Assembly: GCA_005862225.1 (NCBI GenBank)
Contig: SZXV01000009.1
Location: 186,001 to 250,000, forward strand
DNA: 64,000 nucleotides
Source: Chlorobium sp.
GTDB taxonomy: Bacteria; Bacteroidota; Chlorobiia; Chlorobiales; Chlorobiaceae
Direction of reading: 5' to 3'
In this document: in pieces, positions 1-64,000 of the stretch
How the letters are laid out: every line of letters begins with the position of its first letter
How positions within the stretch are numbered: the stretch's first letter is position 1
The notes under the pieces: model-generated
Databases searched by the model: none
What the model was told of the DNA's origin: nothing
What the model saw: only the letters and a program-made list of their open reading frames with translations
Program-made: the position numbers and the translations under genes

Positions 1-146
1 TCAATGTTGGACGCACGTTACGCCTGGACAACTCGAAAATCAGGCGTGATCTGGCACTCTCTTTCAGATCGGTGAGGGAAAGCCTCATTGAAACCGTACA
101 CGACATGGTGAAATGGGGTCATTTACCCCGGAAGCCAGCCAATTAA
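1..146 (+). CDS. NAD(P)-dependent epimerase/dehydratase, C-terminal end (partial)
   Basis: Only the last 47 codons are inside the window, read from base 3 to the TAA at 144-146. The peptide contains DNSKIRRDL followed by SVRESLIETV and ends WGHLPRKPAN. This pattern (a conserved DNSK near the end, then a short amphipathic helix) is typical of the C-terminus of extended short-chain dehydrogenases of the dihydroflavonol-4-reductase / NAD-dependent epimerase group. The Rossmann fold and catalytic YxxxK lie upstream of the window, so substrate cannot be judged. The next gene starts 20 bases downstream on the same strand, so the two may be co-transcribed. Confidence 0.6.
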   Translation, partial: NVGRTLRLDNSKIRRDLALSFRSVRESLIETVHDMVKWGHLPRKPAN

Positions 147-166
147 CAAGTAACCAAAGGCTAAAC

Positions 167-805
167 ATGCTGAGATTCATCCGCATCATACTACCCATCA
201 TCGTGATGATGGTGTCTGTTCTTTCCTGTCCCGTCATGGCACTGCCCATTACGACGATTGTTCCAGATTCTTTATCCGGAGAAAAGACAAAACTGTTAAA
301 CGGAGAGGTTATTGTCGCTCTTTCGAACCTTGAAAACGGGGTGACCGGCGTTGAGGGGCAAATTTATATTGCCGCTCCTCCAAAAAAGGTCTGGGAAGTC
401 ATAACCGATTACAACAATCACAAAAATTTTGTACCAAACATTATTGACAGCGGCATAATCTCTGATAACGGCACTGAAAAGGTGATGTTCGAAAAAGGAA
501 AGACAAGGATGTTTATCTTCCAGAAAGAGGTCTACATAAAAATGAAAGTGTGGGGCGAAAACCTGACGCGCCTCTGTTTTCAACAAATCACCGGTGACTT
601 CAAAGTCTATCAGGGAGAGTGGCTTCTGGTTGATTACCCTCAGGGAGCCGGAACATTTCTGACTTACAAAGCTGAAGTGAAACCGGATTTTTATGCCCCG
701 CAGTTTGCTGTTAGAAATGTTCAGAACCGGGACTGTCCATTAATGTTGTCTGCAATGAAAAAACAAGCGGAAGCCAACAACGGCATCACATCTGTTGTTG
801 AGTAA
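167..805 (+). CDS. SRPBCC (START-like) cyclase/dehydrase family protein, exported
   Basis: A 212-residue protein. I chose the ATG at 167 because the longer frame from 113 would overlap the end of the previous gene, and because from 167 the N-terminus is a clean signal peptide (MLRFIRIILPIIVMMVSVLS then a small-residue region). The body has the SRPBCC hallmark of a ligand-binding helix-grip fold: a strand with VEGQIYIAAPPKKVWEVITDYNNHKNFVPN, then long beta segments. Proteins of this family bind lipids or polyketide-like ligands; the exact role here is unknown. Its 3' end overlaps the 3' end of the convergent glycosyltransferase gene by 20 bases. Confidence 0.7.
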   Translation: MLRFIRIILPIIVMMVSVLSCPVMALPITTIVPDSLSGEKTKLLNGEVIVALSNLENGVTGVEGQIYIAAPPKKVWEVITDYNNHKNFVPNIIDSGIISDNGTEKVMFEKGKTRMFIFQKEVYIKMKVWGENLTRLCFQQITGDFKVYQGEWLLVDYPQGAGTFLTYKAEVKPDFYAPQFAVRNVQNRDCPLMLSAMKKQAEANNGITSVVE

Positions 806-1799
806 TAAGTGATAGGGGAGAATGGCGAAAAAGGGTACGATCGCCAACAATCCTTAACGCCTGTATCTTATGACGTTTCTCAAGGGTACAGGCAATTTCC
901 CTGATATTATAAGCCATCGCACGAAAAAGCGCTGCTGATTTTTTCGGCCCTCCGGGAAACTGGACAAGGTAAAAAAGCGCTGCGGCAAACTCAAGCAGGA
1001 GCCTTGAAGGGATCACCCACAAGAGTCCTGCGATGCTCCGATTCTTCAAGATCATTGCAATGTTATTGCGATGGTTGAAATAAATTTTTTCCACCGAGCC
1101 ACCCTGCAGAGACGCCCCTCCTTCGTGCAGCACAACTGAAGAAGGTACCGATCGGACATGATACCCGGCAAGTTGCATTCGCCAGGAGAGATCAATCTCT
1201 TCCATCTGCATGAAAAAATCTTCGTCAAAACCTCCCAGTTCCTCAGCCACAGCTCTTTTTACAAACATGGCAACTCCTGAAGCCCAGAAAATATCCTGCC
1301 CAGCCTCATACTGCCCCCTGTCAGGCTCAATCGTTGAAAATGTGCGACCAAGACACCATGGATACCCCAAACGGTCAATCATGCCTCCAGCCGCTCCTGC
1401 ATAATCAAAAACTTTTTTGCCTTTGTGATAATTTGTCAGCGACAGGATTTTCGGTTGAAGGGCTCCGGTAGATTCATCTGCAAGCGCTGCATCGACAAGA
1501 GGCTCAAGCCACAATGGATCGTGCTCCGTATCATCATTCATAAAAACCACATAGTCAGCAGTGGAATGTTTCATGCCTGCGTTGCAGCCTCCGGCATAAC
1601 CCAGGTTTTCCGGCAAACGGAGTAATCGCGCGTTCCTGTAACGTTTGACAAGAAAAACAAGACCAGCCTCAGTTCCCCCATTATCAACAACAATAATACC
1701 CATTGCGGGATAACTGGTTTGCTCAAGCGAATCAAGACATCGCTCAAGCATATCGCGCCGTTTGAAATGAGGAATAATGATATCGACTGTGGGGCGCAT
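786..1799 (-). CDS. Glycosyltransferase family 2 (rhamnosyltransferase-like)
   Basis: A 337-residue GT-A fold glycosyltransferase. It opens with TVDIIIPHFKRRDML (the family 2 beta-strand start), has VVDNGG near residue 40, an MNDDTEHD metal/nucleotide-binding segment near residues 87-94, and FFMQMEEIDLSWR near residue 195, the ED-type acceptor motif common in rhamnosyltransferase-like GT2 enzymes. A hydrophobic region follows near the C-terminus, suggesting membrane association. The start at 1799 is preferred over the upstream one at 1844, which would overlap trpA. It lies 13 bases after trpA in the same direction, so it is probably the last gene of that run. A role in surface polysaccharide is likely, substrate unknown. 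Confidence 0.8.
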   Translation of the reverse strand: MRPTVDIIIPHFKRRDMLERCLDSLEQTSYPAMGIIVVDNGGTEAGLVFLVKRYRNARLLRLPENLGYAGGCNAGMKHSTADYVVFMNDDTEHDPLWLEPLVDAALADESTGALQPKILSLTNYHKGKKVFDYAGAAGGMIDRLGYPWCLGRTFSTIEPDRGQYEAGQDIFWASGVAMFVKRAVAEELGGFDEDFFMQMEEIDLSWRMQLAGYHVRSVPSSVVLHEGGASLQGGSVEKIYFNHRNNIAMILKNRSIAGLLWVIPSRLLLEFAAALFYLVQFPGGPKKSAALFRAMAYNIREIACTLEKRHKIQALRIVGDRTLFRHSPLSLITQQQM

Positions 1800-1812
1800 A
1801 AAGAAAATCCGG

Positions 1813-2616
1813 CTACCGCAGAGTTTGCCAGAACTCGCCAGCAAGACGGGCAGACTCTTCAGGAGTTGAAGAAGCTGCTATATGCTGCAGGAGCGCAGTA
1901 CCCACAACCGCTCCGTCGGCCAGGCTCCACATATACTCAACTCGTGACTTGTCCTTGATACCAAACCCGACAACAAACTTTTTATGTGCATGCCTGCGTA
2001 CCCTTTTCAGATATTCTTCAACGCCCGCCTCTGTTGACCCCTCAGAAAGCTTGGCCGTGCCAGTTGTACCATTAACGGCAAGACAGTAGGAAAAATCGGT
2101 TGAAAGGCTGTCAATAAGCTCTATCCTTTCAGGAGGAGTTACCGGTGAAACGAGAAAGACAACGGTAAGACCATATCCTTTGGCCTGCTCAAGAAAATCC
2201 TCTGCCTCTTCTGGAGGAAAGTCAGGAATAAGCAAGCCGTCAACTCCCGCCTCAACAGCATCGCGGAGAAAACAGGCCGGTCCATAAGCAATCACTGGAT
2301 TACAGTACCCCATCAGAAGAATAGGCGCATTAATCTTTCGACACCCTTCACCCTGCCTTGCTCGCCGCACCAGTTCAAGAAGATATTTGATGGTGACACC
2401 GTTGCGGATTGCTGTGTGGGCCGCCTCCTGAATAACAGGGCCATCCCCGATCGGGTCGGAATAGGGCATCCCGAGCTCAATAATATCCGCGCCGCTCTTC
2501 TCAAGCGCCTCAAGCACCGGAAGCGTCGCCCCCACAACCGGAAACTCCGGCATGTAATAGGCAATCAGCAGTTTTTTCTCCTGCTGCAAAAGGGTGGTAA
2601 TTCTGTTTTGGGGCAT
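1813..2616 (-). CDS. trpA: Tryptophan synthase alpha subunit
   Basis: A 267-residue TIM-barrel lyase that cleaves indole-3-glycerol phosphate to indole and glyceraldehyde 3-phosphate; indole is channelled to TrpB. The active-site segment IIELGMPYSDPIGDGP is present near residues 45-60, with Glu47 and Asp58 at the positions of the catalytic Glu49/Asp60 of Salmonella TrpA. LLIPDFPPEEAEDF and the phosphate-binding VVGFGIKDK segment also fit. Length is standard. trpB is not adjacent: it lies at 27867 on the opposite strand. The upstream neighbour (CPBP protease) ends 15 bases away, so the gene is translated within a mixed-function run rather than a trp operon. Confidence 0.95.
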   Translation of the reverse strand: MPQNRITTLLQQEKKLLIAYYMPEFPVVGATLPVLEALEKSGADIIELGMPYSDPIGDGPVIQEAAHTAIRNGVTIKYLLELVRRARQGEGCRKINAPILLMGYCNPVIAYGPACFLRDAVEAGVDGLLIPDFPPEEAEDFLEQAKGYGLTVVFLVSPVTPPERIELIDSLSTDFSYCLAVNGTTGTAKLSEGSTEAGVEEYLKRVRRHAHKKFVVGFGIKDKSRVEYMWSLADGAVVGTALLQHIAASSTPEESARLAGEFWQTLR

Positions 2617-2631
2617 AACGAAGCGGATCTA

Positions 2632-3327
2632 TCAGAACAACAGTTGTGGAATAACAAAAATATCAAGCACCATGGATATCATGGTAATGAGATGTACCAG
2701 AACACTCCCCCAGACATTCTTTGTTTTCAAAACAAGATAACCACCAAAAATACCAATCGGAAAAGCCATCATGGCCATAAGCGCCCGCTCTTTCATGCCG
2801 ACAGGAGCAACAGCAAAATGATTGATCACGTAGAAAAAAGTTGTCAAAAAAACCGTCAGATGCTTGTTTACTCCCCGTTCAATCATTGAGGAAAACATGA
2901 TGCCCCGCCAGAGAAACTCCTCTGCCAGAATAAGTACCGGGAAAAAATATAGCAACGAACGGTTCACGAGTATAAACTCCATTCCCGCCATTGGGGCTCC
3001 GCCATTTTTGTAATACATCACGGTGTTCATGATATCCATACCAAAAAGAAGGGCACCGGCAATCCCCCCCCACTTCAGGGATTTCCGAAGATCACCACCG
3101 GCCAGATACATCTCCTTCCATTCGCCGCTCGTTTTACCACGGTAAACCACCAGACCGATTGAGCCGAAAACATAGAGAAAAAGTGCAGGCCATTCATGGA
3201 GAAATGTAAAATGACCGACAAGACCCACAATCCAGATCGCTGCCATGAGCGAGAAGGAAAGAGTGAACCGTGCCTTCAGCGATTCTGAAGAGGAAAAGCT
3301 TTCACTCAATGATTTGATCGATTTCAT
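2632..3327 (-). CDS. CPBP family intramembrane metalloprotease
   Basis: A 231-residue polytopic membrane protein with about six hydrophobic segments. It carries the CPBP (Abi/CAAX protease) signature: EEFLWRG at residues 136-142 (EExxxR), an FxxxH-type motif FYVINHFAV near 165-173, and a third His in LVHLITM close to the C-terminus. Together these form the putative glutamate/histidine site of the Rce1-like fold. Family members act in bacteriocin immunity, prenyl-protein processing or unknown membrane functions; nothing here identifies the substrate. It sits between queC (25-base gap) and trpA (15-base gap), probably co-transcribed. Confidence 0.8.
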   Translation of the reverse strand: MKSIKSLSESFSSSESLKARFTLSFSLMAAIWIVGLVGHFTFLHEWPALFLYVFGSIGLVVYRGKTSGEWKEMYLAGGDLRKSLKWGGIAGALLFGMDIMNTVMYYKNGGAPMAGMEFILVNRSLLYFFPVLILAEEFLWRGIMFSSMIERGVNKHLTVFLTTFFYVINHFAVAPVGMKERALMAMMAFPIGIFGGYLVLKTKNVWGSVLVHLITMISMVLDIFVIPQLLF

Positions 3328-3352
3328 GACTGAACAATTAAATTAACTTACG

Positions 3353-4036
3353 TTATGTAATATACTGAGGACGGACGTCATAGTCAATCGGATCAGGCTG
3401 ACCCATCAACTCAAAAGCCCGAAGCCGACGGGCGCAACTGTCGCAGAGACCACACGCCTTTCCCTCACTTTTATAGCACGACCAGCTCAGATTGAACGGC
3501 GCACCAAGCTCCATCCCCTTGCGAACAATATCTGATTTCTGCATCTCGATAAGCGGGGTAAGAATTTCAATGTTTGTTTCCGGCTTCGTGCCCAGCTCTA
3601 TAACTTTGTTGAAAGCGTCATAAAATACTTTGCGACAGTCGGGATAACCGGAGGAATCCTCCTCAACCGCCCCGATAAAAATCTTGCTGGCACCAATAAC
3701 TTCAGACCAGCTCACCGCCATCGAAAGGAAACCGGCATTGCGGAATGGTACGTAACTTGTTGGTATCGAAGAGCCCTGCAGATCAGCACCTCCCACTGGC
3801 ATGGAGTAGTCGGTCAAAGAAGAGCCGCCAATCTGCGCAAGGAAATCCGCATTGACCTCAAGACACTGCTCAATATTGTAATGATTACAGATAGCACGGA
3901 ACGACTCCAGCTCCTTCTGCCACGTCCGCTGCCCGTAATTAACATGCATGGCCGCCAGCGCAAAGCCTTGCGCATGGGCGATTGCTGTGGCGACAAGGCT
4001 GTCCATACCGCCGCTGAGAAGGATGACTGCTTTCAT
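3353..4036 (-). CDS. queC: 7-cyano-7-deazaguanine synthase QueC
   Basis: A 227-residue PP-loop ATPase that converts 7-carboxy-7-deazaguanine to preQ0 in queuosine biosynthesis. The ATP-binding SGGMDS loop is at residues 8-13 and the C-terminal zinc site is visible as the four cysteines of [15 protein letters not shown]. The start at 4036 is chosen because the longer frame from 4156 would run through the groEL terminator into groEL and add a nonsense N-terminus; from 4036 the protein begins [10 protein letters not shown] as in the family. It is the first gene after the groEL terminator and likely heads the run with CPBP protease, trpA and the glycosyltransferase. Confidence 0.95.
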
Positions 4037-4076
4037 AGCAATAAATTTATTGAATCTAATTTCCAGAAAGGTAAAT

Positions 4077-4108
4077 AAAAAAAGCCAACCCGAAGGCTGG
4101 CTTTTTTT
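4077..4108 (-). terminator. Rho-independent terminator after groEL
   Basis: An inverted repeat AGCCAACC / GGCTGGCT (one mismatch) closes a CGAA tetraloop and is flanked by A-rich and T-rich runs on the two sides. It can act in the minus direction for groEL. It separates the groESL transcript from queC. Confidence 0.85.
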
Positions 4109-4133
4109 AAAGAAACAAGATGGAGAGCGCAGA

Positions 4134-5777
4134 TTAATACATGCCGCCCATACCACCCATTCCGCCTGGAGGCATTGCCGGCATGTCGGATTTCTCTTCC
4201 TTGATGTCAGTAATAGCAGCTTCGGTTGTCAAAAGGATACTGGCAACTGATGCAGCGTTCTCAAGAGCGCTTCTGGTTACCTTGGTAGGATCGACAACAC
4301 CGGCCTCAACCAGGTTTTCGTACTGTTCTGTTCTGGCATTGAAACCAAAATCACCGGTGCCTGCCTTGACCTTCTCAAGCACAACTGCGCCATCGGTGGT
4401 GCCTGTGTTAGCAACAATCTGGCGAAGTGGCTCTTCGAGCGCACGACGGATAATTTCAATACCGGTCTTCTGATCTTCATTGTCTGCAATAGCTCTGTCA
4501 AGACCCTTGATCGCACGGATCAGGGCAACACCGCCACCGACAACAATACCTTCCTGCACAGCAGCGCGGGTAGCGTGCAGCGCATCTTCAACACGGGCCT
4601 TCTTCTCTTTCATCTCAACTTCTGTGGATGCGCCAATGTTCAGCACAGCAACACCGCCAGAAAGTTTTGCAAGACGCTCCTGAAGCTTTTCAGTGTCGTA
4701 ATCAGAGGTTGTTTTTTCAATCTGTCCCTTGATCTCGTTGATGCGAGCTTTGATCAACTCCTGAGTGCCTTTACCTTCAACAATAATCGTGTTGTCCTTG
4801 TCGACGGTGACGCGACCAGCCTGACCGAGGTAGGAGATCGTTGCATTTTCAAGTTTGTAGCCTTTCTCTTCTGAAATGACGGTACCGCCTGTAAGAACAG
4901 CGATATCCTCAAGCATGGCTTTGCGGCGATCGCCGAAGCCGGGAGCCTTGACTGCACAAACTCTCAGGGTGCCACGAAGCTTGTTCACAACGATAGTTGC
5001 AAGCGCTTCGCCTTCGATATCTTCTGAGATAATAAGCAGCGGACGACCAGACTGTGCTGATTTTTCAAGAATAGGAAGGAGTTCCTTCATGTTGCTGATT
5101 TTCTTGTCGTAGATAAGAATCAGCGGATCTTCGAGTTCTGCATCCATGGTCTCGGAATTGGTCACGAAGTAAGGAGAGAGGTAGCCACGATCAAACTGCA
5201 TACCTTCAACAACCTTCAGCTCAGTATCCATTCCCTTTGCTTCTTCAACGGTAATAACACCATCTTTGCCAACCTTGTCCATGGCTTCGGCAATCAGTTC
5301 ACCGATTTCAGGATCGTTGTTGGCGGAGATAGTTCCAACCTGTGCAATCTCTTTTTTACCGGAGATGTTACGGCTGATGTTTCTCAGCTCCTGAACAACC
5401 TCTTTCACCGCACGGTCGATGCCTCTTTTCAGGTCAATCGGACGAGCACCAGCAGTGACGTTCTTCAGGCCTTCACGGTAGATAGCCTGGGCAAGAACAG
5501 TAGCAGTTGTGGTACCATCACCGGCGACATCGCTGGTTTTTGAAGCAACTTCACGAACCATCTGGGCACCCATGTTCTCAAAAGCATCGGAAAGTTCGAT
5601 CTCTTTTGCAACAGTCACGCCGTCTTTGGTTGAGGTCGGTGCACCAAACTTTTTGTCGATAAGCACGTTACGTCCGGCAGGTCCGAGGGTAACTTTTACA
5701 GCATTGGCCAGTTTATCCACGCCAATTTTCAGTTTTGCCCTGGCTTCAGTATCAAAAAGAATATCTTTTGCAGTCAT
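4134..5777 (-). CDS. groEL: 60 kDa chaperonin GroEL
   Basis: A 547-residue ATP-dependent chaperonin subunit, full length for the family. It begins [13 protein letters not shown] and ends with the characteristic GGM tail ([12 protein letters not shown]). The ATP-binding [11 protein letters not shown] segment and the [11 protein letters not shown] apical segment are easy to see. The start at 5777 has a strong GGAGG Shine-Dalgarno about 10 bases upstream; the longer frame (5795) would place that site inside the coding sequence. It follows groES by about 40 bases and shares its CIRCE-controlled promoter. Confidence 0.98.
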
Positions 5778-5819
5778 TGTAAAGTTTTCCTCCAATAAGG
5801 TTTTAAAATGTTAGTAACA

Positions 5820-6104
5820 TTAAAGAATGGCGAAAATATCCGACTCACGCATGATGAGGTAATCCTCACCTTCCACGGTCACTTCTGTGCCGGAATATTT
5901 GCCGTAAAGCACTTTGTCTCCAGCCTTGACCTGCATTGCAAGCAGTTGGCCGTTATCTGCAACTTTACCTGCGCCTACTGCAACAACTTCACCATACTGC
6001 GGTTTTTCTTTCCCGGTATCAGGAATATAAAGGCCGCCTTTGGTTTTTTCTTCCGCCGCTGCAGGCTTAACAATAACTCGATCAGCTAAGGGTTTCAAGT
6101 TCAT
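5820..6104 (-). CDS. groES: 10 kDa co-chaperonin GroES
   Basis: A 94-residue co-chaperonin that caps the GroEL ring. It starts [14 protein letters not shown] and has the mobile-loop region [18 protein letters not shown] and the conserved [10 protein letters not shown] segment; the end ESDIFAIL is also typical. It is the first gene of the groESL operon. The CIRCE element lies 66 bases upstream of the start codon, so HrcA repression with heat-shock induction is expected. Confidence 0.97.
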
Positions 6105-6170
6105 TGTCTTCTCTCGTTTGGGTTTTTGATTGAATAGTAAGATACTACAGTAAACAATTGATAATCTTTT

Positions 6171-6197
6171 TTAGCACTCGCATTCATAGAGTGCTAA
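6171..6197. promoter_or_regulatory. CIRCE operator (HrcA binding site)
   Basis: A perfect CIRCE element, TTAGCACTC - 9 bases - GAGTGCTAA, upstream of groES. Both arms match the consensus at all nine positions. It is the known binding site of the HrcA heat-shock repressor. It lies between groES (minus) and the small plus-strand gene at 6284. Confidence 0.97.
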
Positions 6198-6283
6198 AAC
6201 GATTTTCAATAATAATAAAAATTCCAACTCTTCCAAACACTTTCGATACCGAAAAACAGGGATTTTTCACTTCAGACACAACT

Positions 6284-6583
6284 ATGAATCAGGAACTCTA
6301 TAACACCATCGGTAAAGTCGCCTTAGAAAAACTCTCCAGTATCCACTCAAAAATGAAGGACGATACCGCCACGACTGACGATCGAAAACTTGCCGTTCTC
6401 CTGGAGGAGATCACCGCACTTGCAAAAAACCGGGCCTCGGTTGCTTCAAACGAAACCGAGTTCAGCAAAGGCTGTGACGTATGGGTTGAACGCACTCAGG
6501 GACACTTCCCGCACATCAGGCTGCATGGCGGCGCACTTGGGGATGATCCACAGTTGATTGGAGCTTATCCAAACAGTGGTTGA
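6284..6583 (+). CDS. Small hypothetical protein divergent from groES
   Basis: A 99-residue soluble protein I do not recognise. The frame opens upstream at 6158, but that would start inside the CIRCE element; the ATG at 6284 (MNQELYNTIGKVALEKL) gives a plausible protein. It has helical heptad-like segments (ALEKLSSIHSKMKDD, KLAVLLEEITALAKN) and a C-terminal part rich in Gly/His (HIRLHGGALGDDPQLIG). No transmembrane segment. It is transcribed away from groESL and could share the CIRCE region for control, but this is inference. Confidence 0.5.
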   Translation: MNQELYNTIGKVALEKLSSIHSKMKDDTATTDDRKLAVLLEEITALAKNRASVASNETEFSKGCDVWVERTQGHFPHIRLHGGALGDDPQLIGAYPNSG

Positions 6584-6720
6584 TTACAATGTTCCTGATG
6601 CGACACTATTATTAATCCCCCTAAAACGCGGCGCAGCGAAGCGTCATGAATCGGGCGCAACTCATCCAACCGCTGTTTCAAAGCGTCGATTGCTGCTATG
6701 AGGGCGTTGTATTCAGTCAT
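6565..6720 (-). pseudogene. Remnant of a Fic family protein N-terminus
   Basis: The minus-strand frame begins MTEYNALIAAIDALKQRLDELRP. This resembles, from memory, the N-terminal helix of Fic-domain AMPylating proteins, where an ALxxEIDALKxxLDxLRPL segment precedes the inhibitory helix. After LRRV the similarity stops and the frame ends within about 20 residues; no HPFxxGNGR motif follows. I read it as a truncated leftover. It could also be a genuine short helical protein. Confidence 0.35.
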
Positions 6721-6817
6721 TTCTTGAAGGATTTTCGTTTGCCTCCATAACACTGAATCATCTTCTCACAAAAAGATACGACATCCTGAAATCCTGCAAT
6801 GATCTTTCAATCAAAGT

Positions 6818-9664
6818 TCAGACAACCAGCAGCTCCTTGATATACCGACCCGTCAGCGACTCCTCGCAAAGGGCAATCTCTTCTGGCGTCCCTTCGGCAA
6901 CAAGAAAGCCGCCTTTATCGCCAGCGCCCGGCCCGAGGTCGATGACCCAGTCGGCCTGTTTGATGATGTCGGGGTTGTGCTCAATAATAACGAGGCTATT
7001 CTTCTGCTCCAGCAGCTTTTCAAAACAGAGAATCAGTTTGTTGATATCCTCAAAATGAAGCCCTGTTGTCGGCTCATCAAAGATAAAAAGCGTGTGCGCA
7101 GTATCGGCATGGGCAATAAAACTGGCCAGCTTGAGGCGCTGCGCCTCTCCGCCTGAGAGTGTGCTTGACGACTGGCCAAGCCTGATATAGCCAAGCCCTA
7201 CCTCATCGAGCACCTTCAGTTTTTTAACAACGCTCTTCTCTCGACTGAAAAAACTGATAGCCTCTTCCACCGTCATATCAAGCACCTCGGCAATAGACTT
7301 GCCCTCATACTTCACTGCAAGAGCTTCCGGCTTGTAGCGAAGGCCGTCACAATCCTCACACACCGCCTCAATGTCGGCAAGGAACTGCATCTCAATATGC
7401 ACAGTACCTTCGCCGGCACAGGTTTCACAACGACCACCGGGAATGTTGAACGAAAAGTAACCCGCCTTCAATCTCCGCTGCTGGGCATCTTTCGTCAAGG
7501 CAAAAAGATTGCGAATATCATCAAATATTTTCAGGTAGGTGACCGGATTGCTGCGACTTGATTTACCAATCGGCGACTGGTCGACATGCTCAACGCGATC
7601 CACAAGCCATGCGCCTGAAATGGAACGGTGTGCTCCAACGTTCTCCTTGAGCCCAACCTTTTCCTTCATGATTCCCTTGTTGAGAATATCGTTCACAAGG
7701 GTTGACTTTCCCGAACCACTGACGCCTGTCACGCAGGTCATGACGCCGAGAGGAAAGCGTACATTGATATTTTTAAGGTTATTCTGCAGGGCGCCGGTAA
7801 TTTCAATACAGGAGGAGAAATCGACTCTTCTGCGAAGCTGCGGTACAGCGATACACCTCTCACCATTAAGGTATTGAGCGGTAAGCGACGTCCCCGACTC
7901 CCTTATCTCTGCAACCGAACCATGAAACACCACATCACCCCCCAGACGTCCGGCATAAGGACCGAGATCAATCACTTCATCGGCAGCTTCAATAATTTCG
8001 CGATCATGCTCGACAACCACGACCGTATTGCCAAGGTCACGCAGCTTCCTGAGCAGCGTAATGAGCCGTGCGGAATCGCATTGGTGGAGACCGATGCTTG
8101 GCTCATCAAGAATATAGATTGCGCCGACAAGCGGAGAGCCAAGGGAGGTGGAAAGATTGATGCGCTGAAACTCCCCGCCGCTCAACGTGTGAGTCAGACG
8201 ATCAAGAGAAAGATAATTCAACCCGACATCAAGCAGATAACCGAGGCGCTTGATAATCTCCTGCAAAATAACTTCGGCCACTTTCCTGTCGAAGGGTGAA
8301 ATATCAAGATTGCGGAAAAACTCAGAAGCCTCATCAATATTCATGCGCGAAACCTCTCCGATATGCCGACCTGAAACCCTCACAAGCCGGGCATCCGGAT
8401 TGAGACGGCTCCCCTCACAATCGGGACAAATTGCATAACCGCGATAACGGCTTAAAAAGACGCGATAGTGCATCTTGTAACCGGCATCCTTCTCTATCTC
8501 TGCAAAAAAAGCCCGAATTCCCTTATAGCGACCATCAGGCAGTCCCTTCCAGATAACATCCTTCTGCGCATAGGAGAGCTTTTCATAAGGAACGTTCATT
8601 GGAACGCCCATATCATCCGCATATTCAAGAAGCTCTAACAGATTCCATCGATATTTTTCAGAGTTCCAGCATGTTATTGCTCCCTCTTCAAGCGAGAGTG
8701 ACTTGTTCGGCACAACAGCGTCCTCATCAATACCGGCGATACGTCCAAATCCCTGACAGGTTGTGCAGGCGCCAATCGGTGAATTGAAAGCAAAAAGCTG
8801 TGGTGATGGCTCCTGATATTCAATGCCATTCAACTCAAGCCGGTCACTGAAAAGGTAGCTCTTCCCTCCAACAACTTTCAGAACGGCATAGCCGCCCGAT
8901 TCATTGAAACAGCTCTCCGCCGCCTGTGCAATACGGCTGAACACCTTTTCATCATGACGTGCCACAAATCGGTCAACCAGCACAAGCAGAGTTGAGCGTT
9001 CGGATACCGGCATATCAAGCAGCCGTCTGCACGCAGTTTCCTGATTGAGATCAAGAATCTCATCCCCTGCAACCACTCTGAAAAACCCTTTTTTCAGGAG
9101 ATTTGAAATCTCATCCTGCACCGAACAGTCATGATGTCCTGCGTCCTGATGAGCCGGAAAGAAAAAACCGGCATAAAATTTTGTTCCCTCTTCAAGAAAC
9201 CCGGCTTGCAGACTCACATCATCCGGTGTATGCTTTAATACAAGCTCATTGGTGTCACGAGAATATATTTTACCAATTCGGGCATAGAGCAGGCGGAGAT
9301 AGTCATAAATCTCCGAAACCGTACCAACCGTAGAGCGTGGATTTTTCGGAATGGGTTTCTGTTCAATGGCAATAGCCGGGGCAATTCCTTCGACACTTTC
9401 GATGTCAGGCCGTGGAATACGTTCAAGAAACTGGCGAACATAGGCAGAAAGCGATTCAACATAGCGACGATGACCTTCAGCATAGAGCGTATCAAAAGCG
9501 AGACTTGATTTACCCGATCCGCTGACACCCGTCAACACCACAAACTTGTTTCGCGGAATACAAACTGAGATATTTTTGAGATTATGGGTATTGATGCCTT
9601 TAAGGACAATATCCGGAAGACTCGTTTCAGTAATCACTGAATTTCTGAGTCCCTGACTGGTCAT
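6818..9664 (-). CDS. uvrA: Excinuclease ABC subunit A
   Basis: A 948-residue DNA damage sensor of nucleotide excision repair with two ABC ATPase units. The first Walker A (GVSGSGKSS) is near residue 46, the second (GVSGSGKST) near residue 635. Signature LSGG motifs occur in both halves ([10 protein letters not shown] and [10 protein letters not shown]). Zinc modules are visible as CTTC, CPDC, and CETC...CEDC pairs. I chose the start at 9664 ([10 protein letters not shown]) because the longer frame (9802) would overlap the upstream regulator. It follows that Rrf2-type regulator by 38 bases and may be co-transcribed with it. Confidence 0.97.
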
Positions 9665-9702
9665 ATCGTTCAATTTATTTTCTTTAATAATGCGGAAATT
9701 AT

Positions 9703-10116
9703 CTACTTGCCCAGTTGCTGCAGGAGAGTATGAATAGTGGTCGATTCGAGAAGAGTTTGAATGGTATGCTGCAAAGTGCCCATATACCCCCGATGCTGAC
9801 ACGACGAAAAAACTTCACAATTGTCTGCATTCAGAGTACAACGCACCAGATGCGGCTTACCCTCAATGGCGACAGCAATATCAGCAATGGTTATTTCATG
9901 AGTGGCCCTGGAAAGCGTATAGCCTCCTTTCACTCCCTGTACCGAGCTGGCAATGCCTGCCCGCTTGAGACTCTGCACCGCTTTGGAGAGAAATTCCTGT
10001 GAAAATCCAATATCATCAGCCATCTCCTTCACGGTAACCACGCGGCCACGCCCTTTGGTCGCAAGGTACGTCACAGCATGAAGCCCATATTCAAATTTTC
10101 TTGAAACCTGAAGCAT
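9703..10116 (-). CDS. Rrf2 family transcriptional regulator with three cysteines
   Basis: A 137-residue winged-helix regulator. The N-terminus LQVSRKFEYGLHAVTYLA and the recognition helix region QEFLSKAVQSLKRAGIASSVQGVKGGY are typical of Rrf2/IscR/NsrR proteins. Three cysteines, C93, C100 and C106, lie in the loop where IscR and NsrR bind an iron-sulfur cluster, so redox, NO or Fe-S sensing is likely. The spacing (7 then 6) differs slightly from IscR. It is divergent from an alpha/beta hydrolase gene and upstream of uvrA. The intergenic region carries repeats that look like its operator. Confidence 0.88.
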   Translation of the reverse strand: MLQVSRKFEYGLHAVTYLATKGRGRVVTVKEMADDIGFSQEFLSKAVQSLKRAGIASSVQGVKGGYTLSRATHEITIADIAVAIEGKPHLVRCTLNADNCEVFSSCQHRGYMGTLQHTIQTLLESTTIHTLLQQLGK

Positions 10117-10173
10117 AGCAGCATCCAGAATATATTCTTTTAAAACTGGATAAATTTAACCCTATTATTCATA

Positions 10174-10221
10174 TTAACCAATAACTTTTATATTGGTTTA
10201 ACAGCAAGTATATTGGCTTAA
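10174..10221. promoter_or_regulatory. Putative Rrf2-regulator operator: inverted plus direct repeats
   Basis: Between the Rrf2 gene and the divergent hydrolase lies TTAACCAATA (10174-10183), then TATTGGTTTAA (10191-10201), which form a near-perfect inverted repeat. A third half-site TATTGGCTTAA (10211-10221) repeats the right arm exactly 20 bases on, two helical turns away. This arrangement suits a dimeric regulator acting on both promoters. Assignment to the neighbouring Rrf2 protein is inference. Confidence 0.55.
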
Positions 10222-10263
10222 ACAACATATTGCACTTGCTGATAATTTCAATGATTTACAATC

Positions 10264-11145
10264 ATGGCCAACGCGCTGAAAGATCAATATTTCCTGTGGC
10301 AGTTATCTCCTGAAATCGAAGCAAGAATCAGGTATCAAGAGTATGGAGAGGATCACCCTGAAAAAACTCCACTGCTGTTTCTTCATGGCTATGGCGGCAT
10401 GATTGAACACTGGAATCTGAACATTCCGGAGTTTGCCCGTAACCATAAAATCTATGCCATGGATTTGATCGGGTTCGGCAAATCACAGAAACCAAATGTA
10501 CGCTACTGTCTCGAGTTGTTTGCATCACAAATTGAGACGTTTCTCCTCTTGAAAAAACTTGATTCAGTCATTATTGTTGGCCATTCGATGGGTGCAGCGA
10601 GCGCCATCTACTTCGCCCACCATCAGCCTGAAAAAATAAAAGCGCTCATTCTTGCCAATCCTTCAGGACTTTTTGGCGACACGATGGATGGAATGACCAG
10701 TGTGTTTTTTGGGTTGGTAGCCTCCCCGCTCATCGGAGAGGTACTCTTTGCCGCTTTTGCAAATCCGGTCGGTGTTGGCCAGAGCCTTACTCCAACCTAT
10801 TTTAACCAGAGCAAGGTTGACGAAAAACTGATCAACCAGTTCACCATGCCGCTTCAGGACAGAGGTGCGCAATTTTCGTATCTCTCACCCTCCAAAAGGC
10901 CTCTTGATTTCAGGCTCGATAAACTGGCAAAACCATGTCATTACAAAGGACCTGCCTTTCTTGTCTGGGGAGCGGAAGATACGGCGCTCCCACCTCACAA
11001 AATCATCCCTGAATTTCAGGCACTTCTCCCGCAGGCCGGAGCATATATTCTACCAAAAGCTTCACATTGCAGCCACCACGATGCCCATGAAGAGTTTAAC
11101 AAACGTCTGAAATTTATTCTTAACCTGATTGACAAGCCAGCTTGA
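10264..11145 (+). CDS. Alpha/beta hydrolase
   Basis: A 293-residue alpha/beta hydrolase fold protein. The oxyanion-region motif LLFLHGYGG is near residues 37-45, the nucleophile elbow VGHSMGA gives Ser108, an acid residue lies in [10 protein letters not shown] near residue 240, and the catalytic His is in the [15 protein letters not shown] segment near the C-terminus. No signal peptide. The family covers esterases, epoxide hydrolases, C-C hydrolases and BchO-like proteins, so the substrate is open. It is divergent from the Rrf2 regulator across the repeat-bearing region, so control by that regulator is plausible. It converges with the LptD-like gene with a 12-base gap. Confidence 0.8.
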
Positions 11146-11157
11146 ACAACCGCGCTC

Positions 11158-13731
11158 TTACAAGGCTTTCAGACCAATCTGGAAAGAGTAACTTTTGAAC
11201 GCACCAGAAGGTACCCACTGAAAGCCCATCTGCCAGCAATCAAGATCTCGATAAACCTGCACCATGGGATAAACAAGCTTCTTGTTTTTAAGGTCATATC
11301 CTGAATTAATTCCAGTCTGCCAGGTTTTTGACAATGCAATCCTTCCTGCAACATTAACCAGTTTCTCATCAGCAGTTTTCAGAGGATTTCGCCTGTCTGA
11401 CTGAAGGAAAAGGGAGAACGATAACTGCCATGGCAAACCATAATCCGTCGCGTTAAAATCCCTTGTTCTGAAATGATCACGAAACAGCGACTGGCTGTTA
11501 TTTGGCGAAAAAGGGGCCGCAGAGGTTGATGCAGGGATTCCGGGCGCCCTGCCCCCATGAAGGATCATACTCATATTGACAAACCCTTTAGCAAAGCGTA
11601 GCAGATCGCCACCAACATCCTTGTTGAGACGATCGATTCTTTCGCCAGACACGGGATCGTAACTGTAAAAATCATACATCGCCCCGGAACTGAAAAGCAA
11701 ATTTGGCGTCAGAACATTACTTGAGCCCATAACTGTAAGCGGGGAAAGAGGAAACGATGTGGCGGCAAAATTGTAGGCCGTGGATGCAGTCAATGAGAGC
11801 AGTTGTTGAGTATGTTCGGTCACAGAAACCCCATCTCCTCCATGCGCAGAAGTCGCGCTGAATTTTCCATGAAAAAGATTTTTCAGAGTAATGCCGACGG
11901 TACTCTGCCCTTCCGGAATGCCACTATATCTCGTTTCATCAAAATTGTTGACAAAAAAAGGCTCCCCCCAGTTATAAAATTTATTCCAAGAGGCATCAGA
12001 TCCCGTACCGGAATAAGCAGGGTTCCATGCATAGGTTATAACAGGAATAAAAGTATGGCGCACCGCCTTCATTCCAAAAACATGATCAAGAAATCCTGTC
12101 TTCAGGTCGCCATACAGCCTTGTCCTTGCATCAACTGAAAAAACAGTCGTAGAAAAACCATCGTCTCTTCCATCAGTTCTCAAGGAGTGAATGTAGGTCA
12201 ATGCAGGATTAATATTCAAATAATGAAACAGTGTCGATTGCAGGCGCAATGGAAACAACACTCTCATTCCGCTATAGCTATTATCATACACCCCGCCTGA
12301 AACCGGCTGCATTCCCTGCACGCTTATGGCCTGAGTAAAAAGAGCTTTGTAACCATCAGCAAACTCACGATAGTAGCCAAGCTCACCATTGGCATAGAAA
12401 GAATAACCAGAGGCAGAGAGATCTCCCTGTGAGAGAAACTCTCCGGCAACAGAAGCTGCGGTGGTTACTGAAAGAGCTGATTTCCAGTCCTTGTGATCCA
12501 CAGCAGAAGAGGAGCGAAACGGATAAAGGCGGTTCTGGTAAAATGCGGCGCTGAGCGTCTGCCGGTCATTCGGATTGCGAAGATCATCGGAATGATTATA
12601 GTTAAAAGTGGCAATACCGCTCTCATTATTGAACGTTTTTGCATAGGATGCGTAAGAGTTGGTCTGCTCGGCAAGAATAGTCTCCACATTCACCGTATTC
12701 TGATAATAGTAGCGCTTTCCGCCCTGCAATTGAAGATTGGCATCAAGGCGCGACGTAGGATCAAAGGCCTCGTTATGCAGAATCTTCGTATTCCAGTCGG
12801 TATACTGCTGATGATCCGAATTATCAAAATAGCGCCTGTACTCACTTGAAATTTCGCCAGCAAATATATCACGCTTTTTATAGCGAAACCGTTCGCCAAG
12901 TCGCCAACTTCCGTTTAACGAAATATCCCCTTCCGCTCTGAGATCCGAGTAATCACTAATTGCCCAGAAATAACCGATATTCGACAAGTAGAGACTTTGG
13001 TCTTGACTGCTGAGATGAGGGGTAAGCAACCCTGACGTCCGGCTCGACTTGGTCGGAAATTTCATTGAGGGAAGCGCAAGAACAGGAATGGCCGGGAGAC
13101 GCATCGAGAACAGTTCCGGCCTTATATACATGACCAGGGGTTTAGCCGTGACACCACTGTCTGCCTTGATAACGATTGAAGAGGAGGAAAACCAATAATG
13201 TGGATCAGCTTCATTGCAGGTCGTGAAAATCCCGTCCTTGACAATCATATCACCGTTTTCAAGCCTTGAGACATGCGCCCCGGTAAAATTAATCCCGTTG
13301 GAAGATGAGGAGACCCTGGAGGTCTCTCCCCTTCGGGATTTAAAATTGTAGGTCATTGTTTCAGCATGAAAACTTCCCTGCCTGTCGGTAAAAACAGCAG
13401 AATCGGCCAAAGCTTTGGACGAGTCTGTACTGCCGAAAGCATGAAGCAGGGATCTGTCAAAATCAATCACGATTTTGGGCGCCTTAACGCTTGTTTCCTC
13501 CTGCTTTATGCTTGCTTTCCCCCAGAGTTCCATGCTTCTGCGGTACAGATTGTACACCACAGAATCCTTTGCAGCAAAGAGTATGGTGCTTTTAAGAGCT
13601 CCCATTCCTGACAAAGCTTTTTTTTCCTGCCTTGCATCGGCAGACTGTGCCTCCTGAAAAAAAAGAGACATTACCATCATAACGAGGTAGATGACAGTCA
13701 GAAATGACTTATTTCTCAAGATAAACGTCAA
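11158..13731 (-). CDS. LptD-like LPS-assembly outer membrane protein
   Basis: An 857-residue protein with an N-terminal hydrophobic signal segment (SFLTVIYLVMMVMSLFF). The region around residues 95-190 has the OstA/LptD N-terminal jellyroll character (AETMTYNFKSRRGETS, KDGIFTTCNEADPHYWFSS). After that come MRLPAIPVLALPSMKFPTKSSRTSGLLTPHL, the plug/hinge typical of LptD, and a long C-terminal beta-barrel with alternating aromatic strands. LptD inserts lipopolysaccharide into the outer leaflet of the outer membrane. The length fits the larger LptD forms of the Bacteroidota/Chlorobiota group. Confidence 0.82.
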   Translation of the reverse strand: MTFILRNKSFLTVIYLVMMVMSLFFQEAQSADARQEKKALSGMGALKSTILFAAKDSVVYNLYRRSMELWGKASIKQEETSVKAPKIVIDFDRSLLHAFGSTDSSKALADSAVFTDRQGSFHAETMTYNFKSRRGETSRVSSSSNGINFTGAHVSRLENGDMIVKDGIFTTCNEADPHYWFSSSSIVIKADSGVTAKPLVMYIRPELFSMRLPAIPVLALPSMKFPTKSSRTSGLLTPHLSSQDQSLYLSNIGYFWAISDYSDLRAEGDISLNGSWRLGERFRYKKRDIFAGEISSEYRRYFDNSDHQQYTDWNTKILHNEAFDPTSRLDANLQLQGGKRYYYQNTVNVETILAEQTNSYASYAKTFNNESGIATFNYNHSDDLRNPNDRQTLSAAFYQNRLYPFRSSSAVDHKDWKSALSVTTAASVAGEFLSQGDLSASGYSFYANGELGYYREFADGYKALFTQAISVQGMQPVSGGVYDNSYSGMRVLFPLRLQSTLFHYLNINPALTYIHSLRTDGRDDGFSTTVFSVDARTRLYGDLKTGFLDHVFGMKAVRHTFIPVITYAWNPAYSGTGSDASWNKFYNWGEPFFVNNFDETRYSGIPEGQSTVGITLKNLFHGKFSATSAHGGDGVSVTEHTQQLLSLTASTAYNFAATSFPLSPLTVMGSSNVLTPNLLFSSGAMYDFYSYDPVSGERIDRLNKDVGGDLLRFAKGFVNMSMILHGGRAPGIPASTSAAPFSPNNSQSLFRDHFRTRDFNATDYGLPWQLSFSLFLQSDRRNPLKTADEKLVNVAGRIALSKTWQTGINSGYDLKNKKLVYPMVQVYRDLDCWQMGFQWVPSGAFKSYSFQIGLKAL

Positions 13732-13954
13732 CGCAGTAAGGATCCGGGCTCAGTATTAGAATGTGCAGGCTCAATAAACTGGAAGAGAGAGTACATGGCC
13801 ATCTTATGTAATAATGACTTATAGCTCACGTACCATAAGAATATTACTATAATCTTGACATCGAATCATTAAACTTCCGATAAATACACCAGAAGTTTTG
13901 CCCGGAATATAACAACTCTTGAGAGGAACTGCTAAAGAGTCGTGAAAGAGTCTC

Positions 13955-15079
13955 TTAATCCCCGCCCGCCTTGAAATTGTAAACTGGCTTGATAAACTCA
14001 ATCACCTCAACGGTTTCCCTGATATTTTCAAGAATCAGATCCATCGGTTTGTATGCTCCAGGAGCTTCATCCAGAGTTTCAGCACAAGCGGTGGTGGTGT
14101 AAACACCCGCCGCCTTCATTTGTTTTGTGAAACCGTCAAGGCTCAATGTCTTTTTTGCCTGTGTCCGGCTCAGAATACGGCCCGCGCCATGCGGGGCTGA
14201 ATTGTTGTACTTCTGCGAACCCTTGCCGATGCACAAGGCAATACCGTCGGCCATGTTGAATGGAATAATTACCTTTTCGCCAGACCTTGCTGACGTTGCA
14301 CCTTTGCGGATCACGTGATCATCCCCAATGAAATTATGAACGGATTCAATCAATTCGATTGGTTCAGCTTGCAGATACATGGAAAGACGGCGCATCATTT
14401 CCTTACGGTTTTCAGAAGCAAACCGCTGGGCAACGGCCATGCCATGCAAGTAATTCACTCCATCGTCACTATCCGTTGGCATAAATTCAAGCTCTTTATA
14501 CTGGTCACGGATAAAATAGCGTTCAAGTCCCTCCTTTGCTCTCTTTTGATAGAAGGTAGCAACACACTTCCCGAAGTTCCGGCTTCCTGAATGAATAGTG
14601 ATGACCAGGTTGTGATTTGTGTCAAAACCAGCTTCAATGAAATGGTTCCCGCCGCCAAGCGATCCTATGGCCTTGAGCGCCTTTTCCGCGTCAATTCCAA
14701 TCATACCGCAGACGTTTGTCACCTCGGAAATCATTGGTTTCGATGCTGAAATTGTCTGATTGATTGCAAAGCCTGACGGGATGACTCGCTTGATGGCCTC
14801 ATCAAGAGCCGGAAGGTCAACCTCATGAAGCGGGAACTTTGCCATAAGCATCCCGCACCCAATGTCCACCCCGATGATGTTGGGAATGACATACTTGTTT
14901 GCCTTCATAGTAAACCCGACAACCGCTCCCTTGCCGGCATGGCAATCAGGCATAACGGCAATGTAAGTATCAGCAAAAGCAGGATGATCAAGAAACCCCT
15001 GAATCTGTTCTTTCGCAGTGTCTTCGATAGTATCAATCATGATGTTGGCCGTGTTGTAACGACCTTTCATTGTCTGCAT
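13955..15079 (-). CDS. RtcB family RNA ligase
   Basis: A 374-residue RtcB-fold protein. Metal- and GMP-binding motifs are present: MPDCHAGKGA near residues 43-52, GVDIGCGM with Asp72 and Cys75, GGGNHFIE near 145, HSGSRN near 165 and the HGAGRILSR segment bearing the guanylylated His. RtcB joins 2',3'-cyclic phosphate and 5'-OH RNA ends using GTP and Mn2+, and acts in tRNA or rRNA repair. It is shorter than E. coli RtcB (408 residues), like the compact RtcB2-type homologues. No archease or rtcA/rtcR is adjacent. It lies directly downstream of the cassette-like brnTA unit in the same direction. Confidence 0.88.
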   Translation of the reverse strand: MQTMKGRYNTANIMIDTIEDTAKEQIQGFLDHPAFADTYIAVMPDCHAGKGAVVGFTMKANKYVIPNIIGVDIGCGMLMAKFPLHEVDLPALDEAIKRVIPSGFAINQTISASKPMISEVTNVCGMIGIDAEKALKAIGSLGGGNHFIEAGFDTNHNLVITIHSGSRNFGKCVATFYQKRAKEGLERYFIRDQYKELEFMPTDSDDGVNYLHGMAVAQRFASENRKEMMRRLSMYLQAEPIELIESVHNFIGDDHVIRKGATSARSGEKVIIPFNMADGIALCIGKGSQKYNNSAPHGAGRILSRTQAKKTLSLDGFTKQMKAAGVYTTTACAETLDEAPGAYKPMDLILENIRETVEVIEFIKPVYNFKAGGD

Positions 15080-15120
15080 TTTTCTTTATCCTTGCATGAT
15101 GTTGCGGTAGGGCAAAGAGG

Positions 15121-15190
15121 TTCTAACGACCAAGGTAACTGGCGCTGCGCGACCTTATCGCGCAGCATCCGGTTGACCGTAGGGTTCGAT
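15121..15190 (-). repeat. attC-like site 1 (downstream of brnA)
   Basis: A 70-base element with outer 7-mers TTCTAAC (15121-15127) and GTTCGAT (15184-15190), each one base off the integron core-site consensus RYYYAAC / GTTRRRY. Inside are imperfect arms GGTAACTGG / CCGGTTGAC and a hairpin GCTGCGCGA / TCGCGCAGC. The brnA stop codon falls inside it, as is common for cassette genes. It shares its central hairpin with the element at 15812-15898. Confidence 0.5.
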
Positions 15191-15496
15191 CACATTTTTC
15201 TCGCTACGGGAATGGCGCGTTACGTACTTACGAAGCACACCATCCATTCGCGATTGCCAACCTTCACCGGTTGACTTGAAGTAGGCGATGACCTCGGGGC
15301 TATAACGCACCGACACAAGCAGCTTCTTGTTTTCAGACCTCGGACGACCACGCAGGGTGCGGATTGGCACCATCGCCTTCAGTTGCTTTGGCGTGAGTGG
15401 CTGCGCGTCAGGATCACTTTTAGCTGCCGCAGTAATGGCCTTGTCCTCTTCCGCAGTGGGCATGAGGATAGTTGGACGCTTAGAGATTTTCGACAT
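15155..15496 (-). CDS. brnA: BrnA-type antitoxin
   Basis: A 113-residue protein ending in the BrnA antitoxin domain: KKLLVSVRYSPEVIAYFKST then GEGWQSRMDGVLRKYV, a ribbon-helix-helix DNA-binding fold. BrnA binds and neutralises the RNase toxin BrnT and represses the operon. Its start codon lies within the end of brnT (17-base overlap), the usual toxin-first order of brnTA. The last codons run into an attC-like element. Local GC is higher than in neighbouring genes, which supports acquisition by transfer. Confidence 0.88.
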   Translation of the reverse strand: MSKISKRPTILMPTAEEDKAITAAAKSDPDAQPLTPKQLKAMVPIRTLRGRPRSENKKLLVSVRYSPEVIAYFKSTGEGWQSRMDGVLRKYVTRHSRSEKNVIEPYGQPDAAR

Positions 15497-15749
15497 AGTG
15501 TTTCACCTCTCGACGATTGGCGCGGCGCACGCTGATGACCCTTCGCACGTCGCCTCTGTCTACAAATGCCACGCAATACAGGATTTCGGTTTGCGGAGCG
15601 AGCGCAATCATTCGCGACTCGCCGTACTCAAACCGTTCATCAACCCAGACCAGTGCGGCTTCCCAGTCGAGGTCGCCTGCCATAGCCAGAGACACACCAT
15701 GCTTCGCCTGGTTTGCCGCGTCCTTGGCGGGATCGAACTCAACTCTCAT
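15480..15749 (-). CDS. brnT: BrnT-type ribonuclease toxin
   Basis: An 89-residue protein of the BrnT (DUF497, RelE-like fold) family. It opens MRVEFDPAKDAANQAKHGVSL, matching the family pattern of a FDPxKxxxNxxKHG start, and carries WVDERFEYGESRMIALA and RRVISVRRANRREVKHY, the basic RNA-binding end. BrnT cleaves RNA and halts translation. The start at 15749 is preferred over the upstream one at 15800, which would add a non-family N-terminus and run across the operator-like palindrome. Confidence 0.9.
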   Translation of the reverse strand: MRVEFDPAKDAANQAKHGVSLAMAGDLDWEAALVWVDERFEYGESRMIALAPQTEILYCVAFVDRGDVRRVISVRRANRREVKHYVENL

Positions 15750-15757
15750 AACTTTAA

Positions 15758-15767
15758 TGTAGCTACA
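15758..15767. promoter_or_regulatory. Putative BrnA operator palindrome
   Basis: A perfect 10-base palindrome TGTAGCTACA lies 8 bases upstream of the brnT start, in the expected promoter region of the brnTA pair. BrnA-family antitoxins autoregulate through palindromes near the brnT promoter; the specific assignment is inference. Confidence 0.45.
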
Positions 15768-15811
15768 ATTAATGAGATTGTCAAACGAACCGCGCAGCAA
15801 TCTTCTATAGG

Positions 15812-15898
15812 GCCTAACGTAGAGCTAACCGGCGCTGCGCGGCTTTATCGCGCAGCGTCCAGCGACTGAAAGAAGCGAGGTTGAGCGCCGGGTTGGGC
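15812..15898 (-). repeat. attC-like site 2 (between DUF2513 gene and brnTA)
   Basis: An 87-base element bounded by GCCTAAC (15812-15818) and GTTGGGC (15892-15898), both perfect matches to the integron core sites RYYYAAC and GTTRRRY. Internal arms CCGGCGCT (15829-15836) and AGCGCCGG (15884-15891) are perfect complements, and a second hairpin GCTGCGCG / CGCGCAGC lies between. It is similar over about 45 bases to the element at 15121-15190. It sits just past the stop of the DUF2513 gene and before brnT, as an attC site should. Confidence 0.6.
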
Positions 15899-15908
15899 AG
15901 CAAGGCGA

Positions 15909-16322
15909 TCACTCGAATGCGCTCTTTAGGGCAAACGCGCCCAGGGCCTTAATCGCGTCAAAGGTTAATTCGATCCCCTTTGTTTTTGCAGTTGATTTTA
16001 TCTTTTCCCAAATGGTGCTTGATCTCATGGTATCAAGGAGGTCGTGGCCTGCCATGGTCAGCCTAGGACTGTGCAGGCCATAACCGAATTGTCCATCTAC
16101 TGATCGGACAATTGTTAAACCATCAATGTAGCCATCATTAACAAGTAGTTCCAAGTGTCCGCATATCCGCCCTTCGATAGCACGATACTCCTCCAGCTGT
16201 TTTTCATACGTTTCCCAATCTTGGTTTTGCCACTTCGGTTCCGGAGGAACGTCAGCAAATAAATCATTCTCTTCTTCGACATCCGTAAGCTGCTTGCGTA
16301 TAAAATCCCAGTCTCTTTTCAT
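15909..16322 (-). CDS. DUF2513 family protein
   Basis: A 137-residue protein matching the DUF2513 pattern: MKRDWDFIRKQL at the start, a middle helix region, LLVNDGYIDGL, then LTMAGHDLLDTMRSSTIWEKIK and a hydrophobic C-terminal helix. These small winged-helix-like proteins are found in prophages, plasmids and integron cassettes; function is unknown. The gene lies in a unit bounded by integron-type core sites (GTTGGGC on the minus strand at 16366-16360 and the attC-like element ending at 15812), with its start 38 bases inside the upstream boundary. Confidence 0.8.
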   Translation of the reverse strand: MKRDWDFIRKQLTDVEEENDLFADVPPEPKWQNQDWETYEKQLEEYRAIEGRICGHLELLVNDGYIDGLTIVRSVDGQFGYGLHSPRLTMAGHDLLDTMRSSTIWEKIKSTAKTKGIELTFDAIKALGAFALKSAFE

Positions 16323-16359
16323 TTCTGGTACCTGTGGTAAATGTTATGAATTCATTGGT

Positions 16360-16366
16360 GCCCAAC
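16360..16366 (-). other. Integron-type core site at the upstream edge of the DUF2513 cassette
   Basis: GCCCAAC on the plus strand reads GTTGGGC on the minus strand, a perfect GTTRRRY core site. It marks the expected 5' boundary of a cassette carrying the DUF2513 gene. No matching partner arm is seen on its higher-coordinate side, so this is not a complete attC. A 7-mer alone can occur by chance. Confidence 0.35.
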
Positions 16367-16762
16367 ATTGTTTAGACTGATCGGCCTAATACAGACAAAG
16401 CAGACAGCTCCTTTCCGCATAACAACTTGTGCAATATATTTTTCCAACCCTCGTATGTCATTTATTTAAAACGAGATATAAATAAGTATCGGCGTCTCGA
16501 ACCTTGGTATATACAGATCCGCCTAAATCAGAAATGAGAACCGCATAAGTACCCCTCTCTGGCACAGGCATCACTGACTTTCATATTACACTCAATCCTG
16601 AAAAACAACAGATACGACATCAATTTACACGTTAAAAATAAGAAATTTACGGCGTGTGTGAAATATTTCCGCAAAAGCTGGGTATAGCCTATGCTCCTGA
16701 ACGTCCTTCATCACCACCCCACACGGCACACTCAAGTAAAACAGCCCCGCTTCGCGCCACCG
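16367..16762. other. Non-coding stretch between cassette edge and umuC
   Basis: About 400 bases of AT-rich sequence with no convincing reading frame, no attC partner and no integrase gene on either strand. It lies downstream of umuC and upstream of the DUF2513 gene, both on the minus strand, so it may carry the umuDC terminator and a promoter for the cassette genes, but I see no clear hairpin. Confidence 0.5.
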
Positions 16763-18037
16763 CTACCCCTTCACCTCCATAATATCACTCCACCGTGTCG
16801 TGCAACATGGCGACAGGCGCTCCTGATTGGGTTTCCAGCCTACTGAATTTTCAGAAGCAAGGCGCACCGCTCCACGTCCATACAGTTCATTAATACCATC
16901 CATAACCTTCATCAGCTTTTTACTCTGCTCACTATCAGCGGGCTCATCATCAGCAAAGAGCGAAAGAGTCCTGCCTGCCAACTCGACCGGCGAGAGTTCA
17001 CTCACAATAACTCCGGCTTTCCTGTAAGCGCAGCCTCTCCGAAAGAGCAGATCCAGTAACGATTGGGCTGCACGAATCAACGTCATTGAGTCCTGAGTCG
17101 GGTACGGTAACGCAATGGTTTTCGTTCCCCAGTATCGCGCCTGCTGATCGTCAAACGGGCTGGTGCCAATAAAGAGCGTCAGCATTAAGGCAACCGCCTG
17201 CTCCTTACGCAGCTTCACCGCGCACTTGCCTGCAAAAGTTGCCACCGCCCGATGCAAATCGTCCCACGTTTTCACACTCTGCCCAAAAGAACGCGATGTG
17301 CAGATACCCTGTTTTGCAGGCCTGACCAGCTCTATCGGCAAGCAGGAGTGGCCGGTCAGTTCTGCCTGCACCCTTGCGCCTGTGATGTGCAGATGCTTGC
17401 GCACCCAGGTCGCTGGCGCGGCGGCAAGATCAGCGGCGGTATTGATGTTGCGTGCATACAGCAGCTTGCTCAACTGCCGCCCGATTCCCCACACATCCTC
17501 AACCTTTGTCATGGAAAGTGCCCGGCGGACTTCCTCATCACTGTTCAGCAGGCAAACTCCCTGGTAATCAGGACTCTTTTTGGCAAGGCGGTTAGCAATC
17601 TTGGCAAGCGTTTTTGTCGGAGCAATCCCGACACAGACTGGAATTCCGGTGTGCTGATGGACGGTTCGCCGGATAAGGCGACCATACTCAGTCAGGTCAT
17701 ATCGCCCGAAACCGCTCATGTCGAGAAACGCTTCATCAATGGAATAGAGTTCAATGTCGGGAGCCAAACCAGCCAGCGTCGTCATCACCCGTGACGACAT
17801 ATCGCCATAGAGAGAATAGTTCGACGAGAAAACAGCAACTTTTTGCTGCAGCAGCACATCACGGCATTTGAACATCGGTGTGCCCATCTTGATACCAAGC
17901 GCTTTGGCCTCCTCAGAGCGGGCAATGATGCATCCATCATTATTGGAGAGCACCACCACCGGACGATTTCGCAACGCAGGGTTGAAGACCCGCTCACAGG
18001 AGGCGTAGAAGTTGTTGCAGTCAACCAGAGCAAACAT
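16763..18037 (-). CDS. umuC: DNA polymerase V catalytic subunit UmuC
   Basis: A 424-residue Y-family translesion polymerase. It starts MFALVDCNNFYASCERVFNP (metal-binding Asp6), has VVVLSNNDGCIIARS, the catalytic IELYSIDEAFLDM motif near residues 95-107, and a helix-hairpin-helix region VEDVWGIGRQLSKLL. Length matches UmuC. The start at 18037 is chosen because the longer frame (18112) would overlap umuD. It follows umuD by 22 bases; the two form the mutagenic pol V module. Confidence 0.95.
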   Translation of the reverse strand: MFALVDCNNFYASCERVFNPALRNRPVVVLSNNDGCIIARSEEAKALGIKMGTPMFKCRDVLLQQKVAVFSSNYSLYGDMSSRVMTTLAGLAPDIELYSIDEAFLDMSGFGRYDLTEYGRLIRRTVHQHTGIPVCVGIAPTKTLAKIANRLAKKSPDYQGVCLLNSDEEVRRALSMTKVEDVWGIGRQLSKLLYARNINTAADLAAAPATWVRKHLHITGARVQAELTGHSCLPIELVRPAKQGICTSRSFGQSVKTWDDLHRAVATFAGKCAVKLRKEQAVALMLTLFIGTSPFDDQQARYWGTKTIALPYPTQDSMTLIRAAQSLLDLLFRRGCAYRKAGVIVSELSPVELAGRTLSLFADDEPADSEQSKKLMKVMDGINELYGRGAVRLASENSVGWKPNQERLSPCCTTRWSDIMEVKG

Positions 18038-18059
18038 GGTGAGAACCTCCGATCGGCTT

Positions 18060-18512
18060 TTATCGCGGTTTATGAATAATGTATGCGACAATTCCCCAGA
18101 CCAGAAAATCATTGTCCTCAGTAATTCTTATCGGCTTGAACTCTGTATTGGCGGGCACAAGACAGATGCCATCATCCCGCACCGAAAGACGCTTCACCGT
18201 AAATTCTCCATCAATAAAACAGACCGCAATATCCCCGTCCTTCGGCTCAAGCGCCTTGTCAATCACCAGCAAATCACCATCCTCAATCCCTGCATCAATC
18301 ATTGAGCTACCCTTCACCCGTGCATAAAACGTCGCCGCCGGATGTTTGATCAGCTCCTTGTTCAGGTCAAGGGCAATCTCCACATAATTTTCCGCCGGGG
18401 AGGGGAACCCTGCTGAAACACCCGCAGCAAACAGCGGCAGCTCAAGCGAGGTTGCCAGGTCCGCCGTGTAAAAGTCCAGCACTGGATCGGAATGTATTCT
18501 GGAAAGTTTCAT
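18060..18512 (-). CDS. umuD: UmuD-like S24 peptidase, pol V accessory subunit
   Basis: A 150-residue LexA-superfamily protein without a DNA-binding domain, as for UmuD. It has the putative cleavage region AGVSAGFPSPAENY (Ala-Gly type near residue 28), the Ser in VKGSSMIDAGI and the Lys in GEFTVKRLSV that form the self-cleavage dyad. RecA-stimulated autocleavage gives UmuD', which joins UmuC. It is first in the operon. No E. coli-type LexA box was found upstream, but a nested hairpin sits there (18553-18624). Confidence 0.93.
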   Translation of the reverse strand: MKLSRIHSDPVLDFYTADLATSLELPLFAAGVSAGFPSPAENYVEIALDLNKELIKHPAATFYARVKGSSMIDAGIEDGDLLVIDKALEPKDGDIAVCFIDGEFTVKRLSVRDDGICLVPANTEFKPIRITEDNDFLVWGIVAYIIHKPR

Positions 18513-18552
18513 GAATGGTGAAGATGATGAATTTCTCCCTCGACAGTGAGGT

Positions 18553-18624
18553 CACCATGAAAACATAATTTTTATGGGCAAGGAAACAAATGAAAATATC
18601 CAGCCATTGTTTCCTGTCATGGTG
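18553..18624. repeat. Nested inverted repeat upstream of umuD
   Basis: Outer arms CACCATGA (18553-18560) and TCATGGTG (18617-18624) are perfect complements; inner arms GGAAACAAATG (18582-18592) and CATTGTTTCC (18605-18614) pair with one bulge. The whole could fold into a 72-base interrupted hairpin. It lies 40 bases upstream of umuD. It might be a regulatory site or a small mobile-element relic. Confidence 0.45.
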
Positions 18625-18739
18625 TCAACACTCTTGACTATGAAGATATGAAATGCCAATTGATGTTGCGGTCAAAGAGTGTCCTTTTTGACCGCCTGAA
18701 AATCGTCATTATTTCTTAGGCCTGCATCTTCCGCTCAAC

Positions 18740-18877
18740 ATGGTAATTTCCGGTATAAACCTGAAAACAGGCAAAACTCTGGACGTTAACCTTCTGAAGA
18801 ATGAAATCATACCACAAGGAAACCTGAATGCAGAAACCTGCAAGGATGGATTTTGTCAAGATCAGTGGCGACGTTGA
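18740..18877 (+). CDS. Possible small open frame of unknown function
   Basis: A 45-codon frame (MVISGINLKTGKTLDV ... CKDGFCQDQWRR) in the otherwise empty stretch 18513-18978 between umuD and the oxidoreductase genes. Composition looks protein-like, with two cysteines near the end, but there is no Shine-Dalgarno sequence and I recognise no family. It may be a leftover of a longer gene. The rest of the stretch shows only the nested hairpin near umuD. Confidence 0.2.
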   Translation: MVISGINLKTGKTLDVNLLKNEIIPQGNLNAETCKDGFCQDQWRR

Positions 18878-18978
18878 GCGGGCTCTTCAGGAAATCGTTT
18901 GCTGTTGCGTTTGACCTGTTCGCGAAGGCGTAAGGAAGAGATGATGGGTGATTTCGGAGCTTGGCAAGCTTATTTTTG

Positions 18979-19527
18979 CTAAAACCCGGAAAGCCGATCA
19001 AAAAAAGCCCTTCCATGATAGAATGCCGCAACATTCTCTTCGATGTTTCGTGTCGTGCGCATACGGATGGCTTTTTCAAAATGAACTTCCGTGATGAGTG
19101 GCCCCAATAAAGCGCTGAAGATGCCGATCCAGAGGGTGTTGGCAAAGAGAGGATCTCCAAACCGGTTTGCAGCTTCCTGCTCTGCTGGAATGGCAATTTT
19201 GTGAACCGCAGTGTTTTCAGGAAGAGTGACTTTTTCGGGATTGTGCAGCACACAGGAACATGGCTGGCAAAGTCCGCCAAACCGATCCCATGCGGCTTGT
19301 GACAATGCAAGAAAGTAGTCTGGATGTTCTACGACAGGACTGGCTATAGGGTCATCGGAAATAATTACCTGGCTGCGTACATATCCTCCCCGGGTTTCGG
19401 TTCCGTGGCTGATAAGCATTGAGGTATGCAGACCAGCCTCTACTGCCGCCTGTCCTGCAATCTGGCCTGTACGGATGACTCCCTGACCGCCAAAACCGCT
19501 GCATAAGAATTCAATCCGTTCAGACAT
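18979..19527 (-). CDS. 2-oxoacid:ferredoxin oxidoreductase, gamma subunit
   Basis: A 182-residue gamma-domain protein. It begins MSERIEFLCSGFGGQGVIRTGQIAGQAA, the nucleotide-like glycine motif of the gamma subunit, and has SHGTETRGGYVRSQVIIS, the family signature around the inter-subunit contact. Such subunits work with a TPP-binding beta and an alpha subunit to oxidise 2-oxoacids (2-oxoglutarate, branched-chain or similar) and reduce ferredoxin. The start at 19527 overlaps the beta-subunit stop by 8 bases, indicating translational coupling. Because the alpha gene upstream is truncated, this subunit may now be without a partner. Confidence 0.85.
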   Translation of the reverse strand: MSERIEFLCSGFGGQGVIRTGQIAGQAAVEAGLHTSMLISHGTETRGGYVRSQVIISDDPIASPVVEHPDYFLALSQAAWDRFGGLCQPCSCVLHNPEKVTLPENTAVHKIAIPAEQEAANRFGDPLFANTLWIGIFSALLGPLITEVHFEKAIRMRTTRNIEENVAAFYHGRAFFDRLSGF

Positions 19528-20326
19528 CCTGTTTTCTGTTTTTGATGTTGTTGTTCTGCTGGCGGAAGGCTTCCGAAAATTCGGGACGGCTTCCAATCGA
19601 GTTCCAGAGTATTCCGGTGGAGAGGGGGTATGATTCGAACCATTTGTAGACTTCCGGAACTGCTCGTGTGCCAAGAGTCTGGACACCAAAGTGGCTTACA
19701 CAGGGATAGACGATCTGAACAAGGGAGAAGCCCGGATTTTGCAGGGCCTGCGCTATGCTTGATACTGCGCCCTCTCCCCGCAGCACGGTATGTCGAGCAA
19801 TAAATGTTGCCCCTGCCTCTTTGACGATCTTCAGTACATCAAGTCCATGGCCTGCCCAGTTTTGTTCCCAGGTTCCCCTCGGACTGGAGTCGGTTACGCT
19901 GCCTTCGGGGGTTGTGATGCTGTATTGACCGCCGGTTGACTGGTATCCGAGATTGTCGAGAACCACAACAGTAACCCCAACATTGCGCCTCGCACAATTC
20001 AGGAGGTGCTGCAGGCCGATAGTATAGGCATCACCGTCCCCGACAGTGAGAAGAATCTTCTTTTCGGGAGGAAGCGCCAGACGAAGTCCGGTCGCCATGG
20101 CATAGACCCTGCCATGTGTTCCGGCAAAGGTATCGCCTTTCCAGGTGGCATAGGTTTGCCGACCGGAACAGCCAATACCTGTTCCCCAAACAATATCGGC
20201 CTGGGTAAGCCCTGAGCGGTCGATAGCTTCAAGTACCTTGTGGTGGGCCAGCCGCAAACCGCAGCCCCGGCATGAGGTGCCATAGGCTTTTTCAGCTCTC
20301 AGATACTTGCTTGTGAGATCAGACAT
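19520..20326 (-). CDS. 2-oxoacid:ferredoxin oxidoreductase, TPP-binding beta subunit
   Basis: A 268-residue thiamine pyrophosphate-binding subunit. CRGCGLRLAH near residues 19-28, GIGCSGRQT, the HGRVYAMATGLRLA segment and LTVGDGDAYTIGLQHLLNCARRN (the GDG...N diphosphate/Mg2+ site) match KorB/VorB proteins; LDNLGYQSTGGQYS is the usual end of that site. Small separate alpha, beta and gamma subunits differ from the two-subunit KorAB used in the reductive TCA cycle, so this is probably a second, accessory oxidoreductase. The start at 20326 is chosen by homology. It overlaps the alpha frame by 8 bases. Confidence 0.88.
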   Translation of the reverse strand: MSDLTSKYLRAEKAYGTSCRGCGLRLAHHKVLEAIDRSGLTQADIVWGTGIGCSGRQTYATWKGDTFAGTHGRVYAMATGLRLALPPEKKILLTVGDGDAYTIGLQHLLNCARRNVGVTVVVLDNLGYQSTGGQYSITTPEGSVTDSSPRGTWEQNWAGHGLDVLKIVKEAGATFIARHTVLRGEGAVSSIAQALQNPGFSLVQIVYPCVSHFGVQTLGTRAVPEVYKWFESYPLSTGILWNSIGSRPEFSEAFRQQNNNIKNRKQDV

Positions 20327-20838
20327 GTGACCACCTCTCTGTTTTCCATGCTTCACGGGAAATTGTTGTGCCTTCGAGAATCTGTTGTGTTGTCAAAAGG
20401 AGCTCTGTTACGGTTGGAAGTTCACCGCAGCGCCCCCAGAAGTGGACGCTGTTACCCCTTGCGGCTCGCTCTACCTCCCTGACCAGTTGGCCGTCCCAGT
20501 TCAGCTCAACAACGAGATAGTTTGCATCGCGCTGAAAAAGCTTGTCCTGGAAAGGCCAGAGAGAAATCAGCCGGATTCCGCCGACACGCAGCCCTTGCAA
20601 GCGTCCTTCCGCAACAGCGCTTTTAACTACCCGTGATGGTGTCCCGTAGGCGACAAGAATAATTTCAGCATCGTCAACCTCCCACTCTTCGGCATCATCA
20701 ATCAGTTCCCGATGGTTCAGTATCTTGTGTATGAGTCGCCACGCGTGCTGATGATGCAGTTCAATATCTTCGGTGTCGTGGCCCTTCAGTGTGGGTGTCC
20801 AATCCGAGCATGCGCCTCCTGAACTTGCAACAAAAAAA
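20319..20838 (-). pseudogene. 2-oxoacid:ferredoxin oxidoreductase alpha subunit, 5'-truncated
   Basis: The frame ends with LRVGGIRLISLWPFQDKLF, a Lys/Leu-rich C-terminal domain typical of alpha subunits, and reads upstream through AEIILVAYGTPSRVVKSAV and HHQHAWRLIHKILNHR to a stop codon at 20845-20847. An intact alpha subunit would be about 350-400 residues; only about 170 remain, and the pyrimidine-binding and core domains are missing. The break coincides with an IS-end-like motif TGGACACCC. No 5' part is found beyond the mobile-element region. I conclude the gene is inactive. Confidence 0.75.
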
Positions 20839-20844
20839 TGGACA

Positions 20845-20956
20845 CCCTAAGAAGCCATAGCGATTGATTGTTGTTTATAACGTAAAAATTGAAGGGGCGA
20901 TTTATACTGCGCTTCCTCAATCAGTGGCAGTATTTCATGCTTATGGTTTTCAAGAA
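20845..20956 (-). pseudogene. IS3-type orfB remnant
   Basis: Just past orfA, in another frame, the translation reads LILENHKHEILPLIEEAQ, like the opening of the orfB integrase-type transposase of this IS group. It then passes directly into SPLQFLRYKQQSIAMAS and a TAG stop, which could be the C-terminal end of the same protein. The DDE catalytic core is absent, so an internal deletion of almost the whole gene is likely. Confidence 0.45.
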
Positions 20957-21442
20957 TCAGTCGTCATCGTGGTCCTGCATAAGGCCGCTCAACTTTTTTT
21001 TTAACATCAGTAATGCCGCAGCTTCAGCTAATGCTTTTTCCTTGCGATGTAATTCTTTTTCAAGTTCTCGAACCTGCTTTTGCAGTGCTTTCAGCTTCTG
21101 ATCTTTTTGATCGGTTTTTTGCTCTACCATCTCTCGAAGTTCCTGATCCCAGAGGGTTAAATGTTCTGAATGGAGTCCACGTTCCCGCAGAAATGCTCCA
21201 AGTTGTTCGTCTTCAATACCGGCGGCTTCAAGCACAAGCTGGTATTTCTCTTTTGGAGTCATAAATCGGGGACTGCTTTCATGGCTTCCGTCAGGTAAAT
21301 TACTAGATTCACTTTGTTTAATCCAATTCCTGATTGTCTGGTCATTAATACCCGTTTCTCTGCTTACCTCGACGATGCTTCGCTGCTCAGGCGGTAACAC
21401 CTTTTTCAGAACACTCGACTTCACTGCTCTTGAATAGCCCAT
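20957..21442 (-). CDS. IS3-type transposase OrfA (helix-turn-helix subunit)
   Basis: A 161-residue protein with an N-terminal helix-turn-helix (VLKKVLPPEQRSIVEVSRETGI then NDQTIRNWIKQSE) and a C-terminal leucine-zipper-like coiled coil (KLKALQKQVRELEKELHRKEKALAE), ending LMQDHDDD. This is the orfA of a two-frame IS3-family transposase. The ATG at 21442 has a GGAGG Shine-Dalgarno 6 bases upstream. The partner orfB is reduced to a fragment, so the element should be unable to transpose by itself. Confidence 0.8.
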   Translation of the reverse strand: MGYSRAVKSSVLKKVLPPEQRSIVEVSRETGINDQTIRNWIKQSESSNLPDGSHESSPRFMTPKEKYQLVLEAAGIEDEQLGAFLRERGLHSEHLTLWDQELREMVEQKTDQKDQKLKALQKQVRELEKELHRKEKALAEAAALLMLKKKLSGLMQDHDDD

Positions 21443-21456
21443 CATTCACCTCCTTG

Positions 21457-22050
21457 TTAGAGGCGACATCTACTATTAGCACATAGGGTGCCTTTTGTCC
21501 TTTCTATCAGTTCACCTTCCGGGGTCTCTATCGGTGCTTTGAGCCACCGCTCAACATACAGGAGAACCCATGGTGTTTGGCAATGTTTCCGAAGAGCACG
21601 CATTAACAACTCGTGGTCTATGTTGTCAAACAGTCCTTTGATGTCGAACTCCAAAACCCAGTCATATTCCCAGTTTCTCTTCCTCACTACAGCTATAGCA
21701 TCATGAGCGGAACGCCCCGGACGATAACCATAAGAATCTTCATGAAACACTGGTTCCAGTATGGGTTCAAGCACCATCTTTACAACGCTTTGAGCCACCC
21801 TGTCTGCTACGGTTGAAACTCCAGGCATGCGCATCCCTCCAGATTTCTTCGGAATGCCCACACCTCTTACCGGCGGCGGAAAATAACTGCCGGAACTGAG
21901 CCTGTTCCATATCTTGTACAGGTTGTCCTTCAGCTTTGCTTCAAATGCCTGTAACGATTGACGGTCTACACCGGCTGCACCTCCATTGGCTTTTACTTGT
22001 TGATACGCTTTCCAGACAAGATGTTTGGAAATTTGATACGGCTTTGTCAT
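21457..22050 (-). pseudogene. ltrA: Group II intron reverse transcriptase/maturase, N-terminal fragment
   Basis: From the ATG at 22050 the frame reads MTKPYQISKHLVWKAYQQVK, NGGAAGVDRQSLQ, then reverse-transcriptase blocks GIPKKSGGMRMPGVSTVADRVAQ and YGYRPGRSAHDAI, and FDIKGLFDNIDHELL. It stops being RT-like after IERTKGT, exactly where the conserved PQGG block should follow; the last residues come from other DNA. The YADD catalytic block, maturase X and endonuclease domains are absent, so the protein cannot be active. Confidence 0.85.
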
Positions 22051-22565
22051 ACCAAAACGCTCTTTCTGTTTGCACAGTTGACATATCGGTATGACCAGAT
22101 GACGCGACACCTTTGCTCCAGCCTCATTACAAGGCCTTCTTTGCTCATACGAGTCGCTCCGTCCCTTGATGGCGCATTGGTATTCTCAGCCTCGCTTTTT
22201 ACACTTGTGCCTTTCCCTTTGCATCGCCAACGAAGGTTCCTGTAGTTCAATACAAGAGCCAAAACCAGGATCACGCTGCCTTTATGCCGGACACCGCTTG
22301 GCCAGTAAACAGGTTTCCGCCAAACTTTTCCTGAATCAAGCGATCTATTCAGTTTTGATGTCATCTATAAATTTCGACACGTTTATGGCAGTTCAGAGAT
22401 ATTCGTCTTCCTTGGTTCACACCTGACATCTTCACGATGCCTTTTCCATAATGCTCACGACAAGAGCTTTTGACTAACGCCGCTTACGGTGGTTTGCACC
22501 CTGCTCCTGCAAGCCGAGTGCGAGGGGTCTTCCCTCATCTCTTGCACTGCTGATCTACAGCGCAC
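21484..22565 (-). mobile_element. Group II intron, 5' part (truncated)
   Basis: The minus strand at 22565 begins GTGCG, the group II intron 5' consensus, followed by about 500 bases of structured non-coding sequence with GC-rich hairpins (for example GAGATGAGGGAAGACCCCTC) before the reverse transcriptase frame. This fits domains I-III leading into the domain IV ORF. The 3' portion with domains V and VI is missing; the sequence switches to the IS leader near 21483. It cannot splice. Confidence 0.7.
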
Positions 22566-22802
22566 ATCGCTCAACTTAGGTAATAGTATTTTGGTGATAC
22601 TCATTTTTCAACATGTATCAAAAGACTTTTTTTAGAGGTTCCCTTAAACTTCTCAAACCTCACCAGATTTGACGCAATATAAATAACGACGTTTTTTTTG
22701 TTCAGGTGTCCAGGATAGTCCTGAATGAGCCGTGTGTTTACCCTTTGAACTGCCAAAGCAAAACCACAGGCATGAAGGGTTATTGTTAATTTTACTTTAT
22801 TT
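22566..22802. other. Intergenic DNA upstream of the hip module
   Basis: AT-rich sequence with no convincing gene. It holds the putative IS end AGGTGTCCA (22704-22712) and, around it, the palindrome TTCAGG / CCTGAA (22701-22706 and 22720-22725). The side beyond 22712 should contain the missing 5' part of the oxidoreductase alpha gene if a simple insertion had occurred, but I see none in any frame. Confidence 0.5.
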
Positions 22803-22820
22803 TATACCCGAAATGGTATA
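22803..22820. promoter_or_regulatory. hip operator O1
   Basis: A perfect inverted repeat TATACC - CGAAAT - GGTATA upstream of the HipB-like gene. It has the same arms and spacing as the second site at 22844 and resembles the half-site architecture of known HipB operators. Confidence 0.7.
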
Positions 22821-22843
22821 GATTAGTACTACACAACATATAT

Positions 22844-22861
22844 TATACCCGATCAGGTATC
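22844..22861. promoter_or_regulatory. hip operator O2
   Basis: TATACC - CGATCA - GGTATC, the near-identical partner of O1 with centres 41 bases apart (about four helical turns). It overlaps a TATTAT sequence (22841-22846) that could be the -10 box and lies 9 bases before the HipB-like start codon, so binding would block transcription. The leader would be very short, with no clear Shine-Dalgarno. Confidence 0.7.
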
Positions 22862-22870
22862 TTAATTACT

Positions 22871-23077
22871 ATGGATGATATCTCTGAATTTGTTCGTGAA
22901 AAGCGAAAATCTTTTGGCATGACCCAACCAGAACTGGCAGAAAAAGCCGGTACAGGGCTGCGTTTCATCCGGGATCTCGAACAGGGTAAGAAAACGTTGC
23001 GTATGGACAAGGTAAACCAGCTCCTTGGGTTGTTCGGTTATGAACTTGGCCCTGTCAAACAGGAAAAAGGGGAATAG
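22871..23077 (+). CDS. HipB-like HTH antitoxin/repressor
   Basis: A 68-residue Xre-type helix-turn-helix protein: ISEFVREKRKSFGMTQPELAEKAGTGLRFIRDLEQGKKTLRMDKVNQLL. This is the HipB (y4mF-type) pattern. In HipBA/HipBST modules HipB binds operator palindromes and represses the operon. It is followed at 4 bases by the HipS-like gene. Two matching palindromes precede it. Confidence 0.9.
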   Translation: MDDISEFVREKRKSFGMTQPELAEKAGTGLRFIRDLEQGKKTLRMDKVNQLLGLFGYELGPVKQEKGE

Positions 23078-23080
23078 TTG

Positions 23081-23404
23081 ATGAAAAAAGCTGAAATACA
23101 GTATCAGGATCTAACTGCGGGCTGGCTTATACAAGATGAAGATGGTTATCACTTCATGTATGATGTAGCGTATCTGGAATCGGAAAAGCCCAAGGCGATA
23201 AGCGTTACTCTGCCGTTGAAGGCTACAGCATATACCAGCAAAACAATGATTCCTTTTTTTGATGGATTAATTCCCGAAGGATGGCTTCTCAATCTGGCGG
23301 AAAGGAATTGGAAGCTTGACCCGCGAGATCGTATGGGACTTTTGATGAGTTGCTGTCGGGATTGCATCGGGGCGGTGAGCGTGCATCCTGTCATCACGGA
23401 GTAA
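23081..23404 (+). CDS. HipS-like protein (HipA N-terminal domain)
   Basis: A 107-residue protein equivalent to the N-terminal subdomain of HipA kinases, encoded separately. Landmarks are a short beta domain ending in PKAISVTLPLK, then the helix MIPFFDGLIPEGWLL and DPRDRMGLLMSCCRDCIGAVSV. In the tripartite HipBST system of E. coli the corresponding small protein HipS is the antitoxin that inhibits the kinase. The start is the ATG at 23081, just after the upstream stop codon; the kinase gene starts 4 bases after this one ends, so the three genes are tightly coupled. Confidence 0.85.
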   Translation: MKKAEIQYQDLTAGWLIQDEDGYHFMYDVAYLESEKPKAISVTLPLKATAYTSKTMIPFFDGLIPEGWLLNLAERNWKLDPRDRMGLLMSCCRDCIGAVSVHPVITE

Positions 23405-23407
23405 GCG

Positions 23408-24364
23408 ATGGAGCAAAATTGTCTCTTCTGTTATAAGCCATTGGGGCACATCGACGGTGACTATCATCCACGATGCAGCAAGAAGATGTTTGGAACGATG
23501 ACTCCGCCTCTCTTGCCGTATAACGAAAGTCAACTCGATGAACTTGCGCTTGAGGTCATTCGCAGCCAGATTACCATCCCTGGGGTACAGCCCAAATTGT
23601 CACTCCATTTGGCGCAGGAGCGGCATCGTCGCACTCCGCAACGATTCACCATTGTCGGCCTTTGGGGAGGATATATACTTAAGCCTCCTTCAGAACACTA
23701 TCCACAAGTGCCCGAGATAGAGGACTTGACGATGCTCATGGCGGAAGCGGTCAGTATCAAAACGGTTCCCCATTGCCTGATCCGCATGCAGTCAGGAAAT
23801 CTTGCCTACTTGACACGTCGCATAGACCGGACAAAAAACGGTAAAGTGCACATGGAGGATATGTGCCAAATAACCGAAAGGCTCACCGAAGAGAAGTACA
23901 ACGGCTCTTACGAGCAGATTGCCAAAGCGATACGTCGTCATTCGGTAAATCCCGGCATGGATGTTATCAATTTTTTTGAGATGGTGCTGTTCTGCTTTCT
24001 GACCGGCAATGCTGATATGCACCTGAAGAACTTTTCGTTGATCGACATTCCCGAAAAAGGTGGTATCAGCCTTGTGCCAGCCTATGATATGGTTGCGACG
24101 GCGCTTGTCACTCCCAACGATAAAGAAGATCTTGCCTTGACGCTCAATGGGAAGAAAAAAAGGATCACGCTCAATGATTTTAAAAAAGCTTTTGGCACGT
24201 TGTCGGTCGATGAAAAGGTGCAAGGTCGAATGTTCAAGAGATTTCGGAATGTGATTCCGGTGTGGGAGAGGCTGATAGAGAGCAGTTTTCTTGATAACAA
24301 GATGCAGTCAGCATACAAGCAACTCATTGTGAATAAATTTTCTCAACTCAATCTGTTGGGTTGA
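23408..24364 (+). CDS. HipT-like Ser/Thr kinase toxin (HipA C-terminal domain)
   Basis: A 318-residue kinase. The N-terminus has a putative zinc site (C5, C8, H20, C23). The Gly-rich loop reads ITIPGVQPKLSL near residues 55-66. Catalytic motifs follow: NADMHLKN near residues 201-208 (the HipA D-x-x-x-x-N loop) and a YDMVAT metal-binding motif near 226. HipA/HipT toxins phosphorylate aminoacyl-tRNA synthetases (GltX for HipA, TrpS for E. coli HipT); the target here is unknown. The loop, where E. coli HipT has a Ser-Ile-Ser autophosphorylation motif, here has Thr56-Ile-Pro58. Confidence 0.85.
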   Translation: MEQNCLFCYKPLGHIDGDYHPRCSKKMFGTMTPPLLPYNESQLDELALEVIRSQITIPGVQPKLSLHLAQERHRRTPQRFTIVGLWGGYILKPPSEHYPQVPEIEDLTMLMAEAVSIKTVPHCLIRMQSGNLAYLTRRIDRTKNGKVHMEDMCQITERLTEEKYNGSYEQIAKAIRRHSVNPGMDVINFFEMVLFCFLTGNADMHLKNFSLIDIPEKGGISLVPAYDMVATALVTPNDKEDLALTLNGKKKRITLNDFKKAFGTLSVDEKVQGRMFKRFRNVIPVWERLIESSFLDNKMQSAYKQLIVNKFSQLNLLG

Positions 24365-24412
24365 GTGGTGTTTTGCCTGTTCATCGAATAATTATCCTTG
24401 GAGCACATCAAG

Positions 24413-24470
24413 CTGCGGCTGGTTCATATACACCCGTTCGCAGCCTGATCGGGGATAAGTCCAGCCGCAG
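24413..24470. repeat. Inverted repeat downstream of the hip module
   Basis: CTGCGGCTGG (24413-24422) and CCAGCCGCAG (24461-24470) are perfect 10-base complements with a 38-base loop, followed by TCAAAAAAG. It lies about 50 bases after the kinase gene and may be its transcription end or a structured element. The loop is long for a classical terminator and the 3' tract is not T-rich. Confidence 0.4.
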
Positions 24471-24556
24471 TCAAAAAAGTCATTCTTGCAATGATCTATA
24501 AAACTACTCCCAGCTCAAAAAACTCTGAGAAAGTCGTGCCTGGATAAACCGGGCGA

Positions 24557-24979
24557 TCAGAAATCAAAAGGAGGGAACTCCCAGGTACATGAGGTAACAT
24601 ACTGTACACAGTTTCCGTTTTCATCCCATGCAACGCACTCCTTCGTACAGACCATATGCCCGGGCAATTTATTTCCTTTAGCCTCTTTGGATGGCCTGAC
24701 GGAAAACCCTTCCCGAAATATTGCGACTTCATTACCTTGATCGTCAACAATAGCCTTTCCATCATCAGAAAGCTGAAGTGACAAGACCAAGGAAGTGCTC
24801 TTTTCATCTTCATCACTACTGCCCGAACCATGGCACGCACTACATGCCACAACGACCTGCCCTTGAGTGTAGCATTTCTTGCAGTCCTTTCCATTGACCG
24901 TCCCGGCACCATGACATGAACTGCATTCCACTAACATTTTGCCGGTACCACCACATGATTGACATTCCTTTTTCATCAT
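24557..24979 (-). CDS. DnaJ-type zinc-finger domain protein without a J domain
   Basis: A 140-residue protein whose first half is four CxxC modules of the DnaJ central zinc domain: CQSCGGTG, CSSCHGAG, CKKCYTQG and CSACHGSG. The second half is a beta-rich segment (STSLVLSLQLSDDGKAIVDDQGNEV) and a third Cys cluster CTKECVAW...CVQYVTSC. No HPD J-domain is present. Such orphan zinc-ribbon proteins may bind unfolded protein or act as accessory factors, function not known. It is convergent with the hip module and isolated from other genes. Confidence 0.65.
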   Translation of the reverse strand: MMKKECQSCGGTGKMLVECSSCHGAGTVNGKDCKKCYTQGQVVVACSACHGSGSSDEDEKSTSLVLSLQLSDDGKAIVDDQGNEVAIFREGFSVRPSKEAKGNKLPGHMVCTKECVAWDENGNCVQYVTSCTWEFPPFDF

Positions 24980-25345
24980 TCACTTCCTTTCTTTGTCATA
25001 TTGAACAAAATACAAGCACGTCAAGCAGGAATAACTACCTTAAATGTACTCATTACCACAAACCGAAACAACAACCCAGTCGATTACCGATCTTACCTTC
25101 TCTGCGCTTCGACCAAAACTCGTTATATGCTCATGCTGCTGATCACATGAGTATCCGAATACTTGTGCTCACTATGTGCGACAAAATTCTGTAACGCTGC
25201 TGGCAATCAAACGACAAAACGTCTGCTTGCATTGGGTTGCAAGCAAGCAATATCTGCACCCTTCGCTTTCTCTGGAAACAGCCATGATCAAACGCTTGCC
25301 AAGTTTCTGTTATATTTTTATGGATCTTATTTCGCACATTGAATT
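24980..25345. other. Gene-free stretch upstream of the ClC gene
   Basis: About 366 bases with only short, unconvincing frames on both strands. It should contain promoters for the divergent zinc-finger protein and the ClC channel. I see no clear operator, tRNA or repeat. Confidence 0.5.
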
Positions 25346-27229
25346 ATGAAACAATCACCTCACAGAAAAGGGCGGCTCCGCAGGAAAACACTGGCATTTT
25401 TTTACAGTATTTTCCGAAAAAGCAGATATTTCAAAGGGAATTCGCAACATTTTTTCCGCTTGAGCCTTGATTATCTGCTGCTTCAACTTAATCTGAATCA
25501 AGATATCCCGTTTCTTCTTGTAGCGGTATGCGTTGGGCTTTTAACCGGCTATGTCGCTGTCGTGTTTCATGATGCTATTATGACAATCAGTACCATGATT
25601 TTTACCGACCTTCGGATAGTTGGGAAAAGAACTTTTGTCGATAACTACTGGATGGTTTTTCTGCCCTTCATTCCTGCATTTGGCGGACTGCTTGTCGGGC
25701 TTTACAATGCTTTTGTAGTGCAAGAAAGACCTGGGCATGGACTTGCCTCTGTCATCAAGGCAGTTGCCCAGAATGACGGCGTTATTAATCGAAAATTATG
25801 GATCCATAAAAGTATAACATCAGTATTAAGTATAAGTTCCGGCGGAGGTGGGGGGCGTGAAGCTCCGATTGTTCAGGTCGGAGCGGCAATTGGTTCATCG
25901 GTAGCCCAGTTGTTACGATTTTCGCCAAACAAAACTCGAACTTTGCTCGGTTGCGGAGCTGCAGCAGGCCTTGCTGCGGTTTTCAATGCTCCAATTGGCG
26001 GCGTGATGTTTGCTGTAGAGGTACTGCTTGGTGATTTCAGTGTCAAAACATTCAGCCCCATTGTTATTGCTGCTGTCATTGGTACGGTTCTTTCAAGAAG
26101 TTTTCTGGGGAATTCTCCAACGTTTCAGGTTCCTGAATACGCTCTGGTATCAAATACGGAACTGGTTTTTTATTGTTTACTTGGCATTCTTGCCGGTCTT
26201 TCAGCGGTGATGTTTATAAAGATCTATTACGCCATCGAAGAGTGGTTCGAAAGAGTTGAGAAGCGATGGAAAATACCTGTCTGGGCCATGCCGGCTATTG
26301 GTGGACTTATGAGTGGCGTTATCTGTATCTGGCTTCCCGGTCTGTACGGCTTTTCCTATGAAGCCATTAACCATGCGGTTCACGGTACTGAAAGTTGGAC
26401 GAACATGATGGGCATTTACCTGTTCAAACCGGTCGTTGCCGGTCTCAGCATAGGTTCTGGAGGATCAGGCGGAATGTTTGCGCCTGCAATGAAAATGGGG
26501 GCGATGCTTGGAGGGATGTTCGGAAAAGTTGTCCATACGCTTTTCCCGTCCATAACCGCCAGCTCAGGCGCTTATGCACTTGTCGGTATGGGCGCGTTGA
26601 CTGCAGGCATCATGAGAGCGCCATTGACTGTCATTCTTATTCTTTTTGAAGTAACTGGCCAATACGAGATTGTGCTGCCCATTATGTTTGCCGCTGTTAC
26701 CTCATCGCTTATTGCACGGCTTACTTATCGCCACAGCATGGAGAGCTACGTGCTTGAAAAGGAAGGTGTTCGTCTGGGGTTTGGCATTGCGCTCTCTGTT
26801 GCCGAGCATATCGGTATTGCTGATGTCATGAAAACTGACTTTGTGAAATTCAACAAGTCAGAAAGTGCCAAAAATATGATTGATGTGTTTTTCAATACAC
26901 CAGAGTCAAGTTTTCTGATTACTGATGATCAAGGCATGTTTGCAGGTATTATCGGACTTGATGAGATGAGAATTCTGCTTCAAGAAGATGTTCTTGTCGG
27001 GTTAATTGCTGAAGATATTGTAAAAAAAGACGTTCCTATACTTTATAATACTTCAAAACTTGATGAAGCGCTCAAACTTTTTGAGCTCTCAGATTATGAT
27101 TTGTTGCCGGTACTTGATTCAAGGAGCGCTATCCTGCTTGGCGTTGTTCGTCAAGAAGAGGCTTTTGCTTATTATCGCAAGCAGCTCAATCTGTATGGCA
27201 CTGACCAATTTGAGGGTCAGAAACCATGA
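25346..27229 (+). CDS. ClC-type chloride channel/transporter with C-terminal CBS domains
   Basis: A 627-residue membrane protein. ClC selectivity motifs are present: SSGGGGGREAPIVQ near residue 165 (with the gating-Glu position of GREGP conserved as GREAP) and SIGSGGSGGMFAPAMKMGAM near residue 370. Many hydrophobic helices span residues 45-460. The soluble tail has two CBS-like repeats (HIGIADVMKTDFVKFNKS... and IVKKDVPILYNTSKLDEALKLF...DYDLLPVLD). ClC proteins move Cl- passively or exchange it for H+; the CBS pair usually senses nucleotides. Presence of the gating Glu fits either mode. Confidence 0.9.
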   Translation: MKQSPHRKGRLRRKTLAFFYSIFRKSRYFKGNSQHFFRLSLDYLLLQLNLNQDIPFLLVAVCVGLLTGYVAVVFHDAIMTISTMIFTDLRIVGKRTFVDNYWMVFLPFIPAFGGLLVGLYNAFVVQERPGHGLASVIKAVAQNDGVINRKLWIHKSITSVLSISSGGGGGREAPIVQVGAAIGSSVAQLLRFSPNKTRTLLGCGAAAGLAAVFNAPIGGVMFAVEVLLGDFSVKTFSPIVIAAVIGTVLSRSFLGNSPTFQVPEYALVSNTELVFYCLLGILAGLSAVMFIKIYYAIEEWFERVEKRWKIPVWAMPAIGGLMSGVICIWLPGLYGFSYEAINHAVHGTESWTNMMGIYLFKPVVAGLSIGSGGSGGMFAPAMKMGAMLGGMFGKVVHTLFPSITASSGAYALVGMGALTAGIMRAPLTVILILFEVTGQYEIVLPIMFAAVTSSLIARLTYRHSMESYVLEKEGVRLGFGIALSVAEHIGIADVMKTDFVKFNKSESAKNMIDVFFNTPESSFLITDDQGMFAGIIGLDEMRILLQEDVLVGLIAEDIVKKDVPILYNTSKLDEALKLFELSDYDLLPVLDSRSAILLGVVRQEEAFAYYRKQLNLYGTDQFEGQKP

Positions 27230-27344
27230 CCCGTTTTTTGTAACCTGAGTGTCGCACTTCTGACATATTCATTGAGTATGGAAAGCTTTTTCGTTTTATA
27301 ACGGTACCGTGCGACATGTTGAGATATGGACAAGCAACACCTTT

Positions 27345-27758
27345 ATGCTATTCAGCAATAACCCCAAAACCATGAAAAGCTTTATTGAAGCAATCACGAG
27401 CGGGAAAAAAGGATTTGTAATCAAAAACTCTATTTTTCTGCCATTTCATTGTGAGATAATAACGATCTGGGTGGGTAAAGAGATGTCACTGCTCTCGACT
27501 CCCGATATGATTGCGGATCTTGCCGATGCCAATATTTTAAGTATCCGGGAAGGTAACTCATACACGAACATGGTCTTCAGAAAATGGAAGGACTTGGCAA
27601 AAGAGTTAGGCAATAATAACGGCCACATCATTCTTCGTGCTGCTGAAAAAGGGGCTGATATTTTCAACAGCGAAAACCTCCACTTTATTCGTATTGGTTT
27701 TTTCGATCATTCTAAAGAACTCTCTTTTGAAATTATTGATAACCCGTATGATCTTTAG
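27345..27758 (+). CDS. Hypothetical protein
   Basis: A soluble protein of 137 residues from the ATG at 27345 (149 from a GTG at 27309); neither start has a strong ribosome site. It contains FIEAITSGKKGFVIKNSIFLPFHCEIITIWVGK, then a helical middle and a beta-rich end (HFIRIGFFDHSKELSFEIID). I do not recognise the family. It lies alone between the ClC gene and trpB, on the same strand. Confidence 0.5.
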   Translation: MLFSNNPKTMKSFIEAITSGKKGFVIKNSIFLPFHCEIITIWVGKEMSLLSTPDMIADLADANILSIREGNSYTNMVFRKWKDLAKELGNNNGHIILRAAEKGADIFNSENLHFIRIGFFDHSKELSFEIIDNPYDL

Positions 27759-27866
27759 AGGTACTTAGGCAGGAACGGCGGCTTTCGACAGGTTGTAAGC
27801 ATTAGGGTTTTTTGTATTTTCTGAAAACATGACTTTAAATCATCAGTTTTAACTTTTTCTCATTCC

Positions 27867-29066
27867 ATGACGCCGACACTTTATTCCGCACCCGATTCTA
27901 CTGGGCATTTTGGCTGTTTCGGCGGGAAGTTTATCCCTGAAACACTGGTAAAAAATGCTCTTGATCTTGAAGCGGAATACCTCATAGCCAAAAACGATCC
28001 CGGCTTTCAGTCGACTCTTGCTCAACTTCTTCGTGATTATGTCGGGAGACCTACTCCCCTTTATCATGCGGAACGATTAAGCAGAACGCTGCAAGGCGCA
28101 CAAATTTACCTCAAACGTGAAGATCTCTGCCATACAGGCGCCCATAAAATCAATAATGCCCTTGGTCAGGTTTTGCTGGCCCGCCGCATGGGCAAAAAAA
28201 GAGTTATTGCAGAAACGGGTGCGGGACAGCACGGAGTGGCCACCGCAACCGTTTGCGCTCTGTTTGACCTCGAATGTGTCGTCTATATGGGAGAAGAGGA
28301 TATCCGGCGGCAGGCCCCCAATGTTGCAAGAATGAAACTGCTTGGAGCCGAAGTACGGGCTGTCTCAAGTGGATCAAAAACGCTGAAAGACGCAACAAGT
28401 GAAGCAATCCGCGACTGGATGAATAATCCGGAAGAGACCTTTTACATCATAGGATCGGTTGTCGGTATGCATCCCTATCCCATGATTGTGCGTGATTTTC
28501 AGGCCGTCATTGGACAGGAGACCCGTTTACAGATTATGGCGCAGGCTGGGAGACTTCCTGATGTCATCACTGCGTGCGTTGGAGGGGGCAGTAATGCCGC
28601 CGGTATGTTTTATGAATTCCTGAACGATGCTGCCGATATAGAGCTTGTTGGAGTTGAAGCGGCTGGAGAGGGGCTGCAGGGGCGACATGCCGCTTCCCTG
28701 ACGCTGGGAAGCCCCGGCGTGCTTCATGGTGCCCTGACCAAACTTCTGCAGAATGAGGATGGACAGGTACAGGAAGCACACTCGATCTCTGCAGGCCTCG
28801 ACTATCCCGGCGTTGGCCCTGAACACTGCTATCTTCAGGAACTTGGACTGGTCACCTACACATCAGTAACCGACAAAGAGGCGCTTTCTGCCCTTGAAAT
28901 ACTTGCAAAAACCGAAGGCATTATCTGTGCTCTTGAATCAGCTCATGCCATGCACTACGCCATCACCAGAGCGCCAGAAATGGCAAAAGAGGCCATTCTT
29001 GTCGTCAATCTCTCGGGCCGGGGCGACAAGGATATGGAAACAATCATTCGGGAACTTGCTCTGTAA
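27867..29066 (+). CDS. trpB: Tryptophan synthase beta subunit
   Basis: A 399-residue PLP enzyme that condenses indole and serine to tryptophan. The Lys that binds PLP is in [19 protein letters not shown] near residues 80-98; the phosphate-binding loop [10 protein letters not shown] is near 240 and the C-terminal LSGRGDKD near 385. [13 protein letters not shown] matches the catalytic Glu region (TrpB Glu109). Length is standard for TrpB1-type. trpA lies about 25 kb away on the other strand, so the two subunits are expressed from separate transcripts. Confidence 0.97.
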
Positions 29067-29132
29067 AAAAGTTGCATCCGGGAGTTGCACAGAAAAAAAA
29101 TATCTTTATATTTGTCACTCCAATATGATAAC

Positions 29133-29206
<74 letters not shown>

Positions 29207-29210
29207 ATAA

Positions 29211-29252
29211 ACAGAAAAAGCCTCTTAAGCAAAAGAGGCTTTTTCTGTTTCT
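29211..29252 (+). terminator. Rho-independent terminator after tRNA-Gly
   Basis: A long perfect stem, CAGAAAAAGCCTCTT / AAGAGGCTTTTTCTG, with a short A-rich loop and T-rich end, right after the tRNA gene. It can work in both directions. Confidence 0.85.
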
Positions 29253-29369
29253 AAAAGATCGTTTTTTTACAACAGGGACATTGAAATATTTGCATTTCAA
29301 GAAAACCTCCCGTAATTTATTTTCCGTTTACAATCTGATAAGACATCAGGCTTAAAAGCTTGTTGCCCC

Positions 29370-29549
29370 ATGACTGTCGGTTCACTCCATGCTTCAGGCA
29401 TGACTCTCCTGCTTTCCGAACAGTTTGCCAAAATCGCTCTTGCAATCTCTGATCGCACCTATATTATTGAGCGTGGCCAAGTTGTGCTCGAAGGCACGAG
29501 CAGTGCCCTTGCAAAAGATCCCGCAGTAATATCAGCATATCTGGGTTAA
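29370..29549 (+). pseudogene. Remnant of a LivF-type ABC transporter ATPase (C-terminal end)
   Basis: The frame ends GMTLLLSEQFAKIALAIS then DRTYIIERGQVVLEGTS and DPAVISAYLG, which is the last ~50 residues of LivF, the branched-chain amino acid ABC ATPase (H-loop and C-terminal region). The preceding ~180 residues with Walker A, signature and Walker B are absent, as are the other liv genes. It starts about 120 bases after the tRNA-Gly terminator. A broken gene copy is the simplest reading. Confidence 0.7.
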
Positions 29550-29673
29550 AACTTTTCACGACAAACGGCACCGCAGGGAATAACGATCTGAACTGGCACT
29601 GATCATGGCACTCCCCTCCTGAGATCACACGACATGATTCCTGTTCAGCACATCACTCTCGTGGGCAACCGAA

Positions 29674-32049
29674 TTATTCTATGACAAGATCAATGGTGCG
29701 CCGCTGCATATCGACACTGTTCACTTTGACCTTAACCCGTTGACCTATCTGCAGGCGCTTCTTCCGACGTTTTCCAACAAGAGAGTAGGTAGCCTCATCA
29801 TATTCGTAATAGTCATCCGTAAGATTGCGCATGTGTACCATGCCTTCTATGGCAAAATCAACCATTCTGACATAGATGCCATAATCAGTGGCACCGGAAA
29901 TAACACCAGGGTAGACTTTTCCGACATGATTTGCCATATACTCAACCTGCTTGAGCTTGATGGATTCACGCTCGGCCTCCACAGCGCTTTTTTCCCGTTC
30001 GTTGGAAATCTGGCAGACTGTCTGAATCTTGTCGCTCAACTCCGCCAGCCGGGCGGGGGTAATCTTGCGCCGTTTTTTGCGGAGATTCTCATATTCAAAG
30101 AGCATCCGATGAATGATAAGATCGGGATAGCGTCTGATTGGAGAGGTGAAGTGTGTATAGTGCTCAAACCCGAGGCCATAATGACCAACATTGTCGCCGG
30201 TATAGACCGCCTTTGACATGCAGCGTAACACCAGTTCGCTGACGAGAAATTCAATATTGGTACCCTTCACCTGCTGCAAGAGCTGACGAAGCACCTGTGC
30301 AGAAACAATTGGACCCTCTTTACCACGGTTCAGCTTGAGATCAAAACCAAGCCTTTTGACAAAATTGGCCAGAATAAGCACCTTCTCCTGCTGGGGAGCG
30401 CCATGTATTCTGTAGATGACCGGCTGGGGCTCTTTCTTGTTCTCCCTGAAGGTTTTGGTCAGATATTTTGCCACTTTTCGATTCGCAAGAAGCATGAACT
30501 CTTCGATAAGTCGATGGCTGCCGAGACGCTCTTTTTTGATCACTTCCAGCGGTTCGCCCTTTTTGCCAAGCTTGAAGCGCACCTCTTCAGTGTCAAAATC
30601 GAGACCTCCATGCTTGAACCGTTTTTCGCGCAGTATGATGCTGAGACGATCAAGTGACTGCAACTCATTCACATAGTCGCCTTCACCCTTTTTCAGAATC
30701 TCTTCAACATCCTCATAGGTAAAACGACGTTTGGAGTGAATAACTGTTTTATGAAACTCGTGCTTGCGAACTTCTCCATCTGGTGTGATCAACAAAAAGA
30801 CGGAGAATGCCATCCGGTCTACACCGGGATTGAGACTGCATATCTGTTCAGAAAGTCGTGCCGGCAACATGGGAATCACCCGATCAACCAGATAAACCGA
30901 TGTGGCACGTTTCAAAGCCTCCCGGTCAAGAGGAGAATTCTCGGGCACATAGTGAGAAACGTCAGCAATATGCACGCCGATTCTGTAGAGACCGTCATCA
31001 AGCAGCTCGACAGAGAGCGCGTCATCAAAATCTTTTGCATCAACAGGATCAATGGTAAAAACGACCTTATCACGAATATCAAGTCTGCCTTTTACCTCTT
31101 CTTCAGTTATCCCCTCCCGGACAGAGGCGGCAAAATCGAGCAATGCTGTTTCAAATGTTTCGTCAATCCCCTTGCTGCGGGCAATGGCGCTCACCTCAAC
31201 CGCTGAATCCCCGGCCTTGCCCAGAATCTCGAGAACCTTGCCGTAAATCACTCCCTCTTTGCTGAAATCAAGCGCACCGACAAGCACTTTCTCTCCATCA
31301 CCCGCCTTGGCAGAATTCTTCGTTGATACAATAATTTCAGGCAGCAGCTTCCGGTCGTCCGGTTTGAGAATAAACCTGCGGTTTGCCTTGGTCAGCGTAC
31401 CGACAATTGTTGTAACTCGACGGGTAATAACCTTCAGCACAGAGCCTTCACAACGCTGATGGGGAGTCGCTTTTGATGCGTAGGTTTCTGGTACCTTGGA
31501 AACAAGAACCTCAACTTCATCGCCATGAATTGAAGAGCCCATATCTCCGGCCTTGATAAAAATATCGTCATCAAACCCTTCGACATCAACAAAGCCATAA
31601 CCGTTTGGATGTGTGGAGATATGGCCGGTGTAGTTCTTGGCAACGGTGTACTGCTTTTTGCCGGGAAGGGGAAAGGGTTTGGCAAGTTCAAGATGGTCTT
31701 CGTAGGTCGAAGCCTCTGTACCGGACATGCCGTAACAGCGATTGGAATCCTTGTCAACAGTGCCCTCTTCCTGCAGTTTATGCAACACATACCAGAAACC
31801 GGGAAGCTGCTTTGATTCGGTATATCCCAAAGCTTTAGCAAGTTCTACCGACTTGAAGCGCTCACCCTCATGATCTGAAAAAAAAGTAACAATTTCTGCC
31901 GCAAGTGAACTTTCACCACGCCTGAAGAGAAACTCGTTGATCAGAATATGATCATTCGGCTTTACCCTCTCTCCGGAAAACTGGGATGGCTGCCTGTTAC
32001 TCCTGTTCCCTGGGGCTTTGGACTTTCGGTTAAAACGCTCTCTTGCCAC
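29674..32049 (-). CDS. rnr: Ribonuclease R
   Basis: A 791-residue 3'-5' exoribonuclease that degrades structured RNA. It has an N-terminal basic region ([16 protein letters not shown]), a winged-helix segment, cold-shock domains ([16 protein letters not shown]), the RNB catalytic core with [17 protein letters not shown] near residue 310, and a C-terminal S1 domain ([21 protein letters not shown]). The four aspartates of the active site are in that core motif. Domain order and length match RNase R. Confidence 0.95.
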
Positions 32050-32226
32050 GGCAATAAATTATTTATATTAATACACTTATAAATATTTCTCAATCATCAC
32101 AAACACAAAACAATAAAAAACAGAACTCTGCGGAATGAATCCGATTGCAGAATCTGTAACTTCAAAACCAGTTGTATAAACATAATCAAAAGAAGCCATA
32201 AAACACCTTCAGGGAAAAAAGAAATC

Positions 32227-33561
32227 TTATGGCTTTGCCCGAGCGAGCCATCCATTCACCTCGTCAATGTCGGCTGGGGTAAGGGTGCCTGAAGCTTGTT
32301 TGAGCATAAAACGATTAATAATGTATTGATAGCGTGACTTCGCAAGATTTCTGCTGCTTTCAAAAAGCTTTTGCTGAGCATCAAGGACGTCAACGTTACT
32401 GCGCAAGCCAGCTTCATAACCTTTAATGGTACCCTTCAGAGCAATTTCATGAGAGTTTACGGCTTGTTCATACGCCTTGACCTGTGCGATACTGCTGAGT
32501 ACTCCGTTATAATACTTGCGAACATCCGAGTCAATCCCACGCTCCAGCCAGTGAAGCTGCTCTCCTGCTTTCAACCATTTTGCATGAGCCTGACGTATAG
32601 AAGCGCTGATATAGCCACCCGAATAGAGCGGAACGCTCATCTGCAGACTGATTGAATAAGTATCGTAGGTTGAGCCGATTGAATAATTGTTTTCACTTTC
32701 AGAATAGTTTCGCCCTGCAACCAGATCAATGGTCGGGTAACGCGAAAACTTCTGCTTGTCGATCTCCCGTTTGGCAATGATTATCTCCTGGCGAGCGGCA
32801 AGAATAGCCGGGTTTGAGGCATGTGCAAACTCAATCCACGCTTCAACTTTTCCAGGTTGCAGCCGGACAAGCTGGAGTTTCTCAGGCACAACACGACAAA
32901 GCTGATCAGGATAGACCCCGGCAATATTTTCGAGTTCACGACGACTGAATTCAACACCGTTAGCCATTTCAACGGCATCTGCCAACGCCATATCATAGCC
33001 TGCCTGCGCCTCCTTAATCTCTGTAATCGTCCCAAACCCCTTTTCAAAACGCCCCTTGGCCTGTTGAAGCTGCGCCTGCATGGCTGTTATGAGCGCTTTA
33101 CTGAATTCAAGATTATCCTCAGCATACAACGCATTGCAGTATGCTTCAGTTATTCTCACAATCAGGTTCGTCTCTTCTCTCTGAAGGTCAAATTCACTTT
33201 TTACCGCTTCATGCTTGGCCTGTCTATAGCTGGCAAGAGTCGAAAGATTGAACAGTGGCTGACGAAAAGAGACTCCGTAATTAATTGTATTATAAAAATC
33301 AGCAGGATAATAACGTCCAAGATAGCCATGCTGTGTAGCACTGCGACCCCGTGCAGCATTCAGACGCGAACTTGGCAGAAACTGTGACCTCGCCTTGCCG
33401 ATCTCCTCCTTGTTTATCAGATTATCCGCCTGTGCCGAACGAAGCCTGGCATCGTAGTCAACTGCTTTCTGATAAGCGGTCGTCAAATCGATAACACCAG
33501 CATGAACAGGCAAAGGCATCGCTATCACTGACAGAATAATGAAACGCACTAATAGCTTCAT
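32227..33561 (-). CDS. TolC family outer membrane protein (type I secretion channel)
   Basis: A 444-residue outer-membrane efflux protein with a signal peptide (KLLVRFIILSVIAMPLPVHA) and two repeats of long coiled-coil helices and beta segments, as in TolC. The segment FSRYPTIDLVAGRNYSESENN and the closing YEAGLRSNVDVLDAQQKLF are family features. It is the last gene of a four-gene type I secretion operon; the start at 33561 follows a GAGAG site and lies 39 bases after the HlyD gene. It would form the exit duct through the outer membrane. Confidence 0.88.
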   Translation of the reverse strand: MKLLVRFIILSVIAMPLPVHAGVIDLTTAYQKAVDYDARLRSAQADNLINKEEIGKARSQFLPSSRLNAARGRSATQHGYLGRYYPADFYNTINYGVSFRQPLFNLSTLASYRQAKHEAVKSEFDLQREETNLIVRITEAYCNALYAEDNLEFSKALITAMQAQLQQAKGRFEKGFGTITEIKEAQAGYDMALADAVEMANGVEFSRRELENIAGVYPDQLCRVVPEKLQLVRLQPGKVEAWIEFAHASNPAILAARQEIIIAKREIDKQKFSRYPTIDLVAGRNYSESENNYSIGSTYDTYSISLQMSVPLYSGGYISASIRQAHAKWLKAGEQLHWLERGIDSDVRKYYNGVLSSIAQVKAYEQAVNSHEIALKGTIKGYEAGLRSNVDVLDAQQKLFESSRNLAKSRYQYIINRFMLKQASGTLTPADIDEVNGWLARAKP

Positions 33562-33600
33562 GATCAACTCTCTCGTCGTGTTATGGTTATCTGCACAAAA

Positions 33601-34782
33601 CTACTCCTCTTTCATGGAGACCGTAATTCTTTTGACCAGAGGGTCAACAAGATAGGTCAACAGCGAGCGCTCGCCGGTTTTGATGACAACCACAACCGGC
33701 ATACCTGGCTGCATTTCACGCTTGCCGAGTGATTTCATCCCTTCCGGTGTCACAGCAATACGCGCAAGATAATAGGAGGCTCCGGGCTGCATCGGATTAG
33801 TCTGCGGATCAGTCATAATGTCTTTCGATAAAGACTCAATCACCCCCTGCACGACAAGTTGAGGGGAATGAGCAAATGAAGCAAAGCTTACATCAACAGG
33901 CAAACCTTTGTGAATACTGTCGATCAGATGCGGTGCAACCTTTGCGTCAATGAGAAGGCCCTCATGAAGCGGCACTATGTCCATAATCTTCTGGCCCGGC
34001 TGAATTACCGCCCCAACCGTCTGCACCTGCAACCCGACCACCTGCCCTGACGCTGGCGAGCGGACCTCTGTATCTGCAAGCTCCTCTGCAAGAGCTCTGG
34101 TTTTTTCTGCATCAGCTTCAACTTCAAGCTGAACCTGGGCAAGTTGGGATGCTGTGCCGGTTTTGAACTCTGCAATCTTCATCTCAAGTTCATGCTGCTG
34201 ACTCAAGGGAGCATATCCCTCCTTCACCAATGCTGAAATACCCGCCAACTGTTTACCAAAAATTTTGAGCATGGTGCGTCGAGACAAAAAAAGCTGCCTC
34301 TGATTCTGCATATTCCTTTCAACCAGCTCTCGCTCAGGGTCACGCATCAAATCCTGGTGAAAAGAGATTGATGAGGCGCCGGACATCTCAGCCTGCAATC
34401 GGTCAGCAGTTGCACGCATACCAATATAGTGTTGATGAATCTCGTCATAACGCGCTCTGGCTGTCTGACTATCGAGCGTGATGAGCACATCTCCCTCATG
34501 AACCATCTGTCCCTCCGTGACATTGACCTTCTCAATCCTGCCACCTCGAAGATTTTCTACCACCTTGCGTTTTGTAGCAATACTCACCAGACCCTGACAC
34601 GGCACTCCCTCATCAAGAGGCGCAAATGCAGCCCAAAGCAAAAAACCGCCAAATCCCACCAGCAATATCCATATCCCAAGCCTAACAGGACTACGGGTAT
34701 CTCGATATGCTTCGCTATTGTCGGATAAGCCCTTGTCTGCAGAAACAAGACCCATTTTTACAATGATATCACGAATACTCAT
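33601..34782 (-). CDS. HlyD family membrane fusion protein (type I secretion adaptor)
   Basis: A 393-residue adaptor. One transmembrane helix (RLGIWILLVGFGGFLLWAAFAP) near residues 35-57 is followed by a biotinyl-lipoyl-like start (KVVENLRGGRIEKVNVTEGQMVHEGDVLITLD), coiled-coil helices, and the second lipoyl half (VRSPASGQVVGLQVQTVGAVIQPGQKIMDIVP). The end resembles PrtE/HlyD (RSLLTYLVDPLVKRI). It links the ABC exporter in the inner membrane with the TolC-like channel. The ATG at 34782 is preferred to the TTG at 34800. Confidence 0.9.
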   Translation of the reverse strand: MSIRDIIVKMGLVSADKGLSDNSEAYRDTRSPVRLGIWILLVGFGGFLLWAAFAPLDEGVPCQGLVSIATKRKVVENLRGGRIEKVNVTEGQMVHEGDVLITLDSQTARARYDEIHQHYIGMRATADRLQAEMSGASSISFHQDLMRDPERELVERNMQNQRQLFLSRRTMLKIFGKQLAGISALVKEGYAPLSQQHELEMKIAEFKTGTASQLAQVQLEVEADAEKTRALAEELADTEVRSPASGQVVGLQVQTVGAVIQPGQKIMDIVPLHEGLLIDAKVAPHLIDSIHKGLPVDVSFASFAHSPQLVVQGVIESLSKDIMTDPQTNPMQPGASYYLARIAVTPEGMKSLGKREMQPGMPVVVVIKTGERSLLTYLVDPLVKRITVSMKEE

Positions 34783-34831
34783 GAATAGTTTTTTAAGCAA
34801 TTGTCAAAATCGAACATAGATTCTCAGTCAC

Positions 34832-36529
34832 CTATACACGCCGGGCACTCTCGGCACGCAATTCGGCCAACACCTCATCACGCGCTCCGCAATGCCGAAT
34901 CCGACCCTCACGCATCTCAACCAAAAGATCGGCCACAGCAAGAATTCCGGGACGATGGGTAATAAGAATCACTGATTTACCAGCACTCCTTAAATCTTTG
35001 ACTGCATCAAGCAATGATCGCTCACCTGCATCATCAAGGTTGGCATTCGGCTCATCAAGAACAAGAATCGACGGATTACCATACATTGCACGGGCCAGTC
35101 CAAGCCGCTGCCGCTGACCACCCGAAAGCATTCCTCCTGCCTCACCGATCGGGGTATCATAACCACGCGGAAAACGCAAAATCATCTCATGAATACCTGT
35201 TCGTTGTGCAGCCTCAATGACCTTGAAAGAATCAACTTCAGCAAATCTGGCAATATTTTCAGCAATGGAGCCATCGAACAACTCAATATCCTGTGGGAGA
35301 TAACCAATATGGGGCCCAAGCTCCATCCTGTCCCAGCTCTCAACTGGCTCACCATCAATCAGTACCCGTCCTTCCCGTTTGGGCCACACTCCGACAAGAC
35401 AGCGCGCAAGCGTTGATTTGCCCGAACCGGATGGTCCAAGCACCACGGTAACCTTTCCCGCCGGAAACATCGCGTTAAGATCGGAGAGAATTGGAGTCTC
35501 ACGCCCTTCGGCCGTCGCAGTAAGAGCCTCAAGCCTTATTTCTCCAAAAGGGTCCTGATGTTTGGCGCCCGCCTTTCGTTCAGGAAATTCATCAAGCAAT
35601 TTCTCAAGACGATGAAATGCCGTTCGAGCCTGAACAAAAGGCTTCCACGTGGCCACCACTAAATCAAGTGGCTGCAGTGCCTTTGACATCAGCACATTGG
35701 CGGCAATCATCGAGCCAACTGCCATCTTTCCCTCAATAACAAGAAGTGCTCCAGCTCCAAGCGTCAGAGACTGCATACTGTAACGCACAAACTTCGCAAA
35801 CGCCTGCTGCCGGTGCTGCCGTTCAAGGGAGGACTCAGCTTTAGCCAGAGAAGCGTCATGCAGCCGGAACCATTGCCGTCGGAGGTTTCCCGCCATACCC
35901 ATGGCATGGAGCGGCTCAATATTGCGAAGCTTGCTCTGGACATAACGATACGTGTCATTACCCGACTCAGCAGCGTTCTCAATCTCCCTGACGGAAAGGC
36001 GGTGCGTCTGCCATGTCACGGCAAGCTGAATCACGGCAAACAAAATGGAGAGCCACCCAAGAAAAGGGCTCAGTAAAAAAATAACGGCTATATAGACTGG
36101 CGTCCAGGGTGTATCGAAAAACGCAATCATACCGTTAGCCGTCAGAAACTGGCGGATATTTGTCAAATCTGAAAATGCTTCGACCACATTTTGCTGTGCA
36201 CGGTTAAGGTACGCCTCAAAACTGGCCTTGAATACCAGCGAACTCAGCGCCTCATCAAGCCGCACTCCTGCACGCACAAGAATGCGGGAACGAAGCCACT
36301 CGGCAAAAGCCATTACCACAAAGAAAAAAACAAGAAAAAAGGTGACCATCAGAAGGGTCAGTTCACTGCCGCTTTTCATGACACGGCCATAGAGCTGGAG
36401 CATGTAAATAGTCGGCGTCAGCATCAGGACATTGGCAATGAGGCTGAATACCCCCACCCACAGAAACTCTCTGCGAAACAACCAGATCTGCCGGGACAGG
36501 ACACTACGATTAAAAAAATCGGATTTCAT
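34832..36529 (-). CDS. Type I secretion ABC transporter, second copy (PrtD-like)
   Basis: A 565-residue exporter with an N-terminal six-helix membrane domain and a C-terminal ATPase. Motifs are complete: Walker A GPSGSGKST near 357, LPQDIELFDGSI, signature LSGGQRQRLGLARA, Walker B ILVLDEP and ITHR. No N-terminal C39 peptidase domain, so PrtD-type and not a bacteriocin processing exporter. It lies 24 bases after the other ABC gene and before the HlyD gene; the two ABC proteins are clearly different in sequence. Confidence 0.9.
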   Translation of the reverse strand: MKSDFFNRSVLSRQIWLFRREFLWVGVFSLIANVLMLTPTIYMLQLYGRVMKSGSELTLLMVTFFLVFFFVVMAFAEWLRSRILVRAGVRLDEALSSLVFKASFEAYLNRAQQNVVEAFSDLTNIRQFLTANGMIAFFDTPWTPVYIAVIFLLSPFLGWLSILFAVIQLAVTWQTHRLSVREIENAAESGNDTYRYVQSKLRNIEPLHAMGMAGNLRRQWFRLHDASLAKAESSLERQHRQQAFAKFVRYSMQSLTLGAGALLVIEGKMAVGSMIAANVLMSKALQPLDLVVATWKPFVQARTAFHRLEKLLDEFPERKAGAKHQDPFGEIRLEALTATAEGRETPILSDLNAMFPAGKVTVVLGPSGSGKSTLARCLVGVWPKREGRVLIDGEPVESWDRMELGPHIGYLPQDIELFDGSIAENIARFAEVDSFKVIEAAQRTGIHEMILRFPRGYDTPIGEAGGMLSGGQRQRLGLARAMYGNPSILVLDEPNANLDDAGERSLLDAVKDLRSAGKSVILITHRPGILAVADLLVEMREGRIRHCGARDEVLAELRAESARRV

Positions 36530-36553
36530 GAAGAAACTGTTAGCTGATAAATG

Positions 36554-38272
36554 TTAAGCCCCGGGTTTCGGACTGGGAGGTTGCTGACCCGCAGGTGGCG
36601 CCTGAAGTGCCTCCAAAACCTCCTTGCAGGTACCAAAGCGCTGGACATGGCCATCAACCAGAACAAGCATGTGCTCAATAGCTCCCAGAATATTCAAGCG
36701 ATGTGTTATAACTATGACCGTTGAGCCATTCGTCCTCAACAACCTGACAGCATTCAGTAACGCCACATCGCCCGCTTCGTCAAGGCTTGCATTCGGTTCA
36801 TCAAGCACCACAAATTTCGGCATATCGTAAACTGCACGGGCAAGAGCCACCCGCTGCCGTTCCCCTCCCGAAAGAAATGAACCATCGTCACCAATCTGGG
36901 TATCGTACCCCTTAGGAAGATGGTCAATAAAACCTTCCAGACCTACCATGCCGCAAGCCTCCCTTACTTTGAGCAGGTCAGGCTTGCCAAATCGCGCCAC
37001 ATTTTCGGCAATAGAGCCCTCAAACAGCTCAACATTCTGCGGAAGATAGCCGATATGCTGCCCAAGTTCCTCCTTGTCCCATTGATACACATCGTTACCA
37101 TCAAGCCGAACCTTGCCCTGCATTGCAGGCCATATTCCTACCAGCAATCGTGCAAGTGTGGTCTTGCCTGATGCCGAAGGGCCAACAATCGCCAGAGAAC
37201 CTCCGGGAGCAACCCTGAAACTGATTCCTTTAAGAATCTGTAGCGGGCTTCTTGGAGCACCGGCAATAACTCCCTCAACAGAAAGCGAACCAGTTGGTGC
37301 AGGCAACGCCATCCCTTTGACTGGTAACGGCAATTCCCTCAGCATACTCTCCAGACGATGATACGATTCAAGAGCACTCTCAATCTGCCGCCAACTCCCT
37401 ATAATCTGCACAAGCGGAGAAAGCACTCTGCCTCCGAGAATAGAGGCGACAATCATCCCCGAACCATGTATCTCCCCTTTCAGGGTCAACCAGCAACCCA
37501 TACCAAGCAACAACGAACTCAAAAGGCTCTGCACCAGCTTGGAGAGAGCTGAATTAGTCCCTGCATGATCTGAAGCCTCCGCCTGCTGCAAAAGAAACTC
37601 CTGTTGACGACCCACCCAGCGCTCATGGATATGGTCAAGCATTCCCATTGACTCAATAACCTGAGCATTACGAATAACACCATCAGCATAATTCTGCGCT
37701 CCAAGAGAACTGCGGTTTGCGGCCAGAAGGGGCTCACGGATTCGACGTTCATTGATAACGCCAATCCCGAATTGCACCAGCGCCCCGGCAACAGCAAACC
37801 ATCCGAGAGCAGGCGCCATCAAAAAAAGCAGAATCAACACAAACAAGGCAAGAGGAGTATCGATAACTGCAAGCAACGCCTGGGATGGAAGAAATTCCCG
37901 AATACCTTTAAGATCACGCAACGCCTGCGCACCCCCGGCAGGAATATTCTGAATACGCGCTGTCAAAATCGCACTAAAAACATGCTCACGAAGGCTTTTG
38001 TCGAGATCCATGCCAGCATCATGCATAATCTGTCTGCGCACCCACTCCAGCGCTTCGAGCAAAAGATAGATACCAACGACAAGAAGAGTAAGCATCAACA
38101 GTGTTGTATGACTCCTGCTGTTAACCACACGATCATACACCTCCATCATGTAAGCACTTGGAGCAAGCACAAGCACATTTACAATGACACTGAAATAAAA
38201 AGTATGCTTAAGAAATGGAAAAAGCGAGGCAAGAGCCGCGCGCAATGGTGATTTGACTTTAACTCCTTTCAC
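36554..38272 (-). CDS. Type I secretion ABC transporter, first copy (PrtD-like)
   Basis: A 572-residue exporter, same domain plan as the next gene: membrane domain, then ATPase with Walker [10 protein letters not shown] near 365, [12 protein letters not shown], signature [14 protein letters not shown], Walker B KFVVLDEP and ITHR. Both nucleotide sites thus look active in each paralogue. A GTG at 38272 is the only plausible start. The C-terminus has a Pro/Gln-rich tail ([14 protein letters not shown]). The pair may form a heterodimer, or two alternative homodimers; no RTX-type substrate is visible nearby. Confidence 0.9.
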
Positions 38273-38439
38273 AGATGAATCAGCTTTTATAGATATAGTT
38301 ATGGGCTCATCATATTTTTTTAATGTCAGCCTTAAACAATCAGTTTATAAAGTTAACAATTATGTAACGTTATTCATAAAGCAGCAAGCCTGATCCCGCG
38401 TTAATGCTTCGCAATGCATCAAAAACAACCAACTATAAC

Positions 38440-39462
38440 TCACCAGTGCTTTCCCTGGGTTTTCAAAAACTGCCGGGCACTCTCGAATCCTGATTTCGCG
38501 GCTTGCTTCATATCTTCAAGCGCCCCTTTTTCATCGCCAAGCTCGCTTTTGACCATTCCTCTTTTATAGAAGGCTTTGACATATTGAGGATCATATTCAA
38601 TCGCCTTGGTAAAGTCGGCTATAGCGCCCTGCTTATCATTTTGGCTGGCTTTGACAACCCCGCGATTAAAATAGGCAATGGTATGTCCGGGATTGAACTC
38701 GATAGCCTTCGTATAATCACTGACAGCTCCCTCTTTGTCGCCCAGATCATTTCTGGCATTCCCCCGGTTGTTGTATGCATCGGCATTTTTAGCTGTTATC
38801 CCAATGACTTTCGTGTAATCCTCTATCGCTCCTTTTTTGTCGCCTTTGTCAGCTTTTGCAAGCCCGTTCCTGAAGTATCCCTGAACAGCCTGAAGCAAAT
38901 CCGCAATTGATCCATCTTTATCGCCCAGTTTATATCTCGTGACACCACGATTATTGTAGGCATCTGCATGATCAGGATTTAATTCAATCGCTTTGGTGTA
39001 GTCAGCCAGAGCTCCTTCATTATCCCCGATACGGTCTTTGGCTGCCGCCCGACTAAAATAAATATTGATAAAACGGGGATTCAGTTCAAGCGCTTTCGTA
39101 TAATCAGCCACCGCACCAATGTAGTCGCCAAGCTCATTTCGGGCAACGGCATTATTATAATAAGCTTCCGCATAATCCGGCTTGATGTGGACAGCCTTTT
39201 CGTAATCCTCCAGCGCCCCATCAAGCTCTCCAAGCTCCATTTTTACCGATCCACGGTTATTATAGGCTTTGGCATTATTGGGATCCTGCCCGATTGCTTT
39301 TGTGTAATCTTCGATCGCGCCACTATAGTCGCGTGCTGCTGTTTTTTCATTTCCCAGTTTATAATAATTAACTGTAGCCGGTACAGCAATAATCCTGTGT
39401 TGCGCCACCAACATAATGGCAAGAAATAAAAAGAGAGAGCTGACAATTTTCATGTGATTCAT
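38440..39462 (-). CDS. TPR-repeat protein with signal peptide
   Basis: A 340-residue protein with an N-terminal hydrophobic segment (IVSSLFLFLAIMLVAQHRI) followed by about nine tandem 34-residue tetratricopeptide repeats of the type AYNNRGxxKxxLGDxxGAxxDYTKAIExNP. It is probably exported or anchored at the inner membrane and used for protein-protein binding. It lies 167 bases upstream of the type I secretion operon in the same direction, which could be chance. Repeats are very regular, as in Chlorobium/cyanobacterial TPR proteins. Confidence 0.85.
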   Translation of the reverse strand: MNHMKIVSSLFLFLAIMLVAQHRIIAVPATVNYYKLGNEKTAARDYSGAIEDYTKAIGQDPNNAKAYNNRGSVKMELGELDGALEDYEKAVHIKPDYAEAYYNNAVARNELGDYIGAVADYTKALELNPRFINIYFSRAAAKDRIGDNEGALADYTKAIELNPDHADAYNNRGVTRYKLGDKDGSIADLLQAVQGYFRNGLAKADKGDKKGAIEDYTKVIGITAKNADAYNNRGNARNDLGDKEGAVSDYTKAIEFNPGHTIAYFNRGVVKASQNDKQGAIADFTKAIEYDPQYVKAFYKRGMVKSELGDEKGALEDMKQAAKSGFESARQFLKTQGKHW

Positions 39463-39858
39463 TCATTTGGTGTTTCAATGAACGATATAATCGTCCACAA
39501 TCATTTGCTTCAGTAACAACACGGCTGCTCCACATATTGCAAGATAAGTATTTCCTCAGGATTTACGACGTTCAGCGCCAAATGTTAACCACCAAGAGTA
39601 GCCATCAATACAGTGGCCCTGAACGGTTAAAAAGACGTGACAATACAAAAAACTCAGCAAAAATCATCCAAATACAGAAAAGGAAAGAAAAAGCTGATAA
39701 AAAAATCTCCCAACAATAGCACATAAATGTCTGAAATTTTATTTTATATTCTTTAATAACCCTTACTTTTTTAGGTATAAAATATTTCAGACTTAAATAA
39801 TCGCACAATCGAACACTGCTGCTGATTGTTTTTTGTCCACTGAAGAAACCTCCATGCA
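39463..39858. other. Gene-free stretch upstream of nifV with an inverted repeat
   Basis: About 396 bases without a convincing gene. Near its end, GTCTGAAA (39729-39736) and TTTCAGAC (39785-39792) are perfect complements; the A/T-rich sequence between adds more pairing (ATTTTATA / TATAAAAT), giving a long hairpin about 65 bases upstream of the nifV start. I found no convincing sigma-54 (-24/-12) or NifA upstream site here. Confidence 0.45.
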
Positions 39859-41022
39859 ATGCGAATAGAGAGCAGGACATCTTCGACCCCGGTGATCAAG
39901 CCCTGGATCATTGATACGACCCTGAGGGATGGCGAACAGGCGCCTGGAGTTGTATTCAGCGATACGGAAAAAATGGAAATTGCCATTATGCTTGCTCATG
40001 CCGGCATCAATGAACTTGAAATCGGTTACCCGGCTATCGGCAATGCTGAACAAAACATCATCAGAAAAATTGCAGCCATGAATCTTCCGATTCGCCTGAC
40101 CTGCTGGGCTCGGGCAAAATGGCAGGACATTGAGGATGCGTCGCATTGCGGCACCGAAGCAGTTCATATCAGTTTTCCGGTTTCTGCGATGTACCTGAAA
40201 CTGATGCAAAAAGATTATGCATGGGTGCAGCAACAGTTGCAGGAACTTGTTCCAAAAGCAAAAAAATATTTCAACACGGTAAGTGTTGGGGCACAAGATG
40301 CAACTCGGGCAGAACCTGAGCTACTGAAAAATTTCATACTTGATGCAACAACATTTGGTGCTGACAGGATACGCATTGCCGATACCGTAGGTATTGCAAC
40401 ACCATTATCGGTGATGAATCTGATAAGCAGATTAAAGTCAATAACACCTGCTGCTCTTGAATTTCATGCTCATAATGATCTTGGAATGGCAACTGCCAAC
40501 GCCTTTACTGCTCTGGATGCCGGATGCCATGCCGTCAGCGTTTCTGTAACCGGCCTTGGTGAGCGGGCTGGAAATGCGGCGCTTGAAGAGCTTGCCATGG
40601 CTCTGGAGTTATCAGAAAACTACAAAACCTCTATTGATACCACACAGCTTTTCAACCTCTGCAATACCGTAAGCAAGGCTGCCGGCAGAGTCATCGAAGC
40701 TCAGAAACCCGTTGTCGGTAAATCAGCATTCGAGCATGAATCGGGTATTCACTGTGCCGCCCTTTTAAAAAATCCACTTGCCTATCAACCGTTTCTTCCT
40801 GATCAGGTGGGTCGTGAAAAGCTCGAAATGGTGATCGGAAAACATTCGGGAAGCGCTTCATTACAGCACTTTTTTGCAAGCCGGGGCATCATAATAACAA
40901 GAAATGAGGCTAACCATCTGCTGCCGATTGTCCGAACAACTGCCACTGAAAAGAAAAGGGCACTACAACCGGAAGAGCTCGACTGCATTTACAGCACACT
41001 CTTTGTTAAGGATATAAACTAA
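39859..41022 (+). CDS. nifV: Homocitrate synthase NifV
   Basis: A 387-residue DRE-TIM metallolyase-type enzyme that condenses acetyl-CoA and 2-oxoglutarate to homocitrate, the organic ligand of FeMo-cofactor. It has IDTTLRDGEQAPGV near residues 18-31, metal-binding HAHNDLGMATAN near 205 and GLGERAGNA near 235. Relatives are LeuA and CimA; the order with nifA directly downstream (13-base gap) and the substrate-site sequence favour NifV. Presence implies nitrogen fixation; the nifHDK cluster is outside the window. Confidence 0.88.
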   Translation: MRIESRTSSTPVIKPWIIDTTLRDGEQAPGVVFSDTEKMEIAIMLAHAGINELEIGYPAIGNAEQNIIRKIAAMNLPIRLTCWARAKWQDIEDASHCGTEAVHISFPVSAMYLKLMQKDYAWVQQQLQELVPKAKKYFNTVSVGAQDATRAEPELLKNFILDATTFGADRIRIADTVGIATPLSVMNLISRLKSITPAALEFHAHNDLGMATANAFTALDAGCHAVSVSVTGLGERAGNAALEELAMALELSENYKTSIDTTQLFNLCNTVSKAAGRVIEAQKPVVGKSAFEHESGIHCAALLKNPLAYQPFLPDQVGREKLEMVIGKHSGSASLQHFFASRGIIITRNEANHLLPIVRTTATEKKRALQPEELDCIYSTLFVKDIN

Positions 41023-41035
41023 TATTTCAAGCATT

Positions 41036-42658
41036 ATGCTCATCACGCAACATCAGGACTATAACAGTATCGGTTTGCTGGCCGAAGTCAGCAGAACGAT
41101 CACCAATGAAGAGGATATCAATAAAGTGCTCAGACTCGTATTGTTCATTATGTCTGAAAATATGAACATGCTCAGGGGTATGATCACGATTCTCAACCGT
41201 GATACCGGCGAAATTGTCATCAATGAATCTTTTGGCCTGACAGAAAAAGAGAAAGAAAGAGGTCGTTACCAGATTGGCGAGGGTGTTATTGGTCATGTGG
41301 TAAAAACCGGTAAAGCGGTCATTGTGCCATCGATTATCGACGAGCCGCTCTTTCTCGACCGAACCCGGTCACGAAGCAAGGCAAAAAAAGAGAATCTCTG
41401 TTTTATCTGCATCCCGATCAAAGCAGGCTCAGAGATTATTGGCACCCTGAGCGCCGACCGGCAGCTTGAGCCAGCAACCCATAACGAACGTAAAGATGGA
41501 GAAGAACGCAAAGACATTTTACAGCACTATGTTGACCAGCTCTCCATTATTGCATCCATGATCTCACAGGCAGTGCGTCTCAAGCAGCTTGCCCATGAAG
41601 AAAAAACCAAAACGCCTCATGAAACTCTAAACCCTGAAACAGCCTCTTTACTACCAGGTCACCGACCGGAAGAACACGACGATGAGCCTGTCTCATCTGC
41701 TGAACGGCCAGCAAATATTATCGGCAATACAAAACCAATGATTGCCCTTTATAAAATGATTGACAAGATTGCGAAAACAAACGCGACAACTCTGGTTCTG
41801 GGAGAAAGCGGTGTTGGCAAAGAGTTGGTAGCAAGCGCCATTCACTTTAAAAGCCGCAGAGCAGACAATCCATTCATCAAGTTCAACTGTGCAGCATTAC
41901 CGGAAAGTATTGTTGAAAGCGAGCTTTTCGGACATGAAAAAGGGGCTTTCACCGGCGCACTGGCCACACGTCACGGCAGGTTTGAACTTGCCAACAACGG
42001 CACAATTTTTTTGGATGAAATAGGCGAACTCAGTCTCTCGGTACAGGCAAAACTTCTCCGAATCATCCAGGAAAAAGAGTTTGAACGAGTTGGCGGATCA
42101 AAAACGATAAAGGTTGATGTGCGCATTATTGCTGCGACAAACCGCAATCTTGAAGAGCTGATACGAAGCGGACACTTCAGGGAAGACCTCTATTATCGAC
42201 TCAATATTTTTCCGATAACCGTACCACCGCTTCGTGAACGTAAAACAGATATTCTGCTGCTGGCAGATTATTTTGTCGAAAAATACAATGCCTCAAACCA
42301 CAAAGGCATTCGCCGAATATCGACAACATCAATTGACATGCTCATGCGCTATCACTGGCCAGGGAATGTCCGCGAGTTGCAGAACTGCATAGAAAGGGCG
42401 GTCATTCTGAGCGAAGATAACGTGATCCATGGTTATCACCTCCCACCGACACTCCAGACGGCCGAATCCAGCGGAACGCCCTACACAGGTTCCCTGCAGC
42501 AGAAACTTGACGCCATAGAAAAGGAGATGATCATGGAAGCGCTCAAACGAACTCAGGGAAACATGTCCCGCGCAGCGCTGCAACTTGGTCTGTCAGACAG
42601 AATAATGGGCCTCCGAATAAAAAAATTCGACATCGACTACCGAAAGTTTCGCCCCTGA
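41036..42658 (+). CDS. nifA: Nif-specific sigma-54 activator NifA
   Basis: A 540-residue bacterial enhancer-binding protein: GAF domain (residues ~10-175), linker, AAA+ core with Walker A GESGVGKE near 258 and the sigma-54 loop GAFTGA near 303, and a C-terminal Fis-type helix-turn-helix (GNMSRAALQLGLSD). The position after nifV and the GAF-AAA-HTH plan fit NifA, which turns on nif genes through sigma-54. The GAF region probably senses nitrogen or redox state. I see no extra cysteine-rich linker like that of oxygen-sensitive rhizobial NifA. Confidence 0.88.
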   Translation: MLITQHQDYNSIGLLAEVSRTITNEEDINKVLRLVLFIMSENMNMLRGMITILNRDTGEIVINESFGLTEKEKERGRYQIGEGVIGHVVKTGKAVIVPSIIDEPLFLDRTRSRSKAKKENLCFICIPIKAGSEIIGTLSADRQLEPATHNERKDGEERKDILQHYVDQLSIIASMISQAVRLKQLAHEEKTKTPHETLNPETASLLPGHRPEEHDDEPVSSAERPANIIGNTKPMIALYKMIDKIAKTNATTLVLGESGVGKELVASAIHFKSRRADNPFIKFNCAALPESIVESELFGHEKGAFTGALATRHGRFELANNGTIFLDEIGELSLSVQAKLLRIIQEKEFERVGGSKTIKVDVRIIAATNRNLEELIRSGHFREDLYYRLNIFPITVPPLRERKTDILLLADYFVEKYNASNHKGIRRISTTSIDMLMRYHWPGNVRELQNCIERAVILSEDNVIHGYHLPPTLQTAESSGTPYTGSLQQKLDAIEKEMIMEALKRTQGNMSRAALQLGLSDRIMGLRIKKFDIDYRKFRP

Positions 42659-42730
42659 AGACAACAAGCCCAAGGAACAGGGGACGTAGGTGATATTGTG
42701 TATATTCCCCTTCTGCGACCGATGAAGCGA

Positions 42731-42754
42731 TGACGGGTCAAACAAGACCCGTCA
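42731..42754. terminator. Stem-loop between nifA and pgi
   Basis: TGACGGGTC / GACCCGTCA, a perfect 9-base stem with a 6-base loop, between the convergent ends of nifA (+) and pgi (-). It lacks a clear T tract, so efficiency as a terminator is uncertain; it could serve both genes. Confidence 0.55.
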
Positions 42755-42762
42755 TCCATAGT

Positions 42763-44445
42763 TCAATCAAAGAAGGATAACTGCACCTTCTCCGGCATTG
42801 CTCCTTTTGAGCGAAATGCTCTATAGGCGTTAATAAGTGCATTCGTTGAACTGTCGTGAACTGATACGGTCTCATTGCCCTGGATTTCAGGGAAAATCGC
42901 TTTTGCAAGCTGCTTGCCAAGTTCAACACCCCACTGATCAAAAGAGTTAATGTTCCAGATAATACCCTGAACAAAAACTTTATGTTCATAGAGAGCAATC
43001 AGACTACCAAGAGTAAACGGGTCAAGTTCATCAAGAAGAATGGTGTTCGTCGGGCGGTTTCCAGGGAACACCTTGTGCGGCAAAAGCATCTCCAGTTCTG
43101 AATCCGAACAACCAGCGGCGTTCAGCTCCTTGCGAACCTCTTGCTCATTTTTACCTTTCATGAGAGCTTCAGTCTGTGCAAAACAGTTGGCAAGCAGAAT
43201 GTCATGATGCTCCCCTACTGGATTCTGTGTTTTCAGCGGAACAATAAAGTCCGCAGGAATGATTTCTGTTCCCTGATGCAGAAGCTGGAAAAATGCATGC
43301 TGGGAGTTTGTGCCCGGTTCACCCCAGATTACCGGCCCGGTAGCATAGTCAACATTATTACCCTCAACATTGACCCGTTTGCCATTACTCTCCATATCAA
43401 GTTGCTGGAGATAGGCTGGAAAACGGTGCAGATACTGATCATAAGGAATAACCGCATGAGATGAGCAACCAAAGAAATTATTGTACCAGATACCCAGCAG
43501 TGCCAAAAGAACAGGAATATTGCGTTCAAGTGGTTCATTCAGGAAATGCTCATCAATGGCATAAGCCCCGTTGAGCAGCTCCTGAAAATGGTCAAAACCA
43601 AGGAAGAGGGCTATTGAAAGACCAATAGACGACCAGAGCGAATAGCGACCGCCAACCCAGTCCCAGAACCTGAACATGTTTGCTTCATCAATACCGAACT
43701 CGACAACTTTTGCGCGATTGGTTGAGACCGCCACAAAATGCTTTGCGATATGCGATTCATCACCAGCATGACTTAAAAACCACGCTCTGGCAGTCATCGC
43801 ATTGGTAAGTGTTTCCTGGGTTGTAAATGTTTTGGAGGCAACAATAAAAAGTGTGGTTTCCGAATTAAGCTTTTTCAGGGTTTCGCTGATATGGGTGCCA
43901 TCAATATTGGAAACAAAATGAACCTGAAGCTGGCCATGAGCAAAGGGACGAAGTGCTTCGGTTACCATACAGGGGCCGAGATCTGAACCTCCAATACCAA
44001 TATTGACCACATCCGTCATCCGTTTTCCCGTATAGCCTCTCCAGGCTCCGGAAATAATGCGTTCACAACAATCTTTCATCTGGGCAAGCACATCGGCAAC
44101 TTCCGATGAAAGGTCAAGAGCATCAATCTGCAGGGAGTAGCCCTGAGGCTTGCGAAGCGCCGTATGCAGTACTGCGCGGTGTTCTGTAAAGTTTATGGAA
44201 TCACCACGGAACATTGCATCACGTTTAGTTTCGAGTTCTGCATGGCGGGCCAGGGAAAACAGCAATTCCATCGTTCCGTCGGTAATTCTGTTTTTTGAAT
44301 AATCAAGCATCAACCCTTGCCATTCAACAGAAAATCGTTCAAATCGCGAAGGATCATCAAGAAACATCTCCCTCATCTGCAATGACTCAATTTCCAGCTT
44401 GTGTGTCTGAAGTTTGCGCCAAACTTCACTTTGTGATAAATCCAT
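42763..44445 (-). CDS. pgi: Glucose-6-phosphate isomerase
   Basis: A 560-residue isomerase that interconverts glucose 6-phosphate and fructose 6-phosphate. Signature regions are [12 protein letters not shown] near 150, [16 protein letters not shown] near 255 and [20 protein letters not shown] near 375 containing the catalytic Glu/His area; KLAKAIFP-like [10 protein letters not shown] near 515 contains the conserved Lys. Length is like the proteobacterial/eukaryotic long form. It is followed downstream by a stem-loop and has a free promoter region upstream. Confidence 0.95.
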
Positions 44446-44507
44446 AATATCTTTTTTGTTAACTGTTTATAGTGTTACCCCCGACATGGGCGGTACAACC
44501 TGATTAT

Positions 44508-44915
44508 TCAGTAGGGAATATAACGCAACCTCAGGACTGAACCATCCTGATCACTCTCAAGCCCAATTATTTCTGCAATACTTTTTATAATATAGAGACC
44601 CCTCCCGGATAATTTGAAACGATTCTCGGTATCAACGGGATTTGGCAGTTCATCAAGATTAAATCCTTTACCGCAATCCCTGACAGAAGCCAAAAGAATA
44701 TTGTCTGCCGCACTCAACCCGCAGGAGACCGCCATATCGCTTCGCTCCCTGTTTCCATGTCTGATTGCATTGACAAAAGCCTCTTTGATGGTCAACTGAA
44801 GCTCCTCAACAAATCCGACACTATACCTCTCACTTGCTGCAAATGATTCAATAAAACCTTGTAACACTCTATATTCGGAATAGAGCCCAGGTAATATTAT
44901 ATCAGCTCGTTTCAT
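44508..44915 (-). CDS. Anti-sigma factor kinase-like ATPase (RsbW/HATPase_c)
   Basis: A 135-residue GHKL-type ATPase: ELQLTIKEAFVNAIRHGN (N-box near residues 38-55), VRDCGKGFN (G1 box) and LSGRGLYIIKSIAE (G2 box). This is the RsbW/SpoIIAB kind of Ser kinase/anti-sigma factor, partner of STAS-domain antagonists; a STAS protein is encoded at 61254 in this window. The start at 44915 is chosen because upstream codons are not family-like. It lies about 60 bases upstream of pgi, same direction. Confidence 0.82.
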   Translation of the reverse strand: MKRADIILPGLYSEYRVLQGFIESFAASERYSVGFVEELQLTIKEAFVNAIRHGNRERSDMAVSCGLSAADNILLASVRDCGKGFNLDELPNPVDTENRFKLSGRGLYIIKSIAEIIGLESDQDGSVLRLRYIPY

Positions 44916-45169
44916 GAGTGTCAACTCCTGATTATCTGCCTTATGATTCAAACGCTGAAATGTACAACGAAACAAGAGAGCTGCCAAAATACGTCAAAAA
45001 GAGACCGAGCCTTAATTATTAAGATAATAAAAATATACGCCTTAATAAAATTAGCTTTTTGACAGGAAAAATCAATTATTTATATTCAGTAGTTAAAAAT
45101 CTCTTTAAAGAGGGGAAAAGTCAATACAATACGACACAACCTACAATAATAATACAGAAAGATAGAACA

Positions 45170-45859
45170 ATGAAAAAAACAGCAAAACTATTAAGCCTTG
45201 TGGTAGCTCTGTTTGCAGGATTGAGCGGAACCGCCCAGGCTGAAGGATTTAAAATCGGAGCAGATATTGTAAGCAGTTATGTATGGAGAGGTAGCGATAT
45301 CAGTGATTATAATAATGGTCGTGGCGATTCTCCTGCCATTCAACCTGCACTTTCCTATACCTGCCCAGATACAGGCATTGTTATTGGAGCCTGGGGCTCT
45401 TATGCTATAAGTGAAAGCAATGGAATCAACAGATATAAGGAGACCGATCTTTATGTGACAGTGCCAGCAGGGCCATTCAGCCTAACTGTAACAGATTACT
45501 ACACCGTAACAAATGACTCCAGAGCTTTTGACTTTTCCAGCGACGGTCCAAACACCCTTGAGATCAGTGGAAGCTACGCAAAAGACAATCTCAGCCTGCT
45601 TGCTGCAATTAACGTTGCTGGCAATGATTATGATAATGCGAAGTATTTTGAAGCTGGTTACAAGTTTTACGATAAGGACAAATACACAGCAAAAGCTTTT
45701 GTCGGAGCAGGTGATGAACTACAGTATGCCCCCGGACAAGGAACCGGCTTTAATGTCGTTAATGTCGGCATAACCGTAACGAAAGAAAGCTACAGCGCCT
45801 CTTACGTGTACAATCCCGACACTGAAAAATCAAACCTTGTCTTTATGGCTTCATTCTAA
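45170..45859 (+). CDS. TorF family putative porin
   Basis: A 229-residue outer-membrane beta-barrel protein. A signal peptide (KKTAKLLSLVVALFAGLSGTAQA) is followed by FKIGADIVSSYVWRGSDISD, the hallmark start of the TorF/gcw_chp porin family, and alternating aromatic strands ending in Phe (VFMASF), as expected for Bam-dependent insertion. It probably forms a small channel; substrate unknown. The ATG at 45170 gives the signal peptide; the longer frame from 45059 does not. A terminator follows. Confidence 0.8.
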   Translation: MKKTAKLLSLVVALFAGLSGTAQAEGFKIGADIVSSYVWRGSDISDYNNGRGDSPAIQPALSYTCPDTGIVIGAWGSYAISESNGINRYKETDLYVTVPAGPFSLTVTDYYTVTNDSRAFDFSSDGPNTLEISGSYAKDNLSLLAAINVAGNDYDNAKYFEAGYKFYDKDKYTAKAFVGAGDELQYAPGQGTGFNVVNVGITVTKESYSASYVYNPDTEKSNLVFMASF

Positions 45860-45912
45860 GTAATTACTTTTAATCCAGATTGAGCATTTTTTCCCTGGAA
45901 GAGTCTTCACAA

Positions 45913-45940
45913 GAAAGCCCCCAAAAAACGGGGGCTTTTC
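45913..45940 (+). terminator. Rho-independent terminator after the porin gene
   Basis: AAAGCCCCC / GGGGGCTTT hairpin with a short A-rich loop and a following T-rich run. It ends the porin transcript and may also serve the convergent gene at 45963. Confidence 0.85.
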
Positions 45941-45962
45941 TCTTCAATGATTGCATCAATTA

Positions 45963-46556
45963 TTACTTCTCTTTCGTCAATAAATAAGAACAACGCTTCT
46001 TGTTTGATATATCCACGACATAAACCTTGAACGAATCAGGTACTGCGGACTGGAGTCGGATAGCGTCTGTCGATGAAAAAACAGAGGCGCCGAAAGGAGT
46101 TTTCTCTGGAGCTACCTTGCGCTCCCGAGTGCGAATGACTGATCCGGATCTCCTTCGTGAAACAGACCCGATCCTCTCATAGACAGGCGCTGGCTCTTTT
46201 TGAGAGTGTCCATTACCGCGAAACAATTCCTTTCCTGCCATATCAGTAACGATATAAAGCCAGTTTGGGCCGTTCGCTAAACCCCAGCTATCGCCAAGAA
46301 GACAAGTGGAGACTATTCCGCCTTTTGGAAGAGCTGCAATCTCTTGTGCGACCTGTCTGGTTGAAAGCATCTCATTCTCTGCTCGCTCCTGAACCTCATC
46401 GCAGAGTTTTTCGTACGACAAATACTTGAACTCTCGCACCCGCGCATGATCCTCAATTGTTTCTATGTCATAATTCTTCCCCGCTCCGTTCGCCCCGTTC
46501 GCTGCCACCATCATAAGCAGAGCGACAAACAATACCCTGATCTTCATACGACCCAT
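45963..46556 (-). CDS. Hypothetical exported protein
   Basis: A 197-residue protein with a clear signal peptide (MKIRVLFVALLMMVAANGANG). The mature part has helical EKLCDEVQERAENEMLSTRQ, a beta segment GPNWLYIVTDMAGKELFRGNG and a basic stretch SRRRSGSVIRTRERK. I recognise no family. It may be periplasmic. It sits alone between the porin and a GNAT gene. Confidence 0.55.
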   Translation of the reverse strand: MGRMKIRVLFVALLMMVAANGANGAGKNYDIETIEDHARVREFKYLSYEKLCDEVQERAENEMLSTRQVAQEIAALPKGGIVSTCLLGDSWGLANGPNWLYIVTDMAGKELFRGNGHSQKEPAPVYERIGSVSRRRSGSVIRTRERKVAPEKTPFGASVFSSTDAIRLQSAVPDSFKVYVVDISNKKRCSYLLTKEK

Positions 46557-46744
46557 GTTTGGTTAAAAAAGAGAATCTACGCAAAAATGCAAAACCTCGG
46601 CTGACCAAAGCTGTGCCACCTTGCAATAACAGAATGATTACTCAAACCAAAGCTGCTTCGGCCATTTTTCATTAACTTCTTATGAAAGATACTTTTAAAG
46701 TGGCAACAAAAGGAATTGCCGAAAAAGAGAGATTCGCCTGTTAA

Positions 46745-46778
46745 CAAAAAAGGAGACCGTCATATCAACCGCCTCCTT
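46745..46778 (-). terminator. Probable terminator after the GNAT gene
   Basis: On the minus strand AAGGAG ... CTCCTT closes a loop and is followed by a run of six T, 30 bases after the stop codon of the acetyltransferase-like gene. The stem is short. Confidence 0.5.
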
Positions 46779-46807
46779 GTCTATATTAATCATTCAATCA
46801 TCAGAGA

Positions 46808-47941
46808 CTACAGATCTGCCTCGTAAATAACATACTCCTTGTAAGGCTCGCCTCCGATGACTTTGGCCAGCTTGCTCATCGCCTCATTAGCTTTAAGCAC
46901 CCAGCTCATTTCACTGGCAAAAACTCCGTGTTTGCCCCCATAATCCGCAATCTCCGTATTGAGAATACTGTCGACACCTTTATTGCGATATTCCGGAAGC
47001 ACACCCATCGTGATGGTACGAACCATTGAAATATTGCGGCTGTACCAGAGATATTTCAGCAAACCAAGAGGTGAAAACGGGTTACCATTCACATGTTTCA
47101 GCGCCTGGTTGACATCAGGAAGCGACAACGAAAAACCGACCGTTCGCTTGTTCCGATCTTCAACAAAGTAAATGTAATGAGGGTTTGCAAGTGGCTTGAG
47201 ACTTTTTGCAAGAAAATCAAATTCTTTGTTCGTCATGGGCACAAAGCCCCAGTTCTTCTCCCATGCTTTATTGTAAATTTCACGTATACGGTCAATTTCA
47301 CGATCAAAATCCTTCATGTTCATAATTCGTACCGTCAGTCCTTCCCTTTTCTTGACATGTTCCGAAATACGACGCAAACGCTCAATATCAATCAGTTTCT
47401 GGTCAATATACCATGCAAGAAGCTCCTGTCCGACATGGTGACCGTATTTCAAAACAAGGTCATTGTAGTACGGCGGGTTATAAAGCATAAGAAAAACCGG
47501 CGGGCTGTCATATCCTTTTGTCAGCATACCGCACTGATCATTCATGGATGGGCTGACAGGACCGCGCATGGCAGTCAACCCCTTCTTTTTCAGCCAACCG
47601 GCGGCGGCATCAAAAAGGGCATTGGCAACACCCTGATCATTGATACACTCAAAAAAACCCCAGAACCCAACTTTATCCGCATGGAATGCATTATGCCTGC
47701 GATTTTCGATTGCAGCAATAGTCCCCGCCATAACGCCATCCTTCCAAGCAGTAAACATTGCAAGATCAGCATGTTCATACAAGGGAAACACCTTTGTATC
47801 AAGGGTTTTCATGTAATCATCAATAACCGGTGGCACCCAGTTCTTCCTGAGCGCAGGATCATTACGATATATCTGCCACGCAAACGTGATAAACTGCTTC
47901 TTCTCCTTTTTATTCTGGACTTGTCTAATCTCAACAGCCAT
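46808..47941 (-). CDS. GNAT-fold protein (YghO-like)
   Basis: A 377-residue protein with two GNAT-like halves. The N-terminal half has HADLAMFTAWKDGVMAGTIAAIENRRHN, and the second ends with TITMGVLPEYRNKGVDSILNTEIADY, an acetyl-CoA-type pyrophosphate loop. The pattern matches the large YghO family of acyltransferase-fold proteins whose function is unknown. No signal peptide or membrane helix. The gene ends 27 bases from the DAHP synthase gene and is co-oriented with it. Confidence 0.72.
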   Translation of the reverse strand: MAVEIRQVQNKKEKKQFITFAWQIYRNDPALRKNWVPPVIDDYMKTLDTKVFPLYEHADLAMFTAWKDGVMAGTIAAIENRRHNAFHADKVGFWGFFECINDQGVANALFDAAAGWLKKKGLTAMRGPVSPSMNDQCGMLTKGYDSPPVFLMLYNPPYYNDLVLKYGHHVGQELLAWYIDQKLIDIERLRRISEHVKKREGLTVRIMNMKDFDREIDRIREIYNKAWEKNWGFVPMTNKEFDFLAKSLKPLANPHYIYFVEDRNKRTVGFSLSLPDVNQALKHVNGNPFSPLGLLKYLWYSRNISMVRTITMGVLPEYRNKGVDSILNTEIADYGGKHGVFASEMSWVLKANEAMSKLAKVIGGEPYKEYVIYEADL

Positions 47942-47968
47942 ATCACTTGATCTTTAAGTTGTAAAAAA

Positions 47969-49021
47969 TTAATGCCCGAGCGTACGCATCACATCAGCTC
48001 CTTTACGGAGCATGCGTTCGGTCTCTTCCCATGAAAGACATTCATCAGTTATTGATACCCCATACCTGAGCTTTTCAGGATCCTCAGGGAATGGCTGGTT
48101 TCCACAATAAATATTACTCTCTATCATAACTCCCACAATGCTTTGGTTGCCTTCGCCTTTCTGTTTCAGAATGTTCTCCCAAACAGCCAACTGCCTCTCG
48201 TGTTTTTTCCCTGAATTGGCATGGCTGCAATCAACCAGAAGTGACGGCTGCAGACCTGCCTTTTCAATCCAAGATTCAGCATCTGCAATACTTTCAGCAT
48301 CATAATTCGGTTTGTCACCGCCACGCAGGACAAGATGACCAAACGGATTCCCTTTTGTGGTAATAACGCTGCTGTGCCCTTCCTGGTCGATTCCGAGAAA
48401 GCTGTGCGGATGCATCGCGGAGCGAATAGCATCGACAGCAACGTTTATTCGACCATCAGTAGAGTTCTTGAAGCCGACAGGCATGGAAAGACCACTTGCC
48501 ATCTGCCTGTGCGTCTGGGATTCAATAGTTCTTGCGCCAATTGCAGCCCAACTCACAACATCGGCTACATACTGGGGTGTAATGGGATCAAGAAATTCAG
48601 TCGCCGCAGGCAATCCCATTTCATTAATTTCAAGCAAAAGCTTCCTTGCATGAAAAAGACCGTGCTCTATATCATAAGTGTCATCGAGATGAGGATCATT
48701 GATAAAGCCTTTCCAGCCGACGGTTGTACGCGGCTTCTCAAAATAGACCCGCATCATGATGCAGAGATCCTGTTGCAGCTCACAGCGCAACACCGCAAGT
48801 TTCTCTGCATACTCAAGGGCTGCATCAACATCGTGAATAGAACAGGGCCCGACAATAACCAGCATTTTCGCATCTTTGCCAATCAATATGCGCGCAACTT
48901 CGCGACGTCCGGCAGTAACCGTATTGGCTACTTTCTCACCCACAGGCAACATCTCCTTGAGCGCCCTCGGTGAAGGAAGACGGATAATTCGTGAAACCCT
49001 TAAATCATGTAACTGTTCCAT
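47969..49021 (-). CDS. 3-deoxy-7-phosphoheptulonate (DAHP) synthase, AroF/G/H type
   Basis: A 350-residue class I alpha DAHP synthase, first step of the shikimate pathway (PEP + erythrose 4-phosphate). It has VGPCSIHD near 55, [21 protein letters not shown] near 92 (substrate-binding), and [14 protein letters not shown] and [15 protein letters not shown] near the end with the metal ligands Cys/His/Glu/Asp. Feedback regulation cannot be told from sequence. Relevant to tryptophan synthesis together with trpA and trpB in this window. Confidence 0.93.
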
Positions 49022-49224
49022 TCGTTTTTACAATACTAACAACATCAAAAAATTTTCAGAATAGAAGATAAAAAAAACCAGTATATAGTATATCAATAAT
49101 GAGCCGCCTCAGCTATAAATTCATAGACGACGATTCCTGAGTTCGGCAGGCAAGGTGCGATAAATTTTCTTTATATTAATACTGGTTTATATAATTTCAG
49201 GCAATCAACAATAAACAAAGCGAC

Positions 49225-50805
49225 ATGAAAGTACTGATCACTGACGGCGTTGATCCTCAATGCGGTCAAATCCTCGCACAAAATGGTTTTGAAGTAACTG
49301 AAAGACCGAAAATCAGCAAGGACGAGCTCAAAGAGATCATCGGAGAATTTGACAAGCTGATCGTCAGAAGTGCGACCAAAGTTACCGCAGAAATTCTTGA
49401 ATACGGAACAAAACTCCAGCTTATCGGCAGAGCAGGAGCAGGCGTCGACAATATCGATATTGAGGCTGCTACCCGCAAAGGCATTATTGTCATGAATACG
49501 CCAGGAGGAAATACAGTTTCCGCTGCTGAGCACGCCTGTGCCATGATGCTTTCTGCCGCCCGCCGCATACCCCAGGCAACCGCAGACCTGAAACAGGGGA
49601 ACTGGAACAAGACAAAGTTTACTGGAGTAGAACTTGAAGGCAAAACCCTTTCCATTATCGGCCTTGGCAAAATCGGCCGTGAGGTGGCATCACGCATGCA
49701 GGCATTTGGCATGAAAACAATTGCCTATGACCCGATGATTCCAGACGAATACGCCGCACAACTTAATATCGATTTGCTCCCCCTGCATGAAAATTTTATC
49801 AATGCTGATGTTATCACTATCCATTCTTCGCTCAACGAGTCAACCCGAAACCTGATTGCGAAAGAGACATTTGAGCTGATGAAAGAAGGGGTTATCATCA
49901 TCAATTGCGCCAGAGGCGGAATCATTAATGAGGCTGACCTTGCAGAAGCTATAATCTCCGGAAAAGTGTCCGCTGTTGCACTTGATGTTTTTGAGACAGA
50001 ACCTGTCAACCCGGACAACGCTCTGCTGAAACTTGATCAGGTGATTGCAACACCGCACATTGCCGCATCCACGATCGAAGCGCAGGAAAAAGTTGCCGTT
50101 CAGATTGCCCAACAGATTGTCGAATGGAAGAAATCCGGAAGACTCGAAGGGGCGGTCAATGCATCTGCCGTAGAACTGGCTCAGGTACCAGGTGTTCAAT
50201 CGTATCTCAACCTTGCTGAAAAGCTTGGCGCCACACTGGCACAAATGGCCCCGCCTGACGCAACCAAGATGACTGTCAGGACTTCGGGTGAATTCCTTCA
50301 GAAATTTAATGAAGTCATTACAGCGGCAGCTCTTAAAGGATTTCTTGACATCTTTCAATCAAAAGATACCAACTACATCAACGCCTTCACCATGGCCAGG
50401 GAGTGTGGTATCAGTCTGAACCAGAAGTTTGAAAAGGAAAACCTGGACTATACCAACCTGATCCGTATAGAGCTTGAGAGTACAACCGCAAAAAGGATGA
50501 TTGGCGGAACCGTTTTTGGCGACAAAGAGGTTCGCATTGTTATGATTGATCAGTTTCTTGTGGAATTCAAGCCAGAAGGCAATATCATTATCTATAACAA
50601 TATTGACAAACCTGGCGTCATCGCCAATGTCACCCAGCTCTTGTTGCAACACAACCTTAATGTCGCTTATGTGGCGCTCTCCAGAGATGAAGAGCAAAAA
50701 GTTGCTATGACTGCCATTGTGGTTGATGGAGCAGTAACACCTGCGCTTCTTGACGAAATCAGAAATGTTGATGGCGTTGACGTTGCCAGTCTTGTGTCGC
50801 TTTGA
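49225..50805 (+). CDS. serA: D-3-phosphoglycerate dehydrogenase
   Basis: A 526-residue first enzyme of serine biosynthesis. NAD-binding GLGKIGREVASRM near residue 150, catalytic Arg in NCARGGIINEADLA near 235, Glu around 264 and the His in TPHIAASTIEAQ near 280 are visible. A long C-terminal extension contains the intervening domain and an ACT domain (NIDKPGVIANVTQLLLQHNLN near 455). Length and order match the ACT-containing type I enzymes; serine feedback is possible. A terminator follows. Confidence 0.96.
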   Translation: MKVLITDGVDPQCGQILAQNGFEVTERPKISKDELKEIIGEFDKLIVRSATKVTAEILEYGTKLQLIGRAGAGVDNIDIEAATRKGIIVMNTPGGNTVSAAEHACAMMLSAARRIPQATADLKQGNWNKTKFTGVELEGKTLSIIGLGKIGREVASRMQAFGMKTIAYDPMIPDEYAAQLNIDLLPLHENFINADVITIHSSLNESTRNLIAKETFELMKEGVIIINCARGGIINEADLAEAIISGKVSAVALDVFETEPVNPDNALLKLDQVIATPHIAASTIEAQEKVAVQIAQQIVEWKKSGRLEGAVNASAVELAQVPGVQSYLNLAEKLGATLAQMAPPDATKMTVRTSGEFLQKFNEVITAAALKGFLDIFQSKDTNYINAFTMARECGISLNQKFEKENLDYTNLIRIELESTTAKRMIGGTVFGDKEVRIVMIDQFLVEFKPEGNIIIYNNIDKPGVIANVTQLLLQHNLNVAYVALSRDEEQKVAMTAIVVDGAVTPALLDEIRNVDGVDVASLVSL

Positions 50806-50825
50806 ATGATCAACAAACAAATGCC

Positions 50826-50862
50826 CAATAAAAAACCTGCTGTGAAAGCAGGTTTTTTATTG
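50826..50862. terminator. Bidirectional terminator between serA and arsA-like gene
   Basis: CAATAAAAAACCTGCT / AGCAGGTTTTTTATTG, a perfect long stem with a small loop, between the convergent ends of serA (+) and the ArsA ATPase (-). T-rich runs on both strands support use in both directions. Confidence 0.88.
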
Positions 50863-50901
50863 CAGCTAACGCTGAATGGACAACTGGCTGAAGGACAAAA
50901 A

Positions 50902-52089
50902 TTATTTTGCCTTCGCGAAATCAATACTGAGCCACTTGTCTTCATAAGAGGCCCCCGTTGAGTCCATCCCTGCCAGGAAAATCGGCAAAGCAACAATCTT
51001 CTGGTAATCACCGATACGAATCGTAAGATCATCGCCAAGTTTAAGGATCTTCGGTTCAAGTCCCATGTGCTCCATAAAGGGCAATCTCACACGCACTTTA
51101 TAGTGACCGTCGGATACCTTTTTGATATCAATCGGATTCTCGTTGAAAAATACATCAAGAGGATTCTTTTCTTCGTAGACTTTTTGACCTACTCTGCGAA
51201 GCATGGCCAAACCGACAACCTCATCATCGAACAAAGGGACTTCGGCAATAGGAATCGGAGCAAATGCTTCCTGAATCTGCTCAATATACTTCTGCTGAAT
51301 AGCACGCCACTTCTGGAAATAAGGATCGGGACTCTGATCAGGCATGACACGGTTAATGGTAATCCTGTCAACAGTAATACCATAAAGATTAAGATAGGTC
51401 AGGGCACGCATGGACTCCTTGATAACCATCTTTTCCGGATTCATAACCAGACGCATGGTTGTTTTGGAGCTGTCAGCAAGCAAGTCAATAATCCCCTCTG
51501 TTGAAGAGAAGAGGTTATCAACCTTGTCATAAACTTCCACAGGAGCCACAAAATCATTTATCTTGTTAACTTTTTTAGCAAGAGGCCTGATAACTGGTTT
51601 GACCATGAATTTTTCAACATTACGGATCATTTTGATAAACCATCCGAATGTTTCAGGCAGAGAGAGAAGACGAAGAGTTTCACCGGTAGGTGCACAGTCA
51701 ACCACAAGAAGATCGTATTCATTCTGCTCATTATAACGCTTGATATAGGAAAGCGAAAAAAGCTCTTCCATACCCGGCAAAACGCCCATCTCTTCAGCGT
51801 AAACACCTTCAATACCACGGGCTTCCATCAAATGAGCAAAATGCTCTCTGACAACATCCCAGTTCAGATTGAGATCACCAAAAACACTGACTTCCTGACC
51901 CCAGAGATTTTCAGCAATTTTTACAGGTGAAGGCCCTAACTGAACATCAAGCGAGTCACCCAGACTGTGTGCCGGATCGGTAGACATAATCAGGGTTTTG
52001 TAACCCATATCTGCTGCCCTGAGCGCTGTTGCAGCAGCAATAGAGGTTTTACCAACTCCACCCTTTCCGGTAAAAATGATATTACGCAT
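50902..52089 (-). CDS. ArsA/Get3-type ATPase
   Basis: A 395-residue P-loop ATPase of the ArsA/GET3 class. [21 protein letters not shown] (deviant Walker A with signature Lys) is near residues 5-25, [10 protein letters not shown] near 41 and [17 protein letters not shown] near 140. A C-terminal extension ending near SIDFAKAK holds a small alpha-crystallin-like domain ([12 protein letters not shown]...[21 protein letters not shown]). Green sulfur bacteria carry several such ATPases, probably for targeting or assembly of membrane proteins and not arsenite export. No arsB or arsC is adjacent. Confidence 0.88.
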
Positions 52090-52241
52090 ACGTTTTAATG
52101 ATTCTCATTTAAAGAATTATTGAATTAAAGCGGTTTCTACCAACAATTTTTTCCGTCAGTTGACCAACTTGTGTGAAAAACTCAAGATAATAAAATTAAT
52201 TGAATATGGTGAAAGAACTATTCCCGATACAAAAGCACCCA

Positions 52242-54011
52242 TTACTGTACCGGCTTTAAAGCATCAGATGAAATAATACTTCCGGGACTGCCTCCGAATA
52301 CAATGAGTTTCTGGCCGGGAGTAACCTGTACAACCTTCAGATTGTTCCACTGGATAAGCTGATTGACTGTTGTTCGATACATCATGGAAATAGAGGCAAG
52401 AGTTTCACCCTGAACAACAAGATGAATGATCTGGACTGGTGCAGCGGTAACGGGCTCTGCTGACTGGAGAGAGCCGGGATTAAGACTCTCGACAAGCACT
52501 GAGAGGTCATCATGTTCGACTGTTTTAGCAGATCTCTCGGCACGAATATCTTGTTCAAACATCTGAGACTGTATGACTGCTTTACTCTGAACTCTTTCGA
52601 TTTTTTTCAAGCTTTCATTCATTCTCTTTTTCTTCCCTTTTCTTCCTTTTGAAACATCTCCCTGCGAAAAAGTGCCTTTGTCATCTCCACCGAAAACAAT
52701 CAGCTTCTGACCGGGAGTAACCTCAAAGTTTTTAAGACTATTCCATGCTATAAGCTGGCTGATATAGGTCCGGTACATCCTTGCAATAGAACCAAGCGTT
52801 TCGCCTTGTTCAACAATATGAACTTTCTGTATTTTTCCTTCGCCGCCTGATTCTCGTGACCTGCCGCCTGATCCAGAATGACGACTCTCAATACGAGCAA
52901 ACAGTGCCTCGCGTTCAATAGTTTTGGCAGATTTGTAGGCATAGATTTCCTGTTCCCGCTTCTGGAACTGGGAAATATATTTTTTTGGAAGTCTGATAAC
53001 ATTGCCGGAGGCCTCCGCCGGAATAATACCAAGCTTGTACTGCGGATTAAGAAACTGGAGGTCTTCAACTGGCACACCGAGTGTGCCGCTGATCTGTTCA
53101 AACGAGAGAAGACGGGAGGTGCGAAGCGTATCAACATCCTGGTACAAATAACCCGGAGCAACGGGACGTATATTATGCTCGCTGTAATAACTCATGATAT
53201 AGTTAACAGCTATAAATGCTGGCACATAACCTCTCGTCTCAGCAGGAAGATAATCCCAGATTGCCCAATAGTCCTTTACACCGCCAGCCCTTCTGATTGC
53301 CTTGTTAACATTTCCCGGCCCTGAATTATATGCTGCAAGCGCAAGAAACCAGTCGCCATAGATATTGTAGAGATCGCGCAGATGCCTGCTTGCAGCAACC
53401 GTCGCTTTGTAAGGGTCATAACGATCCTCAATAAAGGATGATGACTCAAGTCCGTACATCTTGCCCGTTCCGTACATAAACTGCCACAACCCTTTGGCGC
53501 CTGCGGAAGATACTGCCGTCGGGTTAAGTGCAGACTCAACAATCGCAAGATACTTCAGCTCAAGCGGAACATTGAAGCTGTCAAGTTTTTCCTCAAAAAG
53601 AGGAAAATAAACTTTGGTCAATCCAAGGATTTTAGCCGTCTGACTTCTCTTTTCGACCGCATAAACACGAATAAATGCCCTGACCTGATCATTAAAAACA
53701 AAACGCATCGGCGTCTTGCGATTCAACGTAGCAATCCTTGCCGCGTAGGTCGAATCACTATACTGTGGCACAAAACTTGAAGGAAACCCAAACTTGTCTG
53801 AATCTTTCGAAGGAGCAGAAAAGTGCTCATCCTTAAAGTAGGTGGCGTTGACAAGACTGTCCAGAATATCAGAAACAGTTGACCTGCTGAACGCTCCACG
53901 ATCGTTTGCCGCTGGCTCTACGGCAAATGCCGATAGGGTAATACAGTGGAAAACAAACGCCAGAAGCAGGACACTGAAAAATGTCAATAATAACCCGCGT
54001 TTCAAAAGCAT
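52242..54011 (-). CDS. Lytic transglycosylase with two LysM domains (MltD-like)
   Basis: A 589-residue periplasmic enzyme that cleaves peptidoglycan. A signal peptide ([20 protein letters not shown]) precedes the SLT domain, with catalytic Glu in [13 protein letters not shown] near 163 and the following [29 protein letters not shown]. Two LysM repeats lie at about 395-440 ([18 protein letters not shown]) and 525-575 ([18 protein letters not shown]), separated by a charged linker. The plan matches MltD. Start is the ATG at 54011. Confidence 0.9.
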
Positions 54012-54051
54012 GAACAATAACCGTTTACATTTATTTCATGAGAGGTCAGCA

Positions 54052-54786
54052 TCAGTAACTCACCTTCCAGAGAAAAAGACCATTTGGGGAAGCAGGATTC
54101 AACTGACTGGTAATATCTCCCGATTCCAGCATCCTCTTGAACTCCCCGACAGAAAGCGATCCTTTCCCTGCGCTTATCATAGCATCAACAAGGTAGCGCA
54201 CCATACTTCGCAAAAACCTGTTCGCCGAAATCTGGAAAACCAGAAAACGATGGTCACGGTACCAGTCGCAAGTAGTGACACTACAAATTTTGCCCGGATT
54301 ATCGCAATCTGCCTTTGAAAACGCAGAAAAATCGTGAGTACCTTTAACAGATGCGGCAATCTGACGCATAACGGCGAGATCAACAAATCCGAATGAACAA
54401 CCTGCAAAACGACCATAAAGAGCAGATGGCTTTTCAAGGAGAAAATAACGATAATGCCTCTCTTTCGCACTATGCCTGGCATGGAAATCGAGAGAAACTT
54501 CAAGAGGATTAGAGACACGAATCGTTTTGGGAAGCATCGAATTAAGCGAATGCACTATTCTTGATGGCTCCATCGTTGATGCCGTTAAAAAATTCGCGGT
54601 CTGTTCTCTGGCATGAACACCTTTATCAGTCCTTCCTGCTGCGGCAAGATTGACCGGCTCCTGCAAAATTTTTCCAAGCGCCGCCTCAATCTCCCCCTGA
54701 ACAGTGATAATCCTGCCAGACTGTCGCTGCCATCCCGCAAAGGAGGTACCATCATATTCAACAGAAACCCGAATATTCTTCTGCAC
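54052..54786 (-). CDS. truA: tRNA pseudouridine(38-40) synthase TruA
   Basis: A 244-residue pseudouridine synthase. Catalytic Asp is in [14 protein letters not shown] near residues 50-62; [14 protein letters not shown] at the start and [19 protein letters not shown] near the end are classic. It modifies U38-U40 in the tRNA anticodon stem. It lies 40 bases upstream of the lytic transglycosylase, same direction. Confidence 0.95.
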
Positions 54787-54887
54787 CGCTGCCTTGTCAT
54801 TTTGTTAAAGAGAATTTAGTACATTGCTTTCCGTATAATAATTATCTTCTGATTATCTTCCATCTTACCGAAAAACTGAGCACTACG

Positions 54888-56813
54888 TTGCAAACTACTC
54901 ATCTTGAATCGCTCCTCCTGGCGTTAAAAACCATAGCTGACGATGGAACCAGATGTTCCTACCGTGTGCCAGCATTATGGAGCGGTAAATCGACCGGCAC
55001 TGAAAAAGTCAATCCGGCTGCATACTTCAGTCATATCGTCGAAACTATCCTGAATGGCAGTGAGAGCAATTCATCGTTCTCAAAGAAAAGTGACTGGAAA
55101 ACCTCGGCCGTCGTTTATAATCTTTTTATCCGCCTCTCCACGGCTTTTGATCATAATGGCGACGGATTGATCAATACAGAAGCGCTCGAATGCGGGTTCA
55201 GGGAAACCGGAACTCTCCTGAAGGCAATTGCTCTGCTGCCGTATATAAAAAATCTTGGCGCAAATACCATCTATCTTCTTCCTGTCAACGAAATTGGTAC
55301 GCAAAGCAGAAAAGGTACTCTTGGTTCACCCTACGCCATAAAAAACCCGCGAAAGCTCGATCCACTGCTCAACGAACCTGCACTGGGGCTTTCATCCGAA
55401 ACCTTGCTCAAGGCATTTATTGAGGCGGCGCATATTCTTGACATGCATGTGGTGATGGAGTTTGTATTCAGGACTGCGGCAATTGACAGCGACTGGGTAA
55501 AGGAGCATCCTGAATGGTTTTACTGGCTGAAAAACAGTGGGAATACCCGGAATTATGGGGCCCCTCATTTTGACACCCACACGCTCAACAGAATTTATGA
55601 GGTGGTCGATCGCCACGAATTACACAATCTTCCAGCCCCCTCAGCCGAATACCGGGATCAGTTCGCCGCACAACCGGTGACGGTGCAGGAAGAGCATGGA
55701 CAACTTTCCGGAATCACCACCGATGGAACGCCTTGCCATATCGCAAGCGCATTTTCAGACTGGCCTCCTGACGACCAGCAGCCTGCATGGAGTGATGTCA
55801 CCTATCTGAAAATGCACAACCACGAGGCGTTCAACTACATTGCCTACAACACCATCAGGATGTATGACAGCGCCCTGGACAATCCGGAAACCTTCAATAC
55901 CAGCCTTTGGAACGAAATTCTGGATATTATCCCGAGCTATCAGAAGGAGTATCAGATTGATGGCGCTATGATAGATATGGGTCACGCACTGCCTGCCCTT
56001 CTCAAACGAACTATCGTTGTCAAGGCTCGTGAAGAGAATCCGGATTTTGCATTCTGGGATGAAAATTTCAATCCAACTCCAGCAATACGCGCCGAAGGCT
56101 TCAACGCAGTGTTCGGATCGCTGCCGTTTGTTATTCATGATATTGTGTTCATCAGGGGATTATTGAACCATCTGAACAAAACCGGTGTCGCTCTGCCATT
56201 TTTCGGGACTGGAGAAAACCACAACACTCCACGCGTCTGCTTCCGTTTTCCAAAACAGGAGGCAGGCAGAAACTTTTCAATATTTATATTTACACTCAGC
56301 GCCATATTGCCAGCCATTCCATTTCTGCAATCAGGAATGGAGCTTTGTGAATGGCATCCTGTCAACCTCGGCCTTAATTTCAAAGATGAAGACCGGGCTC
56401 TCTATCCGCCTGAAAAGCTCCCGCTCTTCAGCGCCTTCAGCTACGACTGGGAAAACTGCAACGAACTTGCTCCCCTTAACAGCTATATCAAAAAAATTCT
56501 CGATATAAGGGCACACTATCTGGATTTGGTCCTGTGTGGAGCAACTGGCTCAATGAAGCTCCCCTACACCAGCGAACCAGACCTCTTTGCTGTCATGCGC
56601 ACCGTTGACGATCGCTCTCTTCTTTTTATCGGCAACAGCAATCTCTATGAAACCAGAAAAGGTTTCCTTGAATTCAGCATTGAAAACGACAGTTTGTACG
56701 ACCTGATCAGTGCACAACCCTGCCAGATCAGTGAACATCGTCTTGAGGTGAACTGCAAGCCGGGACAGTGCATGCTTTTAGAACTTCCGCAAGTTTTCAT
56801 TAACCAAACGTGA
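54888..56813 (+). CDS. GH13-like alpha-amylase family protein
   Basis: A 641-residue TIM-barrel protein resembling family 13 glycosidases/transglycosidases. [30 protein letters not shown] (barrel entry) lies near 105-135, [10 protein letters not shown] near 190, the nucleophile Asp probably in [13 protein letters not shown] near 358-370 and acid/base Glu in FWDENFNP near 388. [10 protein letters not shown] replaces the usual HD motif region near 445. No signal peptide, so cytoplasmic; starts at a TTG. It is followed at 6 bases by a PfkB kinase. Could act on glycogen or a compatible solute precursor; specificity unknown. Confidence 0.72.
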
Positions 56814-56819
56814 CTATCT

Positions 56820-57731
56820 ATGTCTATTCTCATTGTTGGCTCCCTTGCTTTTGACGATATCGAAACACCCTTTGGGCATTCCGACAACACTCTTGGTGGT
56901 TCATCCACCTATATTGCCCTGTCGGCCAGCTACTTTACTGACAAAATTCAAATGGTCGGTGTCGTAGGCTATGACTTTGAAGAGGAGCATTTTGCGCTGC
57001 TGCATTCCAGAAACATCGACACAAAAGGCATCCAGAAGATTGATTACGGCAAAACGTTCCGCTGGGCCGGACGATATCATTATGACATGAACACCCGCGA
57101 CACGCTCGACACGCAGTTGAACGTCTTTGCTGATTTTGATCCCGTTGTGCCCTTTCAGTATCAGAATGCCGAGTTTGTCTGCCTCGGCAATATTGATCCA
57201 GTGCTTCAGCTCAAGGTGCTTGACCAGATCAACAAGCCAAAACTGGTCATCTGCGACACCATGAACTTCTGGATTGATGGTAACCCGGATGCTCTCAAAA
57301 AAACTCTTGCACGCGTTGATATTTTCATCATCAACGATGGTGAGGCAAGACTTTTGAGCGGCGAACCAAACCTTGTCAAATCAGCAAGAATCATCCGACA
57401 GATGGGCCCAAAAACCCTGATTATCAAAAAAGGCGAGCATGGAGCCCTGCTGTTTACCGACCGTGGCATCTTTGCCGCACCGGCATTTCCACTCGAAAAC
57501 ATTTTTGATCCTACTGGTGCAGGCGATACTTTTGCTGGTGGTTTTATCGGTCACCTTTCGAGATGTGAGACTATCAACGATACAGAAATGCGCCGTGCGG
57601 TTCTCTATGGCAGCACAATGGCAAGCTTCTGTGTGGAAAAGTTCGGTACCGAAAAAATTGCAGCGCTTGATCTGCTTGAAATTGAAGACCGCTTCCAGAG
57701 CTTCCGGGAACTCTCAAGAATAGACGAATAG
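56820..57731 (+). CDS. PfkB family carbohydrate/nucleoside kinase
   Basis: A 303-residue ribokinase-fold kinase. LGGSSTYIALSASYF near residues 25-40 is the first PfkB signature region and FDPTGAGDTFAGGFIGHL near 224-241 holds the catalytic Asp and anion hole. Substrate cannot be told; family members phosphorylate sugars, adenosine or inositol. It is tightly packed between the GH13-like gene (6 bases) and a sodium:solute symporter (37 bases). Confidence 0.85.
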   Translation: MSILIVGSLAFDDIETPFGHSDNTLGGSSTYIALSASYFTDKIQMVGVVGYDFEEEHFALLHSRNIDTKGIQKIDYGKTFRWAGRYHYDMNTRDTLDTQLNVFADFDPVVPFQYQNAEFVCLGNIDPVLQLKVLDQINKPKLVICDTMNFWIDGNPDALKKTLARVDIFIINDGEARLLSGEPNLVKSARIIRQMGPKTLIIKKGEHGALLFTDRGIFAAPAFPLENIFDPTGAGDTFAGGFIGHLSRCETINDTEMRRAVLYGSTMASFCVEKFGTEKIAALDLLEIEDRFQSFRELSRIDE

Positions 57732-57768
57732 GGAAGCTGGCAAAAACATCATTTCAGAACAAACGGTT

Positions 57769-59529
57769 ATGGAGCAGCTCAACATCCTTGATTACAGCTT
57801 TATCGTCGGCTATCTGGTACTGACGCTTGTTATCGGTCTGTGGTTCTCCTCACGCGCCTCGAAAAATGTCGGAGAGTTTTTTCTTTCGGGGCGCCAGCTC
57901 CCCTGGTGGATTGCCGGTACAGGTATGGTAGCAACAACCTTCGCTGCCGACACTCCCCTTGCGGTTGCAGGATTTGTGGCCAAAAACGGCATCGCCGGCA
58001 ACTGGGTGTGGTGGACCTTTGTTTCAGGCGGGATGTTGACGGTCTTCTTTTTTGCACGACTCTGGCGTCGGGCAGAGATCCTGACCGACCTTGAATTCAT
58101 TGAACTCCGTTACAGTGGCAGGGCGGCAAGATTTTTGCGCGGGTTCAAAGCCATCTATTTCGGACTTTTCATCAATGCCGTCATCATCGGATGGGTCAAC
58201 CTCGCCATGTTCAAGATTATCAGAATCATGGTGCCGGAACTTAATCCCGAGCTGGCCATTGTCATTCTTGTCCTCCTGACCACCTTTTATTCAGGCCTGT
58301 CAGGGCTCTGGGGAGTATCCATCACCGATGCGGTGCAGTTTGTTATTGCCATGGCAGGCTGTATCATTCTGGCCGTCCTGGCAGTTCAGTCACCTGCTGT
58401 TGTTTCGGCAGGAGGGCTTACCAAAGCCCTGCCAGCCTGGATGTTCGATTTTTTCCCAACCTTCACCTCGGCATCAGGCAAAAGCATCTCAGGAACAATT
58501 GCCCTGCCCTTCATCTCATTTGCGGCAATGGCGTTTGTCCAGTGGTGGTCATCATGGTACCCCGGATCTGAACCGGGCGGCGGAGGCTATATCGCCCAGC
58601 GCATGATGAGCGCCAAAAATGAGAAGCACTCATTGCTTGCTACACTCTGGTTTACGGTCGCCCACTATTGCCTGAGACCATGGCCATGGATCATTGTCGG
58701 GCTGGTCAGCCTCGTGATGTTTCCGGATCTTCCTTTGAACCAGAAAGAGGACGGCTTCGTCTACGTCATGAAAGCGGTGCTGCCGCCAGGACTCAAAGGG
58801 CTTCTTATTGCTGCTTTTCTTGCCGCCTACATGTCAACCCTGTCAACTCACCTTAACTGGGGAACAAGTTATCTGATCAATGACTTCTACAGACGGTTTC
58901 TGAAAAAGGATGGGAATGAAAAACACTATGTGACCATTTCCAAAATAACCACTTTTTTCACAGCGGCATTTGCCCTTTACATCACCTTCTTTGTGCTTGA
59001 CACCATCACTGGCGCATGGGAATTCATTATCCAGTGCGGTGCGGGAACCGGTTTTGTTCTTATCCTTCGCTGGTTCTGGTGGAGACTGAACGCATGGTCA
59101 GAAATCACCTCTATGGTGGCGCCGTTCATTGCCTTCACCTGGATACAACTCTTTACCAGCATCACTTTTCCATTTTCAATTTTTATTATTGTCTCCTTTA
59201 CCATTGCAGCTACCCTGCTTGTCACCTTTCTGACTCCTCCGACTGAAACCGCACAGTTGGAGACATTCTATCGCACCACAAGGGTCGGAGGGGTGTTCTG
59301 GAACAAGATTTCAAAAAATCTTCCTGATGTTGTTTCAGACACCGGCTTTGTCATGCTTTTTGTTGACTGGGCACTCGGCATAATAATGATCTATGCCATC
59401 CTTTTCGGCACCGGGAAATTTATTTTTGGCGACATCTTCCAGGGCTCGCTCTTTCTTGGCACAGGAATAATTGCCGGATCCCTCATTTTTGCAGACCTGA
59501 ACCGACGGGGCTGGAACAACCTGAACTGA
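57769..59529 (+). CDS. Sodium:solute symporter family protein
   Basis: A 586-residue membrane protein of the SSS family (LeuT fold) with about 13-14 hydrophobic helices. Features include ASKNVGEFFLSGRQLPWWIAGTGMVATTFAADTPL near the start (SSS signature-like), PGSEPGGGGYIAQRMMSAKNEKHS and LLIAAFLAAYMSTLSTHLNWGTSYLINDFYRRF near 345-375, where the conserved Ser/Thr of the Na+ site lie. Substrate might be a sugar, amino acid or other solute. Its place after a PfkB kinase hints at sugar or nucleoside uptake. Confidence 0.85.
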   Translation: MEQLNILDYSFIVGYLVLTLVIGLWFSSRASKNVGEFFLSGRQLPWWIAGTGMVATTFAADTPLAVAGFVAKNGIAGNWVWWTFVSGGMLTVFFFARLWRRAEILTDLEFIELRYSGRAARFLRGFKAIYFGLFINAVIIGWVNLAMFKIIRIMVPELNPELAIVILVLLTTFYSGLSGLWGVSITDAVQFVIAMAGCIILAVLAVQSPAVVSAGGLTKALPAWMFDFFPTFTSASGKSISGTIALPFISFAAMAFVQWWSSWYPGSEPGGGGYIAQRMMSAKNEKHSLLATLWFTVAHYCLRPWPWIIVGLVSLVMFPDLPLNQKEDGFVYVMKAVLPPGLKGLLIAAFLAAYMSTLSTHLNWGTSYLINDFYRRFLKKDGNEKHYVTISKITTFFTAAFALYITFFVLDTITGAWEFIIQCGAGTGFVLILRWFWWRLNAWSEITSMVAPFIAFTWIQLFTSITFPFSIFIIVSFTIAATLLVTFLTPPTETAQLETFYRTTRVGGVFWNKISKNLPDVVSDTGFVMLFVDWALGIIMIYAILFGTGKFIFGDIFQGSLFLGTGIIAGSLIFADLNRRGWNNLN

Positions 59530-59538
59530 ACAACAACC

Positions 59539-60117
59539 ATGGGTAAACCTTCAATGATTCTTGCCTCGCAATCACCGAGACGACGTGATATTCTTTCATT
59601 GATGCTTATCCCTTTCGAAACAATGGCGGTCGCTACAGAAGAGATCATTGACCCCTCGCACTCGATAGAAGAGAACGTCACCAGAATCGCACTTGAAAAA
59701 GCAGAAGCCGTCAAAATATTGCTTCCGGACAAAGGATGCGACACCATTATCATTGCAGCAGATACCGTCGTGGCTAAGGGTAACCGCATTCTTGGCAAAC
59801 CGTCAGGATTCGATGAGGCATTCGCCATGCTCAAAAGTCTCCAGAACCGTTCCCACCGGGTCTATACGGGCTTTGTCATTCTGTACGACAACAAAAGCCA
59901 CACTGAATGTGTCACCACCACTGTTGAGTTTGAGCCGATGTCCGACAATGAAATAAAACGATACATCCTGTCCGAAAAACCTTACGACAAGGCTGGTGCC
60001 TACGGTATTCAGGATCCCCTGATAGCCTGTCATGTCAGGCGCATTGAAGGATGCTACTACAACGTTGTCGGCCTCCCTATATCAAGGGTCTGTAAATCAC
60101 TGAAAGCCCTCATGTAG
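59539..60117 (+). CDS. maf: Maf-like nucleoside triphosphate pyrophosphatase
   Basis: A 192-residue NTP pyrophosphatase. ILASQSPRRRDILS at the start (family SxSPRR motif), AADTVVAKGNRILGKP near 75 with the catalytic Asp, SHRVYTGFVI and EKPYDKAGAYGIQDP near 150 match Maf. It hydrolyses non-canonical or dTTP/UTP-like nucleotides. It starts 9 bases after the symporter gene. Confidence 0.92.
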   Translation: MGKPSMILASQSPRRRDILSLMLIPFETMAVATEEIIDPSHSIEENVTRIALEKAEAVKILLPDKGCDTIIIAADTVVAKGNRILGKPSGFDEAFAMLKSLQNRSHRVYTGFVILYDNKSHTECVTTTVEFEPMSDNEIKRYILSEKPYDKAGAYGIQDPLIACHVRRIEGCYYNVVGLPISRVCKSLKALM

Positions 60118-60157
60118 GCAAGCAGAACAAAATCCGGAACCATTTGTGCCGACAAGC

Positions 60158-61090
60158 ATGCACTCAACTTCAGAACCGCCAGTCATTGTCATTCTTGGCC
60201 CTACCGCTTCCGGCAAATCCGCTTTTTCCATTGCTTTGGCAAAAAAAATCGGAGCGGAAATCATTTCTGCTGATTCAAGACAGATCTACAGAGAACTGAA
60301 CATTGGCGCAGCAAAACCGCCACCTGAAGCGCTTCAGGAGGTGAAACATCATTTTGTCAATGAGAAAAATATTGGCGAGACATTTTCCGCAGGCGATTTT
60401 GCCACCGAAGCCATCGAACGAATCCATGATATTCGTCAGCGGGGAAAACGTGCCATTATTGCAGGAGGCTCGACTCTCTATCTTGAAGGGCTCCTGAAAG
60501 GGTTTGCTGATTTACCTCCCGCAAGCCCTGAAATACGCGCAAGGCTTTTGCTCGAGCTGAACAGTATGGGAAAAGAATGGCTTTACGACAAGCTGCTCCA
60601 AAAAGATCCTGAACAGGCCGCGACACTTGACCCCACAAAAACCCAACGACTTATTCGAAGCCTTGAAATCATTGAACTGACAGGAGTGAGCGTTACCGAA
60701 CTGCATGCTAAAGTCAAACAAAAAAGCGGCTTGCACTTTTTGACGACAGGAATTTCTATGCCCCGGGAAATACTCTATCAGCGCATCAACCAGCGTACCG
60801 ATACCATGATAGAAGAAGGGCTGTGCGAAGAGGCCGAGCTCCTGTATCACAAGTATGGCAAACTCTTTGCCGATCAAAAAATATCCGCCTTGCAATCTGT
60901 GGGATATCAGGAGCTGTTTCATTATTTCGACCGATCCATTGACTTCGCTGAAGCAGTCAGACTGATAAAACAACATACTCGCAACTATGCCAAACGCCAG
61001 TTGACTTTTTTCAACAATCGTCTTTCCGTAAACTGGATGGATATCGATATTCTTTGGAACAAGTTGGAAAACATTAATTTTTGGGGTTAA
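60158..61090 (+). CDS. miaA: tRNA dimethylallyltransferase
   Basis: A 310-residue enzyme adding a dimethylallyl group to A37 of tRNAs reading UNN codons. ILGPTASGKSAFS (P-loop) near residue 15, IISADSRQIYRELNIGAAKP near 38, IAGGSTLYLEGLLKG near 100 and LIRSLEIIELTG near 165 are family features; the C-terminal QHTRNYAKRQLTFFNN is also typical. I prefer the ATG at 60158 over the upstream GTG at 60146. Last gene of the GH13 - pfkB - SSS - maf - miaA run. Confidence 0.95.
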   Translation: MHSTSEPPVIVILGPTASGKSAFSIALAKKIGAEIISADSRQIYRELNIGAAKPPPEALQEVKHHFVNEKNIGETFSAGDFATEAIERIHDIRQRGKRAIIAGGSTLYLEGLLKGFADLPPASPEIRARLLLELNSMGKEWLYDKLLQKDPEQAATLDPTKTQRLIRSLEIIELTGVSVTELHAKVKQKSGLHFLTTGISMPREILYQRINQRTDTMIEEGLCEEAELLYHKYGKLFADQKISALQSVGYQELFHYFDRSIDFAEAVRLIKQHTRNYAKRQLTFFNNRLSVNWMDIDILWNKLENINFWG

Positions 61091-61253
61091 AAAAATATTA
61101 TCAATGAGCTTTTTTTTTACCTTAGGTATTAATAATGTTATAAAGTAAAGTCAGTCAGTTTTTTATAACCAAGCCTGACAATCTGCCGAGCAAAAAAAAT
61201 CCTCTCTATGTTTTTATGGTAATGTTTCACAGCTTTTATCGCACGAATTTACA

Positions 61254-61817
61254 ATGAAACACTCAACATCAACCCGCAAAGAGTTAACTATTCTGAAAAT
61301 CGAGGAAGAGGTATTCGATTTTCGTCATAAAGAGTCATTCAAGCAGACTATTGACAGTATGGTTAACAAGGAAAGCAGCAAAAACCTGATCATTGATTTC
61401 TCCCAGGTTAAAGCCATTGATTCCTGCGGAATCAGCTCAATGTTGCTCGCCCACCAACTTGCCAATCAGTCAACCGGACTTGCCATTTTCGTTTCTCTCT
61501 GCAAGCAGATCAAGGATCTTCTGAAACTGACTAATCTGGACAAACAGCTTTACATTTTTTCTTCCATCAATGAGGTGGTGACCCTGATTGAACCGGCAAT
61601 GAAAACAAAACGAGGCGGCAGGGGAAAAGCACAGGCTCCTGCTGATGAAATCATCGATGAACTCCTCTGCGATGAACTCGATCTGATCGTTGAGCCTGAC
61701 CTCCATGACGAACATCTTGTTGAACAGGATGAGATTCCTCATGATTCAGATATTTCCGATTCTCTGGCAGAAAAAGAGCCTGGATTAAAAAAAAGGGGGC
61801 GACCAAAAAAAAATTGA
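61254..61817 (+). CDS. STAS-domain protein with basic AT-hook-like tail
   Basis: A 187-residue protein. Residues ~10-115 are a STAS (anti-sigma antagonist) domain: LIIDFSQVKAIDSCGISSMLLAH contains the conserved Ser region phosphorylated in SpoIIAA/RsbV proteins. After it comes KRGGRGKAQAP, an acidic linker (DEIIDELLCDELDLIVEPD) and a terminal KKRGRPKKN, both ends resembling AT-hooks. A DNA-contacting tail on a STAS domain is unusual. A partner could be the RsbW-like kinase at 44508. Confidence 0.82.
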   Translation: MKHSTSTRKELTILKIEEEVFDFRHKESFKQTIDSMVNKESSKNLIIDFSQVKAIDSCGISSMLLAHQLANQSTGLAIFVSLCKQIKDLLKLTNLDKQLYIFSSINEVVTLIEPAMKTKRGGRGKAQAPADEIIDELLCDELDLIVEPDLHDEHLVEQDEIPHDSDISDSLAEKEPGLKKRGRPKKN

Positions 61818-61952
61818 CAAACACTATTTTCTTACGTACAATAAAAAGTTTGATGATATCACCCGCATGACCGCCCGGAAAAATCTGCCAGTATAATACT
61901 TTACAGCAGCAAGACCGTCACGTTGTCTGTTGCTGAAATAAAAGAGCATGGC

Positions 61953-63071
61953 ATGTTTGAATCCTTTTATAAAAAACAGCTTGAACGGCTCTTCGAGTCA
62001 GCAGATATAAGCATTCAAGGAAGCCGTCCCTGGGATATTAAAATCCACAATCCGCTTGTGTATCAGCGAACCATCACTGAAGGAAGCCTTGGCTTTGGTG
62101 AGACCTACATGGAGAGCTGGTGGGACTGCCATGACCTGGATGAGCTTTTTTTCCGGCTGATCAATTCAAAAGCTGACACAAAAACAGCCAAACAGTCCAT
62201 GTTGATCGCAAAATTGATCGGCAAAACATACAATCTTCAGCGTCCGTCAAGGGCTTTCAGAATCGGCGAGACACATTACAATACTGGCAATGACCTGTTT
62301 GAAGCCATGCTCGACAAGCGATGGATCTACAGTTGCGGATACTGGAACGAGACAAACAGCCTTGACAAAGCCCAGGAACAGAAGCTCCGCCTTGTTTTCA
62401 ATAAGCTGCAACTGCAACCCGGTATGACGGTTCTCGATATTGGTTGCGGCTGGGGCGGCGCCGCCCGATTTGCTGCAGAAGAGTATAACGTTTCGGTAAC
62501 AGCAATAACTGTTTCAAGCGAACAGGCCAAAATTGCCAGGGAACATTGCGCAGGCCTGCCGGTGACCATCGAACTGAAGGACTACCGCGACGTACAGGGA
62601 TCTTTCGATCGAATCTATTCGATAGGCATGTTCGAACATGTCGGCCATAAAAACTACCACAACTACTTCGAAATGGCCAACAGATGCCTGAAACCTGACG
62701 GGTTAACCCTGCTTCACACAGTAGGCAGCAACATCCCGTGCGTCAATGGCGATCGCTGGAGTTGCAAATATATCTTTCCAAACTCCATGCTGCCGTCGGC
62801 AAGCCAGATCACCAAAAACTACGAACGCCATTTCATGCTCGAAGACTGGCATGTCTTTACCCACGACTACTCTCTGACGCTCAAAGCATGGCATGAAAAT
62901 TTCGAAAGAGAGTGGCCCGCTCTGCAATCCCGATATGGAGAAAAGTTTCACCGTATGTGGCGTTACTATCTTTTAAGCTTCTCGGGAGCCTTCAGGGCCC
63001 GATCAATTCAGCTCTGGCAGATACTGCTCTCAAAAAACGGACTGCGTGGCAGAGTATCCATTCCCAGATAG
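61953..63071 (+). CDS. cfa: Cyclopropane-fatty-acyl-phospholipid synthase
   Basis: A 372-residue SAM-dependent enzyme that adds a methylene bridge across lipid double bonds. LGFGETYMESWWDCHDLDELF near 45-65, the SAM-binding VLDIGCGWGGAARFAAEEY near 165, YSIGMFEHVGHKNY near 228 and the active-site GDRWSCKYIFPNSMLPS near 270 all match. The ATG at 61953 is preferred to a TTG at 61923 because it has a nearby AAGAG site. Role in membrane stress adaptation is known for the family. Confidence 0.92.
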   Translation: MFESFYKKQLERLFESADISIQGSRPWDIKIHNPLVYQRTITEGSLGFGETYMESWWDCHDLDELFFRLINSKADTKTAKQSMLIAKLIGKTYNLQRPSRAFRIGETHYNTGNDLFEAMLDKRWIYSCGYWNETNSLDKAQEQKLRLVFNKLQLQPGMTVLDIGCGWGGAARFAAEEYNVSVTAITVSSEQAKIAREHCAGLPVTIELKDYRDVQGSFDRIYSIGMFEHVGHKNYHNYFEMANRCLKPDGLTLLHTVGSNIPCVNGDRWSCKYIFPNSMLPSASQITKNYERHFMLEDWHVFTHDYSLTLKAWHENFEREWPALQSRYGEKFHRMWRYYLLSFSGAFRARSIQLWQILLSKNGLRGRVSIPR

Positions 63072-63075
63072 CATA

Positions 63076-64000
63076 TCATTGATAGAGAAAAAAACGCTCG
63101 GGATGAGAGCGCCTAAACTCCTCTACCTGACAATTGCCCGCTTCAATAATGTTGTCAAACGGCTGTTGTTTTTTTATCATCTCTCTGAAAAGAGGGCTTC
63201 CCGCAAGCCTGTCGAAAAATTCGCCATGCTTGTCAAGAGCAATATCCGCCGGGTAAAGACGCTGAAGTTCTAGCAGAAGAGCTGTTGCCGTCCTGAACGG
63301 ACTGAAAACTTTTCTGTCAGTCACCACAAGCTTCAGGCCATGACAGCGCTCGCCACTGAACTTGCCTGAACGCGGCTGAAACTCTACGGTATCGAACGAC
63401 ACTCCAGAAAACTCATATTTCTGCAAGGCAGCCGCAAGCTCCTGGCTCTTGATAAATGGAGCGCCAAACTGCATAAAAGGAGCATCAGTGCCACGCCCTT
63501 CACTGACCATAGTTGCCTCAAGAAAAACCGTCGCAGGATAGATGATGGCGGTTTCAACATTCCTGATATTCGGAGAAGGGCTTTTAAAACTGAATCCCGG
63601 ATACTCATCAACAAAACGGTCACGCCGATAGCCAAGCATCGGTATCACCCTGAGATCAAGCTTCCTGTAAAGCAGCTCCTTCAACATGAGGGCAATCTCA
63701 CCGACCGTCATCGAATGCACAAAAGGAATATTGACGGCTCCGACAAACGACTCATATCCCGATGTCACCATAAACCCCTCCTGAGGTAATGGAACAACCG
63801 GATTTGGACGATCCAGAACCATAAAAGCAATCCCTGCCTCCTCGCATGCCTCCATGGCATTCTTCATGGTGGAAATATAGGTATAACAGCGGGTGCCAAC
63901 GTCCTGGAGATCAAAGAGAAGCAGATCAATCTGGCGCAGTTGACGGATATCAGGTTTTTTGGTGGTTCCATAAAGTGAGAATACCGGAATGGTATCAGCC
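63076..64000 (-). CDS. NamZ/DUF1343 exo-N-acetylmuramidase-like protein (partial, 5' end outside window)
   Basis: The minus-strand frame is open from the window edge to the stop codon at 63076-63078, at least 307 residues. It carries the DUF1343 hallmark LLFDLQDVGTRCYTY then the FMVLDRPNP strand, and SEGRGTDAPFMQFGAPFI and FQPRSGKFSGERCHGL later. This family is NamZ, an exo-lytic beta-N-acetylmuramidase in peptidoglycan turnover. The N-terminus, probably with a signal peptide, is outside. It ends 4 bases from the cfa stop codon. Confidence 0.85.
   Translation of the reverse strand, partial: ADTIPVFSLYGTTKKPDIRQLRQIDLLLFDLQDVGTRCYTYISTMKNAMEACEEAGIAFMVLDRPNPVVPLPQEGFMVTSGYESFVGAVNIPFVHSMTVGEIALMLKELLYRKLDLRVIPMLGYRRDRFVDEYPGFSFKSPSPNIRNVETAIIYPATVFLEATMVSEGRGTDAPFMQFGAPFIKSQELAAALQKYEFSGVSFDTVEFQPRSGKFSGERCHGLKLVVTDRKVFSPFRTATALLLELQRLYPADIALDKHGEFFDRLAGSPLFREMIKKQQPFDNIIEAGNCQVEEFRRSHPERFFLYQ

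Follow-up and report, generated by a model that had tools for sequence, protein, structure and literature searches.

Organization of the locus

The initial annotation of the window (the whole stretch of Chlorobium sp. DNA that was analyzed, 64,000 nucleotides) placed at 61254-61817 an open reading frame whose product has a STAS domain with the conserved serine region, followed by the basic sequence KRGGRGK, an acidic linker and KKRGRPKKN. This description was borne out, as the coordinates and strand are right, the gene encodes 187 residues from an ATG start, the STAS domain is recognized by Pfam (E = 1.1e-12) with its serine, Ser57, invariant among orthologs, and KRGGRGK (residues 119-125), the acidic linker and KKRGRPKKN (residues 179-187) follow one another in the tail. 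The features of the gene, its upstream neighbor and a candidate partner are as follows.

61254..61817, + strand: whole gene for the STAS protein with an AT-hook tail (P0001), an open reading frame of 187 aa with an ATG start
61254..61589, + strand: STAS domain, residues 1-112, with a SpoIIAA/RsbV-like fold (Pfam STAS, AlphaFold, Foldseek)
61419..61430, + strand: D-S-C-G, residues 56-59, in which Ser57 is the predicted phosphorylation site (conservation, and an analogy with SpoIIAA and RsbV that we take to hold)
61602..61628, + strand: first basic cluster, KTKRGGRGK, residues 117-125 (conservation, pN/pS)
61629..61787, + strand: acidic linker, predicted to be disordered, residues 126-178 (pLDDT, net charge, pN/pS)
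61788..61814, + strand: C-terminal AT-hook, KKRGRPKKN, residues 179-187 (conservation of KKRGRP and RGRP, pN/pS)
60146..61090, + strand: miaA (IPP transferase), the upstream neighbor, which anchors orthology across the order (Pfam IPPT)
44508..44915, - strand: orphan RsbW-like kinase (HATPase_c_2), a candidate partner, with its likely start at the ATG at 44915

The main gene, so called here in distinction from a paralog, is carried by 83 of the 86 genomes of the family and by all 65 of those with a completeness of 90% or more and a contamination of 5% or less. Chlorobaculum thiosulfatiphilum has an ortholog (L122), and one is also expected in Chlorobaculum tepidum.

The STAS domain and its conserved serine

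Pfam STAS (PF01740) covers residues 7-107 of the window protein with 48.1 bits against a cut-off of 22.6, and with a profile built from 26 relatives TM1442, TM1081 and SpoIIAA were among the nearest PDB sequences. In the AlphaFold model the block means of confidence are above 90 for residues 1-110, and the tail is of low confidence and has no secondary structure. Foldseek matches to this model include 4xs5, 1vc1, 1th8 and 6m36; the search groups it with a Dyadobacter STAS protein, TM1442, the SpoIIAA+SpoIIAB complex and the RsbV+RsbW complex. Within the domain, D56, S57 and G59 are invariant in all 50 aligned sequences (37 of 37 from the genus and 13 of 13 more distant, with the three paralog sequences L037-L039 set aside), and Ser57 in this D-S-x-G motif occupies what we take to be the position of Ser58 in SpoIIAA and Ser56 in RsbV. 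The window protein falls below the curated cut-offs of the anti-anti-sigma models, scoring 41.2 against 53.45 for TIGR00377 and 41.5 against 114.75 for TIGR02886. When three relatives were scanned with TIGR00377, two passed (L043 at 54.2 and L056 at 54.3) and one, L041, failed at 51.1. Judged by its sequence and predicted fold, the domain is of the anti-sigma-antagonist type.

A paralog, that is, a second STAS copy, is present in 11 of the 86 family genomes. Seven paralog loci were read (L037, L038, L039 and L131-L134), two of which are the same contigs met twice, leaving five distinct sequences; in these DSTVV, DATVV or DPTVV replaces D-S-x-G, and in four of the five the hook is altered. With Ala or Pro at the serine position, a paralog would be unphosphorylatable there. 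Copies without the canonical motif count in favor of an alternative, which we regard as doubtful, that the protein is a nucleoid- or DNA-associated STAS protein working outside an RsbW partner switch, dimerizing or binding some other protein with Ser57 in a structural role. The invariance of Ser57 throughout the main lineage argues against it.

Conservation of the C-terminal hook

KKRGRPKKN consists of an RGRP core with flanking basic residues and occurs as a single copy at the very C-terminus of the window protein. It scores below the cut-off of the Pfam AT_hook model (PF02178; 10.1 bits, E = 0.87, against 17.4). A loose coding pattern for K-[RS]-G-[RS]-P shows no enrichment in the genome to which the window belongs (10 matches against 18 in the reversed control); three of the ten loci give [KR]RGRP within a reading frame of 80 aa or longer, and the motif is C-terminal in the window gene only. 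Rarity of the motif was therefore dropped as an argument, and its significance rests on conservation instead.

Among 37 genus sequences (from 36 of the 37 genus-level genomes, our own included, with three paralog sequences set aside), K179-K180-R181-G182-R183-P184 (KKRGRP) is invariant and K185 and K186 are each kept in 36, while the linker preceding the hook varies. Across the family, RGRP is kept in 82 of the 83 genomes with the main gene; this figure is drawn from the 86 family genomes, and a separate hook count of 71 of 72 is biased, coming partly from the best 80 matches of a list limited in length. A strict hook pattern is found in frame in the main gene in 73 of the 83 genomes. Its 78 matches, against 7 in the reversed control, fall 74 times in the main gene, twice in the paralog and twice elsewhere, and they translate to KKRGRPK in 76 cases and to KKSGRPK in two. 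Nine of the remaining ten genomes carry RKRGRPKK, KKRGRPRK or KKRGRPNR, and the tenth, G101 (L096 / L240), is the sole family member without RGRP, its protein ending in KKSRRTSRSKKA, which is still basic. A near relative of G101 (L099 / L239) carries KKRGRPNRSKK.

When the codons of 36 sequences were compared (without the paralogs L037-L039 and without L021, which lacks its start in the match), pN/pS came to 0.030 in the hook (residues 179-186), 0.155 in the STAS domain, 0.273 in the first basic cluster and 0.483 in the linker. Synonymous change is much the same throughout, with pS about 0.7 in all regions; for the hook codons pS is 0.73 and pN 0.022, and the Arg, Gly and Pro residues of the hook use almost every synonymous codon. 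Of these four regions the hook is under the strongest constraint. This is the opposite of what the initial annotation had named as the mark of low-complexity drift, namely a tail that is not conserved in orthologs. That KKRGRPKKN should be a compositional accident without function might be argued from the AT_hook score below cut-off, the loose pattern being outnumbered in the reversed control and the loss of the RGRP core in G101; the strength of purifying selection on the hook at near-saturated synonymous change and the retention of RGRP across the family make such drift scarcely credible, and we rejected it on this codon-level conservation.

Both basic segments had been described as AT-hook-like, a term that stands for KKRGRPKKN with its conserved RGRP and not for KRGGRGK, which is without an RGRP core. 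In the genus sequences K117 and R120 are each present in 37 of 37, Arg or Lys occupies position 123 in 37 of 37, and K125 is kept in 35 of 37. Judged from these residues, the first cluster is conserved as basic residues and not as an AT-hook.

The linker between the two has AlphaFold block means of 43-51 and carries a net charge of -12 to -25 in 72 unique family proteins, with the split point chosen for greatest contrast. In the larger comparison of 85 unique proteins, reduced from 123 sequences that were taken in part from the best 80 matches, the linker ranges from -12 to -42 and the end from +1 to +23, again at the split of greatest contrast (the paralogs L037-L039 and L131-L134, the truncated L066 and the fragment L053 were dropped). 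The acidic-then-basic order of the window protein's tail was matched by 75 of 20,000 shuffles of that tail. Charge segregation of this kind, even as measured at a contrast-maximizing split, would also suit a basic end that contacts no nucleic acid but turns back onto the acidic linker or attaches to an acidic partner protein, for example to autoinhibit the STAS domain. A purely electrostatic role would tolerate exchanges of Lys, Arg and Pro, and KKRGRP is the same in all 37 genus sequences while the linker drifts; we consider this explanation quite improbable.

Tails outside the family and the miaA neighborhood

In three sister families of the order the orthologs share this STAS domain, D-S-x-G included. 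Their linker is more acidic (-18 to -42) and their end is rich in Lys, Ala and Ser (+9 to +23), by eye resembling the tail of histone H1; one of these tails weakly matches a valine-tRNA ligase model. As to the combination of STAS domain and hook, which the initial annotation had proposed to look for across Chlorobiota, RGRP is nearly universal in the family (82 of 83 genomes) and is found in none of the 12 unique sister-family proteins.

The sister-family proteins are orthologs by place too, and not by sequence alone, because all 12 sister-family loci (L041-L052) have miaA upstream in the same orientation. The distance from start to start is about 1.2 kb or less in 11 of them and 4.1 kb in L043; the synteny comparison took loci of at least 5,000 bases, and the shorter L051 was checked separately. 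Within the family, 65 loci, which include some contigs counted twice, have at least 1.5 kb of upstream sequence, and in 46 of these miaA is upstream on the same strand (within 1.5 kb in 34), with no miaA in the available upstream stretch of the other 19.

The adjoining gene encodes a tRNA-modifying enzyme, the sister-family tails are generic Lys/Ala/Ser-rich sequences of which one weakly matches a tRNA ligase model, and a review devotes a section to RNA binding by AT-hooks (PMC11354804). All of this would fit a tail that binds RNA (tRNA, rRNA or mRNA) and couples the STAS switch to RNA or ribosome function. We think this unlikely, as the RGRP core and its flanking lysines agree with the minor-groove consensus for DNA, TPKRPRGRPKK, given in that review (PMC11354804), P184 is invariant in the 37 genus sequences, and miaA was not found upstream in 19 of the 65 family loci.

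Elsewhere in the phylum, a further family (f5; L054-L056) has a STAS domain and an acidic tail with short basic clusters, and the other relatives that were read (L057-L064) end soon after the STAS domain. Outside f1-f5, most of the matches listed phylum-wide extend over roughly the first 115 profile positions. Taken together, the sister-family, f5 and phylum tails suggest that, among the sequences compared, the acidic tail belongs to this lineage and the basic end of the lineage changed type at least once.

Some other neighbors of the STAS gene may be recorded. Directly after it, on the same strand and within about 20 bases, L041, L043, L137 and L056 have a symporter-like (sodium/solute) gene; those of L041 and L043 show 24-25% tblastn identity to the window ORF 57769-59529, and those of L137 and L056 were named by eye. 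The window ORF itself, also named symporter-like by eye, stands upstream of the STAS gene instead. In L056 and L057 the place of miaA is taken by two genes, one of 669 aa (DNA-ligase-like by eye) and one of 179-180 aa, which the STAS gene closely follows.

A candidate kinase partner

The RsbW-like kinase that had been noted at 44508 is real, an open reading frame at 44508-44987 on the minus strand that matches HATPase_c_2 with E = 3.8e-19. As listed it starts with TTG. The listed frame is probably over-extended and the start is probably the ATG at 44915, since orthologous matches mostly set in at query residues 15-30 and several of the earlier-starting ones contain stops.

Three STAS matches in the same genome exceed the cut-off, namely the window protein, a SulP-like transporter (named by eye) and a stand-alone protein on contig C5, with two further matches below it. 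For HATPase_c_2 two proteins exceed the cut-off, the orphan kinase of the window and one encoded directly behind the C5 STAS gene, and four further matches lie below. A single SpoIIE-type phosphatase was found, encoded on C5 about 4 kb away from the STAS/kinase pair of that contig. The genome also has four sigma70-region-2 matches over the cut-off. Beside the C5 pair is a further gene, L154:351-1448, whose product is by eye an ABC-transporter-type ATPase with a weak HATPase_c_2 match in its C-terminal part (E = 6.3e-4, below cut-off); a fusion of a transporter ATPase with an RsbW-like domain in a partner-switch cluster is possible.

Of the 83 family genomes that carry the STAS gene, 74 also have an ortholog of the orphan kinase (both at E ≤ 1e-15), a distribution that weighs against a role outside an RsbW partner switch. 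The other nine, including the single-contig G062, have no kinase ortholog at this threshold, which counts in favor of such a role; five of the nine belong to a second genus in which kinase scores are low, and for which the threshold may be too strict. In two genomes the kinase is present and the STAS gene absent. Where both genes are on one contig (29 genomes) they are divergent in every case and 14-37 kb apart, and in G038, which is outside the family and consists of one contig, the best STAS and kinase matches are nearly 400 kb apart. Linkage was set aside as proof of pairing: the region shows general synteny, so it counts weakly, and it fits conserved gene order as well as it fits a pair. 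The only other kinase over the cut-off sits behind the only other stand-alone STAS gene, which leaves the window STAS protein and the orphan kinase as the remaining pair, and this elimination among matches over the cut-off, together with linkage, makes it plausible, if indirectly, that the two are partners.

A proposed switch on the nucleoid

We favor, with moderate confidence, the reading that the window protein is a DNA-tethered partner-switch protein, its STAS switch anchored by an HMGA-type AT-hook. It probably works tethered to DNA because the hook motif is better conserved than the STAS domain, and as the tail-conservation test favored the hook, a STAS phospho-switch with a DNA- or nucleoid-binding tail is the best reading of the sequences; the coupling of the two is itself a proposal. 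The folded STAS domain would bind an RsbW-like kinase, for which the orphan kinase at 44508-44915 is the best candidate, and phosphorylation of Ser57 would switch the domain off, as in SpoIIAA and RsbV. The disordered tail, with its acidic spacer and terminal AT-hook, would hold the protein in the minor groove of AT-rich DNA, so that partner capture and release by the switch would take place on the nucleoid or at certain promoters.

This proposal draws on the fold found by profile and model, the invariant Ser57, the predicted disorder of the tail, the extreme selection on the hook and the H1-like tail of the sister families. From these we infer DNA binding, phosphorylation, the identity of the kinase and a regulated target. 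Several points count against it: a single AT-hook usually binds weakly, the AT_hook and TIGR00377 scores are below cut-off, nine of the 83 genomes are without a detected kinase, the phosphatase is near the other pair, and the linkage may be plain synteny.

We suggest more tentatively that phosphorylation of the nucleoid-bound protein toggles the recruitment of a partner at AT-rich sites, and that one orthologous lineage has exchanged its DNA anchor, with an H1-like tail in some members and an HMGA-type AT-hook in others, as a natural counterpart of the tail swap engineered in CarD. A family-wide STAS protein in which the hook is the most constrained region suggests that the nucleoid can be the site of such a switch in green sulfur phototrophs, and the natural set of orthologs with AT-hook and H1-like tails offers a test of whether charge and disorder suffice for DNA anchoring in bacteria.

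Comparison with known systems

SpoIIAA and RsbV (TIGR00377 / TIGR02886 / PF01740) are soluble and exert their effect by way of a kinase/anti-sigma factor. The window protein shares with them the STAS fold, the D-S-x-G motif and the presence of an RsbW-like kinase in the genome. It differs from them in its length (187 aa against about 115), with an added acidic linker and AT-hook, in a kinase gene about 16 kb away and not adjacent, and in scores below the TIGR cut-offs.

WhiB7 of mycobacteria is not known to have a STAS domain or an acidic linker. It bears a C-terminal RGRP AT-hook on a small regulator and, unlike the window protein, is a [4Fe-4S] WhiB protein that occurs in actinomycetes only, according to the account of it in PMC10727445. 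The hook of the window protein has no Pro before RGRP, in which it departs from the classical consensus TPKRPRGRPKK as the review gives it (PMC11354804). Each module of the window protein is known, and for the combination of STAS and AT-hook we found no report in the open-licence PMC literature, nor one on anti-sigma factor antagonists or STAS proteins in Chlorobium or on anti-anti-sigma factors in Chlorobaculum tepidum; for anti-sigma factor antagonists together with AT-hooks we found there the WhiB7 paper only (PMC10727445), which concerns an unrelated architecture.

The CarD protein of Myxococcus xanthus, in the passages that describe its layout, has a folded protein-interaction domain, an acidic segment and a disordered RGRP tail (PMC4374960, PMC8156234), and HMGA or H1 can take the place of this tail, the tails being interchangeable (PMC8156234). 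The window protein has the same order of parts, likewise with AT-hook and H1-like tails as alternatives. The N-terminus of CarD is an RNA-polymerase-binding CarD domain, whereas that of the window protein is a STAS domain, and no CarD (CarD_CdnL_TRCF) match was found in the window protein among Pfam matches up to E = 1. Moreover, CarD has four hooks and the window protein one, and the exchange of tails was engineered in CarD, whereas in Chlorobia it is found on natural orthologs. By analogy, the window protein, though not a CarD, may work like one.
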